Shown piece by piece: positions 1-64,000 of a stretch of DNA of 64,000 bases. The position numbers and the translations under genes are program-made. The notes beneath the pieces were generated by a model. The model worked only from the letters and a program-made list of their open reading frames with translations, searched no databases and was not told the origin of the DNA. Source of the stretch: Deroplatys truncata (Eukaryota > Arthropoda > Insecta > Mantodea > Mantidae); contig CM060985.1 of assembly GCA_030765065.1 (NCBI GenBank), forward strand, positions 558,001 to 622,000. The letters are read 5' to 3'. Numbering within the stretch: the first letter of the stretch is position 1; every line of letters begins with the position of its first letter.

Positions 1-552
1 AGAACGTCAAGCCTGATAAACAGGCCTCTGAGCAAAATTACCGGTCTTACATGCCCAATATAGAATGGGGTGCTAAGAGCCACGGTAGTTAAAGAACGTC
101 AAGCCTGATAAACAGGCCTCTGAGCAAAATTACCGGTCTTACATGCCCAATATAGAATGGGGTGCTAAGAGCCACAGTAGTTAAAGAACCTCAAGCCTGA
201 TAAACAGGTCTCTGAGCAAAATTACCGGTCTTACATGCCCAATATAGAATGGTGTGCTAAGAGCCACAGTAGTTAAAGAACGTCAAGCCTGATAAACAGG
301 CCTCTGAGCAAAATTACCGGTCTTACATGCCCAATATAGAATGGGACGCTAAGAGCCACAGTAGTTAAAGAACCTCAAGCCTGATAAACAGGCCTCTGAG
401 CAAAATTACCGGTCTTACATGCCCAATATAGAATGGGGTGCTAAGAGCCACAGTAGTTAAAGAACCTCAAGCCTGATAAACAGGCCTCTGAGCAAAATTA
501 CCGGTCTTACATGCCCAATATAGAATGGGGTGCTAAGAGCCACAGTAGTTAA
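1..552. repeat. 92-bp tandem array, six copies
   Basis: Six consecutive copies start at 1, 93, 185, 277, 369 and 461, giving an exact 92-bp period. Copies differ by only a few substitutions, such as AACGTC versus AACCTC near the unit start. The array may extend left of the window. No reading frame runs through it, since 92 is not a multiple of three. Confidence 0.97.
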
Positions 553-589
553 ATAAAACTCAATTTCAATTCTTATACAAAATTAGTTC

Positions 590-905
590 TGAATGAAGAG
601 AACTTCACAGAAAATTCAAGATATACATTTTATATGTCATGTAAATATTATCTTCAATATATGGTATTTTAATAAGACTCATTTTGTTAGAAAATCCAAA
701 ATTTTGAAAAATATACCATGTAAAGAGCAGTTTGGGGTGGGAGATTTTCTTGAAGCATGTGTTGCATCTTTGGAACCTAAATACCAAATTTGGTATTTAT
801 CTGACGAGTTATGCTGTTCACAGGCTTTTTTTTTTGGATTCAAGAGACTCAAAACATGTACTTCCAGTGTTGAATTTTTGGGTGGAATGCAATATCTTCT
901 GATTA
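590..905 (+). repeat. Dispersed unclassified repeat, copy a
   Basis: This stretch aligns by eye with 2058-2540, 3990-4330, 45630-45975 and 49975-50285. Shared landmarks in order are TTCACAGAAAATTCAAGATA, a CATGTAA block, a segment reading like PKYQVW, GATTCAAG and TTTTTGGGTGGAATGCAATA. An open frame at 593-1021 is an accident of the repeat and I do not call a gene. The family has no visible transposase or tRNA head. Confidence 0.75.
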
Positions 906-1350
906 AGAGATGTAGTCAACTTTGTCTTGGTTATCAACTAAGCAGTTATGAAACACTATTATCTTTTACTTATGCCCATTTCAAGGTTATGGCATTTGCT
1001 TTTGGGGAGCTTGTTCCCTAATACAAAATATATTTGTGATTCAAAGGCCTTGCATTTTTAAAATAAGGCTATTTTAAGTATTTTAAATTTTTAACAGTAT
1101 ATGGTGTGTATTCGTTAGGTTTTATTGAATGTGTATATAGTAATATCAATGATGGAGAATGTCATGATTAAAATACAAGAAACTGTAACAGCAGAACATA
1201 ATTTCAGATCGCCCATGGTCATAGGTTTAAAATCTAACTGAAAACATTAAACAAATCAGAGAGGAAAGAAAATTTAGGAAGCTTGTGAAAGAATATGTAG
1301 TATTATTATGTAATATATGTATGACCTTACGATAGCAATGATGTTTTAAA
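906..1350. other. AT-rich stretch, nothing recognised
   Basis: I see no coding similarity, no tandem structure and no clear element ends here. It lies downstream (3') of the last ABCA exon found, so it is intronic or 3' flanking sequence of that gene. Confidence 0.5.
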
Positions 1351-1647
1351 TGTTTCACAGGAGAAAATGGATACAACAAGATAATCAAAGCAAAGCAAAG
1401 CAAAAGAAAATCATGAAAGAAATAAGCACCCTCACCGCAGAAAAAGATAGTAACAACATATTCAGGAGTTTCACTTACCGCCCAAAAGCATTCAGAAAGA
1501 TCTTTAGAAAACAAAATATCATCTTGGCTCCAATAAACGGATACTCAGTAACAAACATGCTAAATTCGAAAACAAAAGATGAGATCCTACCAGACATTAC
1601 ATCCAAAATATAGCAAATCAACTGTATGGATTGTGAAAAGTTTAAAC
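1351..1647 (+). mobile_element. Penelope-like element fragment (linker region)
   Basis: The frame from 1350 reads FRSFTYRPKAFRKIF and then LAPINGYSVTNML, followed after a stop by QINCMDCEKF. The same order, FTYHPWAFRKFERIF, LAPQNKFSLKNLL and YEISCEDCEKYY, occurs in the larger Penelope-like frame at 48.7-49.8 kb. It therefore covers the linker between reverse transcriptase and the start of the GIY-YIG endonuclease. It is a short decayed remnant. Confidence 0.75.
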
Positions 1648-2057
1648 CAAAAGAAGTCCAAAAATTGGAACCTAAGAACACTTCAGAAATGTTAAGTTAA
1701 AAAAAAAAATCTTATGTGTTACACTCACATGACTTTCTCTACTCTTGTACAAACTGTTTTTACAAACGCTTATTCTCCATATGCTTCATGTTAATCGAGA
1801 TGTTAATCTTACTGCTAATTTTCTGTAGGTGTAATGGGAATTGGTAGGCTTTAAGCGATAGTCAAATATTTTAAGAGCTGGTTGCTATGCGGAGTATTCC
1901 ATTCTCTTTGCATTACCAGAACAAAACAAAAAAAATGAATAATGAATTCCCATTTGAGAAAAAGTATAAGTATTGGAAATTTTAAGGGAATAACAAGCAA
2001 TATCTCGAAAATGATTCACTCAACAAAAAAAATGTATATGACATAAATTGTGTATTT
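1648..2057. other. AT-rich stretch with a shared short motif
   Basis: Nothing coding is visible. Around 1722-1745 lies CACATGACTTTCTCTACTC, a short motif that recurs at about 34008 and 44820 and in reverse at about 47040. It seems to be an end segment of the dispersed repeat family. Confidence 0.4.
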
Positions 2058-2545
2058 TAACGCGATCTACATTTTTTGTACAGTAAAATTTTGTCTATCT
2101 CTTATGGTTTACCAGTTATGCAAAAGTCGTTCACAATGAAGAATACTTTTGGAGACATTCTGAGAAAAATCAAGATATACATTTCTTTGTCATGAAAGTA
2201 TCTTAAACATATGATACTTTAATCAAAATCGTTAGAACCATTTTTGAGGAAATTAAAATTTTCGAAAAATGTTCCATGTAAAGGATAATCTGGGATGGAG
2301 GAATTTTCTTGGAAACCTTTGTGTCGCATCTCTGGAAGATACTGAACCTAAATACCAAGTTTGGTGCTTATCCGACTGTTTGTTTCTGAGTTATGCTGTT
2401 TTCTCACACACACGCACACGCACGTTTCCAAAAATGCTTTTTTTGGATTCAGGGGGTCTCAAAACAAATATTTCCGGTGAAATCTCGGTATCAAATTTTT
2501 GGGTGGAGTAGAATACTTCCCCTACTTACTGTACGTAGTAGAGAA
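2058..2545 (+). repeat. Dispersed unclassified repeat, copy b (longest)
   Basis: This is the most complete copy of the family, about 480 bp. It begins near a CGATCTACATTTTTTGT motif, includes TTGTCTATCTCTTATGGTTT, a CA-rich stretch at 2405-2428 (CACACACGCACACG), GGATTCAGGGGGTCTCAAAA, and ends with CTACTTACTGTACGTAGTAG followed by AGAAAGTAAAA. The end holds a small inverted repeat (CTACTTAC/GTAGTAG). Class is unknown to me. Confidence 0.75.
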
Positions 2546-3055
2546 AGTAAAAAGACAAGTCAGCAGTAGCATTTCACTTTTAGAATGAACACCAAATAGA
2601 TCATAAAACACTTTAATATGGAAGCACAAAGAACATCCAATAAATTTGTAAATCCTGCCACCATAGTGAAAAAGCTGATTGTTCCACCTCCAGAGAGAAG
2701 GCTGCTGCAACCAGCAATGGCAGTTGAACCCTCCGAGGTTGAAAAGGGAAAGAACAGCTAGTCTCTCATAAATTAAATTGTAAGTGATGTGTTTAAAATA
2801 TCAACTCCACAAATATACAAATAAAAGGTAATTTAAAATTGCTTTTGACTTGACTTTTTAGTTGCATTTTATATTATTATGCATATGTAGCAAACTGTGC
2901 CTTTATTATAATGTTTTGAGTTTTGAAGGACAAATGAATATCTTTTCTAATATAATAATCTAATCAGTCCAACCTTCCCCCTTGATGCTTTTGTCTAATG
3001 GAAAGTTGACGAACTGTGTTGATGACACTTCTAACTTCCTGTTCATGATAGGACA
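2546..3055 (+). other. Unassigned stretch with one 47-codon open frame
   Basis: The only thing of note is an ATG frame at 2618-2761 encoding 47 residues, with a composition less AT-driven than its surroundings (KLIVPPPERRLLQPAMAV). I know no family for it. It could be the tail of an old transposon-derived protein or chance. The rest looks featureless. Confidence 0.25.
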
Positions 3056-3350
3056 ATACATATGTATGCACAAAAGCATCAAATATGTGATTGAAAACAA
3101 ATTTAAAAAAATTGCTAGAAACAACAAATAATATTTCAGGCAACACTTAATAACCACAGAGGAAATGTACAAAAAAATACCACAAGAAATAACAGCTAAA
3201 AATTGCAGAAAAGTAGAGATTAAAGCAATAAAAAAGTGTTTAATAAAACATGTTTTTATAATATATAGGAATATAAATTTTAAGCAAAATCACATGACTT
3301 TCTTTACTAACTACTCTACAAATTATTCTTACAAAAGCTTATTATTGTAA
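3056..3350 (+). mobile_element. Probable LINE C-terminal scrap
   Basis: The frame at 3165-3350 begins MYKKIPQEITAKNCRKVEIK and ends near KHVF. That resembles the C-terminal tail of CR1-like LINE proteins (a KLP-type motif, then a basic helix ending in a short hydrophobic tail), as also seen on the minus strand at about 62.1 kb. Support is weak because it is short and decayed. Confidence 0.35.
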
Positions 3351-3424
3351 TCCTTGTTAATCCGAAGAAACCTTCACTTCATGTTTACAAAAGAGCACTA
3401 GTCAGATTTTTAAAGAGGTTCTCA

Positions 3425-3990
3425 CTACGTGATGGCTTCAAAATTTCATTCTCTTTGCACGAGCATGGAGCATACCTTTGTCTTATTTTGTTTGATAAAG
3501 ATTTCATCATTGCTCTGGATTGCACTTCAGCCTTGGGCTTATTGTACTACCTGTATCATTCATTATGCTTGCACCCTTTACCAAGGAATGCTGTATCATA
3601 AGAGATGCTTCTAGTTCTAAAAACAAGGCCTCACAGGAGCATACAATGTGTTGGGCTGTTTCAGCTTCTTTTTTGCAATCTAAGTTACACTCCCATTGTG
3701 TTAAGGTGCTTTTTCATAGGAGCACGTCCTGCAATAATTGTTCTCAGCTGAAGTTTGTTACATTTAAATAACCTTTCAGCTCTTTTGTTACATGATTTTC
3801 TAATAAATAGTTCACCATGTTTTATGATGGACCAGTTCTTAACAGCCTCTCTTACTAAACATCGAGAGCTGGCTCTGGTCGAATAAATTGTGAAACTGCT
3901 CCTTGTCTTGCAAGTCCATCATTTCCCTCTATGCCATGATGTCCCAGCACCCACATGAGTTGAACTTCATTCTGTTCTACCAAGCGGGAG
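3425..3990 (-). pseudogene. LINE RNase H and C-terminal remnant
   Basis: Read on the minus strand from about 3970, the sequence gives QLMWVLGHHGIEGNDGLARQ, close to the RNase H signature WVPGHxGIxGNExAD found in non-LTR retrotransposons with an RNase H domain. Further on it gives QLRTIIAGRAPMKKHLNTMG, matching the conserved segment after RNase H (a Q-LR...G...LN.HL..MG pattern). Stops interrupt the frame, so it is a dead 3' part of a LINE of a different clade from the CR1-like copies elsewhere in the window. No reverse transcriptase part is attached. Confidence 0.65.
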
Positions 3991-4330
3991 ATACTTTAAT
4001 GAGATCTACATTTTTTCTGCCGTAAGATTCTTGTCCATCTCTTATGGGTTATCAGTTATACAAAAGTCATTTAGAATAAAGAAAATTCAAAATATACATT
4101 TTCTTGTATGTAAATATCTTCAATATATGCCATTTTAATCAAAATTTTTGGAGTCATTATTGAGAAAATAAAATGTTTTCATGTAATGGGCAGTTTGGAG
4201 TAGGAGGATATTTTTAAAAATTTTTGTCACATCTTTGGAAGCTTATATACCTAGTTTGGTATTTATCCGTTTTTGAGTTATACTGTTCACATACACCAAA
4301 ATCTGTTTGTGAAAAGCTTATGGGTAAATG
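3991..4330 (+). repeat. Dispersed unclassified repeat, copy c
   Basis: It shares TGAGATCTACATTTTTTCTG, TCTTATGGGTTATCAGTTAT, GAAAATTCAAAATATACATT and a CTAGTTTGGTATTTATCCG block with copy b. The 3' end is lost or displaced: a minus-oriented family end lies at 4872-4940. Confidence 0.65.
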
Positions 4331-4871
4331 CAGTTTGAAACTGATGGTGAAATCAAAACTCAAATTTGGAATTATTTTTATTCATTATACTGTATAAATG
4401 CTCAAGATACACATTTGCAAACTTTGATAATAGAGGTTAGGGAATCAAAACGAATGTCTAATAAACATTAGGATTGTTTTCTTTTGTTACAAAACCTATT
4501 CCAGTGAAACCACATTTATATGTCTCTCACCTCTACATTTTTTGCACTTGTACGTTGTATATTGTGCACTTTTTCGATTTTGCATGCAAAGTTATCCCAC
4601 TTTCATGTTTTCCATTTATATGTTTTTGCATTTTTACGCTATTATTTTTACACCTCTACAGTCTGTTTTGTCATACTTACACATTATAATGACCAAAAAA
4701 TCATCATGAAACGTTTTGTATATGGTGTGGCCAGGTGATTGTTGGTTTGCTGTCTGCATGCACAGTTATAATCATTATTGCAGGTAAGCCAAAGGATCTC
4801 ATTGCAGGATCGGATAATCTTTACACTATGTATAGCATTCCCTGTCATTTACATCACTGACATTTTTACTT
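4331..4871. other. AT-rich stretch, nothing recognised
   Basis: Short open frames overlap at 4474-4738 but show only AT-rich composition. I see no transposon ends or coding similarity. Confidence 0.4.
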
Positions 4872-4940
4872 TTTCTACTATGTATAGTAAGTAGGGGAAG
4901 TATTTTATTCCACCGAAAAATTTGATACCAACGCAGTTGA
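4872..4940 (-). repeat. Dispersed repeat family, end segment on minus strand
   Basis: The sequence CTACTATGTATAGTAAGTAG followed by GGGGAAGTATTTTATTCCAC is the reverse complement of the 3' end of copy b. It lies in opposite orientation to copy c just upstream. Confidence 0.6.
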
Positions 4941-5148
4941 GTAAGCTTACAAGAAACAGAGTCTAGTAGTGCATTACGACAGTCTAAAGCTCATTAAACA
5001 CTCCCACTGAGAGCAGTAATGTTGAGGATAAAGCCCACGTTTAAGATTGTAGAGAGTTCCACTGCCACATCAGTCGATATCTGGTAGCTTATACCGCAAC
5101 AATGTCACATCTGTTTAAACCACTGGTAGTTACCTATAGTGTACCAAC

Positions 5149-5240
5149 CTGAGTTCTCCTTTCACCATAATACCAACACGAGAACAGAGTGCATCTGCTT
5201 CCTCCATGGAGTGGGTTGTTAAAATAGCACCACGGGTTCC
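5149..5240 (-). CDS. ABCA transporter exon, H-loop region of second NBD
   Basis: The minus strand reads [20 protein letters not shown], then [11 protein letters not shown]. This is the segment just after Walker B in the C-terminal ATPase domain of ABCA lipid transporters. The histidine of TTHSMEE is the H-loop (switch) residue, and HSMEE is characteristic of the second rather than the first domain. The exon starts in phase 0 after an acceptor reading TTACAG and ends in phase 2 (CTCAG) before a GTTGGT donor. Its 92 bp fit 30 codons plus two bases, and the start phase matches the end of the exon at 44426-44633. It has no stops. The following exon, expected to encode a CLGS-like continuation, was not found to the left. 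Confidence 0.9.
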
Positions 5241-5309
5241 CTGTAACATTTTCAAACATGGCTCAGCCAAAAGACACTGCACTTCTCTATAAAGTAGGCT
5301 AATAATCAC

Positions 5310-5565
5310 ACTTATTCAATGATATTTTGAGTGCACTAAAGCACTGGTTTAACAGTAATAAAATCCATATCAATTTTGAAAAAAACTACAATACAAAAAA
5401 TCCAAACATCACGGATCTAAGCATACACAATGAAATCACTGATTTTAAAAACATAGCATTCGTTGGTCTTATTGAGGATCACCAGGACTCGGGTTCTGAA
5501 TATGTTGCACATAAATCCTTATTAAGTGACTTTATGCCATCCTTATTTACATTGAGTGTTTAAAG
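5310..5565 (+). mobile_element. CR1-like LINE reverse transcriptase scrap
   Basis: The frame from 5327 reads LKHWFNSNKIHINFEKNYNT and later IHNEITDFKNIAFVGLIEDH. This is the region just after the catalytic FADD box in CR1-like reverse transcriptases (L..WF..NKL.LN..KT..., then ...FLGL.ID). It is a short isolated piece 86 bp from the ABCA exon, in the 39-kb intron and opposite to the gene. One small deletion within the motif is likely, since the usual K-T-x-Y spacing is short. Confidence 0.65.
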
Positions 5566-6527
5566 GGTTTTATATTTTACAACTTTCATTATTCACTTAA
5601 CACTACAACATAACGGTAATTTAGCGATGTTTTAGTGTTACAAATTCCACCTCAGAAACGGGTATAATTACTTCATGTCCCAAACTAGGGATGAGACAGG
5701 TCAGTGTTCCCTTCTTCACATTAGTAAGGTTCCTACTGTCATTTGGTATAATTCAAGAATTCAAAAGAGTTAATGCTACAGTTTTGTAAGACAATTTTCT
5801 TTTCAAATCCTTCAAACAAGAACATGGAATAAACATAAATTATCTCATTATTATTATTCTTATAACTGTTAATTTGTAACTTTCTGCACACTGATTTTAA
5901 TAAGTTAAATAAATCTAACTCAGATATATTTATTAGGCCTTTTCTGAAACTATTATGTTGATCCCTTTTTTTTAAATTTTCTTTCATTTTATATCTCATT
6001 TTTCAACAATTTTAGGTCATAAAATCTAGGAACAATATCAAACATGAAGCAGAATCTGAATCCACACTAAAAAGTTATGCCACAAGGCAAAGAATTCCTG
6101 TCCTTTAATTATGTAAAATAGCTAGAAGAAAATGCTATAAACATTTAAAGTAATGGAAGTTTGTCAGAGTACAATTATAGATTGTCACATAAAGGAACCT
6201 CAGCACAAAAATAACATAGAACGGATCAAAGTAAAAAAATTCTATATTAATGCAGATTACAATTCAAAACGGCAAGGGAACACAAGTTGTGGTTAGGAGG
6301 AAAAACACAATATTTAAAAAGTAAAACACAAACGGCAACAATGTAAAACACAAAAGCTAATTGTTTACGAAAAAAAGAAGCTGCAGAATAGGTCAAACCT
6401 CTGTAATAATACAAACGAGGAACAAGATGCGTGGGGAGACGACGAGTGTGTGTACATGTGCCAGAACCAGTAGTGAAAAATCTGAGGCATCACAATTTAG
6501 CTTCATTCTGTGGTTTAAGATGAGGTA
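5566..6527. other. AT-rich intronic stretch, nothing recognised
   Basis: No coding similarity, tandem structure or element end was seen. Only composition-driven short frames occur, for example on the minus strand at 5739-5999. Confidence 0.45.
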
Positions 6528-8599
6528 AGCACAAGTGAATTATACTCATGAGAGAAACATAAGAGTAATAGAAATCAGCCTGCTGACAAGGTTTATCACC
6601 TGCTGGCTTTAGACATGATGAAATATACATAACTGTTATCTCCTGAAACATCAAGTGAATTATCCTCACAAGAGAAACATATGAGTAACAGAAACAAGGT
6701 TTATCAGTTGCTGGCTTTAGACATCAGAAATATACATAACTGTTATCTCCTGACACATCAAGTGAATTATCCTCACAAGAGAAACATATGAGTAACAGAA
6801 ACAAGGTTTATCACCTGCTGGCTTTAGACATCAGAAATATACATAACTGTTATCTCCTGACACATCAAGTGAATTATCCTCACAAGAGAAACATATGAGA
6901 AACAGAAACAAGGTTTATCACCTGCTGGCTTTAGACATGAGAAATATACATAACTGTTATCTCCTGACACATCAAGTGAATTATCCTCACGAGAGAAACA
7001 AAAGAGTAATAGAAATTAGCCTGCTGACAAGGTTTATCGCCTGCTGGCTTTAGACATGAGAAATATACATAATTCTTATCACCTGACACATCAAGTGAAT
7101 TATCCTCACGAGAGAAACACAAGAGTAATAGAAATAAGCCTGCTGACAAGGTTTATCGCCTGCTGGCTTTAGACATGAGAAATATACATAACTGTTATCT
7201 CCCCAAGCAACAAGTGTATTATCCTCACAAGAGAAACATAAGAGTAACAGAAACAAGGTTGATCACCTGCTGGCTTTAGACAGGAGAAATATACATAACT
7301 GTTATCTCCTCAACTATTGAGTGAATTATCCTCACAAGAGAAACATAAGGGTAACGGAAACAAGGTTTATCACCTGCTGGCTTTAGACATCAGAAATATA
7401 CATAACTGTTATCTCCTCAAGCATCAAGTGAATTATACTCACAACAGAAACATAAGAGTAACAGAAACAAGGTTGATCACCTGCTGGCTTTAGACATGAG
7501 AAATACACATAACTGTTATCTCCTCAACCATTGAGTGAATTATCCTCACAAGAGAAACATAAGAGTAACAGAAACAAGGTTTATCACTTGCTGGCTTTAG
7601 ACATCAGAAATATACATAACTGTTATCTCCTCAACCATTGAGTGAATTATCCTCACAAGAGAAACATAAGAGTAACAGAAACAAGGTTTATCACTTGCTG
7701 GCTTTAGACATCAGAAATATACATAACTGTTATCTCCTCAAGCATCGAGTGAATCATACTCACAAGAGAAACATAAGAGTAACAGAAACAAGGTTTATCA
7801 CTTGCTGGCTTTAGACATGAGAAATATACATAACTGTTATCTCCTGACACATCAAGTGAATTATCCTCACAAGAGAAACATAAGAGTAATAGAAACAAGG
7901 TTTATCACCTGCTGGCTTTAGACATGAGAAATATACATAACTGTTATCTCCTCAAGCATCAAGGTGTATTAACCGCACAAAAGAAACATAAGAGTAACAG
8001 AAACAGGGTTTATCACTTGCTGGCTTTAGACATCAGAAATATACATAACTGTTATCTCCTCAAGCATCAAGTGTATTATCCTCACAAGAGAAACATAAGA
8101 GTAATACAAACAAGGTATATCACCTGCTGGCTTTAGAAATGACTAATATACATAACTGTTATCTCCTCAAGCATCAAGCTGTATTAACCTCACAAGAGAA
8201 ACATAAGAGTAACAGAAGCAGGGTTTATCACTTGCTGGCTTTAGACATCAGAAATATAAATAACTGTTATATCCTCAAGCATCAAGTATATTATCCTTGC
8301 AAGAGGATACGAGTAATAGAAACAAGGTTTATCACCTGCTGGCTTTACACATTACTAAATATACACAACTATTATCTCCTCAACCATTAAGTGCATTATC
8401 CTCAAAAGAGAAACATAAGAGTAACAGGAAACAAGGTTTATCACCTGCTGGCTTTAGACATCAGAAATATACATAACTGTTATCTCCTCAAGCATCAAGT
8501 GAATTATCCTCACAAGAGAAATGTAAGAGTAACAGAAACAAGGTTTATCAGCTGCTGGCTTTAGACATCAGAAATATACATAACTGTTATCTCCTCAAG

Positions 8600-11500
8600 C
8601 ATCAAGTGAATTATCCTCACAAGAGAAACGTAAGAGTAACAGAAACAAGGTTTATCACCTGCTGGCTTTAGACATCAGAAATATACATAACTGTTATCTC
8701 CTCAAGCATCAAGTGAATTATCCTCACAAGAGAAACATAAGAGTAACAGAAACAAGGTTTATCACCTGAGAACTTTAGATATCAGAAATATACATAACTG
8801 TTATCTCCTCAAGCATCAAGTGAATTATACTCACAAGAGAAACATAAGAGTAACAGAAACAAGGTTTATCACTTGCTGGCTTTAGACATGAGAAATATAC
8901 ATAACTGTTATCTCCTCAAGCATCAAGTGAATTATCCTCACAAGAGAAACATAAGAGTAACAGAAACAAGGTTTATCACTTGCTGGCTTTAGACATGAGA
9001 AATATACATAACTGTTATCTCCTCAAGCATCAAGTGAATTATCCTCACAAGAGAAACATAAGAGTAACAGAAACAAGGTTTATCACTTGCTGGCTTTAGA
9101 CATGAGAAATATACATAACTGTTATCTCCTCAAGCATCAAGTGAATTATCCTCACAAGAGAAACATAAGAGTAACAGAAACAAGGTTTATCATTTGCTGG
9201 CTTTAGACATCAGAAATATACATAACTGTTATCTCCTCAAGCATCAAGTGAATTATCCTCACAAGAGAAACATAAGAGTAACAGAAACAAGGTTTATCAG
9301 CTGCTGGCTTTAGACATCATAAATATACAAAACTATTATCTCCTCAAGCATCAAGTGAATTATCCTCACAAGAGAAACATAAGAGTAACAGAAACAAGGT
9401 TTATCACCTGCTGGCTTTAGACATGAGAAATATACATAACTGTTATCTCCTCAAGCATCAAGTGAATTATCCTCACAAGAGAAACATAGGAGTAACAGAA
9501 ACAAGGTTTATCACCTGCTGGCTTTAGACATGAGAAATATAAATAACTGTTATCTCCATAAGCATCAAGTGAATTATCCTCACAAGAGAAACATAAGAGT
9601 CACAGAAACAAGGTTTATCACCTGCTGGCTTTAGACATGAGAAATATACATAACTGTTATCTCCTCAAGCATCAAGTGAATTATCCTCACAAGAGAAACA
9701 TAAGAGTAACAGAAACAAGGTTTATCAGCTGCTGGCTTTAGACATCATAAATATATATAACTATTATCTCCTCAAGCATCAAGTGAAGTTTCCTCACAAG
9801 AGAAACATAAGAGTAACAGAAACAAGGTTTATCACTTGCTGGATTTAGACATCATAAATATACATAACTATTATCTCCTCAAGCATCAAGTGAAGTTTCC
9901 TCACAAGAGAAACATAAGAGTAACAGAAACAAGGTTTATCACTTGCTGGCTTTAGACATCATAAATATACATAACTGTTATCTCCTCAAGCATCAAGTGA
10001 AGTTTCCTCACAAGAGAAACATAAGAGTAACAGAAACAAGGTTTATCACTTGCTGGCTTTCGACATCATAAATATACATAACTATTAGCTCCTCAAGCAT
10101 CAAGTGAAGTTTCCTCACAAGAGAAACATAAGAGTAACAGAAACAAGGTTTATCACTTGCTGGCTTTAGACATCATAAATATACATAACTGTTATCTCCT
10201 GACACATCAAGTGAATTATCCTCACAAGAGAAACATATGAGTAACAGAAAGAAGGTTTATCACTTGCTGGCTTTAGGCATGATGAAATATACATAACTGT
10301 TATCTCCTTAAGCATCAAGTGAATTATCTTCGCAAGAGAAACATAAGAGTAACAGAAACAAGGTTTATCACCTGCTGGCTTTAGACATGAGAAATATACA
10401 TAACTGTTATCTCTCAAGCATCAAGTGAATTATCCTCACAAGAGAAACATAAGAGTAACAGAAACAAGGTTTATCACCTGCTGGCTTTAGACATGAGAAA
10501 TATAAATAACTGTTATCTCCTCAAGCATGAAGTGAAGTTTCCTCACAAGAGAAACATAAGAGTAACAGAAACAAGGTTTATCACCTGCTGGCTTTAGACA
10601 TGAGAAATATACATAACTGTTATCTCCTCAAGCATCAAGTGAATTATCCTCACAAGAGAAACATAAGAGTAACAGAAACAAGGTTTATCACTTGCTGGCT
10701 TTAGACATCATAAATATACATAACTATTATCTCCTCAAGCATCAAGTGAAGTTTCCTCACAAGAGAAACATAAGAGTAACAGAAACAAGGTTTATCACTT
10801 GCTAGCTTTAGACATCAGAAATATGCATAACTGTTATCTCCTCAAGCATCAAGTGAATTATCCTCACAAGAGAAACATATGAGTAACAGAAACAAGGTTT
10901 ATCACTTGCTGGCTTTAGGCATGATGAAATATACATTTCTGTTATCTCCTTAAGCATCAAGTGAATTATCTTCGCAAGAGAAACATAAGAGTAACAGATA
11001 CAAGGCTTATCAGCTGCTGGCTTTAGACATCATAAATATACATAACTATTATCTCCTCAAGCATCAAGTGAATTATCCTCACAAGAGAAACATAAGAGTA
11101 ACAGAAACAAGGTTTATCACCTGCTAGCTTTAGATAACAGAAAAATACATAACTGTTATCTCCTCAAGCAGCAAGTGAATTATCCTCACAAGAGAAACAT
11201 AAGAGTAACAGAAACAAGGTTTATCACTTGCTGGCTTTAGACATGAGAAATATACATAACTGTTATCTCCTCAAGCATCAAGTGAATTATCCTCACAAGA
11301 GAAACATAAGAGTAACAGAAACAAGGTTTATCACTTGCTGGCTTTAGACATGAGAAATATACATAACTGTTATCTCCTCAAGCACCAAGTGAATTATCCT
11401 CACAAGACAAACATAAGAGTAACAGAAACAAGGTTTATCACTTGCTGGCTTTAGACATCAGAAATATACATAACTGTTATCTCCTCAAGCATCAAGTGAA

Positions 11501-14500
11501 TTATCCTCACAAGAGAAACATAAGAGTAACAGAAACAAGGTTTATCAGCTGCTGGCTTTAGACATCATAAATATATAAAACTATTATCTCCTCAAGCATC
11601 AAGTGAATTATCCTCACAAGTGAAACATAAGAGTAACAGAAACAAGGTTTATCACCTACTGGCTTTAGACATGAGAAATATACATAACTGTTATCTCCTC
11701 AAGCATCAAGTGAATTATCCTCACAAGAGAAACATAAGAGTAACAGAAACAAGGTTTATCACCTGCTGGCTTTAGACATGAGAAATATAAATAACTGTTA
11801 TCTCCTCAAGCATCAAGTGAATTATCCTCACAAGAGAAACATAAGAGTAACAGAAACAAGGTTTATCACCGGCTGGCTTTAGACATGAGAAATATACATA
11901 ACTGTTATCTCCTCAAGCTTCAAGTGAATTATCCTCACAAGAGAAACATAAGAGTAACAGAAACAAGGTTTATCACTTGCTGGCTTTAGACATCAGAAAT
12001 ATACATAACTGTTATCTCCTCAAGCATCAAGTGAATTATCCTCACAAGAGAAACATAAGAGTAACAGAAACAAGGTTTATCCTTGCTGGCTTTAGACATC
12101 ATAAATATACATAACTGTTATCTCCTCAAGCATCAAGTAAAGTTTCCTCACAAGAGAAACATAAGAGTAACAGAAACAAGGTTTATCACTTGCTGGCTTT
12201 AGACATCATAAATATACATAACTATTATCTCCTCAAGCATCAAGTGAAGTTTCCTCACAAGAGAAACATAAGAGTAACAGAAACAAGGTTTATCACTTGC
12301 TGGCTTTAGACATCATAAATATACATAACTGTTATCTCCTCAAGCATCAAGTGAAGTTTCCTCACAAGAGAAACATAAGATTAACAGAAACAAGGTTTAT
12401 CACTTGCTGGCTTTAGACATCATAAATATACATAACTATTATCTCCTCAAGCATCAAGTGAAGTTTCCTCACAAGAGAAACATAAGAGTAACAGAAACAA
12501 GGTTTATCACTTGCTGGCTTTAGACATCATAAATATACATAACTGTTATCTCCTGACACATCAAGTGAATTATCCTCACAAGAGAAACTTATGAGTAACA
12601 GAAAAAAGGTTTATCACTTGCTGGCTTTAGGCATGATGAAATATACATAACTGTTACCTCCTTAAGCATCAAGTGAATTATCTTCGCAAGAGAAACATAA
12701 GAGTAACAGAAACAAGGTTTATCACTTGCTGGCTTTAGACATCATAGATATACATAACTGTTATCTCCTCAAGCATCAAGTGAAGTTTCCTCACAAGAGA
12801 AACATAAGATTAACAGAAACAAGGTTTATCACTTGCTGGCTTTAGACATCATAAATATACATAACTATTATCTCCTCAAGCATCAAGTGAAGTTTCCTCA
12901 CAAGAGAAACATAAGAGTAACAGAAACAAGGTTTATCACTTGCTGGCTTTAGACATCATAAATATACATAACTGTTATCTCCTGACACATCAAGTGAATT
13001 ATCCTCACAAGAGAAACTTATGAGTAACAGAAAAATGGTTTATCACTTGCTGGCTTTAGGCATGATGAAATATACATAACTGTTATCTCCTTAAGCATCA
13101 AGTGAATTATCTTCGCAAGAGAAACATAAGAGTAACAGAAACAAGGTTTATCAGCTGCTGGCTTTAGACAACATAAATATACATAACTATTATCTCCTAG
13201 AGCATCAGGTGAATTATCTTCGCAAGAGAAACATAAGAGTAACAGAAACAAGGTTTATCACCTGCTGGCTTTAGACATCAGAAATATACATAACTATTAT
13301 CTCCTCAAGCATCAAGTGAATTATCCTCACAAGAGAAACATAAGAGTAACAGAAACAAGGTTTATCACCTGCTGGCTTTAGACATGATGAAATATACATA
13401 ACTATTATCTCCTCAAGCATCAAGTGAATTATCCTCACAAGAGAAACATAAGAGTAACAGCAACAAGGTTTATCACCTGCTGGCTTTAGACATCATAAAT
13501 ATACATAACTATTATCTCCTCAAGCATCAAGTGAATTATCCTCACAAGAGAAACATAAGAGTAACAGAAACAAGGTTTATCACCTGCTGGCTTTAGACAT
13601 CATAAATATACATAACTATTATCTCCTCAAGCATCAAGTGAATTATCCTCACAAGAGAAACATAAGAGTAACAGAAACAAGGTTTATCACCTGCTGGCTT
13701 TAGACATCATAAATATACATAACTATTATCTCCTCAAGCATCAAGTGAATTATCCTCAGAAGAATAACATAAGAGTAACAGAAACAAGGTTTATCACTTG
13801 CTGGCTTTAGACATCATAAATATACATAACTGTTATCTCCTCAAGCATCAAGTGAATTATCCTCACAAGAGAAACATAAGAGTAACAGAAACAAGGTTTA
13901 TCACTTGCTGGCTTTAGACATGAGAAATATACATAACTGTTATCTCCTCAAGCATCAAGTGAATTATACTCACAAGAGAAACATGAGAGTAACAGAAACA
14001 AGGTTTATCACTTGCTGGCTTTAGACATCAGAAATATACATAACTGTTATCTCCTCAAGCATCAAGTGAATTATCCTCACAAGAGAAACATAGGAGTAAC
14101 AGAAACAAGGTTTATCACCTGCTGGCTTTAGACATGAGAAATATAAATAACTGTTATCTCCTTAAGCATCAAGTGAATTATCCTCACAAGAGAAACATAA
14201 GAGTCACAGAAACAAGGTTTATCACCTGCTGGCTTTAGACATGAGAAATATACATAACTGTTATATCCTCAAGCATCAAGTGAATTATCCTCACAAGAGA
14301 AACATAAGAGTAACAGAAACAAGGTTTATCACTTGCTGGCTTTAGACATCATAAATATATATAACTATTATCTCCTCAAGCATCAAGTGAAGTTTCCTCA
14401 CAAGAGAAACATAAGAGTAACAGAAACAAGGTTTATCACTTGCTGGCTTTAGACATCATAAATATACATAACTATTATCTCCTCAAGCATCAAGTGAAGT

Positions 14501-17160
14501 TTCCTCACAAGAGAAACATAAGAGTAACAGAAACAAGGTTTATCACTTGCTGGCTTTAGACATCAGAAATATACATAACTGTTATCTCCTCAAGCATCAA
14601 GTGAAGTTTCCTCACAAGAGAAACATAAGAGTAACAGAAACAAGGTTTATCACTTGCTGGCTTTAGACATCAGAAATATACATAACTGTTATCTCCTCAA
14701 GCATCAAGTGAATTATCCTCACAAGAGAAACATAAGAGTAACAGAAACAAGGTTTATCACCTGCTGGCTTTAGACATGAGAAATATACATAACTGTTATC
14801 TCTCAAGCATCAAGTGAATTATCCTCACAAGAGAAACATAAGAGTAACAGAAACAAGGTTTATCACCTGCTGGCTTTAGACATGAGAAATATAAATAACT
14901 GTTATCTCCTCAAGCATGAAGTGAAGTTTCCTCACAAGAGAAACATAAGAGTCACAGAAACAAGGTTTATCACCTGCTGGCTTTAGACATGAGAAATATA
15001 CATAACTGTTATCTCCTCAAGCATCAAGTGAAGTTTCCTCACAAGAGAAACATAAGAGTAACAGAAACAAGGTTTATCACTTGCTGGCTTTAGACATCAT
15101 AAATATACATAACTATTATCTCCTCAAGCATCAAGTGAAGTTTCCTCACAAGAGAAACATAAGAGTAACAGAAACAAGGTTTATCACTTGCTAGCTTTAG
15201 ACATCAGAAATATGCATAACTGTTATCTCCTCAAGCATCAAGTGAATTATCCTTACAAGAGAAACATAAGAGTAACAGAAACAAGGTTTATCACTTGCTG
15301 GCTTTAGACATCAGAAATATACATAACTGTTATCTCCTCAAGCATCAAGTGAATTATCCTCACAAGAGAAACATAAGAGTAACAGAAAAAAGGTTTATCA
15401 CCTGCTGGCTTTAGACATGAGAAATATACATAACTGTTATCTCTCAAGCATCAAGTGAATTATCCTCACAAGAGAAACATAAGAGTAACAGAAACAAGGT
15501 TTATCACCTGCTGGCTTTAGACATGAGAAATATAAATAACTGTTATCTCCTCAAGCATGAAGTGAAGTCTCCTCACAAGAGAAACATAAGAGTAACAGAA
15601 ACAAGGTTTATCACCTGCTGGCTTTAGACATCAGAAATATACATAACTGTTATCTCCTCAAGCATCAAGTGAAGTTTCCTCACAAGAGAAACATAAGAGT
15701 AACAGAAACAAGGTTTATCACTTGCTGGCTTTAGACATCATAAATATACATAACTATTATCTCCTCAAGCATCAAGTGAAGTTTCCTCACAAGAGAAACA
15801 TAAGAGTAACAGAAACAAGGTTTATCACTTGCTAGCTTTAGACATCAGAAATATGCATAACTGTTATCTCCTCAAGCATCAAGTGAATTATCCTCACAAG
15901 AGAAACATATGAGTAACAGAAACAAGGTTTATCACTTGCTGGCTTTAGGCATGACGAAATATACATAACTGTTATCTCCTTAAGCATCAAGTGAATTATC
16001 TTCGCAAGAGAAACATAAGAGTAACAGATACAAGGTTTATCAGCTGCTGGCTTTAGACATCATAAATATACATAACTATTATCTCCTCAAGCATCAAGTG
16101 AATTATCCTCACAAGAGAAACATAAGAGTAACAGAAACAAGGTTTATCACCTGCTAGCTTTAGATATCAGAAAAATACATAACTGTTATCTCCTCAAGCA
16201 TCAAGTGAATTATACTCACAAGAGAAACATAAGAGTAACAGAAACAAGGTTTATCACTTGCTGGCTTTAGACATGAGAAATATACATAACTGTTATCTCC
16301 TCAAGCATCAAGTGAATTATCCTCACAAGAGAAACATAAGAGTAACAGAAAAAAGGTTTATCACTTGCTGGCTTTAGACATGAGAAATATACATAACTGT
16401 TATCTCCTCAAGCATCAAGTGAATTATCCTCACAAGAGAAACATAAGAGTAACAGAAACAAGGTTTATCACTTGCTGGCTTTAGACATGAGAAATATACA
16501 TAACTGTTATCTCCTCAAGCATCAAGTGAATTATCCTCACAAGAGAAACATAAGAGTAACAGAAACAAGGTTTATCACCTGCCGGCTTTAGACATGATAA
16601 ATATACATAACTATTATCTCCTCAAGCATCAAGTGAATTATCCTCACAAGAGAAACATAAGAGTAACAGAAACAAGGTTTATCACCTGCTGGCTTTAGAC
16701 ATGAGAAATATACATAACTGTTATCTCCTCAAGCATCAAGTGAGTTATCCTCACAAGAGAAACATAAGAGTAACAGAAACAAGGTTTATCACTTGCTGGC
16801 TTTAGACATGAGAAATATACATAACTGTTATCTCCTCAAGCATCAAGTGAATTATCCTCACAAGAGAAACATAGGAGTAACAGAAACAAGGTTTATCACC
16901 TGCTGGCTTTAGACATGAGAAATATAAATAACTGTTATCTCCTTAAGCATCAAGTGAATTATCCTCACAAGAGAAACATAAGAGTCACAGAAACAAGGTT
17001 TATCACCTGCTGGCTTTAGACATGAGAAATATACATAACTGTTATCTCCTCAAGCATCAAGTGAATTATCCTCACAAGAGAAACATAAGAGTAACAGAAA
17101 CAAGGTTTATCACTTGCTGGCTTTAGACATCATAAATATATATAACTATTATCTCCTCAA
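8600..17160. repeat. Higher-order block, copy 1 (about 8.56 kb)
   Basis: Rare variants in this block recur 8,563 bp to the right: GAGAACTT at 8768 and its relative at 17331, CATTTGC at 9191 and 17754, ACAAGACAAAC at 11402 and 19965, CCTACT at 11655 and 20218, GGCTGG after CACC at 11871 and 20434. Limits are approximate. The shift equals 80 units of 107 bp plus small indels. Confidence 0.8.
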
Positions 17161-20100
17161 GCATCAAGTGAATTATCCTCACAAGAGAAAACGTAAGAGT
17201 AACAGAAACAAGGTTTATCACCTGCTGGCTTTAGACATCAGAAATATACATAACTGTTATCTCCTCAAGCATCAAGTGAATTATCCTCACAAGAGAAACA
17301 TAAGAGTAACAGAAACAAGGTTTATCACCTGAGAATTTTAGATATCAGAAATATACATAACTGTTTTCTCCTCAAGCATCAAGTGAATTATACTCACAAG
17401 AGAAACATAAGAGTAACAGAAACAAGGTTTATCACTTGCTGGCTTTAGACATGAGAAATATACATAACTGTTATCTCCTCAAGCATCAAGTGAATTATCC
17501 TCACAAGAGAAACATAAGAGTAACAGAAACAAGGTTTATCACTTGCTGGCTTTAGACATGAGAAATATACATAACTGTTATCTCCTCAAGCATCAAGTGA
17601 ATTATCCTCACAAGAGAAACATAAGAGTAACAGAAACAAGGTTTATCACTTGCTGGCTTTAGACATGAGAAATATACATAACTGTTATCTCATCAAGCAT
17701 CAAGTGAATTATCCTCACAAGAGAAACATAAGAGTAACAGAAACAAGGTTTATCATTTGCTGGCTTTAGACATCAGAAATATACATAACTGTTATCTCCT
17801 CAAGCATCAAGTGAATTATCCTCACAAGAGAAACATAAGAGTAACAGAAACAAGGTTTATCAACTGCTGGCTTTAGACATCATAAATATACAAAACTATT
17901 ATCTCCTCAAGCATCAAGTGAATTATCCTCACAAGAGAAACATAAGAGTAACAGAAACAAGGTTTATCACCTGCTGGCTTTAGACATGAGAAATATACAT
18001 AACTGTTATCTCCTCAAGCATCAAGTGAATTATCCTCACAAGAGAAACATAGGAGTAACAGAAACAAGGTTTATCACCTGCTGGCTTTAGACATGAGAAA
18101 TATAAATAACTGTTATCTCCATAAGCATCAAGTGAATTATCCTCACAAGAGAAACATAAGAGTCACAGAAACAAGGTTTATCACCTGCTGGCTTTAGACA
18201 TGAGAAATATACATAACTGTTATCTCCTCAAGCATCAAGTGAATTATCCTCACAAGAGAAACATAAGAGTAACAGAAACAAGGTTTATCACCTGCTGGCT
18301 TTAGACATCATAAATATATATAACTATTATCTCCTCAAGCATCAAGTGAAGTTTCCTCACAAGAGAAACATAAGAGTAACAGAAACAAGGTTTATCACTT
18401 GCTGGCTTTAGACATCATAAATATACATAACTATTATCTCCTCAAGCATCAAGTGAAGTTTCCTCACAAGAGAAACATAAGAGTAACAGAAACAAGGTTT
18501 ATCACTTGCTGGCTTTAGATATCATAAGTATACATAACTGTTATCTCCTCAAGCATCAAGTGAAGTTTCCTCACAAGAGAAACATAAGAGTAACAGAAAC
18601 AAGGTTTATCACTTGCTGGCTTTCGACATCATAAATATACATAACTATTAGCTCCTCAAGCATCAAGTGAAGTTTCCTCACAAGAGAAACATAAGAGTAA
18701 CAGAAACAAGGTTTATCACTTGCTGGCTTTAGACATCATAAATATACATAACTGTTATCTCCTGACACATCAAGTGAATTATCCTCACAAGAGAAACATA
18801 TGAGTAACAGAAACAAGGTTTATCACTTGCTGGCTTTAGGCATGATGAAATATACATAACTGTTATCTCCTTAAGCATCAAGTGAATTATCTTCGCAAGA
18901 GAAACATAAGAGTAACAGAAACAAGGTTTATCACCTGCTGGCTTTAGACATGAGAAATATACATAACTGTTATCTCTCAAGCATCAAGTGAATTATCCTC
19001 ACAAGAGAAACATAAGAGTAACAGAAACAAGGTTTATCACCTGCTGGCTTTAGACATGAGAAATATAAATAACTGTTATCTCCTCAAGCATGAAGTGAAG
19101 TTTCCTCACAAGAGAAACATAAGAGTAACAGAAACAAGGTTTATTACCTGCTGGCTTTAGACATGAGAAATATACATAACTGTTATCTCCTCAAGCATCA
19201 AGTGAATTATCCTCACAAGAGAAACATAAGAGTAACAGAAACAAGGTTTATCACTTGCTGGCTTTAGACATCATAAATATACATAACTATTATCTCCTCA
19301 AGCATCAAGTGAAGTTTCCTCACAAGAGAAACATAAGAGTAACAGAAACAAGGTTTATCACTTGCTAGCTTTAGACATCAGAAATATGCATAACTGTTAT
19401 CTCCTCAAGCATCAAGTGAATTATCCTCACAAGAGAAACATATGAGTAACAGAAACAAGGTTTATCACTTGCTGGCTTTAGGCATGATGAAATATACATA
19501 ACTGTTATCTCCTTAAGCATCAAGTGAATTATCTTCGCAAGAGAAACATAAGAGTAACAGATACAAGGCTTATCAGCTGCTGGCTTTAGACATCATAAAT
19601 ATACATAACTATTATCTCCTCAAGCATCAAGTGAATTATCCTCACAAGAGAAACATAAGAGTAACAGAAACAAGGTTTATCACCTGCTAGCTTTAGATAT
19701 CAGAAAAATACATAACTGTTATCTCCTCAAGCATCAAGTGAATTATCCTCACAAGAGAAACATAAGAGTAACAGAAACAAGGTTTATCACTTGCTGGCTT
19801 TAGACATGAGAAATATACATAACTGTTATCTCCTCAAGCATCAAGTGAATTATCCTCACAAGAGAAACATAAGAGTAACAGAAACAAGGTTTATCACTTG
19901 CTGGCTTTAGACATGAGAAATATACATAACTGTTATCTCCTCAAGCACCAAGTGAATTATCCTCACAAGACAAACATAAGAGTAACAGAAACAAGGTTTA
20001 TCACTTGCTGGCTTTAGACATCAGAAATATACATAACTGTTATCTCCTCAAGCATCAAGTGAATTATCCTCACAAGAGAAACATAAGAGTAACAGAAACA

Positions 20101-23100
20101 AGGTTTATCAGCTGCTGGCTTTAGACATCATAAATATATAAAACTATTATCTCCTCAAGCATCAAGTGAATTATCCTCACAAGTGAAACATAAGAGTAAC
20201 AGAAACAAGGTTTATCACCTACTGGCTTTAGACATGAGAAATATACATAACTGTTATCTCCTCAAGCATCAAGTGAATTATCCTCACAAGAGAAACATAA
20301 GAGTAACAGAAACAAGGTTTATCACCTGCTGGCTTTAGACATGAGAAATATAAATAACTGTTATCTCCTCAAGCATCAAGTGAATTATCCTCACAAGAGA
20401 AACATAAGAGTAACAGAAACAAGGTTTATCACCGGCTGGCTTTAGACATGAGAAATATACATAACTGTTATCTCCTCAAGCTTCAAGTGAATTATCCTCA
20501 CAAGAGAAACATAAGAGTAACAGAAACAAGGTTTATCACCTGCTGGCTTTAGACATCAGAAATATACATAACTGTTATCTCCTCAAGCATCAAGTGAATT
20601 ATCCTCACAAGAGAAACATAAGAGTAACAGAAACAAGGTTTATCACTTGCTGGCTTTAGACATCATAAATATACATAACTGTTATCTCCTCAAGCATCAA
20701 GTGAAGTTTCCTCACAAGAGAAACATAAGAGTAACAGAAACAAGGTTTATCACTTGCTGGCTTTAGACATCATAAATATACATAACTATTATCTCCTCAA
20801 GCATCAAGTGAAGTTTCCTCACAAGAGAAACATAAGAGTAACAGAAACAAGGTTTATCACTTGCTGGCTTTAGACATCATAAATATACATAACTGTTATC
20901 TCCTCAAGCATCAAGTGAAGTTTCCTCACAAGAGAAACATAAGAGTAACAGAAACAAGGTTTATCACCTGCTGGCTTTAGACATCATAAATATACATAAC
21001 TATTATCTCCTCAAGCATCAAGTGAAGTTTCCTCACAAGAGAAACATAAGAGTAACAGAAACAAGGTTTATCACTTGCTGGCTTTAGACATCATAAATAT
21101 ACATAACTGTTATCTCCTGACACATCAAGTGAATTATCCTCACAAGAGAAACTTATGAGTAACAGAAAAAAGGTTTATCACTTGCTGGCTTTAGGCATGA
21201 TGAAATATACATAACTGTTACCTCCTTAAGCATCAAGTGAATTATCTTCGCAAGAGAAACATAAGAGTAACAGAAACAAGGTTTATCACTTGCTGGCTTT
21301 AGACATCATAAATATACATAACTGTTATCTCCTCAAGCATCAAGTGAAGTTTCCTCACAAGAGAAACATAAGATTAACAGAAACAAGGTTTATCACTTGC
21401 TGGCTTTAGACATCATAAATATACATAACTATTATCTCCTCAAGCATCAAGTGAAGTTTCCTCACAAGAGAAACATAAGAGTAACAGAAACAAGGTTTAT
21501 CACTTGCTGGCTTTAGACATCATAAATATACATAACTGTTATCTCCTGACACATCAAGTGAATTATCCTCACAAGAGAAACTTATGAGTAACAGAAAAAT
21601 GGTTTATCACTTGCTGGCTTTAGGCATGATGAAATATACATAACTGTTATCTCCTTAAGCATCAAGTGAATTATCTTCGCAAGAGAAACATAAGAGTAAC
21701 AGAAACAAGGTTTATCAGCTGCTGGCTTTAGACATCATAAATATACATAACTATTATCTCCTAGAGCATCAGGTGAATTATCTTCGCAAGAGAAACATAA
21801 GAGTAACAGATACAAGGTTTATCACCTGCTGGCTTTAGACATCAGAAATATACATAACTATTATCTCCTCAAGCATCAAGTGAATTATCCTCACAAGAGA
21901 AACATAAGAGTAACAGAAACAAGGTTTATCACCTGCTGGCTTTAGACATGATGAAATATACATAACTATTATCTCCTCAAGCATCAAGTGAATTATCCTC
22001 ACAAGAGAAACATAAGAGTAACAGCAACAAGGTTTATCACCTGCTGGCTTTAGACATCATAAATATACATAACTATTATCTCCTCAAGCATCAAGTGAAT
22101 TATCCTCACAAGAGAAACATAAGAGTAACAGAAACAAGGTTTATCACCTGCTGGCTTTAGACATCATAAATATACATAACTATTATCTCCTCAAGCATCA
22201 AGTGAATTATCCTCACAAGAGAAACATAAGAGTAACAGAAACAAGGTTTATCACCTGCTGGCTTTAGACATCATAAATATACATAACTATTATCTCCTCA
22301 AGCATCAAGTGAATTATCCTCAGAAGAATAACATAAGAGTAACAGAAACAAGGTTTATCACTTGCTGGCTTTAGACATCATAAATATACATAACTGTTAT
22401 CTCCTCAAGCATCAAGTGAATTATCCTCACAAGAGAAACATAAGAGTAACAGAAACAAGGTTTATCACTTGCTGGCTTTAGACATGAGAAATATACATAA
22501 CTGTTATCTCCTCAAGCATCAAGTGAATTATACTCACAAGAGAAACATAAGAGTAACAGAAACAAGGTTTATCACTTGCTGGCTTTAGACATCAGAAATA
22601 TACATAACTGTTATCTCCTCAAGCATCAAGTGAATTATCCTCACAAGAGAAACATAGGAGTAACAGAAACAAGGTTTATCACCTGCTGGCTTTAGACATG
22701 AGAAATATAAATAACTGTTATCTCCTTAAGCATCAAGTGAATTATCCTCACAAGAGAAACGTAAGAGTCACAGAAACAAGGTTTATCACCTGCTGGCTTT
22801 AGACATGAGAAATATACATAACTGTTATCTCCTCAAGCATCAAGTGAATTATCCTCACAAGAGAAACATAAGAGTAACAGAAACAAGGTTTATCACTTGC
22901 TGGCTTTAGACATCATAAATATATATAACTATTATCTCCTCAAGCATCAAGTGAAGTTTCCTCACAAGAGAAACATAAGAGTAACAGAAACAAGGTTTAT
23001 CACTTGCTGGCTTTAGACATCATAAATATACATAACTATTATCTCCTCAAGCATCAAGTGAAGTTTCCGCACAAGAGAAACATAAGAGTAACAGAAACAA

Positions 23101-26100
23101 GGTTTATCACTTGCTGGCTTTAGACATCATAAATATACATAACTGTTATCTCCTCAAGCATCAAGTGAAGTTTCCTCACAAGAGAAACATAAGAGTAACA
23201 GAAACAAGGTTTATCACTTGCTGGCTTTCGACATCATAAATATACATAACTTTTAGCTCCTCAAGCATCAAGTGAAGTTTCCTCACAAGAGAAACATAAG
23301 AGTAACAGAAACAAGGTTTATCACTTGCTGGCTTTAGACATCATAAATATACATAACTGTTATCTCCTGACACATCAAGTGAATTATCCTCACAAGAGAA
23401 ACATATGAGTAACAGAAACAAGGTTTATCACTTGCTGGCTTTAGGCATGATGAAATATACATAACTGTTATCTCCTTAAGCATCAAGTGAATTATCTTCG
23501 CAAGAGAAACATAAGAGTAACAGAAACAAGGTTTATCACTTGCTGGCTTTAGACATGAGAAATATACATAACTGTTATCTCCTCAAGCATCAAGTGAATT
23601 ATCCTCACAAGAGAAACATAAGAGTAACAGAAACAAGGTTTATCACTTGCTGGCTTTAGACATCAGAAATATACATAACTGTTATCTCCTCAAGCATCAA
23701 GTGAATTATCCTCACAAGAGAAACATAAGAGTAACAGAAACAAGGTTTATCACCTGCTGGCTTTAGACATGAGAAATATACATAACTGTTATCTCTCAAG
23801 CATCAAGTGAATTATCCTCACAAGAGAAACATAAGAGTAACAGAAACAAGGTTTATCACCTGCTGGCTTTAGACATGAGAAATATAAATAACTGTTATCT
23901 CCTCAAGCATGAAGTGAAGTTTCCTCACAAGAGAAACATAAGAGTCACAGAAACAAGGTTTATCACCTGCTGGCTTTAGACATGAGAAATATACATAACT
24001 GTTATCTCCTCAAGCATCAAGTGAAGTTTCCTCTCAAGAGAAACATAAGAGTAACAGAAACAAGGTTTATCACTTGCTGGCTTTAGACATCATAAATATA
24101 CATAACTATTATCTCCTCAAGCATCAAGTGAAGTTTCCTCACAAGAGAAACATAAGAGTAACAGAAACAAGGTTTATCACTTGCTAGCTTTAGACATCAG
24201 AAATATGCATAACTGTTATCTCCTCAAGCATCAAGTGAATTATCCTCACAAGAGAAACATAAGAGTAACAGAAACAAGGTTTATCACTTGCTGGCTTTAG
24301 ACATCAGAAATATACATAACTGTTATCTCCTCAAGCATCAAGTGAATTATCCTCACAAGAGAAACATAAGAGTAACAGAAACAAGGTTTATCACCTGCTG
24401 GCTTTAGACATGAGAAATATACATAACTGTTATCTCTCAAGCATCAAGTGAATTATCCTCACAAGAGAAACATAAGAGTAACAGAAACAAGGTTTATCAC
24501 CTGCTGGCTTTAGACATGAGAAATATAAATAACTGTTATCTCCTCAAGCATGAAGTGAAGTCTCCTCACAAGAGAAACATAAGAGTAACAGAAACAAGGT
24601 TTATCACCTGCTGGCTTTAGACATGAGAAATATACATAACTGTTATCTCCTCAAGCATCAAGTGAAGTTTCCTCACAAGAGAAACATAAGAGTAACAGAA
24701 ACAAGGTTTATCACTTGCTGGCTTTAGACATCATAAATATACATAACTATTATCTCCTCAAGCATCAAGTGAAGTTTCCTCACAAGAGAAACATAAGAGT
24801 AACAGAAACAAGGTTTATCACTTGCTAGCTTTAGACATCAGAAATATGCATAACTGTTATCTCCTCAAGCATCAAGTGAATTATCCTCACAAGAGAAACA
24901 TATGAGTAACAGAAACAAGGTATATCACTTGCTGGCTTTAGGCATGATGAAATATACATAACTGTTATCTCCTTAAGCATCAAGTGAATTATCTTCGCAA
25001 GAGAAACATAAGAGTAACAGATACAAGGTTTATCAGCTGCTGGCTTTAGACATCATAAATATACATAACTATTATCTCCTCAAGCATCAAGTGAATTATC
25101 CTCACAAGAGAAACATAAGAGTAACAGAAACAAGGTTTATCACCTGCTAGCTTTAGATATCAGAAAAATACATAACTGTTATCTCCTCAAGCATCAAGTG
25201 AATTATACTCACAAGAGAAACATAAGAGTAACAGAAACAAGGTTTATCACTTGCTGGCTTTAGACATGAGAAATATACATAACTGTTATCTCCTCAAGCA
25301 TCAAGTGAATTATCCTCACAAGAGAAACATAAGAGTAACAGAAAAAAGGTTTATCACTTGCTGGCTTTAGACATGAGAAATATACATAACTGTTATCTCC
25401 TCAAGCATCAAGTGAATTATCCTCACAAGAGAAACATAAGAGTAACAGAAACAAGGTTTATCACTTGCTGGCTTTAGACATCAGAAATATACATAACTGT
25501 TATCTCCTCAAGCATCAAGTGAATTATCCTCACAAGAGAAACATAAGAGTAACAGAAACAAGGTTTATCACCTGCCGGCTTTAGACATGATAAATATACA
25601 TAACTATTATCTCCTCAAGCATCAAGTGAATTATCCTCACAAGAGAAACATAAGAGTAACAGAAACAAGGTTTATCACCTGCTGGCTTTAGACATGAGAA
25701 ATATACATAACTGTTATCTCCTCAAGCATCAAGTGAGTTATCCTCACAAGAGAAACATAAGAGTAACAGAAACAAGGTTTATCACTTGCTGGCTTTAGAC
25801 ATGAGAAATATACATAACTGTTATCTCCTCAAGCATCAAGTGAATTATCCTCACAAGAGAAACATAGGAGTAACAGAAACAAGGTTTATCACCTGCTGGC
25901 TTTAGACATGAGAAATATAAATAACTGTTATCTCCTTAAGCATCAAGTGAATTATCCTCACAAGAGAAACATAAGAGTCACAGAAACAAGGTTTATCACC
26001 TGCTGGCTTTAGACATGAGAAATATACATAACTGTTATCTCCTCAAGCATCAAGTGAATTATCCTCACAAGAGAAACATAAGAGTAACAGAAACAAGGTT

Positions 26101-26150
26101 TATCACTTGCTGGCTTTAGACATCATAAATATATATAACTATTATCTCCT
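17161..26150. repeat. Higher-order block, copy 2
   Basis: This is the right-hand copy of the block at 8.6-17.16 kb. For most of its length the offset is 8,563 bp. Towards the right the offset becomes 8,993 bp (GCCGGC at 16581 and 25574), so about four units (430 bp) were gained here or lost in copy 1 after duplication. Limits are approximate. Confidence 0.75.
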
Positions 26151-28486
26151 CAAGCATCAAGTGAAGTTTCCTCACAAGAGAAACATAAGAGTAACAGAAA
26201 CAAGGTTTATCACTTGCTGGCTTTAGACATCATAAATATACATAACTATTATCTCCTCAAGCATCAAGTGAAGTTTCCTCACAAGAGAAACATAAGAGTA
26301 ACAGAAACAAGGTTTATCACTTGCTGGCTTTAGACATCATAAATGTACATAACTGTTATCTCCTCAAGCATCAAGTGAAGTTTCCTCACAAGAGAAACAT
26401 AAGAGTAACAGAAACAAGGTTTATCACTTGCTGGCTTTCGACATCATAAATATACATAACTATTATCTCCTCAAGCATCAAGTGAATTATCCTCACAAGA
26501 GAAACATAAGAGTAACAGAAACAAGGTTTATCACCTGCTGGCTTTAGACATCATAAATATACATAACTATTATCTCCTCAAGCATCAAGTGAATTATCCT
26601 CACAAGAGAAACATAAGAGTAACAGCAACAAGGTTTATCACCTGCTGGCTTTAGACATCATAAATATACATAACTGTTATCTCCTCAAGCATCAAGTGAA
26701 TTATCCTCACAAAAGAAACTAATGAGTAACAGAAACAGGGTTTATCACCTGCTGGCTTTAGACATCATAAATATACATAACTGTTATCTCCTCAAGCATC
26801 AAGTGAATTATCCTCACAAGAGAAACATAAGAGTAACAGCAACAAGGTTTATCACTTGCTGGCTTTAGACATCATAAATATACATAACTGTTATCTCCTC
26901 AAGTATCAAGTGAATTATCCTCACAAGAGAAACATAAGAGTAACAGAAACAGGGTTTATCACCTGCTGGCTTTAGACATCATAAATATACATAACTGTTA
27001 TCTCCTCAAGCATCAAGTGAATTATCCTCACAAGAGAAACATAAGAGTAACAGAAACAAGGTTTATCACCTGCTGGCTTTAGACATCAGAAATATACATA
27101 ACTGTTATCTCCTCAAGCATCAAGTGAATTATCCTCACAAGAGAAACATAAGAGTAACAGAAACAAGGTTTATGACCTGCTGGCTTTAGACATCATAAAT
27201 ATACATAACTATTATCTCCTCAAGCATCAAGTGAATTATCCTCACAAGAGAAACATAAGAGTAACAGAAACAAGGTTTATCACCTGCTGGCTTTAGACAG
27301 TCCTTGCAGCAGGACTCCATATTTAACGGACTGTAATGATGATGATGATGTTTGGCTTGCTATATTGCCAGTACTATCTACTGACCTGATTTCTGTACCT
27401 TGTTTTCTATCTACCAAGTACGATTTTATCGAATTTCTGGCAATTCCTCTAATGCCATATCCCTGTAACTTATTCGTTAATAACTGATGATACACGCAGT
27501 CAGAGGCTTTTGAGCGTTCGAGAACTGTCTCCCTATTGTTCAAATATTGATGACACTATTGTTTTAGATATTGCATCTTTTGTGGACATATTGTTTTTGA
27601 AAACCATATAATTTGAGCTTGCTAATGAAGCTTAATAATCTGTTTAGAAATACATTCTCTAAAACCTTTGATAATGCAGATGTTATCGTGACAATTACTA
27701 ATATCTTTGGTATTATCCTTTTTTAATAATGGTATTATTTTAGTTCTCTTTAAACAGGTGAGAAACCGTCTTTGTGCCATAGAGACAATAACTATATCTA
27801 ATAGTGGCTCTACTGCAGAATGTTTACATATTTTCAATATGTTACTTGTTACACTGTCAAAACTCGTTTAGATGCTTGGGTTTAGCAGTCAATTATTTTA
27901 AATAATTCACTTTTGTCAGTTCGTGTTAAAAAAGTGTGTTAGTTTTATAAAAATTACCTTTATAATCCCCTTTGTATCTTTGTTTTTTATTAACCGTATT
28001 ACTGATCATATTTGTATAACAAGAATTATAAGCCTCGGCTATTTCTTTTGGGTCCTCCAGTAACTTTCCATCTGAGTTTATTTGTATGCTATTTACAGAA
28101 CTTGAAGATTTTCTTAACAATACCCATGCTGCTTTCACTTTATTTTTTGAACATGCAATAAGTTTGTTATTTTACAGCAGTTTTGCTTTTTTAATTACTT
28201 CATTATACACTTGTCTGTAGTTTTTAACATAATCTTTAAATATTTTACAGTTTGAGGTTCTTTCCATTTCAGTTAACTATCTAAGCCTAGATTTGGAAGT
28301 ACATATTCCTTTAGTAATCCAGCCTAATTTGTCAATTTGTTGACAGGAGACTTTACAATTTTAGTATGGGCAAACAACAGCAACATAATAATTTAATATC
28401 TGCACATTTGTCATTTACAAGTACTTCATCCCACATTTCATTACTTAAAACATGATTGATCATAAACCCTACAATATATGTACTTT

Positions 28487-29475
28487 CCAGCTCCACATGG
28501 CTTGGAGTAGGTGATGTTTTGTTATGTATGTTTCAACTTGATGAAGATGTATGCTTACGTAATTATATTTTGTAATATTTATTTAGTTGCATTTAAACAC
28601 GCTTTGGGCGTCAGTTTGAATTTTGTTGATTACGTAATAGTTACTGTTATTGTGTAATATGCTGCTATGTACGAGAAGCTGATATCAAGATGTGTTTTTG
28701 TTATTACACTCCAAGTTTTACACTATAATATTTAACTTTGTTATTAACACTGCTTCTATATATTATTTATGTTTGAATTTGCCTTGGCTGCATCAGTAAT
28801 GTTTGTAGAGTCATGTGTCTTAGGCAGGGCGTGGTATGACAATGATTGTAGACATCACAGAATTTAGGTTTTTAAATTCACTTCTTTTATTAATTCTTGC
28901 ACATTTTTATAAAGCACTACACTTTTTAAGAAGTGTGAGAATCTTCAATACTTTCACTTAGCGCGTATACATATTTTACAATTCACACGTAGAGAACACA
29001 TCTTCCATCTGTTCACTACCAAGGCTTGCCAGCAACTGAACAACTTTCAACGGTTAAAACTCGTAAGCTTCAGTATTTCAAGTCTCTGATTGGCTAATTC
29101 TAGTCCAATAGAATATCTGCATTTTACTTTTTCCTTGCTATTGATTGGCTAATTTTAAACTGTAACTGAATTTACCTTATCTTTGCTATAATCATGACTG
29201 GTAACTTTTCAAACACTCTAACTCATTATTGCTACAAGGTTACCTCATTGTTAGCAACTTAAAACATTATTCTCACAGCTCTTGCATTATTAAAGTATAT
29301 AATGTATTCACATAACATTATAAAACATGTTTTACAATAAAAATAAGCATATGCAATGACTTACATACAATTCAAATAATTATTACATACTTATAGTTTC
29401 AAGGCGGGCTGTTATTGAATTTACTTTTATATAAAATACAATTGAAATTATTCAGGTATTAAAATACTGCCTCAG
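28487..29475 (-). mobile_element. LTR-like element, copy 1 (possible solo LTR)
   Basis: A block of about 0.99 kb aligns along most of its length with 60335-61348. Shared landmarks are paired CCAAT-type boxes (TGATTGGCTAATTCTAGTCC, then CAATAGAAT, then TTGATTGGCTAATT), ACAATAAAAATAAG, GGGCTGTTATTGAATTTA and the terminus TTAAAATACTGCCTCAG. On the minus strand it starts TGAGGCAGTATT, as an LTR starts with TG. ACTTT at 28482-28486 and 29476-29480 may be the target duplication. No internal coding part is attached. Family unknown; an old fossil, and the LTR call is an inference. Confidence 0.5.
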
Positions 29476-30231
29476 ACTTTCTGTTCAAAAAGTATAATAG
29501 CTGACCCTTATGGTCTGAGATGTTTGACTCAGCAACTTTTGCTTTTATTAGAGTAGTAGGAATATCTGTTTATATATTATCAATACAGGAGGCTGACGTC
29601 TGTGTTAACCTTATAGGTACATGAACAACGGGGGCAAGGTTGAAGCTGCGCAATAGTGAAATATAAGTACAAGTATGTATGTCTGTTTTCATTACGTCCA
29701 GATTGAAATCCCTAGCTATAATAGTGTAGTTATTTCATCAAACATGCTTCATAATTTGTCTATAAAAATGTGCGCACCTGGAGGAAGGTAAATACCTATA
29801 AAATTGCATAACAGCTTATTAAATGTCATTGGACTGCAGAAATTTCTCTCAACAGATAGAGCCTGTATATGCTTTAGTACTTTATATTTGTTGTTGGCTA
29901 GTTTACTAAGAATACAAAACCTGCCACCTTTGTGTAATTCTCTTGAAAAGTGAGCTATGCACTTATAACCCACATAAGTTATAAAAAGTCCATTTTTATG
30001 CCATGTTCGGTTAATATTAAAAGGTCTGGGTCATGCCTCATGGATAATTAATTCTATTTGACATCTTTAGTTTGCAGCAAACTGGACATTTTGATGTAAC
30101 ATTTTTATAGAAATTGCCTTGGCGCTTAAAATGCACTTTGTTTATTCCACAATGTTTATAACTATCTGAAGATCCCATTATTCACCTTTTCCTTTTTTAC
30201 CGAGATTAGGGCATGCATTTAGAGAGTTAAA

Positions 30232-31563
30232 CGAGGTGTGATCAAAAAGTTTCCGGAATGGCTTCACAACAATGCTGATGCTGAGATTTCTTTAATTCTG
30301 TACATGCAGCATTTCTTCCCGATAAAAATGAGAGGTCACGTGACTTCCTATGACTATGCAGTAACGGGGTAGACGCTCTGAAGTGAACACGTGTTTTGCA
30401 TGTGCTACGATTTTTCCGCGTAGCAAAAATGTCAGATTACAAAGAACAAAGAATGAACATCAAATTTTGCTTTAAACTCGGTAAAACTGCAACAGAAGCC
30501 TATGAAATGTTAAGAACAACTTATGGGTAGGAAGTTATGGGCAAAACTGAAGCATTTGAGTGGTTTTCAAAATTTAAAAGTGGTGTGACATCAGTTAAAG
30601 ATGCAGATCGTTCAGGGCAACCCTGTTCCAGTAAAACTGATGAAAACATTAATCAGGTGAGGGAAAATATCAATCAGGTGAGGGAAATGATCGTAAATGA
30701 TAGGCGCATTACAATAAGAGAACTTTCTGACTTATTAGGACTCTCCTTTGGAAGTGTTCAAAGCATTTTGAAAGACAATTTGGACATGAGAAGAATTGCC
30801 GCCAAGTTCGTGCCCCGCCTGCTTTCAAATGACCAAAAGGAAAGCCGTGTAATTGCCTGCACAGATCTTAAAGAACAGCTACAAAATGACCCACAGTTTA
30901 TGGAGAAAATTATTACTGGTGATGAAACATGAATTTATAGGTATGATCCAGAAATGAAGCAACATTCTTCACAATGGAAGAGTCCTTCATCTCCACGCCC
31001 AAAAAAGACCAGACAAATTCGATCCAAAGTGAAGTCAATGATAATTGTGTTTTTTGACATTAAAGGCATTGTACATAAGAAATTTGTGGCACACGGTCAA
31101 ACAGTGAATCAAGTGTTCTACAAACAAGTGCTGCAAAGATTAAGGGAGAATGTGCGACGCAAACGCCGGAGAAATGGAGGAGTGGTGACTGGTTCCTGCA
31201 TCATGACAATGCGCCCACGCACAAAGCCCTTTCTATTCGCCAATTTTTGGATAAAAATAGGATGAATACTGTTCCCCATCCCACCTGTTCTCCAGATTTG
31301 GCACCAGCGGACATTTTTCTTTTCCTGCGACTTAAAATGCGGCTTCGAGGACACCGTTTTGAGGACATTGATGTCATCCATCGCGAATTGCAGAAGGCTC
31401 TGAACATGTTGAAAGAAGAGGACTTCCAGAGGTGCTTCCAGCAGTGGCAGAAGCGCTGCGACAAGTGCATCAACTACTTCAAGGGTGACAGCGCAGATTA
31501 GACAAAACAAACTGTTGTGTAGTATTTATGAGGTCATTTTGGAAACTTTTTGATCACACCTTG
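30232..31563 (+). mobile_element. Mariner DNA transposon, degenerate full-length copy
   Basis: Imperfect terminal inverted repeats bound it: the left end reads CGAGGTGTGATCAAAAAGTT and the right end, reverse-complemented, CAAGGTGTGATCAAAAAGTT. The length of 1,332 bp is typical of mariners. A TA follows the right end, while the left flank shows AA, so one base of the TA target duplication has probably changed. It sits inside the minus-strand LINE, in the ORF1 to ORF2 region, and is therefore younger than that LINE. Confidence 0.93.
30429..31501 (+). pseudogene. Mariner transposase (DD34D), broken
   Basis: The protein begins MSDYKEQRMNIKFCFKLGKT and carries the N-terminal helix-turn-helix region (RITIRELSDLLGLSFGSVQS). 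The catalytic triad is preserved at codon level: Asp in TGDET (30921-30923), Asp in HHDNAPTH (31205-31207) and Asp in APAD (31310-31312), the last two separated by 34 residues, the mariner spacing. The frame is broken by an in-frame TAG at 30528, a TGA at 30930 where mariners have the Trp of GDETW, and a frameshift near 31160-31190. A 21-bp internal duplication (ENINQVR twice, about 30640-30681) is also present. It cannot make an active enzyme as it stands. Confidence 0.93.
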
Positions 31564-32545
31564 TAAATAGAGTTTATATTAATGTGTACATCACTAGGCC
31601 TAGGATGTGGTTGACTTACTTGTAACATTACTTGCCAATGGTCCACTACTAATACCTGTGATACACTTGCTCATTTCTGCATCCACTGCTGCACAGACAG
31701 CTTGATATGGCATTACGTTAAAGTTTTCCAAATTTGTATGATTCTCTTCTATTTAAATTAACACCATCCCATCCAATGTCTTCATAATGTAGCCATGCAT
31801 TTCCGTCAGTCATTAGACATGAACATACTGAACACAACCAGTCTAACTCACTATTTATTCTCTGCACTTTTTTTCACTTAAATAGCTTCTAAAGAAATTC
31901 CACTTACTATACTTTTACTGCTGCTGCTGCCTTTTCCTTTATCAAATCTACGAGCTGCATGTGTCTCTCATAAGAATATCCCTTTGTATGTGCCCACATG
32001 CACTCCTATATCCAGCTCTTCTGTTTTGATTGTCGGATAGCATAATACTTTGTAATCTTCAACTCAGCATACTTGGTCTTCTGTGGCTGCTCTGGACATA
32101 AGCACTGCGAATCTATTGTTAGGTGCTATAGGTCTATTTGAATGATGCTCCTTCCTCTGTTTATGGTATACACATTCCTTTATTTTGAGTACTTGTCCTT
32201 AACCTTGTTTCTTAGTTGCACGCTTTCCTGTTTAAGATTCTTCATCAGTACTTGTGCTTCCTCTAATTTTTTATGCAAAATTTCAATTATTTCGTGCTGA
32301 GATGTTAATGTCTCTGTATCTTCCAATTCACTTGTAGGAGCTTCATCATGCAGTAAACGTGTTTCCAACATTTTCTTATGGTTTGACGAGTAATTTGTTA
32401 GCTAACATTTCTACATTTTGTGGCCGCACCACTTGTTTCATTAATAACAATATCAGCTCAACTCCTATGATTTCCTGCAAGTTTAAGGCTATAATAATTC
32501 CCTTGTGTATCATTACGAACACTCATCGCTGGCACCATCTCAAAT

Positions 32546-33020
32546 CTACCAACTAAGAAAAGTTTTATAAATAAACTTTAGTTTCAATTCAAAAGAAGTG
32601 TTATTTGAATAAATGAGAGCTCTTCATCCGATCCACCACACTGCACGAAAACTTCCAGAGTTGTAGAATCCAACAAATACTATTTAATATTCAAATGGAA
32701 AGAGCAAATTGATTACATGGAGAAATTCAGCAGATGCTAAAAAAATAGTTTTAATACAAAAAATCTGACTTTCTCTACCCATTAAAATCCCTTATATATT
32801 AAAGTATTCACATCAAAGGGATTCTTCTACTCAAAATACATATTTGAAATTAAGCATTACAGACTTGATTACCTGTACAATTCAGCACGTCAGTTTTTGT
32901 TACTAATGAAGCATGGAGTGCCGCTTTTCAATCTAGATATAAAGTTTGATTCCTGTGTTTACAGAACTGGGACTGTTTCAACATAATACCTGACTTACAA
33001 CCCCCCAGGTGCTTTATAGA
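32546..33020. other. AT-rich intronic stretch, nothing recognised
   Basis: It follows the presumed 5' end of the minus-strand LINE. No repeats or coding similarity were identified. Confidence 0.4.
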
Positions 33021-33190
33021 CAGCACTTCACAGAAAATTCAAAATATACAAAAATCTTAAAAAAATGTTCTTTTAATAAGAATTCCTATTCATTTTTGGA
33101 AAAATAAACACAAAAAATTGTTGCATCTAAAGACTAGTTTGCAAATCTTTGCCTGGCATGCTTAAAGAGTGTCTGGTGCTGGGGTTATGA
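33021..33190 (+). repeat. Dispersed unclassified repeat, fragment
   Basis: It shares CACTTCACAGAAAATTCAAA, a TTTTAATAAGAATTCC block and TTGTTGCATCT with copies a and b. It is a partial, diverged copy. Confidence 0.45.
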
Positions 33191-33706
33191 CATTTTATAT
33201 TTATCTAACTTCATGCTCTTCTGTTTGTTCCTCTATGTGGAAAATGAATTTTGTCTTAATTTAACTATTATATGCATTTCTATCAGTTATTTATCCAAAA
33301 CCAAAAATTACAAACACTTAGTTGTAGTTTTGCTTATTGCTTGAATTGAGATTTTTAACTTGGGTCAATCAGCATGTACCTGGTTCATGTTCTTAAATCA
33401 AAACAATACAAAAGTAAATAGAAACTTGGTGAATCTCATAGATTTATAAAACATCCTATCACAGAATTAAACAGCAAAACCCCAATCATGTAGGTAGTCT
33501 TGCAAACTCACCTATATAATGAAACACTATATTCTTTATGTTCGTATTATTTAAAAAACAAGTGAAGGTGTTAAATAATCAATGTTAAAAGCGTTGCGAT
33601 AATATTCATGGATTTGTTTGAAATTTATAGAACTTTAAGAGTAACTTGAATTGGGGAGGGGGATATACTAAAAATGGACAACTTCCTACAATGTGTAAAT
33701 GTAAAT
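33191..33706. other. AT-rich intronic stretch, nothing recognised
   Basis: I see nothing coding or repeated here up to the target duplication of the snapback insertion at 33707. Confidence 0.4.
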
Positions 33707-33866
33707 ACTCTAGGAATACGTATGTATTGTAATGAAAAGAAGCTAGAAACAGTGATGTGTATTGAATTTATTTAAAGGTGAGTCGAAATTGTAACACTAA
33801 CATTCTTACACTTAAGTGATGTTAGTGTTACAATTTCGACTCACCTTTAAATAAACTCTAGGAATA
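33707..33866 (+). mobile_element. Snapback mini-element A with 12-bp target duplication
   Basis: ACTCTAGGAATA occurs at 33707-33718 and 33855-33866 and brackets a 136-bp insert. The insert contains GAAGCTAGAAACAGTGATGT followed by a long hairpin. The same left-hand motif (GAAGCTAGTAACAGTGACGT) occurs in the insert at 42133-42357, which is also hairpin-forming and also bracketed by a 12-bp duplication. The class is uncertain; a truncated Penelope-like tail is one possibility. Confidence 0.7.
33767..33855. repeat. Perfect 37-bp inverted repeat with 15-bp loop
   Basis: The left arm (33767-33803) starts TTTATTTAAAGGTGAGTCGA and the right arm (33819-33855) is its exact reverse complement. The loop, TCTTACACTTAAGTG, forms with its neighbours a second small palindrome, CACTTAAGTG at 33809-33818. 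It could extrude as a cruciform or form a long RNA hairpin. Confidence 0.97.
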
Positions 33867-33984
33867 ATTTATTTTTCAAATTTTCAATCTCTCATAGCAT
33901 ACGGAATAGCAACATAAGGAAATAAGAGTGACATGATTAAAATACTCAGAATGCAAAAAAGGGTAATTAGAACAATGATGAATC

Positions 33985-34176
33985 TGGAAAAAAAATCTGA
34001 TGTGTTACACTCGCATGACTTTCTCTACTCTTGCACGCGCGCGCACCCCCACACACACACACCTTTTTATAAAAATCCTTTTTTTAATTCACGGATCCCA
34101 AAAAATGTATTTCAGATGAAAACCCAAATTTTCGAGTGGAATACAATAGGTTCTCTAGGTAAGCAGCAGAGAAAGT
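33985..34176 (+). repeat. Dispersed unclassified repeat, copy e
   Basis: It carries CACTCGCATGACTTTCTCTA, a CA-rich stretch (CACACACACACACC), ATTCACGGATCC, and GTGGAATACAATAG, ending GCAGAGAAAGTA. The order matches the right half of copy b. Confidence 0.6.
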
Positions 34177-34287
34177 AATTAGTGCCATTATTCATACTCA
34201 ACGTCATATTTATAATCTTTGGCTCATGAATTTTTAAGGCCTGTGATGAAAATCGTTATTGCAGTATATTCTAGCTGGTGGAAAAGT

Positions 34288-34348
34288 AATCAATTTACCC
34301 TTGAGCATGCAACAATGAATCAATTTACCCTTGAGCATGCAACAATGA
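34288..34348 (+). repeat. 30-bp direct duplication
   Basis: TCAATTTACCCTTGAGCATG followed by CAACAATGAA occurs twice in tandem with no differences. Confidence 0.95.
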
Positions 34349-34390
34349 AAATTCTTACTGCAATGTTGATGAATGTACAAGATTCCCAAC

Positions 34391-34396
<6 letters not shown>

Positions 34397-34440
<44 letters not shown>

Positions 34441-34505
34441 AAAGAAAGAAAAGACACGCACGCACGCACCTCACACACATGCACACACACACAGAGACAG
34501 ACAAA
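34397..34505 (+). repeat. Low-complexity A-tract, (GAAA)n and (CA)n run
   Basis: A poly-A run is followed by GAAA repeats and then CACGCACG/CACACA-type sequence leading into a dispersed repeat end. A long lysine-rich frame across it is an artefact of composition. Confidence 0.95.
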
Positions 34506-34630
34506 CATGTTTCCAAAAATGCTTTTTTTGGATTCAGGGGGTCTCAAAACACGTGAAATCTCGGTATCGAATTTTTGGGTGGAATACAATACTTCCCCTA
34601 CTTATATATGTAGTAGAGAAAGTAAAAAAA
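34506..34630 (+). repeat. Dispersed unclassified repeat, copy f (3' end)
   Basis: It closely matches the last 125 bp of copy b: CCAAAAATGCTTTTTTTGGA, TTCAGGGGGTCTCAAAACA, TTTTTGGGTGGAATACAATA and TATATGTAGTAGAGAAAGTA. It looks among the least diverged copies in the window. Confidence 0.75.
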
Positions 34631-35082
34631 AACTATCAGCTGTAAACAATGGTTTAAAAAGTTTAAAATACAGGCAGTGCCTTGCATATACATTTAGTAA
34701 TTGTTAATCAAACATAAACAATTTTAATAAATGCTCTAAAATTCACAATCATAGCACCAGGAAAAGCTCATAGATAAAAGATAGGTACAAGCTCAAGTGG
34801 TATACAAACCTTATAAATATCCTGCATTTCAAAACCATCCTCCAAAATGGAAAATGCACAATTTTTCGATCATTGTGCAAATGACTTTTATGAAATAAAG
34901 GAAATAGTACCATCAAAACTTTAATGTGCATAGTTGGCAGCCTTATAAAAAACATTGTTGAAACTGAAACTGTGAAACTTCTGGTCCGTGTCCGTATGTT
35001 GGTCCGTTTCAAGTTTTTCAATGACTTACTGTGTAGTCCATGTGCGGTGAAAGATAACTGTAGTGTATAACTTTCAGTAATT
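34631..35082. other. Stretch upstream of transposase remnant, unassigned
   Basis: No coding similarity was seen. It ends at the ATG of the hAT-like remnant and may include that element's own 5' sequence. I found no terminal inverted repeat to prove it. Confidence 0.35.
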
Positions 35083-35900
35083 ATGCCAAAAGTTAAAGGA
35101 AAATGTGTATTAAGCACTGAGCTGCGATCTCTCTATCCATTTATCATCCAGGGTAAATCTAACAGTGATGTACGCTGTTCAGTATTGTTTTCAATAGCGA
35201 ATGGCGGAAAAGGTGAAATTTTACAACACATCCAAACAAAGAAGCACAAGCTCGTCGACAATGCTGCTGCTTCCAGTTCATCCCTTACAACTTTCTTTCG
35301 AGGAGCTGATCAACTGAACAGAAGTTGGCTGCTTCTGAAGGAAGTTTTGCACTCCACACAACCAAACATTTCATTCAACAGACTGTACAACTAAATTGGT
35401 TCAGAAATGCTTTGAACCCAAAGACAAAGAGTGAGGCTATCGTGACTAATGTGATTTGCCATGTCACAAGTAGTAAAGGACTTGAGAAAACAAATTATGT
35501 CACTGTATACACACACTCTTCAAATCATAAATCCACAAAACTATTTTCCCTCCTGGTTCGTTAGATTATAACAATGGCTTCAAGTAAAGGTTCTGGACTT
35601 TCAAGAAAAGTTAGGGAAAGTGCTGATATCCTATGTATTGAAGACGCTTGGAGATTATCATCATGAAAATAAGAGAGTTGTATCTGTGCAGACAACACAA
35701 ATACAAACTGCTGTAGACTGCCTTGAGAGTTTAGTGCACAAAATCTACTCTTATTTTCACATTTATATTGTATGTGAGGTTGAGTATTCAAAAGTTGTTG
35801 GTTAAAGTAGAACAAGGTGTTACCTTTAGTTGAACGTGTATTGAAATTATATCCAGCCCTGAAATCATACTTTCAGTCCCAAGACATGTGCAAGTCATTA
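35083..35900 (+). pseudogene. hAT-like (BED-finger) transposase remnant
   Basis: The frame from 35083 starts MPKVKGKCVLSTELRSLYPF and continues with SDVRCSVLFSIANGGKGEIL and HIQTKKHKLVDNAAAS, a BED-type zinc finger context with an H-x5-H pair. A shifted frame continues with LAASEGSFALHTTKHFIQQT and later SEAIVTNVICHV and NYVTVYTHSSNH. The order fits a family of BED-finger hAT-derived proteins I know from arthropods, usually several hundred residues long. Here only N-terminal and scattered middle parts remain, in at least three frames with stops. The 3' limit is set where a similar KSYFQSQDM-type segment fades. It lies in the ABCA intron. Confidence 0.55.
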
Positions 35901-35959
35901 CCGCAGTTCAGTGTAATGCTGATGTGCATTAACACTGACTGTTAGTCGCTGGTACAGGC

Positions 35960-36450
35960 AGGACCTGCTTTTCATGTAAGGGATTTATCGTACACCAAAT
36001 AGTTGCAGACAAAGCTACATTGGCACCACCAAGTGCAGCATAAAAACCCACATCAAAGAAAACATAAAAGTAATTGCTGATTAGGATATGCAGAAAAATT
36101 AGCAGTAGCCAAGCATGCATTGCTAATGGGCCAGGACATCAAGATTGATGAGACCAAAGTCCTAGATAACACAGCCTACCACTACCATGCACGACTGTAC
36201 CATGAGGCCAAGATTTATAAACACAACACAATTTTAATAGAAAGGAAGAAGTAGCATGCATATGCCGTTGCTAGATAATACAAAAATAAAACCTTAAAAA
36301 ATTAGCCAGACAAATTATTTCGCAGTCACACAGGGATTGGCAGATGGCGATGCAAGGAGGTAGTCCCTCCTGCCTATATATAGTTTGGGTGCTGCACCAA
36401 AAACCAGCCCAGAGTCACTAGCCACCGAAGATGCCCAACAGAGTTACAGG
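35960..36450 (+). mobile_element. Penelope-like element, GIY-YIG end and tail
   Basis: Pieces in two frames read SCRQSYIGTTKCSIKTHIKE, then LAVAKHALLMGQDIKIDETK and YHYHARLYHEAKIYKHN. These match the C-terminus of Penelope-like endonucleases (YIGxT, SAVAEH, LxREAxxIxKH). Downstream, around 36380-36480, lies a CCGAAGATGCCC...GGACCACAGTCC stretch like the tail region of such elements. It is a 5'-truncated dead copy, distinct from the larger ones at 38.1 and 48.5 kb. Confidence 0.7.
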
Positions 36451-36899
36451 TGATATTCCGACTGGACCACAGTCCAGAAACTACATTCTACTGAATCATT
36501 AAGGTCTTGATATAAAAGCATTATCCTACTACATTTTTCAGTCAATGTTTACTCTAATACTCAAGGTAATGTTTGATGCAGTGGATAATTAGATGTGCCT
36601 TGAGACACGATTTCAAATGTTTTTACTTGTTTTATTGCCTTAATATATAACTGTATGCCACAGCGTAAAATATATTTTTGACAGAGTAAGCTATTGTGAC
36701 CGGTTAATGCATATATATATTTTTCCTGTGTTGTGTTTATACACAGTATTATTCATTGTAAATGGTGCATTGTTGGCATTAATGTTCTTAAATACAAGCA
36801 TGATTCACAACTATGGTGGCATGCAGTATGATGACCAAAGATAAAGCAATGAAATTAGTGAAATAACTGGAAAAACCACCATTAAAATGGAAATGAAAG
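36451..36899. other. AT-rich stretch, nothing recognised
   Basis: It lies between the Penelope-like tail and the start of the plus-strand LINE. The true 5' end of that LINE may lie here but I could not fix it. Confidence 0.35.
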
Positions 36900-37369
36900 C
36901 AAAGAAATAAGCAAGATTTAAGTAGAAAGCAGCAGAAATAAAGGCACAAAAATCCAAGGAACAGAAGCATAAAAAAATAACAAATCTATGAAAGCACATG
37001 AACCATGCTGTTTGCGTGAAGAGGAAACAATAGTATCACTGCAGAAGGTGATAGAGCTATGAAACAAGGACCTCAAAAATACAGAGGAGGAGATAAAAAC
37101 AGTGAAAGCAGAAAACAAGAAACTAAAAACACAGATGCATTTCCTGAACAAAAAAAAAACATGGATACTTGGAAGACAAAGAAATGCAAAATGGCAAGTA
37201 TCATAACCTCAAATAAGTTCGAAGTGCTGTGAGAAGAGGAACACCAGGATACAGATGAAGACAATGAGGTCATCCAATGGAAAGTGAGGTACGAGTGGAG
37301 GAATCCAAACCTTAGAAAACCAGAGCAGAATACGGAAAAGCAAGGAGCAAGAAAGTGTGGTAGTGTATG

Positions 37370-37682
37370 GTGACTCAATGCTGAAGAACATAAGCTTAAA
37401 ATATAAAAGTGAGGTGTGAAGGCAGAATATCTGTTAAAAAATTTTAGAAAATAAAAAGCGAGACAGCGAGTGAAAACAGTGGTGCTGCATGTGGGTACAA
37501 ATAAATTGAGAAGAACAAAAGGACCAAACAAGGTAATGGATCAAGTCTATAATACAATAAGAAGCATAAAAAAGTGCTTCCCTGGGACAACTGTTGTGGT
37601 AAACAGTATTATTACAAGGACGGACTTTAGTTATAAGTTGACAAGACACAAACAAAGAAATCAGATGGCCGCAAAGCATTGA
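37370..37682 (+). pseudogene. LINE ORF1 esterase-like domain (part)
   Basis: The GDSM motif (VVVYGDSMLKNIS) and the later LHVGTNKLRR block correspond to blocks I and III of SGNH/GDSL-type esterases, which occur in ORF1 of CR1/L2-type LINEs. The second block opens a frame at 37470-37682 ending near FPGTTVVVNSIITR. The same architecture, better kept, is seen at 59551-60000. The region is shifted between blocks and not functional. Confidence 0.65.
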
Positions 37683-38121
37683 GGGCAGTTATGTAGAAAC
37701 AAATACATACATCGATACAAGTTGTTTAGGAAGGGATGATGTCCTTTTAAATAGGAAAGAATCACACTTATTACCAAAGTTGTAAATATATGCATGGTAC
37801 AGGGAAAATGAAAACTGGTCAAAGAAATTAATACAGATAGTATTATAGAGCAAGAACACATTGAAGTTGCTAAAACAGAAAGTGATAGGTTAGATACGAC
37901 TGGGGAAAGACAAAATGAAATAGATGAAGAGTGTCAGAAAGCATCAAAAACATGTTAAAGCAATTGGGGTATCACCTTTTATCACCAAAACGTACAATAT
38001 ATTAGTAACTAAAGAACACTTTTAGACCAAGTATAAAAGATCTAGAGCCAAATGTTTTGGCTTTCAGCAAACATGGTTTAAAAATTGAGGAAATATTAGC
38101 AAATAACTATCAGAGGTATAA

Positions 38122-38560
38122 CTGGAAGTTGTTTCTGGGCAGTTTTGCCGTGACCTGCTGGAGATAGATGTTCCAGACGTTTTGTCTATAACTACGGTAG
38201 ACATCTTCAGTGGCGCTGTCAAAGTCTTCTAGGAGAAGGTTGCGCTGCACCTGAAATACCGGCTGTTTGTGCTGCTATATTTATACTAAGAGGGCTCCCC
38301 GCTGATTGGTCCGAGTGTCGGTCGGCTGGTGGGAGTGGCCCAGCCGCATCAAAGGTGTTGCTACCTTCTGATTGGCTCACTTTGTTTTCTTGTGTTATAT
38401 GACGTTTCTTGCCTTGAATGACTGGATGAGCCTCTTCTTTCTTATTAAAATTGTTAGGATGCTTCTTATATATTTTGATGGCTTCAGGGCATGGTAATGT
38501 GTCATGGATGAAAGAATGTTGGAGTCCTGGAACTTATGATGTGTGCTTACTAAAGGAGGT
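38122..38560 (-). repeat. Left inverted terminal copy of the Penelope-like element
   Basis: Read on the minus strand it matches 40110-40540, including the C-terminal coding tail (HALKPSKY region), two CCAAT-containing stretches (AGCCAATCAGAAGGTAGCAA and GGACCAATCAGC) and a hammerhead-like core. Such inverted end copies are a known arrangement in Penelope-like elements. Confidence 0.88.
38173..38213 (-). ncRNA. Hammerhead-like ribozyme motif, left terminus
   Basis: On the minus strand the order is CCA, CTGAAGA (fits the CUGANGA core), a stem-loop formed by GTCTA and TAGAC, then AAAAC, GTC and TGG. CCA and TGG can pair as a short helix I, and GTC is a permitted cleavage triplet. The second core box is AAAAC instead of GAAAC, so activity is doubtful. 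Penelope-like elements are known to carry minimal hammerheads in their termini. Confidence 0.5.
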
Positions 38561-40443
38561 AATTACGCAGTGGTAATACTGACTCTTCCTGTTGAGGACA
38601 TCATTTCCAATATGAGGCCTGCCAGCAGCCACAGCAAATGAGATTCACTGAGAATTCGCTAGGGTTCTCTAACATGCTAAGACTCCGTCCAACAATTTAA
38701 CTTTCCAAGAAACGGCCACCCTGAAGAGTTTGAACAACAACAAAGACATCATTATTTGCCTTGGGACAAGGGGAATGCCACTGAAATCTTAAACCAGCAA
38801 GACTATGAACAAAAAATGTCAGACCTTCTAAATCCGGACACATACCGCAAGATTCAACGTGATCCCACAGCTCGTATTGTACATAAAACTAACCTTCTTA
38901 TCAAGAATTCTTCCTTGACAACAGAAGATAAACGTTGCATCACCAGATCGGAATCTCAGCCACCTAGACTATATGCCCTAATCAACATTCACAAACCAGA
39001 AGTATCTCTGAGGCCCATTGTTAGCGGAATTGGGTCTCCTACTTACTCCATAACAAACATTTAACTTGCTTCTTACAACCTCGCAACGGTTCAACGGATT
39101 CCTTCATTAAAGATTCTACTTATTTCATCCAGAAGCTACAGAATCTCACCTTACATACTAACAACCTTCGAGATCGTCTCACTCTTCACCATGGTTCCAA
39201 CACAAGAGGCACTCACACAGCTCAAACACATCTTTCCAGACGACATAATTGCACCCTTTCAACATGTTCTCACAATGACATACTTTCAGTGGAACTATAC
39301 ATTCTACGAACAAATACACGGTGTGGCCCTCTGAGCCCAGTGGTTGCCATGGAATCCTTTGAGTCTACAGCCCTAGACACAGCTCCACTTAAACCTACAG
39401 TCTGGTTCCACTACGTAGATAACACCTTTGTTATATGGCCCCACGGAAAGGAAGCCCTTCAGGACTTCCTCCTATACATCAACATCAATCCTCCATCCAG
39501 TTTACCATGGAGGAAAAAAAGGATGGACAGCTGGCATTCCTGGACGTTTTAGTCAACAAAAAAGCAGACGGTACACTTGGGCACACTGTCTACCGCAAGC
39601 GCACTCACACTGACCACTATCTGAACAAAGACTCAAACCATCATCCCAGACAAATACGCGCCATGATCAAAACTCTCATAAACCATGCTTCTCGCATTTG
39701 TGAACCACAATTGTTGCAACAAGAACTTTGTCACCTGGAACGAGCATTATCATCAAATGGTTATTCAACCTGAGAAGTAAGAAGAGCTCGCTGCCCTGCC
39801 AGACTTCATTCTGCTGCTCAGAAGGCAGATCAACTGAAAAACAAGGGCACAGTCTTTCTGCCATACTTCAAAAATGTCAGTGACTGCATTAATCACATGA
39901 CATAATGTCAAGCCTACCAAACAATTAAATAATTTACTACGCTCAGCGAAAGATCCTCGGGAACCTCTGTCATCAGCCGGTGTATACCGTATTCCGTGCT
40001 CTTGCAGGAACCACACAGTGCAGTGTCAATACCAGACTTACCAAACACAAAAGAAGCTGCCGCTTGGGCCAAACAGGCAGTCACCAAACACGCCATTGAA
40101 GCGGAGGGCGAACACATCATTAAGTTCCAGGACTCCAACATTCTTTCATCCATGACACATTACCATGCCCTGAAGCCATCAAAATATATAAGAAGCATCC
40201 TAACAATTTTAATAAGAAAGAAGAGGCTCATCCAGTCATTCAAGGCAAGAAACGTCATATAACACAAGAAAATAAAGTGAGCCAATCAGAAGGTAGCAAC
40301 ACCTTTGAGGCAGCTGGGCCCCTCCCACCAGCCGACCAGCACCCGGACCAATCAGCGGAGAGCCCTCTTAGTATAAATATAGCAGCACGAACAGCCGGCA
40401 TTTCAGGCACAGCGCAACCTTCTCCTAGAAGACTTCGACAGCG

Positions 40444-40484
40444 CCACTGAAAATGTCTACCGTAGTTATAGATGAAACATCTGG
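40444..40484 (+). ncRNA. Hammerhead-like ribozyme motif, right terminus
   Basis: The plus strand reads CCA (40444-40446), CTGAAAA (40447-40453), a stem-loop (GTCTA with TAGAT), GAAAC (40474-40478), ATC and TGG (40482-40484). GAAAC fits the core; the first box differs from CUGANGA at one position. It is the inverted partner of the motif at 38173-38213. Confidence 0.5.
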
Positions 40485-40772
40485 AACTTCTATCTCCAGC
40501 AGACCACGGCAAAACAGCCCAGAAATAACTTCCAGTTATAGTGACTCTGGCTGTGAAAGCCTACTTTCTCTCATATCAGAGGTATAATCTAGGAGCATAA
40601 TGTTGTAGGCGAATACATAATAGCGGGGACAGTGATCTAAACTACAAAGAAATAGACTGTAGAAATGGCGTGAGAGATAGCAGCAGTTGAAATTATGCTA
40701 AAAGCAAAAAAATACAGCATTAATTGGAGTATGTACATCCCCAGCAGTAAATACGGTATTATTTATAAAGTA

Positions 40773-41416
40773 GAGTAGAATTCCCGATAACTCGACAACA
40801 TATACTTTTTTTTCTTCAATATTTTTATTTTTTATCATTTAACTTGACTGTAATAATTTCTATGTAGTATAAACAAAATAAGTGTACATATTAGTGTTTA
40901 TATTCATGCATATAAATGTCCATGTGTTTTCCTGATCTGTTCACGTATTGTATGGTGTTTGACACTAATTTTGTGACAGGTTTTGTTATTTTTGTGAAAT
41001 ACAATCTCCCTCACTAACAAAAAGGCTCACCTGCTGGCAGACCATTGTCACAAAATAAAAGCTTGCCACTAACATTTGTTTGAAGGTTAATTACGTAAGC
41101 TAAACTTTCAGTTTCTCAGATTTCAGGCTTACTGTTTGTGATGAAGAGACAGTCTAACAACACAACATCTTTTTCTACAAAGAACTAGCAATTTCTTCTC
41201 TATTATATGTAAGAACATATTTTTAAATATACTTTTGCAGTAATAATTTTTAGGACAAGTTATAGTTTTCTGTTTCCTATATTGTGCTAGAACATACATT
41301 TACGTAATTTGCAGTATGTATTATGTTATGTGAATAACAGACCCTTATTCCATAAAACTACACTTTTCGGTAACCCGACATCCTCCACATTAGGTCGAGT
41401 TATCAGGATTCTACTG
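40773..41416 (+). mobile_element. Pogo-type MITE or deletion derivative, TA target
   Basis: Ends are inverted repeats: left GAGTAGAATTCCCGATAACT and right, reverse-complemented, CAGTAGAATCCTGATAACTC, both continuing into CGA. TA flanks both sides (40771-40772 and 41417-41418). The CAGTAGAAT...TAACTCGA end type is familiar from pogo/Tigger-like elements. The 644-bp interior is AT-rich with no transposase frame that I could identify. It interrupts the LINE endonuclease cleanly: the LINE reading IKYLEKFLNTMQ resumes across a single TA. Confidence 0.85.
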
Positions 41417-41461
41417 TACTTAGAAAAATTTCTGAATACAATGCAGCAAGAAAACAAGATT

Positions 41462-41750
41462 GAGATCCTTATGGGAGATATAAATATAGTTTTTCTAAAA
41501 GAGAGCGTAGCAAACTGTCATCAGGCAGAATCTAAAAATAGTATCAGCGAACTCACCAGAGTCAATCACAAAACATGCATCAATAATGTATTCACAAATT
41601 TAGTGCAGGCATAGGAGATCCTTATGGGAGATATAAATATAGTTTTTCTAAAAGAGAGCGTAGCAAACCGTTATCAGGCAGAATCTAAAAATAGGTATCA
41701 GCGAACTCACCAGAGTCACAAAACATGCATCAATAATGTATTCAGTGCAA
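41462..41750 (+). repeat. 153-bp tandem duplication inside the LINE
   Basis: GAGATCCTTATGGGAGATAT starts at 41462 and again at 41615. The second copy carries small deletions relative to the first (for example loss of bases around CACAAATTTAGTG). It is an internal duplication of the LINE endonuclease-coding region. Confidence 0.93.
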
Positions 41751-42120
41751 ACTAAATGGGAGACAACAAAATTAATGCAGGCATAGGGGATCATTATGGG
41801 CAGTTATTAAAAGTAAATGCAAAAGGAGATAAAATGCAGAATACTTTTGAATATAGAATGCAAATAAACAACAAGAGTTTAGAGAAATTAAAAAAAAATA
41901 TTGTAATGAAATAAGTTGGAAGGAAGTTTTCAAATGTAAATAATAAATATGAAATTTTTAATCAGATATTACAAAATGGTCTTAAGACTGGAAAAAGTGA
42001 AACTTAAGTCACATAAAAAGGAGGAAGAGCAGAAAAATGGTTGACAAAAGGAATAATATCATGGAGAAGAATGAAATTTCTAAATTCAATAAAGCATCCA
42101 AATATGGGCGAACAATCACT

Positions 42121-42369
42121 AAGATCATAGATTGACTAATTTTGAAGATTTAGAAGCTAGTAACAGTGACGTGTCATAATTTAAAATAAAGAGAGTTAAG
42201 GGTTGTTACACAATATCACTAAAATATTCTTACTTGAATGCGTTTCGGGAGACTGTTGAGAACATGATGACAATGGGAACAAGCCATCTCCCGAAACGCG
42301 TTCAAGTAAAATATTTTAGTGATGTAGTGTAACAACCCTCAACTCTCTTAATTTTAAAAGATCATAGAT
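42121..42369 (+). mobile_element. Snapback mini-element B with 12-bp target duplication
   Basis: AAGATCATAGAT occurs at 42121-42132 and 42358-42369 and brackets 225 bp inserted in the LINE between endonuclease and reverse transcriptase. The insert begins with a unique part ending GAAGCTAGTAACAGTGACGT and is then mostly an imperfect palindrome. Arms run from about 42185 (AGAGAGTTAAGGGTTGTTAC) to the CGTTTCGGGAGA block, and back to about 42350. The loop (CTGTTGAGAACATGATGACA and on) contains ATGATGA followed by CCCGAAACGCG, reminiscent of a hammerhead core. Related to mini-element A. Confidence 0.75.
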
Positions 42370-44425
42370 AATTACAATTTTACTTTCAGAAACGTTATAC
42401 AAGATGCTAAACCCATGTAGAATAAGGGCCTAGAGATGAATGCTGAAAATAAGACAAAAGTAATTTGGAACATTGTGAATGATAGTTATAAACAGAAAAA
42501 AACAGACAGAAAATATAGTAATTACAAAAAAAGGTAAAGAGACTAGAAACCCAACGGCAATATTTTTAACAATGTGGTACATAAATCAGTTGAATACAAC
42601 AAGGGAACACAAATCATAAACAATGAATTAATAAAATCAAAAAGTCTGAAACCATCTTTGGGAATACTAGAAGTTGAAGAAGACATAGTACAGGAAGTAA
42701 ACAAGTTAAAAACTAAACAGTCAAGCGGACTGCATGAAATTTTAAAATACATCAAATATGAGGTAGCTGAGGTTTCAAAACAGATAGTAAATGCATCACT
42801 AAATCAAGGAATATTCCCAAATACATTGAAAAAGGTAATTGTTAGGCCATTATTCAAATGGAAAGGAAGTAAAACCGATGTAGAAAATTATAGACTCATT
42901 ACATTATGTCAGTCAATCAAAAGTAATTGAGGGTAGATACTTAAAAAGTTTCAAGCATAAATAAAAACATTTAACATAATCTAGAAATGGCAATATGGCT
43001 TCCAAAAGCAGAAATTGACAAATGCAATTAATGAAATAAATAGTTTTATAATAAATGCATTAAGTGATAGAGAAAGGGTAGCTGCAATATTTTCAAGCCA
43101 CACAAAGACTTTTGACTGTGAAAATATAAATATTCTAATAAACAAATTAGAAAACCATGAGGTGAGAGGGTTGGCATTAAAGTGGATTACCTCTTACTTA
43201 GAAACAGGGATCGATGTGTGGAAGTAAACTACAAAAATAATAAAATCAGATTTTCAGAATGTTAGGCAAGGAGTTCTACAAGGTTCAAAATTGGGTCCAT
43301 TTTTGTTTTTAGTGTACATAAATTATATATTTGAATTAATCCACAGAATTGGGGAGGGGGAGAGGAATAGGATGTGCAGATGATATGACAATTATAGTTA
43401 AAGAAAAACTGAATCGAAAGTGGAAAAAAAAAAGCAAATGGCATACTAATGATCATAAAACAATACTACTCCAGTTTAGACACGATATTAAATGTAAAGA
43501 AACTGCATGCATTAATTTTGAACTCAGAAACTGTTTAACAAGCTGCATTAAATTACAAATAGATAGGGAAGTTATCTCTGAAATGGAATGTGAACATTTT
43601 CTAGGAGTAATAATAGATAAATACCTAAATTGAAGGCCACACATGAGGCATATCATAAAAAAATTGAATAAAGATATCTATATTATGAGGCACGTTAGGA
43701 AAACAATGGACAAAGAAACAGTAAAACAGGTTTACTATGCCTTTATATATTCACATATAAAATACGGGGTACAATAGGGGGGAATTTTACAGCAGCAGAA
43801 ATGAAAAAAATCTTTAAACTTCAAAAAAAGGCAGTTAGAATAATAGGGAATGTGGATAGAAGATGCACTTGTAGAGATAGTTTTAAAAGTTTAAGTATAT
43901 TAACTGTCCCATGCATAGACATGAAAGTGTGAAGCATGTTTTACAAAAGCAAAAAATTGTAATACACATAAATATATTTTAAGAAACAATGAAGACTATT
44001 ACAGAACAGCATGAAGAAGGATTTGGAAAGCATGGGAAAAGAAATGTATTATAAGAGATTACCAAAAAAAATAAATAAATAAAACAAACAAGTAATACTA
44101 AAGCTGCTATAAGAGTTATCTGAGAATGCATGGAAGAGTACAAATATAACTTGTAAATAAAAACTTCATTGTAATCATGTACTACATATATTTAATTTTA
44201 ACATGTCCTTTATTGTATACATAAAAGTTTGAATAAAATCACTTATAATTGCTTCGCATATATAAATGCCCAGTTTTTAAAGAGAGCTTTGCATGATTCT
44301 TGTTTGTACCACATGCCATATCTTAGTACTGAATGGACATGCATGTTGTCCATTGGTCTCACAGTCTCTGCGTGTCAGCAACTAAGCTCTTTATGGTACA
44401 GACAGCTTAAGGAAATGTAATGTAC

Positions 44426-44633
44426 CTGAAAACTTGCAAGAATTGTGTCCCAGAGAAACCTCTTTGAGCGAGGATCCATGCCTGTACTAGGTTCGTCCAT
44501 CAACACAACGCGTGGACTTCCAACCATAGCCATAGCAAAACTGAGTTTACGCCTGGTTCCCCCAGAGCAATGTTGTGCCTGTTTGTTGGCATGTTCATGG
44601 ATCTGCAGGCCTGTCAAGTACATGTCTACCACC
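44426..44633 (-). CDS. ABCA transporter exon, signature and Walker B of second NBD
   Basis: The minus strand reads VVDMYLTGLQIHEHANK, then CSGGTRRKLSFAMAMVGSPR, then VVLMDEPSTGMDPRSKRFLW and DTILASFQ. SGG is the ABC signature core, VVLMDE is Walker B with the catalytic Glu, and STGMDP is the D-loop context typical of the second ATPase domain of ABCA proteins. The exon starts after a TTTGCAG acceptor with one base completing an Arg codon (phase 2) and ends phase 0 at TTTTCAG before GTACAT. All 69 codons are open. ABCA proteins move lipids across membranes; this domain faces the cytosol and hydrolyses ATP. Subtype cannot be settled; ABCA3-like is my best guess. Confidence 0.95.
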
Positions 44634-44839
44634 CTGCAAACACAACACCAAAACCTTTATTTGCTGTTTGCCAATGACTAAAAAATCTTAAAATAAATTA
44701 GGTTAAATATACGTTACTCTCAGCTCAGGGGGACATTTATTTTACAAACATGATATTGCAATTGCACAAATTCCTCTCTATCCACTATAATGTACATTCA
44801 TCTCTCATGTGTTGGATACACATGACTTTCTCTACTCAC

Positions 44840-45012
44840 TCTTCTACAAATTATTCTTCTGGTAATTAATTGTTCTTTCACACAAGCCGTATGAGGACAA
44901 GGTTGGAAAGGTAGAATCAGACTGAAAAACTTAATTCCATAGCTGGGATTTGAACCACAGATCTTCCGGTTTCTGTCCGGTTGCTCTAACCAGCTGAGGT
45001 ACCATAGCAACA
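44840..45012 (-). mobile_element. tRNA-derived SINE
   Basis: On the minus strand it has a tRNA-like head: an A-box-like TACCTCAGCTGG (plus coordinates 44990-45001) and a B box GGTTCAAATCC (44946-44956), with GGTTAGAGCAACCGGACAGA and AACCGG between them. The acceptor arms do not pair, so it is not a tRNA gene. An unrelated body follows (CTTGTCCTCATACGGCTTGT), ending in GAGTAGAGAAAGTCATGTG, which resembles an end motif of the dispersed family. Limits are approximate. Confidence 0.75.
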
Positions 45013-45629
45013 TGACATTAAATTCCCCAACTGACTTGCATTTTTCCAGCAAACTTCAAGCATACTCCAATGGCGAGTTACTAATGTTATAAGTCCCCAG
45101 TTAGATACTTTATTTTGCATCTAGACTTTAACTACTGGATTATAGTAGTGTTTAAAGGTACAGTTAATTTTATCACTAATTACCTGTACTTCTTAGTAGA
45201 TATTGCAAGTATTTAATGTTTTCTGGAGTTTGTAGGTGCACTGTCTTTATACCACATCCATGTCATCTTTTTTGTTGTAGGTTAAGTGCAAATGTCCAAT
45301 GTCAGGGTTCTGCTAATGGCTATTTGATTGACTCTTGTTGGTACCGGCCTGTCACCCAGCAATATTATACTTTTCTTAGCTTTTTCATAATAATTTAATA
45401 AATACCTTCATTAAACATTTTGTTGCAGGTACAAGGGGAACAGAGGAAACCGAATCAACAGTCCCATAAATCCTATCCTCCATGATATTCCAACAAAGAA
45501 CTAACTAGCAAAAGCAATTTAAGAAATGAAATAGCTGATGGGACAGAATAACTTATTTTAGATAAATTGTTTGTATTAAAGAGATATACAATTTTTGTGT
45601 ATTAAACAAATTTACACAAAATTTCTTCC
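45013..45629. other. Intronic stretch, nothing recognised
   Basis: No exon, repeat end or coding similarity was identified between the SINE and dispersed repeat copy g. Confidence 0.4.
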
Positions 45630-45975
45630 ACATGAAGAGGACTTCACAGGCTATTTCCATAAAAATTCAAGACATATATTTCATTGTCATATAAATATCT
45701 TAAATATATGGCATTTTATTCAAAGCCATTAGAGCCATTTTTGAGAAAATAAAAACATAAAAAAGAATGTCCATGTAAAGAGTATTTTGGAGAGGGAGAG
45801 GATTTTCTTGAAAATTTTCATATCCCATCTTTGTAAGATACGACATTAAAGGCCAAACTTGGTATGTATCAGACTTTTCTCTCCCCCTCTCTCTCACACA
45901 AATCTTATTTTCTAAAAATGCTTATTTTTGATTCAGAGAGCCTCAAAACATGTATTTCTGGTGAAATCTAACATA
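45630..45975 (+). repeat. Dispersed unclassified repeat, copy g
   Basis: It contains GAGGACTTCACAGGCTATTT, AAAATTCAAGACATATATTT, a TTAAAGGCCAAACTTGGTAT block in place of the PKYQVW segment, and TGATTCAGAGAGCCTCAAAA. It is colinear with copy b but more diverged. Confidence 0.65.
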
Positions 45976-46099
45976 GGCTTGTTAATCCTTTTGTTACCCA
46001 TACGCTGTATGTAGGCTGGAGGAAATTCTGTAAGTGGCTAATGCTGTAAACAATATAATTTGACACTAATTGTAAGTTTTTGTCACAGCTGTATGAAAT

Positions 46100-46385
46100 T
46101 TAAATCAATAACAAGGACTCAAGATATGCATTTTATTTTCCATGTAAGTATGTGATAAAGTCATTAGAGAGTAACTTTTCCATAGGGGGGCGGGAAGATG
46201 CTAGATTTAAACTTGGTATATATCTAACTTTCTCTGCCACGTACATAGTAGGTACTGCACTTCACCCAAAAATTTGATACCAAGATTTCAACGAAAATAC
46301 ATGTTTTGAGGCCCCTTGAATCGAAATAAAGCATTTGGAGTGAGTGTGTGTGCATGCACACGTGCACACAATTTATTTTAAAAAA
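46100..46385 (-). repeat. Dispersed unclassified repeat, copy h on minus strand
   Basis: GCACTTCACCCAAAAATTTG, ATACCAAGATTTCAACGAAA and TGTTTTGAGGCCCCTTGAAT are the reverse complement of the family 3' end, followed by the GTGTGTG stretch. A plus-oriented scrap (CATGTAAGTATGTGATAAAG) lies just left. Confidence 0.6.
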
Positions 46386-46639
46386 ACTTTTTCTGTGGCA
46401 TAAGCCGTTTCTGAGATATCTGTTGTTAAGGGTTCAAATTGTTCAATACTTGCCATTAAGTCCCATTGATTTCCAGTTGTTTCTTGCAATTGCATGGAAT
46501 TTTAAGGCCATCATATAGCGTCCAGTTCTCAAACATCTGACTATCACTGTTCCCTTTGTATCAATAATGTAGCTATTTCAGCAAATGTTTATTTGGATTA
46601 AAATGTAGTAGATAGGAAAATAAGCTTTAGTAAGAATAG

Positions 46640-46800
46640 TTTGTATATCCAATAATAACGATACAGGGTAGAGAAACTCATGTGAATGTGTGTCTGTGAA
46701 CAGCATAACTGAAAAGTGAAAATTTGGATAAATACCAAAGTTGGTATACCTTGACATGACAAAATGTATGTATATCTTGAAGTGCTCTTCATTCAGAAGA
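46640..46800 (-). repeat. Dispersed unclassified repeat, copy j on minus strand
   Basis: ATAAATACCAAAGTTGGTAT, CTTGACATGACAAAATGTAT and GTATATCTTGAAGTGCTCTT are the reverse complement of the mid-family block. It is flanked by GAGAAACTCATGTGAATGTG. Confidence 0.5.
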
Positions 46801-48479
46801 ACACACACCATTTTTGAGGGGGTCATCAGCCATTTCAATGACCTAATAGTAGTGGTTGAAACTATGCAACCACAGCATTGTAAGCCATCATTAGGGTATG
46901 CCACTACAATATAATTTGGGGAATTTACTGTCATGTTGCCATGGTAACTCAGCGATGACAATCAATTTTTCACTTGTTTCATTCTACCTTTCCAATTTAG
47001 TAAGAATAATTTCTATACCCACTAATAAACGACAGAAGGTTGAGAAAGTCATGTGAATGTTTTTTTAGTTATGTTGAAATCTGTAAAGTAAATTTCTGGA
47101 TGGAATATAATTCTTCCTCTAGCTACCAAAGGTAAGTGGAAAAATCATTTTTTACATCAAAGGGAGAGGATTTTAAAGCAAATGCATATTTCTTCTTCTC
47201 CGCTGTCAGAAAATGCGCTCACTTGGTATGCGAGTTAATTAATTACTACATTTACAACAATTTAAGCATATTTTACCTGTTTTATTAATAAGTATAATAT
47301 TTCAGCATTTTGCAACTTATGCTGCATATTTACTTGTTTTACATCTATATTTTATAAATATATTTTTATTTTATCTTCATATTTGATTTACAAATACAAT
47401 GTTCCAGATAATATTGTGACAGTTGAGTTATTGTTGCTGTTTAAAGAGCATTCTTGGTGTCTCAACAAGCCACATGTACTCGCTGCCCTGAGGCTTCTAG
47501 TCAACTTTAGTTACACTTCAAGGACCTCTACTGCTCCTACTTCCTCGTTAGGAAATAACTAACAAGTGCTGGTGCTAATGTTAGAAATGTCAATGCCAAA
47601 CATATTCAGTCTCAAATCCTAAAATAATTAAGTCCTCCTTTCTACCAGCTCCTGCAGTTATACAAGTCGCCCTATTTGTTACAAATAATGTAAAACTGTA
47701 ATTATTTACACTTTCCCTGTGTTTTAATGTAGAACATTACAATATGTGTCATCAAATCAGTGAATTTCCACCTTATCTAGTTGTAGCCGTTCCCTAACTG
47801 TATGAAGGTGATTGCTAAGGAGTTCTCGAAATTGAGTTCAAGTGTGATGTTTATAGTAAATATTATTGTTTAGTAGTACCTTATAAAATAGTAACTTATA
47901 CTTCAGAATATTCAACTATTAATAGTTTTAGAAATTCAATTTCAAAAATATTTCTGTAGGTTCACATTCATTCTCCAGTTGTAACTTTGATTACATAAAA
48001 TAGCCTTAAATTTTTATTTTATGTCAATATGGGCATATTATCAATGTTAAAGGGATTATCAGAGTATAAAATTCTTGTACCTACTAGAGACTTGAAACAA
48101 ACTTAATAAATTTACCATTAAATCACCACTGTCAGTTGCATCACACATTCATATTTAATTTCTGGTCAACCACTATTAGGTGGCCCACAACTTGTGCCAT
48201 TCCATAGAAGGATTATGAGCTACCGAACTATAAAAATACGTTGCATTTGCACGACATTCTCTACTCTTCTTCCTGTTAATACACTAAAACCTTCATTACA
48301 CATTTTGATGTAGATATAAGAAGAATACAGTTGGCTAAAGTGAAAGTCAGATCTTTTCAAAGCCAGTCACTGTATGATAGACATTATGTTCTGTATATGA
48401 ACACAAAAGAAGATGAATAGCAATTTGTGTTCAGAGAAGTATAAAGCATTTGAACATTCAAACCAATAACAAAGAATAT
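46801..48479. other. Long intronic stretch, mostly unassigned
   Basis: Apart from a possible scrap of the dispersed family at about 47040-47115 (GAGAAAGTCATGTGAATG, CTGGATGGAATATAATTCTT), I see no coding similarity or element ends in this AT-rich stretch of the 5.7-kb ABCA intron. Confidence 0.4.
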
Positions 48480-48714
48480 CTCGGAAATGGTTAACACAAA
48501 AAGTTTTATTCAACATAAATTGTGTGAAATTAATTGAAAACTCCACGGAATTAATAAACCACCTGCAGACCTACAACATCCCAAAAAACCACAATGGTAT
48601 CGTTTGATGTCAAAGCACTTTTCACCAGTATCCCCATAGAAAAAATCCCTACACTACTTAGAAAATGGTTAGATCAAACTACAATAGACTCCACAGAAAT
48701 AGATGACATCATCA

Positions 48715-49758
48715 ACCAGACATAACTTCTTCACATTTAACCATAAATTCTACAAACAATCAAAAGGACTAGCAATGGGAAGCCCACTGTCCCCCATTCT
48801 GGCAGAACTGTATATGAGCCACCTTGAAGTCCACATAGTGAAAGCTTTCCCCCACATATATAAATTTTGGTGGAGATATGTTGATGATATTTTTTCCATC
48901 ATACCACAGAAACTAACAGAAGACGCTTTGAAACTGTTGAACCTTCAGGACAACAGCATTAAATTCACAATCGAAATTGAAGAGAACAATACCTTACCCT
49001 TCCTGGACCTTACTATAACCAGAGATCAAAATAGCTTTAAATTCAGCATACATAGAAAACCCACACATGTGGACAACTATATAAAGAAAAATGGTTGCAA
49101 CCCAACTTCGCACCAACTAGCCGTCTTTAGAAGTTTAATCCACCGGTTGCATAGCATTCCCTTGAGTAAAGAAGAATTTTTAAAAGAACAACAACATATA
49201 GAAAAAATAGCAATAACTAATGGATTCAACTCAGATCTCATAAGCAACATGATATACAAGAAGGAAAAACTCAAGGCAATTTCACATTCCACCACTCTAA
49301 TGCCCCTCTCAAACACAAATTGGAAATACAAGAAATTCACATACCACCCTTGGGCCTTTAGAAAATTTGAACGAATCTTCAACAAATGTAACATTAGACT
49401 AGCTCCACAGAACAAATTCAGCTTGAAGAACTTACTAAACACACCTCTCAAAAATACCATCCCAAACACACTAAAATCCGGAATTTACGAGATCAGTTGT
49501 GAGGATTGTGAGAAATACTACATAGGAAAAACTAAAAGAAACTTGGAAACCAGACTCAAGGAACACCAAAGAAACATAAAACTAAAACAAATAGAGAAGT
49601 CCGCTGTATCACACCATTTTTGGACTGAAAACCACAACATTGGCCAAAGTATAAAGTTGTTAAAACCCCTCACCACACCAATAGAATTGAACATCTGGAA
49701 AAAATACACATCGTCAAAAACAGCAACAAAGTCATTAATTTTGAAATCCCGCCTGTAA
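48715..49758 (+). pseudogene. Penelope-like reverse transcriptase plus GIY-YIG endonuclease frame
   Basis: This open stretch of about 350 codons carries, in order, GLAMGSPLSPILAELYMSHL (motif B), YVDDIF (catalytic motif C, both Asp present), NNTLPFLDLTITRDQNSFKF (motif D/E region), RKPTHVDNYI, the linker FTYHPWAFRKFERIFNKCN, and a GIY-YIG nuclease (GIYEISCEDCEKYYIGKTKR, then NLETRLKEHQRNIK with its conserved Arg). The ATG at 48703 is not the true start: motif A lies upstream in another frame. GIY-YIG nucleases cut target DNA for these elements. Although long, the frame is incomplete at its start and shifted at its end. Confidence 0.9.
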
Positions 49759-49849
49759 GCAATGTGTTAAAACTTTGTGCCCCCAACACCAGATGGCAAC
49801 AGGGTCAGAATTTGCAGGAAGAGGAAGAAGAGGACATGGGAGAAAGCGA

Positions 49850-49925
49850 CCCTTAGTCACCCAGTCGCTGACAATGAGGACGAATGCCCTCGAAAACGTT
49901 TCTGTTTTATGTAACTTTAATTAGT
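49850..49925 (+). other. Penelope-like tail with hammerhead-like order
   Basis: CTGACAATGA, then GGACGAATGCCC as a small stem-loop (GAGG with CCTC), then CGAAAACG resembles the CUGANGA, helix II, GAAA order of a hammerhead, but the first box is not canonical. I keep it as a weak candidate. Confidence 0.3.
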
Positions 49926-49974
49926 GAAGGTGAGTGTAAAAAAGTGTGACTCAATCTAAATCATAAATTGTGTG

Positions 49975-50285
49975 CTTTAACAATATCTACACTTTTTGTG
50001 TAGTAACATTTTGTCTGTCTCTTATGGCTTACAAAAGTCATTCACAGGCTATTTCCAGAAAATTCAAGATATCCATTTTATTTGTCATGTAAGTATCTTT
50101 GAAATTAAAAAAAATAATTCAATATTTTCTATGTTAAGCATTTAACTGGCTGTTCATTGTTGAATTATGCTGACTGGACGCATGCACACACCTTTTTCTA
50201 AACAGGCATATTCTGGATTCAGGAAGTCCCTATGTCAAATTTTTGGGTGAAATACAATACTTGTTGTACTCAATAAAAGCTAAGT
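49975..50285 (+). repeat. Dispersed unclassified repeat, copy i
   Basis: AACAATATCTACACTTTTTG, TTTGTCTGTCTCTTATGGCT, GAAAATTCAAGATATCCATT and TTTTTGGGTGAAATACAATA match copy b in order, with an internal deletion. It ends 27 bp from the ABCA exon at 50312. Confidence 0.68.
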
Positions 50286-50311
50286 GAAAATTAGTCATAT
50301 TGCATACTTGC

Positions 50312-50472
50312 CTGCTTATCTCTTTGTGTGGGACTCCTCGGATTGCTGCATAACATTCCAGATGTTCTCTTACTGTTACGTTCTTCCACTGTGCATCATG
50401 TTGAGGACAGTATCCCATGAGTTTGAACGCCTCTGCTATGTTGGATGTTATGTTGTGACCCCCGATGTGCAC
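50312..50472 (-). CDS. ABCA transporter exon, Q-loop region of second NBD
   Basis: The minus strand reads VHIGGHNITSNIAEAFKLMG, then YCPQHDAQWKNVTVREHLEC and YAAIRGVPHKEIS. The glutamine of YCPQHDA is the Q-loop residue, and VREHL...YA.IRGV is a typical ABCA continuation. The exon begins in phase 0 after a CTGACCCAG acceptor and ends with two bases of an Arg codon before a GC donor (GCAAGT). All codons are open. Walker A is expected in the preceding exon, which must lie to the right of 50.5 kb; I did not find it up to 64 kb, so that intron may also be long. Confidence 0.93.
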
Positions 50473-52439
50473 CTGGGTCAGCAGAGAGTACATTATCAAG
50501 TACCTTTGTGGCACACTCCTAGCGCAAGCTAATGGTACAGCACTTAAACACATCTTGAAATATTGGGAATCGAAAATACTGTCAAGGACTATTTACAAAG
50601 CAAAATGGGAAGGAAGTTGGAAAATAGTCCAGCATATTGGAATGGGCAAGATAGAAAATCAGCAGATAACTAATGCATGAGAAATATGGAGCAATCAAGG
50701 ACTACTTCAGCAAATAGGGGCACGCATGTTTATCAGAAGGATTTGCGCAGGGGTACAATGTGGTTAACTCAGAATACCCTATCTAGGGTATAAATGATGC
50801 GATTTTATTCCCTAGATAACTGTTTCCAGTTTTAAAACTATTGCCAGCTTTGTTCTGCTGAAACTTGTGTTTTCACAATCAGCTGTGCAACAGGCAGAAA
50901 TGCTGAATCTAAGCAACGACATCGAGAACATTATTTTTTACTAACGTGTTCTCTGTTCAAGCAAAACTTTTTCCTAATATCATCCAGCTACTTTATGTCG
51001 TACCCAGAAATGTGTTTATCTCTGCAGTCAATTGGAATAAAATCACAATGTAAATATTCCAAATTATGAATTCTCCAATAATTTAAACTTAATCTGAACA
51101 CCCGTAGTTGTCTGGTCATCAACAGCACCTCCTCCGTGCATCAGGAAGCCTCTGTAACATTAGCTTCACCACTGTTAAACTTAACATAACCTCCAAATAC
51201 TGAAAATCACACAGAATGTCGCCAACATTCTCCCTTGTAGCTGTGTTATATTTTCAATAATGTTTCTGTACCTTTTGAATAACCATTCCTTTTCAACAAT
51301 AATAACTTAAACACACTCGTTATGTTGCTACACATTGCATCACCGTATTTTAGGTAGGATTTAACTTCACTGTTTGCATAAAACTATGCAAAGTGCTGAA
51401 ATTTTCTAGGTACATTATTCTGTTTTAAATAGTAACTTTATTGTACCTCATTTTTATATGTTCTAAATAACCATCAAATTAATCCTTTCTCAACTTGAAT
51501 CTCATTGTCGTGTTCATTTATCGGATCACCTCTACAATATATTGTGCTGAGTTTCATGGTTCTCAAAGACATATTATGAAGAAATTCATCATTTATACCG
51601 AACGAAACTGTGTCCAGTCATTTTCTTTTTATACTTAGAATAACAAGTTATCACTGAGTGAAAGCATGGAATAATTTATTCTGTGGTTATACCCATGATA
51701 GGCTCTATTCCAGTATCGTACAACACAATTTAGTGCCTAATCATGGAACAATATCTAACAGAGGTTTATTCCGAGTTCGTACAATTGACGTATAAGTGAC
51801 AAAAGGAGTATATACATTATGTGAAAATAATCTACAGATCATTCTATAGCAGATTATTCAAAAACTAAAATATGGAACAACAAGTGGGAGAATTTGCAGA
51901 TAAATATTTTGGCATTAAGCATTTTTGGAATTAGTAAAAGGAATTTTTTAAAGAATTTGGCAATTATATAGGGAAGAGAAAAGTAGTGGAGGAAAGTGAT
52001 TAAGGCAAAGGACGAATTTAATGACAGGGATATCGAAGAAAGCAAAGGAACAGGGATGGAAAGATGATCCTGTGTAGAAAAAGCCAAATATTAATGTCCA
52101 TTTTTAATAAAGTGTTAAGTAAAAGTGAAGCAGGATCCATTGCTGTTAGTTGTAGGGGTCCAAAACATCCCACATATTGTAAAACTGCAATGTAAATGTC
52201 TAGAAATAAATAAACCATCAAAAATGTTTGTAACAGTGAAGAAGCTAATTATATCTTATCATACTTTATTCACCGTTTGAATTTCATAAACAATATAGGC
52301 TTCATCAAACTTATAAATGAAGAAAGTATAAAACTTTTCAAACTCAAAACAATAACACTATTATAACTAAATGCAAATAGAAAGTAACGCTACATAAATA
52401 TTTACAAAGTAACGTGATGTTGTGGAAGTTATAATTTAG
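50473..52439. other. Upstream ABCA intron stretch, nothing recognised
   Basis: About 2 kb without identified elements. Short frames on either strand look composition-driven. The motif TATCTAGGGTATAAATGATG near 50780 is the only local oddity (a small TATCTAGGGTATA quasi-palindrome). Confidence 0.4.
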
Positions 52440-53345
52440 TTATTCTTCTACTGAATAATAAGAGCCTTCTATTAGAAGTGTTTTTAAAGCTAATGATACT
52501 GTTTTAAGTTGAAAACTATGTGTAAATAACAGGATGCAATTGAGAATGTGAAGATCTTGTCGACTTCATAAATGTAAACACCTGAGGAGTAGTAATGTGG
52601 GTTTGTAGAGGAAGAGATATTTATAACAGAACGTATTGCAATAAAAACATTTTTGCTACATCTTTCGCATTTCCCCAGCTCAATATGCCATAAGTTATTA
52701 CAGTAAAATGGGTATACTGTTCTCAAGACATTAGTACTTATTGATTTTCTCTTAAGTTTAGTAAAGAATATAATTCTACTAATTCTAATGGTAGCTGCTG
52801 AACCATATTTCCAAAACTTTTCTATTTGCTACATAAAATAATAATTTCATACTAAGAAGTTGCAATGCATTATTTAATTTATGATAAAAGCCTATAGCAA
52901 TCGACTTATCTTCATTGCTTTTAGCTTATTAATTTGGAACCAAGTGACAATATTGTCATTCAAATCAATCATGTGGCTTAACAGGTCATTGGTATTCTTA
53001 CCAGTCATTAGCATGCTGGTATCAACAATGAAATGGCCTGTTAGACTAAATCATTAATATATAACAGAAATATGATAGGCCTAACATCGAACCCTGCAGT
53101 GCACTATTTGTTTTGGGAATATTTTACTCGTAATTACACCTACATAGTCTAACTGTACAGACTGGGATCTATGTACAAGATAGAGTTTAAACCATTATCT
53201 AATACAATAGGCATGTAATTTATCCAAAAGAATGCTGTGATCCTTAAAGAGGTCGGTCTAACAAATTATCCAGAGGCAACACTTTCACATGTAATGGTTT
53301 GCATAAGTTTTCTAAACATTTCATCAAAGCTGAGGTAGTGAGATT
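52440..53345 (-). pseudogene. LINE reverse transcriptase remnant
   Basis: On the minus strand, pieces read LQGSMLG (the fingers/palm GVPQGS-like box, near 53100), then VDTSMLMTGKNTNDLLSHMI and LNDNIVTWFQINKLK, fitting the catalytic-box downstream region (ADDT..., NxLxxW...NKL), then ENSIPILL and WGNAKDVSKMFLLQ-like segments near 52.6-52.7 kb. Upstream, near 53.3 kb, a GLKLYLVHRS-like segment fits the region before the QGS box. The catalytic box is partly lost and many stops occur. It is an old copy of a CR1/Jockey-type LINE. Confidence 0.6.
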
Positions 53346-53399
53346 TCCAGCCTAGAAGAGATAACAAGAAATACTGCAAATTCAGTTTTCACCCCCTCC

Positions 53400-53990
53400 T
53401 CTCATGAATGAGCACAACCTGCAGGGAACAACAAATCTGCTAATGTACAAGGATTGCAGTAAAACAAAACAAAAAACCTCAAAATCTGTACAGGTGAACA
53501 TTTCTGCAAGTATGGACATACCCTTTACTTTACAACTCTCCTATATAAGGAAAAGATTTGCATCACAAAATATGAACATGAATGTATTTATGAGTTGCAA
53601 TTCCTTACTTACTTGTGATTTTAAAAGTTTATTGAGCAAATCTACGACCCTATTGTTGTAGTCCACTGTCCAAAATTATCATTTTGTTTCCCTCATCTGC
53701 TTCTAGGTCTCCTATTTAGACCTTACACTATTTTAAGAACTTTTGTTTAAGTCTCCACAGTGATCCTATACCATCTAATAGCTTTATGCATTTGACTTCA
53801 AGTAAGATTTTCCAATTTTCTGCTTCGTTTGGTGCAATGTACTCATCCATGTTTTCTGACCGTTCTTTATTTGCAATTCCATGAAGGTAAGCTTCAAAAG
53901 GATCATCATGTTATCTGTTTAGGCAGGACTTCTATATCTTTTGTGATTTTGTTGTATTCATAACTTCTTGGCCTTTTTAATATTGCCCTA
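53400..53990 (-). mobile_element. Probable Penelope-like N-terminal scrap
   Basis: On the minus strand near 53700 the reading EADEGNKMIILDSG followed by YNNRVVDLLN (frame change) resembles the conserved ADKGNxTVxMxxxDYxxKxxxLL start of Penelope-like reverse transcriptases. The upstream part is unconvincing. Decayed, no ends found. Confidence 0.4.
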
Positions 53991-54446
53991 TTCATAACCA
54001 GAATTAAAACCATTGAAAATCAAACAAGTCATCCCAAAACCCCAAATTGTGACAGCAGTTCTACTACAGAGCTATCATTTGATACGTGGAATTGCTTGTC
54101 TTGCACTGCAATGCTTCTGATCCCTTACCATGTGCCAACTAATCGGCTGACACATGGTTGCTTGCCCTGCACTGCAATGTTTCTGATCCCTTACCATGTG
54201 CCAACTAATCAGCTGACACATGGTTGCTTGCCCTGCACTGCAATGTTTCTGATCCCTTACCATGTGCCAACTAATCAGCTGACACATGGTTGCTTGCCCT
54301 GCACTGCAATGCTTCTGATCCCTTACCATGTGCCAACTAATCGGCTGACACATGGTTGCTTGGCCTGCACTGCAATGCTTCTGATCCCTTACTAATCAGC
54401 TGACACATGGTTGCTTGCCCTGCACTGCAATGCTTCTGATCCCTTA

Positions 54447-54674
54447 CCATGTGTCAGCCGATTAGTTGGCACATGGTTGCTTGCCCTGCACTGCAATGTT
54501 TCTGATCCCTTACCATGTGTCAGCCGATTAGTTGGCACATGGTTGCTTGCCCTGCACTGCAATGCTTCTGATCCCTTACCATGTGTCAGCCGATTAGTTG
54601 GCACATGGTTGCTTGCCCTGCACTGCAATGTTTCTGATCCCTTACCATGTGTCAGCCGATTAGTTGGCACATGG
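54447..54674. repeat. Four consecutive flipped units in the 66-bp array
   Basis: Normal units carry CCATGTG, a core CCAACTAATCRGCTGA, then CACATGG. In units at 54447, 54513, 54579 and 54645 the 16-bp core is reverse-complemented (TCAGCCGATTAGTTGG) while the 7-bp arms and all flanks keep their orientation. Units alternate GTTTCTG and GCTTCTG, so the flipped form seems to have spread as a two-unit block. Confidence 0.95.
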
Positions 54675-55370
54675 TTGCTTGCCCTGCACTGCAATGCTTC
54701 TGATCCCTTACCATGTGCCAACTAATCGGCTGACACATGGTTGCTTGCCCTGCACTGCAATGCTTCTGATCCCTTACCATGTGCCAACTAATCAGCTGAC
54801 ACATGGTTGCTTGCCCTGCACTGCAATGCTTCTGATCCCTTACCATGTGCCAACTAATCAGCTGACACATGGTTGCTTGCCCTGCACTGCAATGCTTCTG
54901 ATCCCTTACCATGTGCCAACTAATCGGCTGACACATGGTTGCTTGCCCTGCACTGCAATGCTTCTGATCCCTTACCATGTGCCAACTAATCAGCTGACAC
55001 ATGGTTGCTTGCCCTGCACTGCAATGCTTCTGATCCCTTACCATGTGCCAACTAATCAGCTGACACATGGTTGCTTGCCCTGCACTGCAATGTTTCTGAT
55101 CCCTTACCATGTGCCAACTAATCGGCTGACACATGGTTGCTTGTCTTGCACTGCCATGTTTCTGATCCCTTACCATGTGCCAACTAATCGGCTGACACAT
55201 GGTTGCTTGTCCTGCACTGCAATGCTTCTGATCCCTTACCATGTGCCAACTAATCAGCTGACACATGGTTGCTTGCCCTGCACTGCAATGCTTCTGATCC
55301 CTTACCATGTGCCAACTAATCACCTGACACATGGTTGCTTGCCCTGCACTGCAATGTTTCTGATCCCTTA

Positions 55371-55400
55371 CCATGTGTCAGCCGATTAGTTGGCACATGG
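55371..55400. repeat. Fifth, isolated flipped unit in the 66-bp array
   Basis: The core at 55378-55393 is again TCAGCCGATTAGTTGG between CCATGTG and CACATGG. It lies 11 units from the cluster at 54447-54674, with normal units on both sides, so it is either an independent flip or a copied unit. Confidence 0.95.
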
Positions 55401-58400
55401 TTGCTTGCCCTGCACTGCAATGCTTCTGATCCCTTACCATGTGCCAAGTAATCGGCTGACACATGGTTGCTTGCCCTGCACTGCAATGCTTCTGATCCCT
55501 TACCATGTGCCAACTAATCAGCTGCCACATGGTTGCTTGCCCTGCACTGCAATGTTTCTGATCCCTTACCATGTGCCAACTAATCGGCTGACACATGGTT
55601 GCTTGTCTTGCACTCCAATGTTTCTGATCCCTTACCATGTGCCAACTAATCGGCTGACACATGGTTGCTTGCCCTGCACTGCAATGCTTCTGATCCCTTA
55701 CCATGTGCCAACTAATCCGCTGACACATGGTTGCTTGCCCTGCACTGCAATGCTTCTGATCCCTTACCATGTGCCAACTAATCAGCTGACACATGGTTGC
55801 TTGGCCTGCACTGCGATGTTTCTGATCCCTTACCATGTGCCAACTAATCAGCTGACACATGGTTGCTTGCCCTGCACTGCAATGCTTCTGATCCCTTACC
55901 ATGTGCCAACTAATCAGCTGACACATGGTTGCTTGCCCTGCACTGCAATGCTTCTGATCCCTTACCATGTGCCAACTAATCGGCTCACACATGGTTGCTT
56001 GCCCTGCACTGCAATGCTTCTGATCCCTTACCATGTGCCAACTAATCAGCTGACACATGGTTGCTTGCCCTGCACTGCGTTGTTTCTGATCCCTTACCAT
56101 GTGCCAACTAATCAGCTGACACATGTTTGCTTGCCCTGCACTGCAATGTTTTGATCCCTTACCATGTGTCAAGTAATCAGCTGACACATGGTTGCTTGGC
56201 CTGCACTGCAATGTTTCTGATCCCTTACCATGTGCCAACTAATCAGCTGACACATGGTTGCTTGCCCTGCATTGCAATGCTTCTGATCCCTTACCATGTG
56301 CCAACTAATCAGCTGACACATGGTTGCTTGCCCTGCACTGCAATGCTTCTGATCCCTTACCAATCAGCTGACACATGATTGCTTGGCCTGCACTGCGATG
56401 CTTCTGATCCCTTACCAATCAGCTGACACATGGTTGCTTGCCCTGCACTGCAATGCTTCTGATCCCTTACCATGTGCCAACTAATCAGCTGACACATGGT
56501 TGCTTGGCCTGCACTGCAATACTTCTGATCCCTTACCATGTGCCAACTAATCAGCTGACACATGGTTGCTTGGCCTGCACTGCGATGTTTCTGATCCCTT
56601 ACCATGTGCCAACTAATCAGCTGACACATGGTTGCTTGGCCTGCACTGCGATGTTTCTGATCCCTTACCATGTGCCAACTAATCATCTGACACATGGTTG
56701 CTTGGCCTGCACTGCGATGTTTCTGATCCCTTACCATGTGCCAACTAATCAGCTGACACATGGTTGCTTGGCCTGCACTGCGATGTTTCTGATCCCTTAC
56801 CATGTGCCAACTAATCAGCTGACACATGGTTGCTTGGCCTGCACTGCGATGTTTCTGATCCCTTACCATGTGCCAACTAATCAGCTGACACATGGTTGCT
56901 TGGCCTGCACTGCAATGTTTCTGATCCCTTACCATGTGCCAACTAATCAGCTGACACATGGTTACTTGCCCTGCACTGCAATGCTTCTGATCCCTTACCA
57001 TGTGCCAACTAATCAGCTGACACATGGTTGCTTGGCCTGCACTGCAATGCTTCTGATCCCTTACCATGTGCCAACTAATCAGCTGACACATGGTTGCTTG
57101 GCCTGCACTGCAATGCTTCTGATCCCTTACCATGTGCCAACTAATCAGCTGACACATGGTTGCTTGCCCTGCACTGCAATGCTTCTGATCCCTTACCATG
57201 TGCCAACTAATCAGCTGACACATGGTTGCTTGCCCTGCACTGCAATGCTTCCGATCCCTTACCATGTGCCAACTAATCAGCTGACACATGGTTACTTGCC
57301 CTGCACTGCAATGCTTCTGATCCCTTACCATGTGCCAACTAATCAGCTGACACATGGTTGCTTGGCCTGCACTGCGATGTTTCTGATCCCTTACCATGTG
57401 CCAACTAATCAGCTGACACATGGTTGCTTGGCCTGCACTGCGATGTTTCTGATCCCTTACCATGTGCCAACTAATCATCTGACACATGGTTGCTTGGCCT
57501 GCACTGCGATGTTTCTGATCCCTTACCATGTGCCAACTAATCAGCTGACACATGGTTGCTTGGCCTGCACTGCGATGTTTCTGATCCCTTACCATGTGCC
57601 AACTAATCAGCTGACACATGGTTGCTTGGCCTGCACTGCGATGTTTCTGATCCCTTACCATGTGCCAACTAATCAGCTGACACATGGTTGCTTGGCCTGC
57701 ACTGCAATGTTTCTGATCCCTTACCATGTGCCAACTAATCAGCTGACACATGGTTACTTGTCCTGCACTGCAATGCTTCTGATCCCTTACCATGTGCCAA
57801 CTAATCAGCTGACACATGGTTGCTTGGCCTGCACTGCAATGCTTCTGATCCCTTACCATGTGCCAACTAATCAGCTGACACATGGTTGCTTGCCCTGCAT
57901 TGCAATGCTTCTGATCCCTTACCATGTGCCAACTAATCAGCTGACACATGGTTGCTTGCCCTGCACTGCAATGCTTCTGATCCCTTACCATGTGCCAACT
58001 AATCAGCTGACACATGGTTGCTTGCCCTGCACTGCAATGCTTCTGATCCCTTACCATGTGCCAAATAATCAGCTGACACATGGTTACTTGCCCTGCACTG
58101 CAATGCTTCTGATCCCTTACCATGTGCCAACTAATCATCTGACACATGGTTGCTTGGCCTGCACTGCGATGTTTCTGATCCCTTACCATGTGCCAACTAA
58201 TCAGCTGACACATGGTTGCTTGGCCTGCACTGCGATGTTTCTGATCCCTTACCATGTGCCAACTAATCAGCTGACACATGGTTGCTTGGCCTGCACTGCG
58301 ATGTTTCTGATCCCTTACCATGTGCCAACTAATCAGCTGACACATGGTTGCTTGGCGTGCACTGCAATGTTTCTGATCCCTTACCATGTGCCAACTAATC

Positions 58401-58969
58401 AGCTGACACATGGTTACTTGCCCTGCACTGCAATGCTTCTGATCCCTTACCATGTGCCAACTAATCAGCTGACACATGGTTGCTTGGCCTGCACTGCAAT
58501 GCTTCTGATCCCTTACCATGTGCCAACTAATCAGCTGACACATGGTTGCTTGGCCTGCACTGCAATGCTTCTGATCCCTTACCATGTGCCAACTAATCAG
58601 CTGACACATGGTTGCTTGCCATGCACTGCAATGCTTCTGATCCCTTACCATGTGCCAACTAATCAGCTGACACATGGTTGCTTGCCCTGCACTGCAATGC
58701 TTCTGATCCCTTACCATGTGCCAACTAATCAGCTGACACATGGTTACTTGCCCTGCACTGCAATGCTTCTGATCCCTTACCATGTGCCAACTAATCAGCT
58801 GACACATGGTTGCTTGGCCTGCACTGCGATGTTTCTGATCCCTTACCATGTGCCAACTAATCAGCTGACACATGGTTGCTTGGCCTGCACTGCAATGCTT
58901 CTGATCCCTTACCATGTGCCAACTAATCAGCTGACACATGGTTGCTTGGCCTGCACTGCGATGTTCTGT

Positions 58970-58990
58970 CGCAAGATGGCGGTGAACTCG
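58970..58990 (+). promoter_or_regulatory. YY1/Pho-like motif at LINE 5' end
   Basis: GCAAGATGGCGG lies within about 20 bp of the apparent LINE start. CAAGATGGCGG is the known YY1 core, seen at the same place in mammalian L1 promoters; the insect counterpart is Pho. Function here is inference. Confidence 0.4.
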
Positions 58991-59550
58991 GTTGTGTGAC
59001 GAAATGATGTGAGTGAAAAATACGGGAAAAGTGAACTTGAAGTAGATTTTAGTATCTTTAGTATTGTGGAAGATGTTGAAAGGGATAGGAATCATGCTAC
59101 ACAAGCATATGGAACAGCGATCATGTAATGGGTGTAGAAGTAGTTCCTGTGCTTACACAGAACAAGTTCATTCATGTTTGGAAAATGTAGCGTTCTCTAC
59201 AGTTAATAATACCAATGCTTATGAAAGACCTCAAGGCAGCAAATAATGGAATACATAAGCTGGAAGATGAAGTTAAATTACTTAAAGAAGAAAACGGGGT
59301 ACTTAGTGCAAAATTAAAAGAAGAAATACGAAACGAGCAGTGAAAACGAGAACAAACTGTGGAATATAGTAAAAAGGAAGCATCGGCAAACATGTAGTAA
59401 TATTACAAACTTACACCAGCAAATCCAACCTAGTAGTATTAGTCTTCAAAATAAGTTCTTGCCATTGGATAATAATTTAGTGGAGCAACATAACCTCAAA
59501 TCAACGAGTGGCTCGATAAGTGAAAGTGAAATCTTTAATAATCTGAGATT

Positions 59551-60000
59551 GTGGAAGAGCAGTTATATGAGAAGCAGACGGCTGTAGTAATAGGTGATTC
59601 TATGGTACGCCATGTAAGTAAATACTTAGATAAGGATGCACAAGTCTACTGCTATCCTAGATCAAAAGTTGAACATCTTGAAAATATGCTTAAAAAAAAC
59701 AAGGATGATCCAGACATCTTAATACTGCATTCTGGAACAAATAACCTCAATACAGTGCAGAGTCCAGATGAAATAAGGGAAAACATGCTTCGTACAGTAT
59801 CTAAAGCTCAAAAACTGTATCCTCGTGCAAAGATTTGTTTTAGTAGTATAATCAGGCGCAGAGATGAAGATTTTCACTTTGTAGATGCAGCGAACTCTAT
59901 TTTAGACTGGATATGCCAAACAAATAAGTGTGTGTTCCTTGATGGAAACTCGTGGACTGGTGATAATGACCTGGTGTTCATTTTAATAAAATGGGGATAA
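59551..60000 (+). pseudogene. LINE ORF1 esterase-like (SGNH) domain
   Basis: The open frame of 149 codons reads TAVVIGDSMVRHVSKYLDKD (block I, GDSM with the nucleophile Ser), VYCYPRSKVEHLENMLKKN (block II region, here P-R-S-K in place of the usual P-G-A), DPDILILHSGTNNL (block III, GTNN), and KICFSSIIRRRDEDF (block IV region). It ends at LDGNSWTGDNDL, just where the final Asp/His block (DGxHL) would lie, so that block is probably eroded. CR1/L2 ORF1 proteins carry such domains for binding or lipid-related roles. The upstream ORF1 part is in other frames. Confidence 0.75.
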
Positions 60001-60334
60001 GAAAATTTGGAGGACTGTTAAATAGAGTCATTGAGAATGTTGTCTCAAAAAACTAGATATAACAGAGAGCGGTGAGCATCTTTCTGATTTAACAGACAAA
60101 TGAGTGTCCTTGATAGTGTAGATATAGTGTCAAGTGATAGTGTAAAACTTTTAAATAGAAATTTGACTACAACATTTAAATGTCCAATATATTAGTAATA
60201 AAAGAGATGCCCTTGAGCACTTTGTAAATGAGGTATGCCCACAAATAGCTATCTTTACAGTTAAGAGTAGACCACGTGAATCTGTATAATATTATGAATT
60301 ATAAAATTTACATGTTCCTTTTGTAGAAGTGTTC

Positions 60335-61348
60335 TGAAGAATTATTTAGCGATGTTGAATTTGTTGCCAACTTTGAAAAAGTTATTTTAGCTGGATGCGA
60401 GATGTGAGAATTCCCGTGTATGTGCGTCACTTACGAAGAAGTTATTTAGGTTACGTAATGAAGATACACTTTGATGTTGTTTGATTTTTAGGACCCCAAA
60501 CTTTATAGTGAAGATGATGCTTGTTTTTACGTAATATTATTAAAGTTATTTGCCTCGGCTGCTTTCAGTCGCACTATAGAAACACGAGTTCTTGTAGGGT
60601 TGTGATAAGACTCAAATTATAAGACGCCATACAATTTACTTTTTAATCTTTACTTCTTTTTATTTCACTTTATATATGCACATTTTTATAAACACAACAC
60701 TTTATAAAATAAAACTGTGAACGCTTAATACATTTTTGGTGGAGAACACAAATTTTTATCATTTATACTTTACAACATTTTTAGCCACGACTACACGTCT
60801 GCTCTGTCTAATATCTTGCCCGAGACTCTTACATCTGCTGTTTACTACATCTTGCCCGCGACTTTCACATCTGCTCTGTAAATATCTTGCCTGAGACTGA
60901 CTAGATTCAACGGTGAAAACCTTTAGCATCAGTAATGCCATTCTCTTATTGGCTAATTCTAGTCCAATAGAATTTAAGTATTCAAACTAAAAATCTTTCT
61001 TTACTTTTGATTGGATAATTCCAAACTGTAAGCGAAATTACGTTATTACCGATCTTTTAATAACCAGTAGGTACTTTTAAATTCCAGACACATTATTATC
61101 ACCAAAATTACATTATTGCCTCATTATTAATATCCTAAAACATATTCTCACAGTTTTTGCATTATTAGAGTATATAAACATTTACATATCACTAATAAAT
61201 ACGTTTACAATAAAAATAAGTATTTACAATGACTTTACATATAATTTATATAATAATTATATACATATTGTTTTCTAGGTGGGCTATTATTGAATTTAAT
61301 TAATAAAAAATACAATTAACATTATTTAGGCATTAAAATACTGCCTCA
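60335..61348 (-). mobile_element. LTR-like element, copy 2 (possible solo LTR)
   Basis: It is 1,014 bp, flanked by GTTC on both sides (60331-60334 and 61349-61352). It starts TG and ends CA on the plus strand and has no terminal inverted repeats. It aligns with 28487-29475 through the CCAAT-type boxes, ACAATAAAAATAAG, GGTGGGCTATTATTGAATTT and TTAAAATACTGCCTCA. No internal coding part is present. By CCAAT-box orientation, transcription would run on the minus strand. Both copies lie in CR1-like LINEs but at different places. Fossil; family unknown. Confidence 0.55.
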
Positions 61349-61369
61349 GTTCATAAGAGTGGTGGTGTA

Positions 61370-61885
61370 ATGATATTAACCAGAGAAGATGTAGAGGCTA
61401 AAGTCCTAAAATTGAATCAATACTGTGGGGAAAAAGTTTTTGAAGTCACTGGTATTAAAGTTACAACTCAGGAAGGGATCGTATTGATATTTGGTCTGTA
61501 TAGATCACCTGCATCATCTGTGAACCTTTTCCTGGGACACTTAGATAGATTATTAAATGATTATGTAACAAAAAATGTAAACATAATCCTAGCTGGGGAT
61601 TTTAATATAAATTTAGCAGATAGCATAAACAGTAAACTGAAAAATATTTTGGATGGTTATGATATTGTAGATACTATTTATGAACTCACACGAGTTACGG
61701 TAAATACTGCTACTGATCACATAGCTACAAATATGAAGAATGAAATAATAGCTGCGGGTATAATAGATTCGTGTGTCTTGGACCATTTAGCTCAATATCT
61801 TGAGGTGAGAAACATTTATGGGAAAACTAAACAAAGTATTATTAAAACCTCTAGGCAATTAAAAGAAGGAAGCTTAAAAAATTAG
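61370..61885 (+). pseudogene. LINE ORF2 endonuclease (APE-type), part
   Basis: The frame of 171 codons covers the middle and end of the endonuclease: IVLIFGLYRSPASSVNLFL, NIILAGDFNINLADSINSKL (GDFN, with the catalytic Asp and Asn), TRVTVNTATDHIATN (T...S.IDxI-type block, Asp kept) and the last SDH-like block in altered form (CVLDHLAQYLEV, Asp-His present). It continues toward the linker (NLLKQEDWEDVYKCDN) before being cut at the (AAT)n tract. The N-terminal part lies left of the LTR-like insertion. Confidence 0.78.
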
Positions 61886-61933
61886 CTAACTTGTTGAAAC
61901 AAGAGGACTGGGAGGATGTTTATAAATGTGACA

Positions 61934-61936
<3 letters not shown>

Positions 61937-62025
<89 letters not shown>
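61937..62025. repeat. (AAT)n microsatellite
   Basis: About 29 uninterrupted AAT units. It probably is the 3' tail of the minus-strand LINE that follows (ATT units on its own strand), which inserted into the plus-strand LINE. Confidence 0.98.
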
Positions 62026-62765
62026 TTATTTCATCCAGTTTATCATACATCTGATTTTCAACATGTCAAAACAATTACAGCTTTACAAATCCTTTAAATC
62101 ATACAGACATTTGTTTATTAGATACACCCTCAATTTCCTTTTGAATTGCTGTTTAGAAACATCAACTACAGATTTGATTTCCAGCGGTAATTTATTAAAT
62201 AGTGTGATTCCAGAAATATATAAATCCTTTAAAGATACACTTTTTTTTACACTATGCCTAAAGTAGTCCAAGTTTCCTCTTGTATTATGTTTATGGATTT
62301 GGTTGTTTTTAATTGGTTTGTACTTATCTATTACATACATTATTGTTCTATATGCATAGAGAGAGTAAATAGTAAGCCCTTTATTGTTAACAAAGGTTTC
62401 CCTAAGCGATTCCCTTGGTTTTAGGTTAAACATGATTCTGATGGATTTTTTTTGGTATATAAGTAATTTATCCATATGCATTTTTGCAGCAGCACCCCAG
62501 ATTTCAATCCCATAGAGCAGAGGTGGCGAAAACGTGACTCGCGAGTTATTTTGACTCGCAGGCGCACGTTCCCTCTCTGCAACCGTCCGTTTGATTTTCA
62601 CATGCTGCTGAGTGACGCCGTGCGTGTTGCATATTTGGTGACTCGCGGAAGGAAGTCATTTTCGCCACCCTTGCCATAGAGCATGTGTGGATAAAAACAT
62701 CCATAGTATATTAGTTTCAATATGTTACCATCACTATGATTGTTGAAATATCTGAGTAGATACAC
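62026..62765 (-). mobile_element. CR1-like LINE 3' end, minus strand
   Basis: Coding on the minus strand from 62765 reads LLRYFNNHSDGNILKLIYYG, is interrupted by a hAT MITE, then continues YGIEIWGAAAKMHMDKLLIY, QKKSIRIMFNLKPRESLRET, KHNTRGNLDYFRHSVK and ITLFNKLPLEIKSVVDVSKQ, ending LINKCLYDLKDL and a stop near 62083. This is the thumb and C-terminal region of a CR1-like ORF2. Apart from the MITE the frame is open, so it is younger than its neighbours. The 3' UTR leads into the (AAT)n tract. Confidence 0.85.
62518..62673 (+). mobile_element. hAT MITE, 156 bp, with 8-bp target duplication
   Basis: It starts CAGAGGTGGCGAAAACGTGA and its reverse complement starts CAAGGGTGGCGAAAATGACT, so the ends are imperfect inverted repeats of the hAT CAGNGGTGG type. 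CCATAGAG flanks both sides (62510-62517 and 62674-62681), the 8-bp duplication expected of hAT elements. It interrupts the minus-strand LINE frame between HMLYG and IEIWG. No coding capacity. Confidence 0.93.

Positions 62766-62814
<49 letters not shown>
62766..62814. repeat. (GAT)n microsatellite
   Basis: About 16 GAT units. It directly precedes the SINE-like hairpin sequence and may be its end tract. Confidence 0.97.
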
Positions 62815-62998
62815 ATGCGATTTAAGGGCGCTAAACAGCTAAGGTCATCAGCGCCCTTACAAGGTATAAAATTTAAAGTCCAAAAATAAAATAGGAGTAA
62901 AAAACCGCATAGTCAAAAATACTCTAAAACAAGTCATCAAATGCTAAAACCACCACATAAACATGTTAAACAAACCAATAATAGACCCATTATCTACT
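62815..62998. mobile_element. SINE-like sequence with hairpin
   Basis: AAGGGCGCT, then AAACAGCTAAGGTCATC, then AGCGCCCTT form a 9-bp perfect stem with a 17-base loop. The pattern GATGAT...AAGGG...CTAA...CTAAGGTCATC...CCCTT is one I associate with widespread short interspersed repeats in polyneopteran insects. The rest to 62998 is an A-rich body without structure. No tRNA head was seen, so the piece may be a SINE 3' part. Confidence 0.45.
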
Positions 62999-64000
62999 GT
63001 TATAATGCCAGCACACAGAATCTTCATGTATGATTCCTATGTGACAACAAGCTATTGTAGAGAAGTAAGACATATTCCATTCTGTTATAATGCTGGAATA
63101 CAGAATCTTCATGTTTGATTCCTATGTGACAACATACTCTTGTAGAGAAGTGAGACATTCCCTCCTGTTATAATGCTAGCGCACAGAATCTTCATGTTTG
63201 ATTCCAATGTGACAACAAACTCTTGTAGACACGTGAGACATTCCCTAGTTATCATGCCAGAACACAGAATCTTAATGTATGATTCCTGTGTGACAACAAA
63301 CTCTTGTAGGGAAGTGAGACATTCCCTACTGTTATAATGCCAGCACACAGAATCTTCATGTATGATTCCTATGTAACAACAAACTCTTGTAGAGAAGTGA
63401 GACATTCCCTACTGTTATAATGCCAGCACACAGAATCTTCATGTATGATTCCTATGTGACAACAAACTCTTGTAGAGAAGTGAGACAGTCCCTACTGTTA
63501 TAATGCCAGCAGACAGAATCTTAATGTATGATTCCTGTGTGACAACAAACTCTTGTAGGGAAGTGAGACATTCCCTACTGTTATAATGCCAGCACACAGA
63601 ATCTTCATGTATGATTCCTATGTAACAACAAACTCTTGTAGAGAAGTGAGACATTCCCTACTGTTATAATGCCAGCACACAGAATCTTCATGTATGATTC
63701 CTATGTGACAACAAACTCTTGTAGAAAAGTGAGACATTCCCTACTGTTATAATGCCAGCACACAGAATCTTCATGTATGATTCCTATGTGACAACAAACT
63801 CTTGTAGAGAAGTGAGACATATTCCATTCTGTTATAATGCTAGAATACAGAATCTTCATGTTTGATTCCAATGTGACAACAAACTCTTGTAGAGAAGTGA
63901 GACATTCCCTACTGTTATAATGCCAGCACACAGAATCTTCATGTATGATTCCTATGTGACAACAAACTCTTGTAGAGAAGTGAGACATTCCCTACTGTTA
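62999..64000. repeat. 83-bp tandem array, about 12 copies, runs off the window
   Basis: The unit reads GTTATAATGCCAGCACACAG, AATCTTCATGTATGATTCCT, ATGTGACAACAAACTCTTGT and AGAGAAGTGAGACATTCCCT. Unit starts such as 62999, 63084 and 63167 give 83-85 bp. A three-unit pattern is visible: CTTAATG variants at 63271 and 63520 are 249 bp apart. Minus-strand frames across it are shadows. Confidence 0.96.

What the first reader, a model, noticed from the sequence alone, without database searches (positions are those of the whole stretch)
54447..55400. Repeated flips of a 16-bp core between inverted arms in a 66-bp minisatellite
Five of about 74 units have the core between CCATGTG and CACATGG reverse-complemented while arms and flanks stay put (cores at 54454, 54520, 54586, 54652 and 55378). 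The exact limits at the 7-bp inverted arms point to hairpin- or cruciform-mediated inversion, template switching, or less likely a recombinase acting at the arms. Four flips lie in a row with alternating T/C variants, suggesting one flip followed by spread as a dimer, plus one copied or independent flip 11 units away. Clean arm-bounded microinversion visible as a polymorphism inside an array is unusual.
Basis: partly seen in the sequence, partly recalled or inferred. Interest (0 to 1): 0.75.

Follow-up and report, generated by a model that had tools for sequence, protein, structure and literature searches.

The report
Short inverted segment within a minisatellite
Five repeat units in a tandem array carry the same 16-base stretch turned around between short mirror-image arms, most likely one ordinary small copying error at a hairpin that was then multiplied as the array grew.

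Summary
In the 66-bp array (54092-58963, 75 units by my split), 5 of 70 full-length units (6, 7, 8, 9, 20) carry the 16-bp core exactly reverse-complemented between unchanged arms. A scan of 16 arrays (504 unit rows) found only these five; reversed-only and complement-only controls gave none.

New facts:
(1) The arms are 8 bp, and the core is itself quasi-palindromic: 12-13 of 16 pairs of a 32-bp hairpin match.
(2) The unit comes from a dispersed repeat. Its core with left flank is found 1009 times forward and 0 times flipped, so the flip is derived.
(3) The five flipped cores are identical and of the minority G type, and four are adjacent. One flip, then copying, is favoured over five flips.
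(4) In 14 dispersed copies the exact arms are 0-4 bp; in the array, 8.

This is a microinversion at short inverted repeats, a described class (59 of 17-33 nt between human and chimpanzee, all flanked by inverted repeats; PMC8755829). Double template switching or microhomology-mediated repair would explain it. A recombinase is unlikely across 16 bp. It is a tidy example of a known kind.

The parts
54092..58963 (+). 66-bp minisatellite array, 75 units (70 of 66 bp, three of 55 bp, one of 65 bp, the last truncated)
   Evidence: TRF; unit split
54446..54477 (+). 32-bp inverted-repeat block of unit 6, core flipped (54454-54469)
54512..54543 (+). 32-bp block of unit 7, core flipped
54578..54609 (+). 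32-bp block of unit 8, core flipped
54644..54675 (+). 32-bp block of unit 9, core flipped
55370..55401 (+). 32-bp block of unit 20, core flipped
54356..54410 (+). unit 5 with an 11-bp deletion that removes most of the left arm and part of the core
56324..56433 (+). units 35 and 36, each with an 11-bp deletion of most of the left arm and part of the core
54065..54091 (+). probable remnant of the part of the dispersed repeat that precedes the unit (shortened; judged by eye on the alignment)
62994..64000 (+). 83-bp array, reaching the window's end; an expansion of the neighbouring segment of the same dispersed repeat, separated from the 66-bp array by LINE-like and other sequence

Best explanation
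A single microinversion of the 16-bp core happened in one G-type unit. The 8-bp inverted arms let a DNA 3' end pair with the wrong arm on the opposite strand or the sister chromatid, copy the core in reverse, and return at the other arm. The flipped unit was then multiplied by the unequal exchange or gene conversion that reshapes the array, giving four neighbours and one copy 11 units away. Shown: the exact inversion, its limits, its derived polarity and unchanged flanks. Inferred: a single event, the copying mechanism and the mode of spread.
For: Exact reverse complement with unchanged flanks in 5 of 70 full units, none in reversed or complement controls over 16 arrays. With a full right arm required, the only flips in the genome are these five. 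The five cores are identical and G type; run of four p = 0.003, all-G p = 0.006 under random independent flips in units 1-37. The array shows other block duplication: units 39-44 are identical to 51-56. The 32-mers fold at -6.4 to -10.3 kcal/mol as DNA, z -2.9 to -4.4. Described microinversions have the same geometry.
Against: Flipped units occur on both the C and the T background at position 23, so a single event needs a later C/T change or exchange between that site and the core, about 20 bp away. Unit 19 is unflipped where unit 8, its counterpart if 9 and 20 are copies, is flipped. Outside the core the units vary so little that the shared-block argument is weak (units 7-10 fit 20-23 almost as well as 9-12 do). 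Template switching at imperfect inverted repeats is said to make them perfect (PMC8755829), and no perfected core is present; this weighs more against simple fold-back switching than against a double switch or break repair.
Confidence: 0.75

Rival explanations
1. Two or more independent flips in this array: the hairpin is a hotspot that flips again and again.
For: C and T backgrounds at position 23; a second location 11 units away; the array has 8-bp arms, where 14 dispersed copies have exact arms of 0-4 bp; three units have lost 11 bp of the left hairpin half, which may mean a fragile site.
Against: The five cores are identical and G type; no A-type flip among the 70 full units.
Confidence: 0.18
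2. Site-specific recombinase or invertase acting at the arms.
For: Exact limits at inverted arms.
Against: Only 16 bp lie between the arms, too short to loop for synapsis (argument in PMC8755829). Inversions between arms of different units, which would turn whole 66-bp blocks, are absent from the array. I did not search for an invertase gene; six window frames scanned against Pfam showed none, which says little.
Confidence: 0.02
3. Assembly or consensus error.
For: Tandem arrays are hard to assemble, and no reads could be seen.
Against: An error that exactly reverse-complements 16 bp between arms five times, with different linked variants, is hard to produce (inference). The contig is chromosome-scale (C11, 200 Mb), which does not by itself vouch for the array.
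Confidence: 0.03
4. The flipped orientation is ancestral or came from another locus.
For: The unit belongs to a dispersed family with many copies.
Against: 0 flipped against 1009 forward matches; 14 of 14 aligned dispersed copies forward, though these were found with a forward query.
Confidence: 0.02

Closest known systems
Definite microinversions flanked by inverted repeats (Potapova, Kondrashov and Mirkin 2022, PMC8755829; abstract, whole Discussion and passages of the Results seen)
   Same: Precise inversion of a short segment with inverted repeats at its edges; arms of 4-8 nt are the largest class there (50%).
   Different: This core is 16 nt, just under their 17-33 nt range, and lies inside a tandem array where the flip is present in five units.
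Short-range template switches (Walker et al. 2021, PMC7954356; abstract and outline seen)
   Same: Local template switching produces clusters of changes that look like separate mutations.
   Different: Here it is seen among paralogous units of one array, not between species.
Hairpin-associated small inversions in chloroplast genomes (only the search listing seen; details recalled)
   Same: Loop between short inverted repeats turned around.
   Different: Nuclear contig, inside a minisatellite; recurrence not shown.
Tetris/TIR-220 of Drosophila virilis (PMC4079207; abstract and outline seen)
   Same: Segment of a transposable element amplified into a satellite-like array.
   Different: Different element; it bears on the array's origin, not on the flip.

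Membership tests
Inverted-repeat-bounded microinversion | Segment equals the exact reverse complement of the unflipped segment | tested here: met
Inverted-repeat-bounded microinversion | Inverted repeats abut the segment | tested here: met
   8-bp arms directly adjacent
Inverted-repeat-bounded microinversion | Orientation polarised by an outgroup | tested here: met
   1009 forward, 0 flipped in the dispersed family; outgroup within the genome only, no other species
Inverted-repeat-bounded microinversion | Length of at least 17 nt, the range reported in PMC8755829 | tested here: not met
   16 nt. That paper says it analysed only segments longer than 15 nt to avoid false positives, so the limit concerns detection, not mechanism; here chance is excluded by 8 mirrored changes and the controls.
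Site-specific DNA inversion system | Spacer long enough for synapsis of the two sites | tested here: not met
   16 bp between the arms; the length needed is taken from PMC8755829
Site-specific DNA inversion system | Dedicated recombinase | not tested
   only six window frames were scanned against Pfam
Quasi-palindrome correction | Product is a more perfect palindrome | tested here: not met
   no perfectly palindromic core among the 66-bp units

The most novel reading that the evidence does not exclude
The gain of full 8-bp arms, present in the array but not in the 14 dispersed copies measured, turned an inert sequence into a flip hotspot that keeps inverting in this array, so the array works as a natural recorder of microinversion.
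Probability: 0.12. Interest if true: 0.55.

Novelty: new member of a known kind. Interest (0 to 1): 0.25.

Why it matters
An array with 70 units that carry the same armed hairpin, plus about a thousand related sites elsewhere, is a convenient natural test of how arm length governs microinversion. If flips recur in other individuals, their rate per hairpin could be measured directly. As seen in one assembly, it is an ordinary event made visible by tandem duplication.

Tried and rejected
Coding explanation: 66 is a multiple of 3 and long open frames exist on both strands, but frames on both strands stop at the flips (ORFs bounded at 54652/54664 and 55377-55390), so I propose no coding role. Wider occurrence: the 15 other arrays scanned (429 unit rows) have no inverted segment. 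Eleven of the 15 belong to the 81/83/85-bp expansions of the same dispersed repeat, so they are not independent kinds of array; other tandem repeats listed were not scanned. The scan needed at least 5 mismatches to the consensus and a segment of 8-40 bp inside one unit, so short or unit-crossing inversions would be missed. Half-converted cores: unit 32 has T at core position 1, but its other changes do not fit a partial flip. Identity of the dispersed repeat: one downstream piece (L026) reaches Pfam DUF4817 at 22.7 bits against a cut-off of 22.6; two other pieces gave only matches below their cut-offs, so 'relic of a DNA transposon' is likely, not certain. Literature: two searches that combined inversion terms with 'minisatellite' gave 0 papers; 'microinversion' with 'tandem repeat' and 'inverted repeats' gave 10, of which I saw the listing only, and one of them (PMC7954356) by its abstract too; a satellite-DNA search gave 1, of which I saw passages (PMC13081366; it concerns kilobase inverted subarrays, not this). 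This is no proof that such a case is unpublished. An earlier count said that all but two matches lie in the array; this is wrong: 70 do, so 6 of 76 lie elsewhere, 2 of which are displayed (C4, C5).

Full report
What is there. The window lies on contig C11 of a 4.29-Gb genome in 818 contigs. A Penelope-like RT/GIY-YIG frame and a DDE_3 match below its cut-off suggest an arthropod; this is inference. The 66-bp array runs from 54092 to about 58963. Split at TTGCTTG or TTACTTG, it has 75 units: 70 of 66 bp, three of 55 bp, one of 65 bp and a truncated last one. Five units (6-9 and 20) have core TCAGCCGATTAGTTGG, the exact reverse complement of the G-type core CCAACTAATCGGCTGA, in unchanged flanks.

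The exact arms are 8 bp, and the core is partly its own reverse complement, so the block ACCATGTG-core-CACATGGT pairs with itself at 13 of 16 positions in the A type and 12 of 16 in the G type. One strand folds better than the other (DNA parameters: -7.1 against -10.3 kcal/mol for the A type, -6.4 against -8.5 for the G type). In window 30001-54000, 25 positions begin an exact 8-bp inverted pair with a spacer of up to 20, about 0.07 per 66 bp, so a unit that carries such arms is not in itself remarkable.

Is it more than chance? A scan of 16 arrays (504 unit rows, edge rows included; 4 arrays in the window, 12 in fetched loci) for segments that fit the reverse complement better than the forward consensus found the five units and nothing else; reversed and complemented controls found nothing.

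Origin and polarity. The unit is derived from a dispersed repeat. A search of the own genome with the unit gave 102 matches: 74 in the array, 5 more that are the flipped blocks read on the other strand, and 23 diverged ones elsewhere. Fourteen dispersed copies aligned share the sequence around ATTGCTTGCCCTGCACTGC...CATGTGCC(A/G)GCTAATCAGTTGA, and several continue into the 83/85-bp segment that forms a second array in the window at 62994-64000. The 66-bp and 83-bp arrays thus look like expansions of adjacent parts of one element, separated here by LINE-like sequence (GDSL-like and endonuclease-like frames, both below the Pfam cut-offs). Separate 81-bp arrays from the same segment occur in L015 and L023-L025. 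The core with its left flank occurs 1009 times forward (509 + 500, up to 2 mismatches, backward control 0; some are units of other arrays, and only the first 100 places were displayed) and 0 times flipped (control 0). With the full right arm required and up to 3 mismatches, the flip pattern matches the five flipped units and, through its near-palindromic nature, 55 unflipped array units on the other strand and the forward copy at C11:21304517. The forward pattern finds five sites outside the array (C1, C11:21304517, two on C12, C13), all forward. In the 14 aligned copies the forward core fits better than the flipped one in every case, and the exact arms adjoining the core are 0-4 bp. Those 14 were found with a forward query, a bias that the pattern counts do not share. 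Forward is therefore ancestral. The copy at C11:21.30 Mb (L021), with right arm CACATGGTTG and one mismatch in the arms, may resemble the founder of the array.

One flip or several. The five cores are identical and carry the G variant, which is in 10 of 28 unflipped full units of units 1-37 and in none of the later ones. Five independent random flips would all be G with probability 0.006, and a run of four has probability 0.003. Outside the core, units 9-12 match 20-23 with 0, 0, 0 and 1 differences, but units 7-10 match them with 0, 0, 1 and 1, so this is weak support. Against a single event: flips occur with both C and T at position 23, and unit 19, the counterpart of flipped unit 8, is not flipped. 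The array does duplicate in blocks (units 39-44 identical to 51-56). One flip plus copying is the simplest account; two flips are not excluded.

Mechanism. Two template switches at the arms during replication, or break repair in which one arm invades the other arm of the sister chromatid, both give an exact flip (models in PMC8755829, Discussion). Simple fold-back copying would make the palindrome perfect, and no 66-bp unit shows that. A recombinase would need the arms to synapse over 16 bp. Three units have lost 11 bp from the left half of the hairpin, in keeping with a fragile site, though the three deletions may be copies of one or two events.

Comparison and verdict. Potapova et al. describe 59 microinversions of 17-33 nt, each flanked by inverted repeats of 3-75 nt; [quoted passage not shown] The present flip shares this anatomy at 16 nt. 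Its multiplication follows from its place in an array. It is a new member of a known kind, of modest interest.

Noticed in passing
window 6586-27299: A 107-bp tandem array of about 193 copies, 20.7 kb long, 94% matches, with no inverted segments found.
   Followed up: partly
window 54092-58963 and 62994-64000; L015, L016, L020, L022-L025, L027: Neighbouring segments of one dispersed repeat have expanded into minisatellites of 66/81 bp and 83/85 bp at several loci.
   Followed up: partly
window 56566-58963: Higher-order repetition of about 10-12 units in the right part of the array; units 39-44 identical to 51-56.
   Followed up: partly
window 54356-54410 and 56324-56433: Units 5, 35 and 36 have 11-bp deletions of the left hairpin half; unit 5 differs from the other two by one base at the junction.
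   Followed up: no
L023 and L024 (C15, about 60 kb apart): Two stretches with the same pair of 81-bp and 85-bp arrays of equal length and copy number, apparently a recent segmental duplication.
   Followed up: no
window 48703-49758 +: Open frame with reverse transcriptase and GIY-YIG domains, Penelope-like (the name Penelope is recalled).
   Followed up: no
window 50230-50592 -: Short frame that resembles an ABC transporter (ABCA) exon by eye (recalled); no Pfam match at E 0.001.
   Followed up: no
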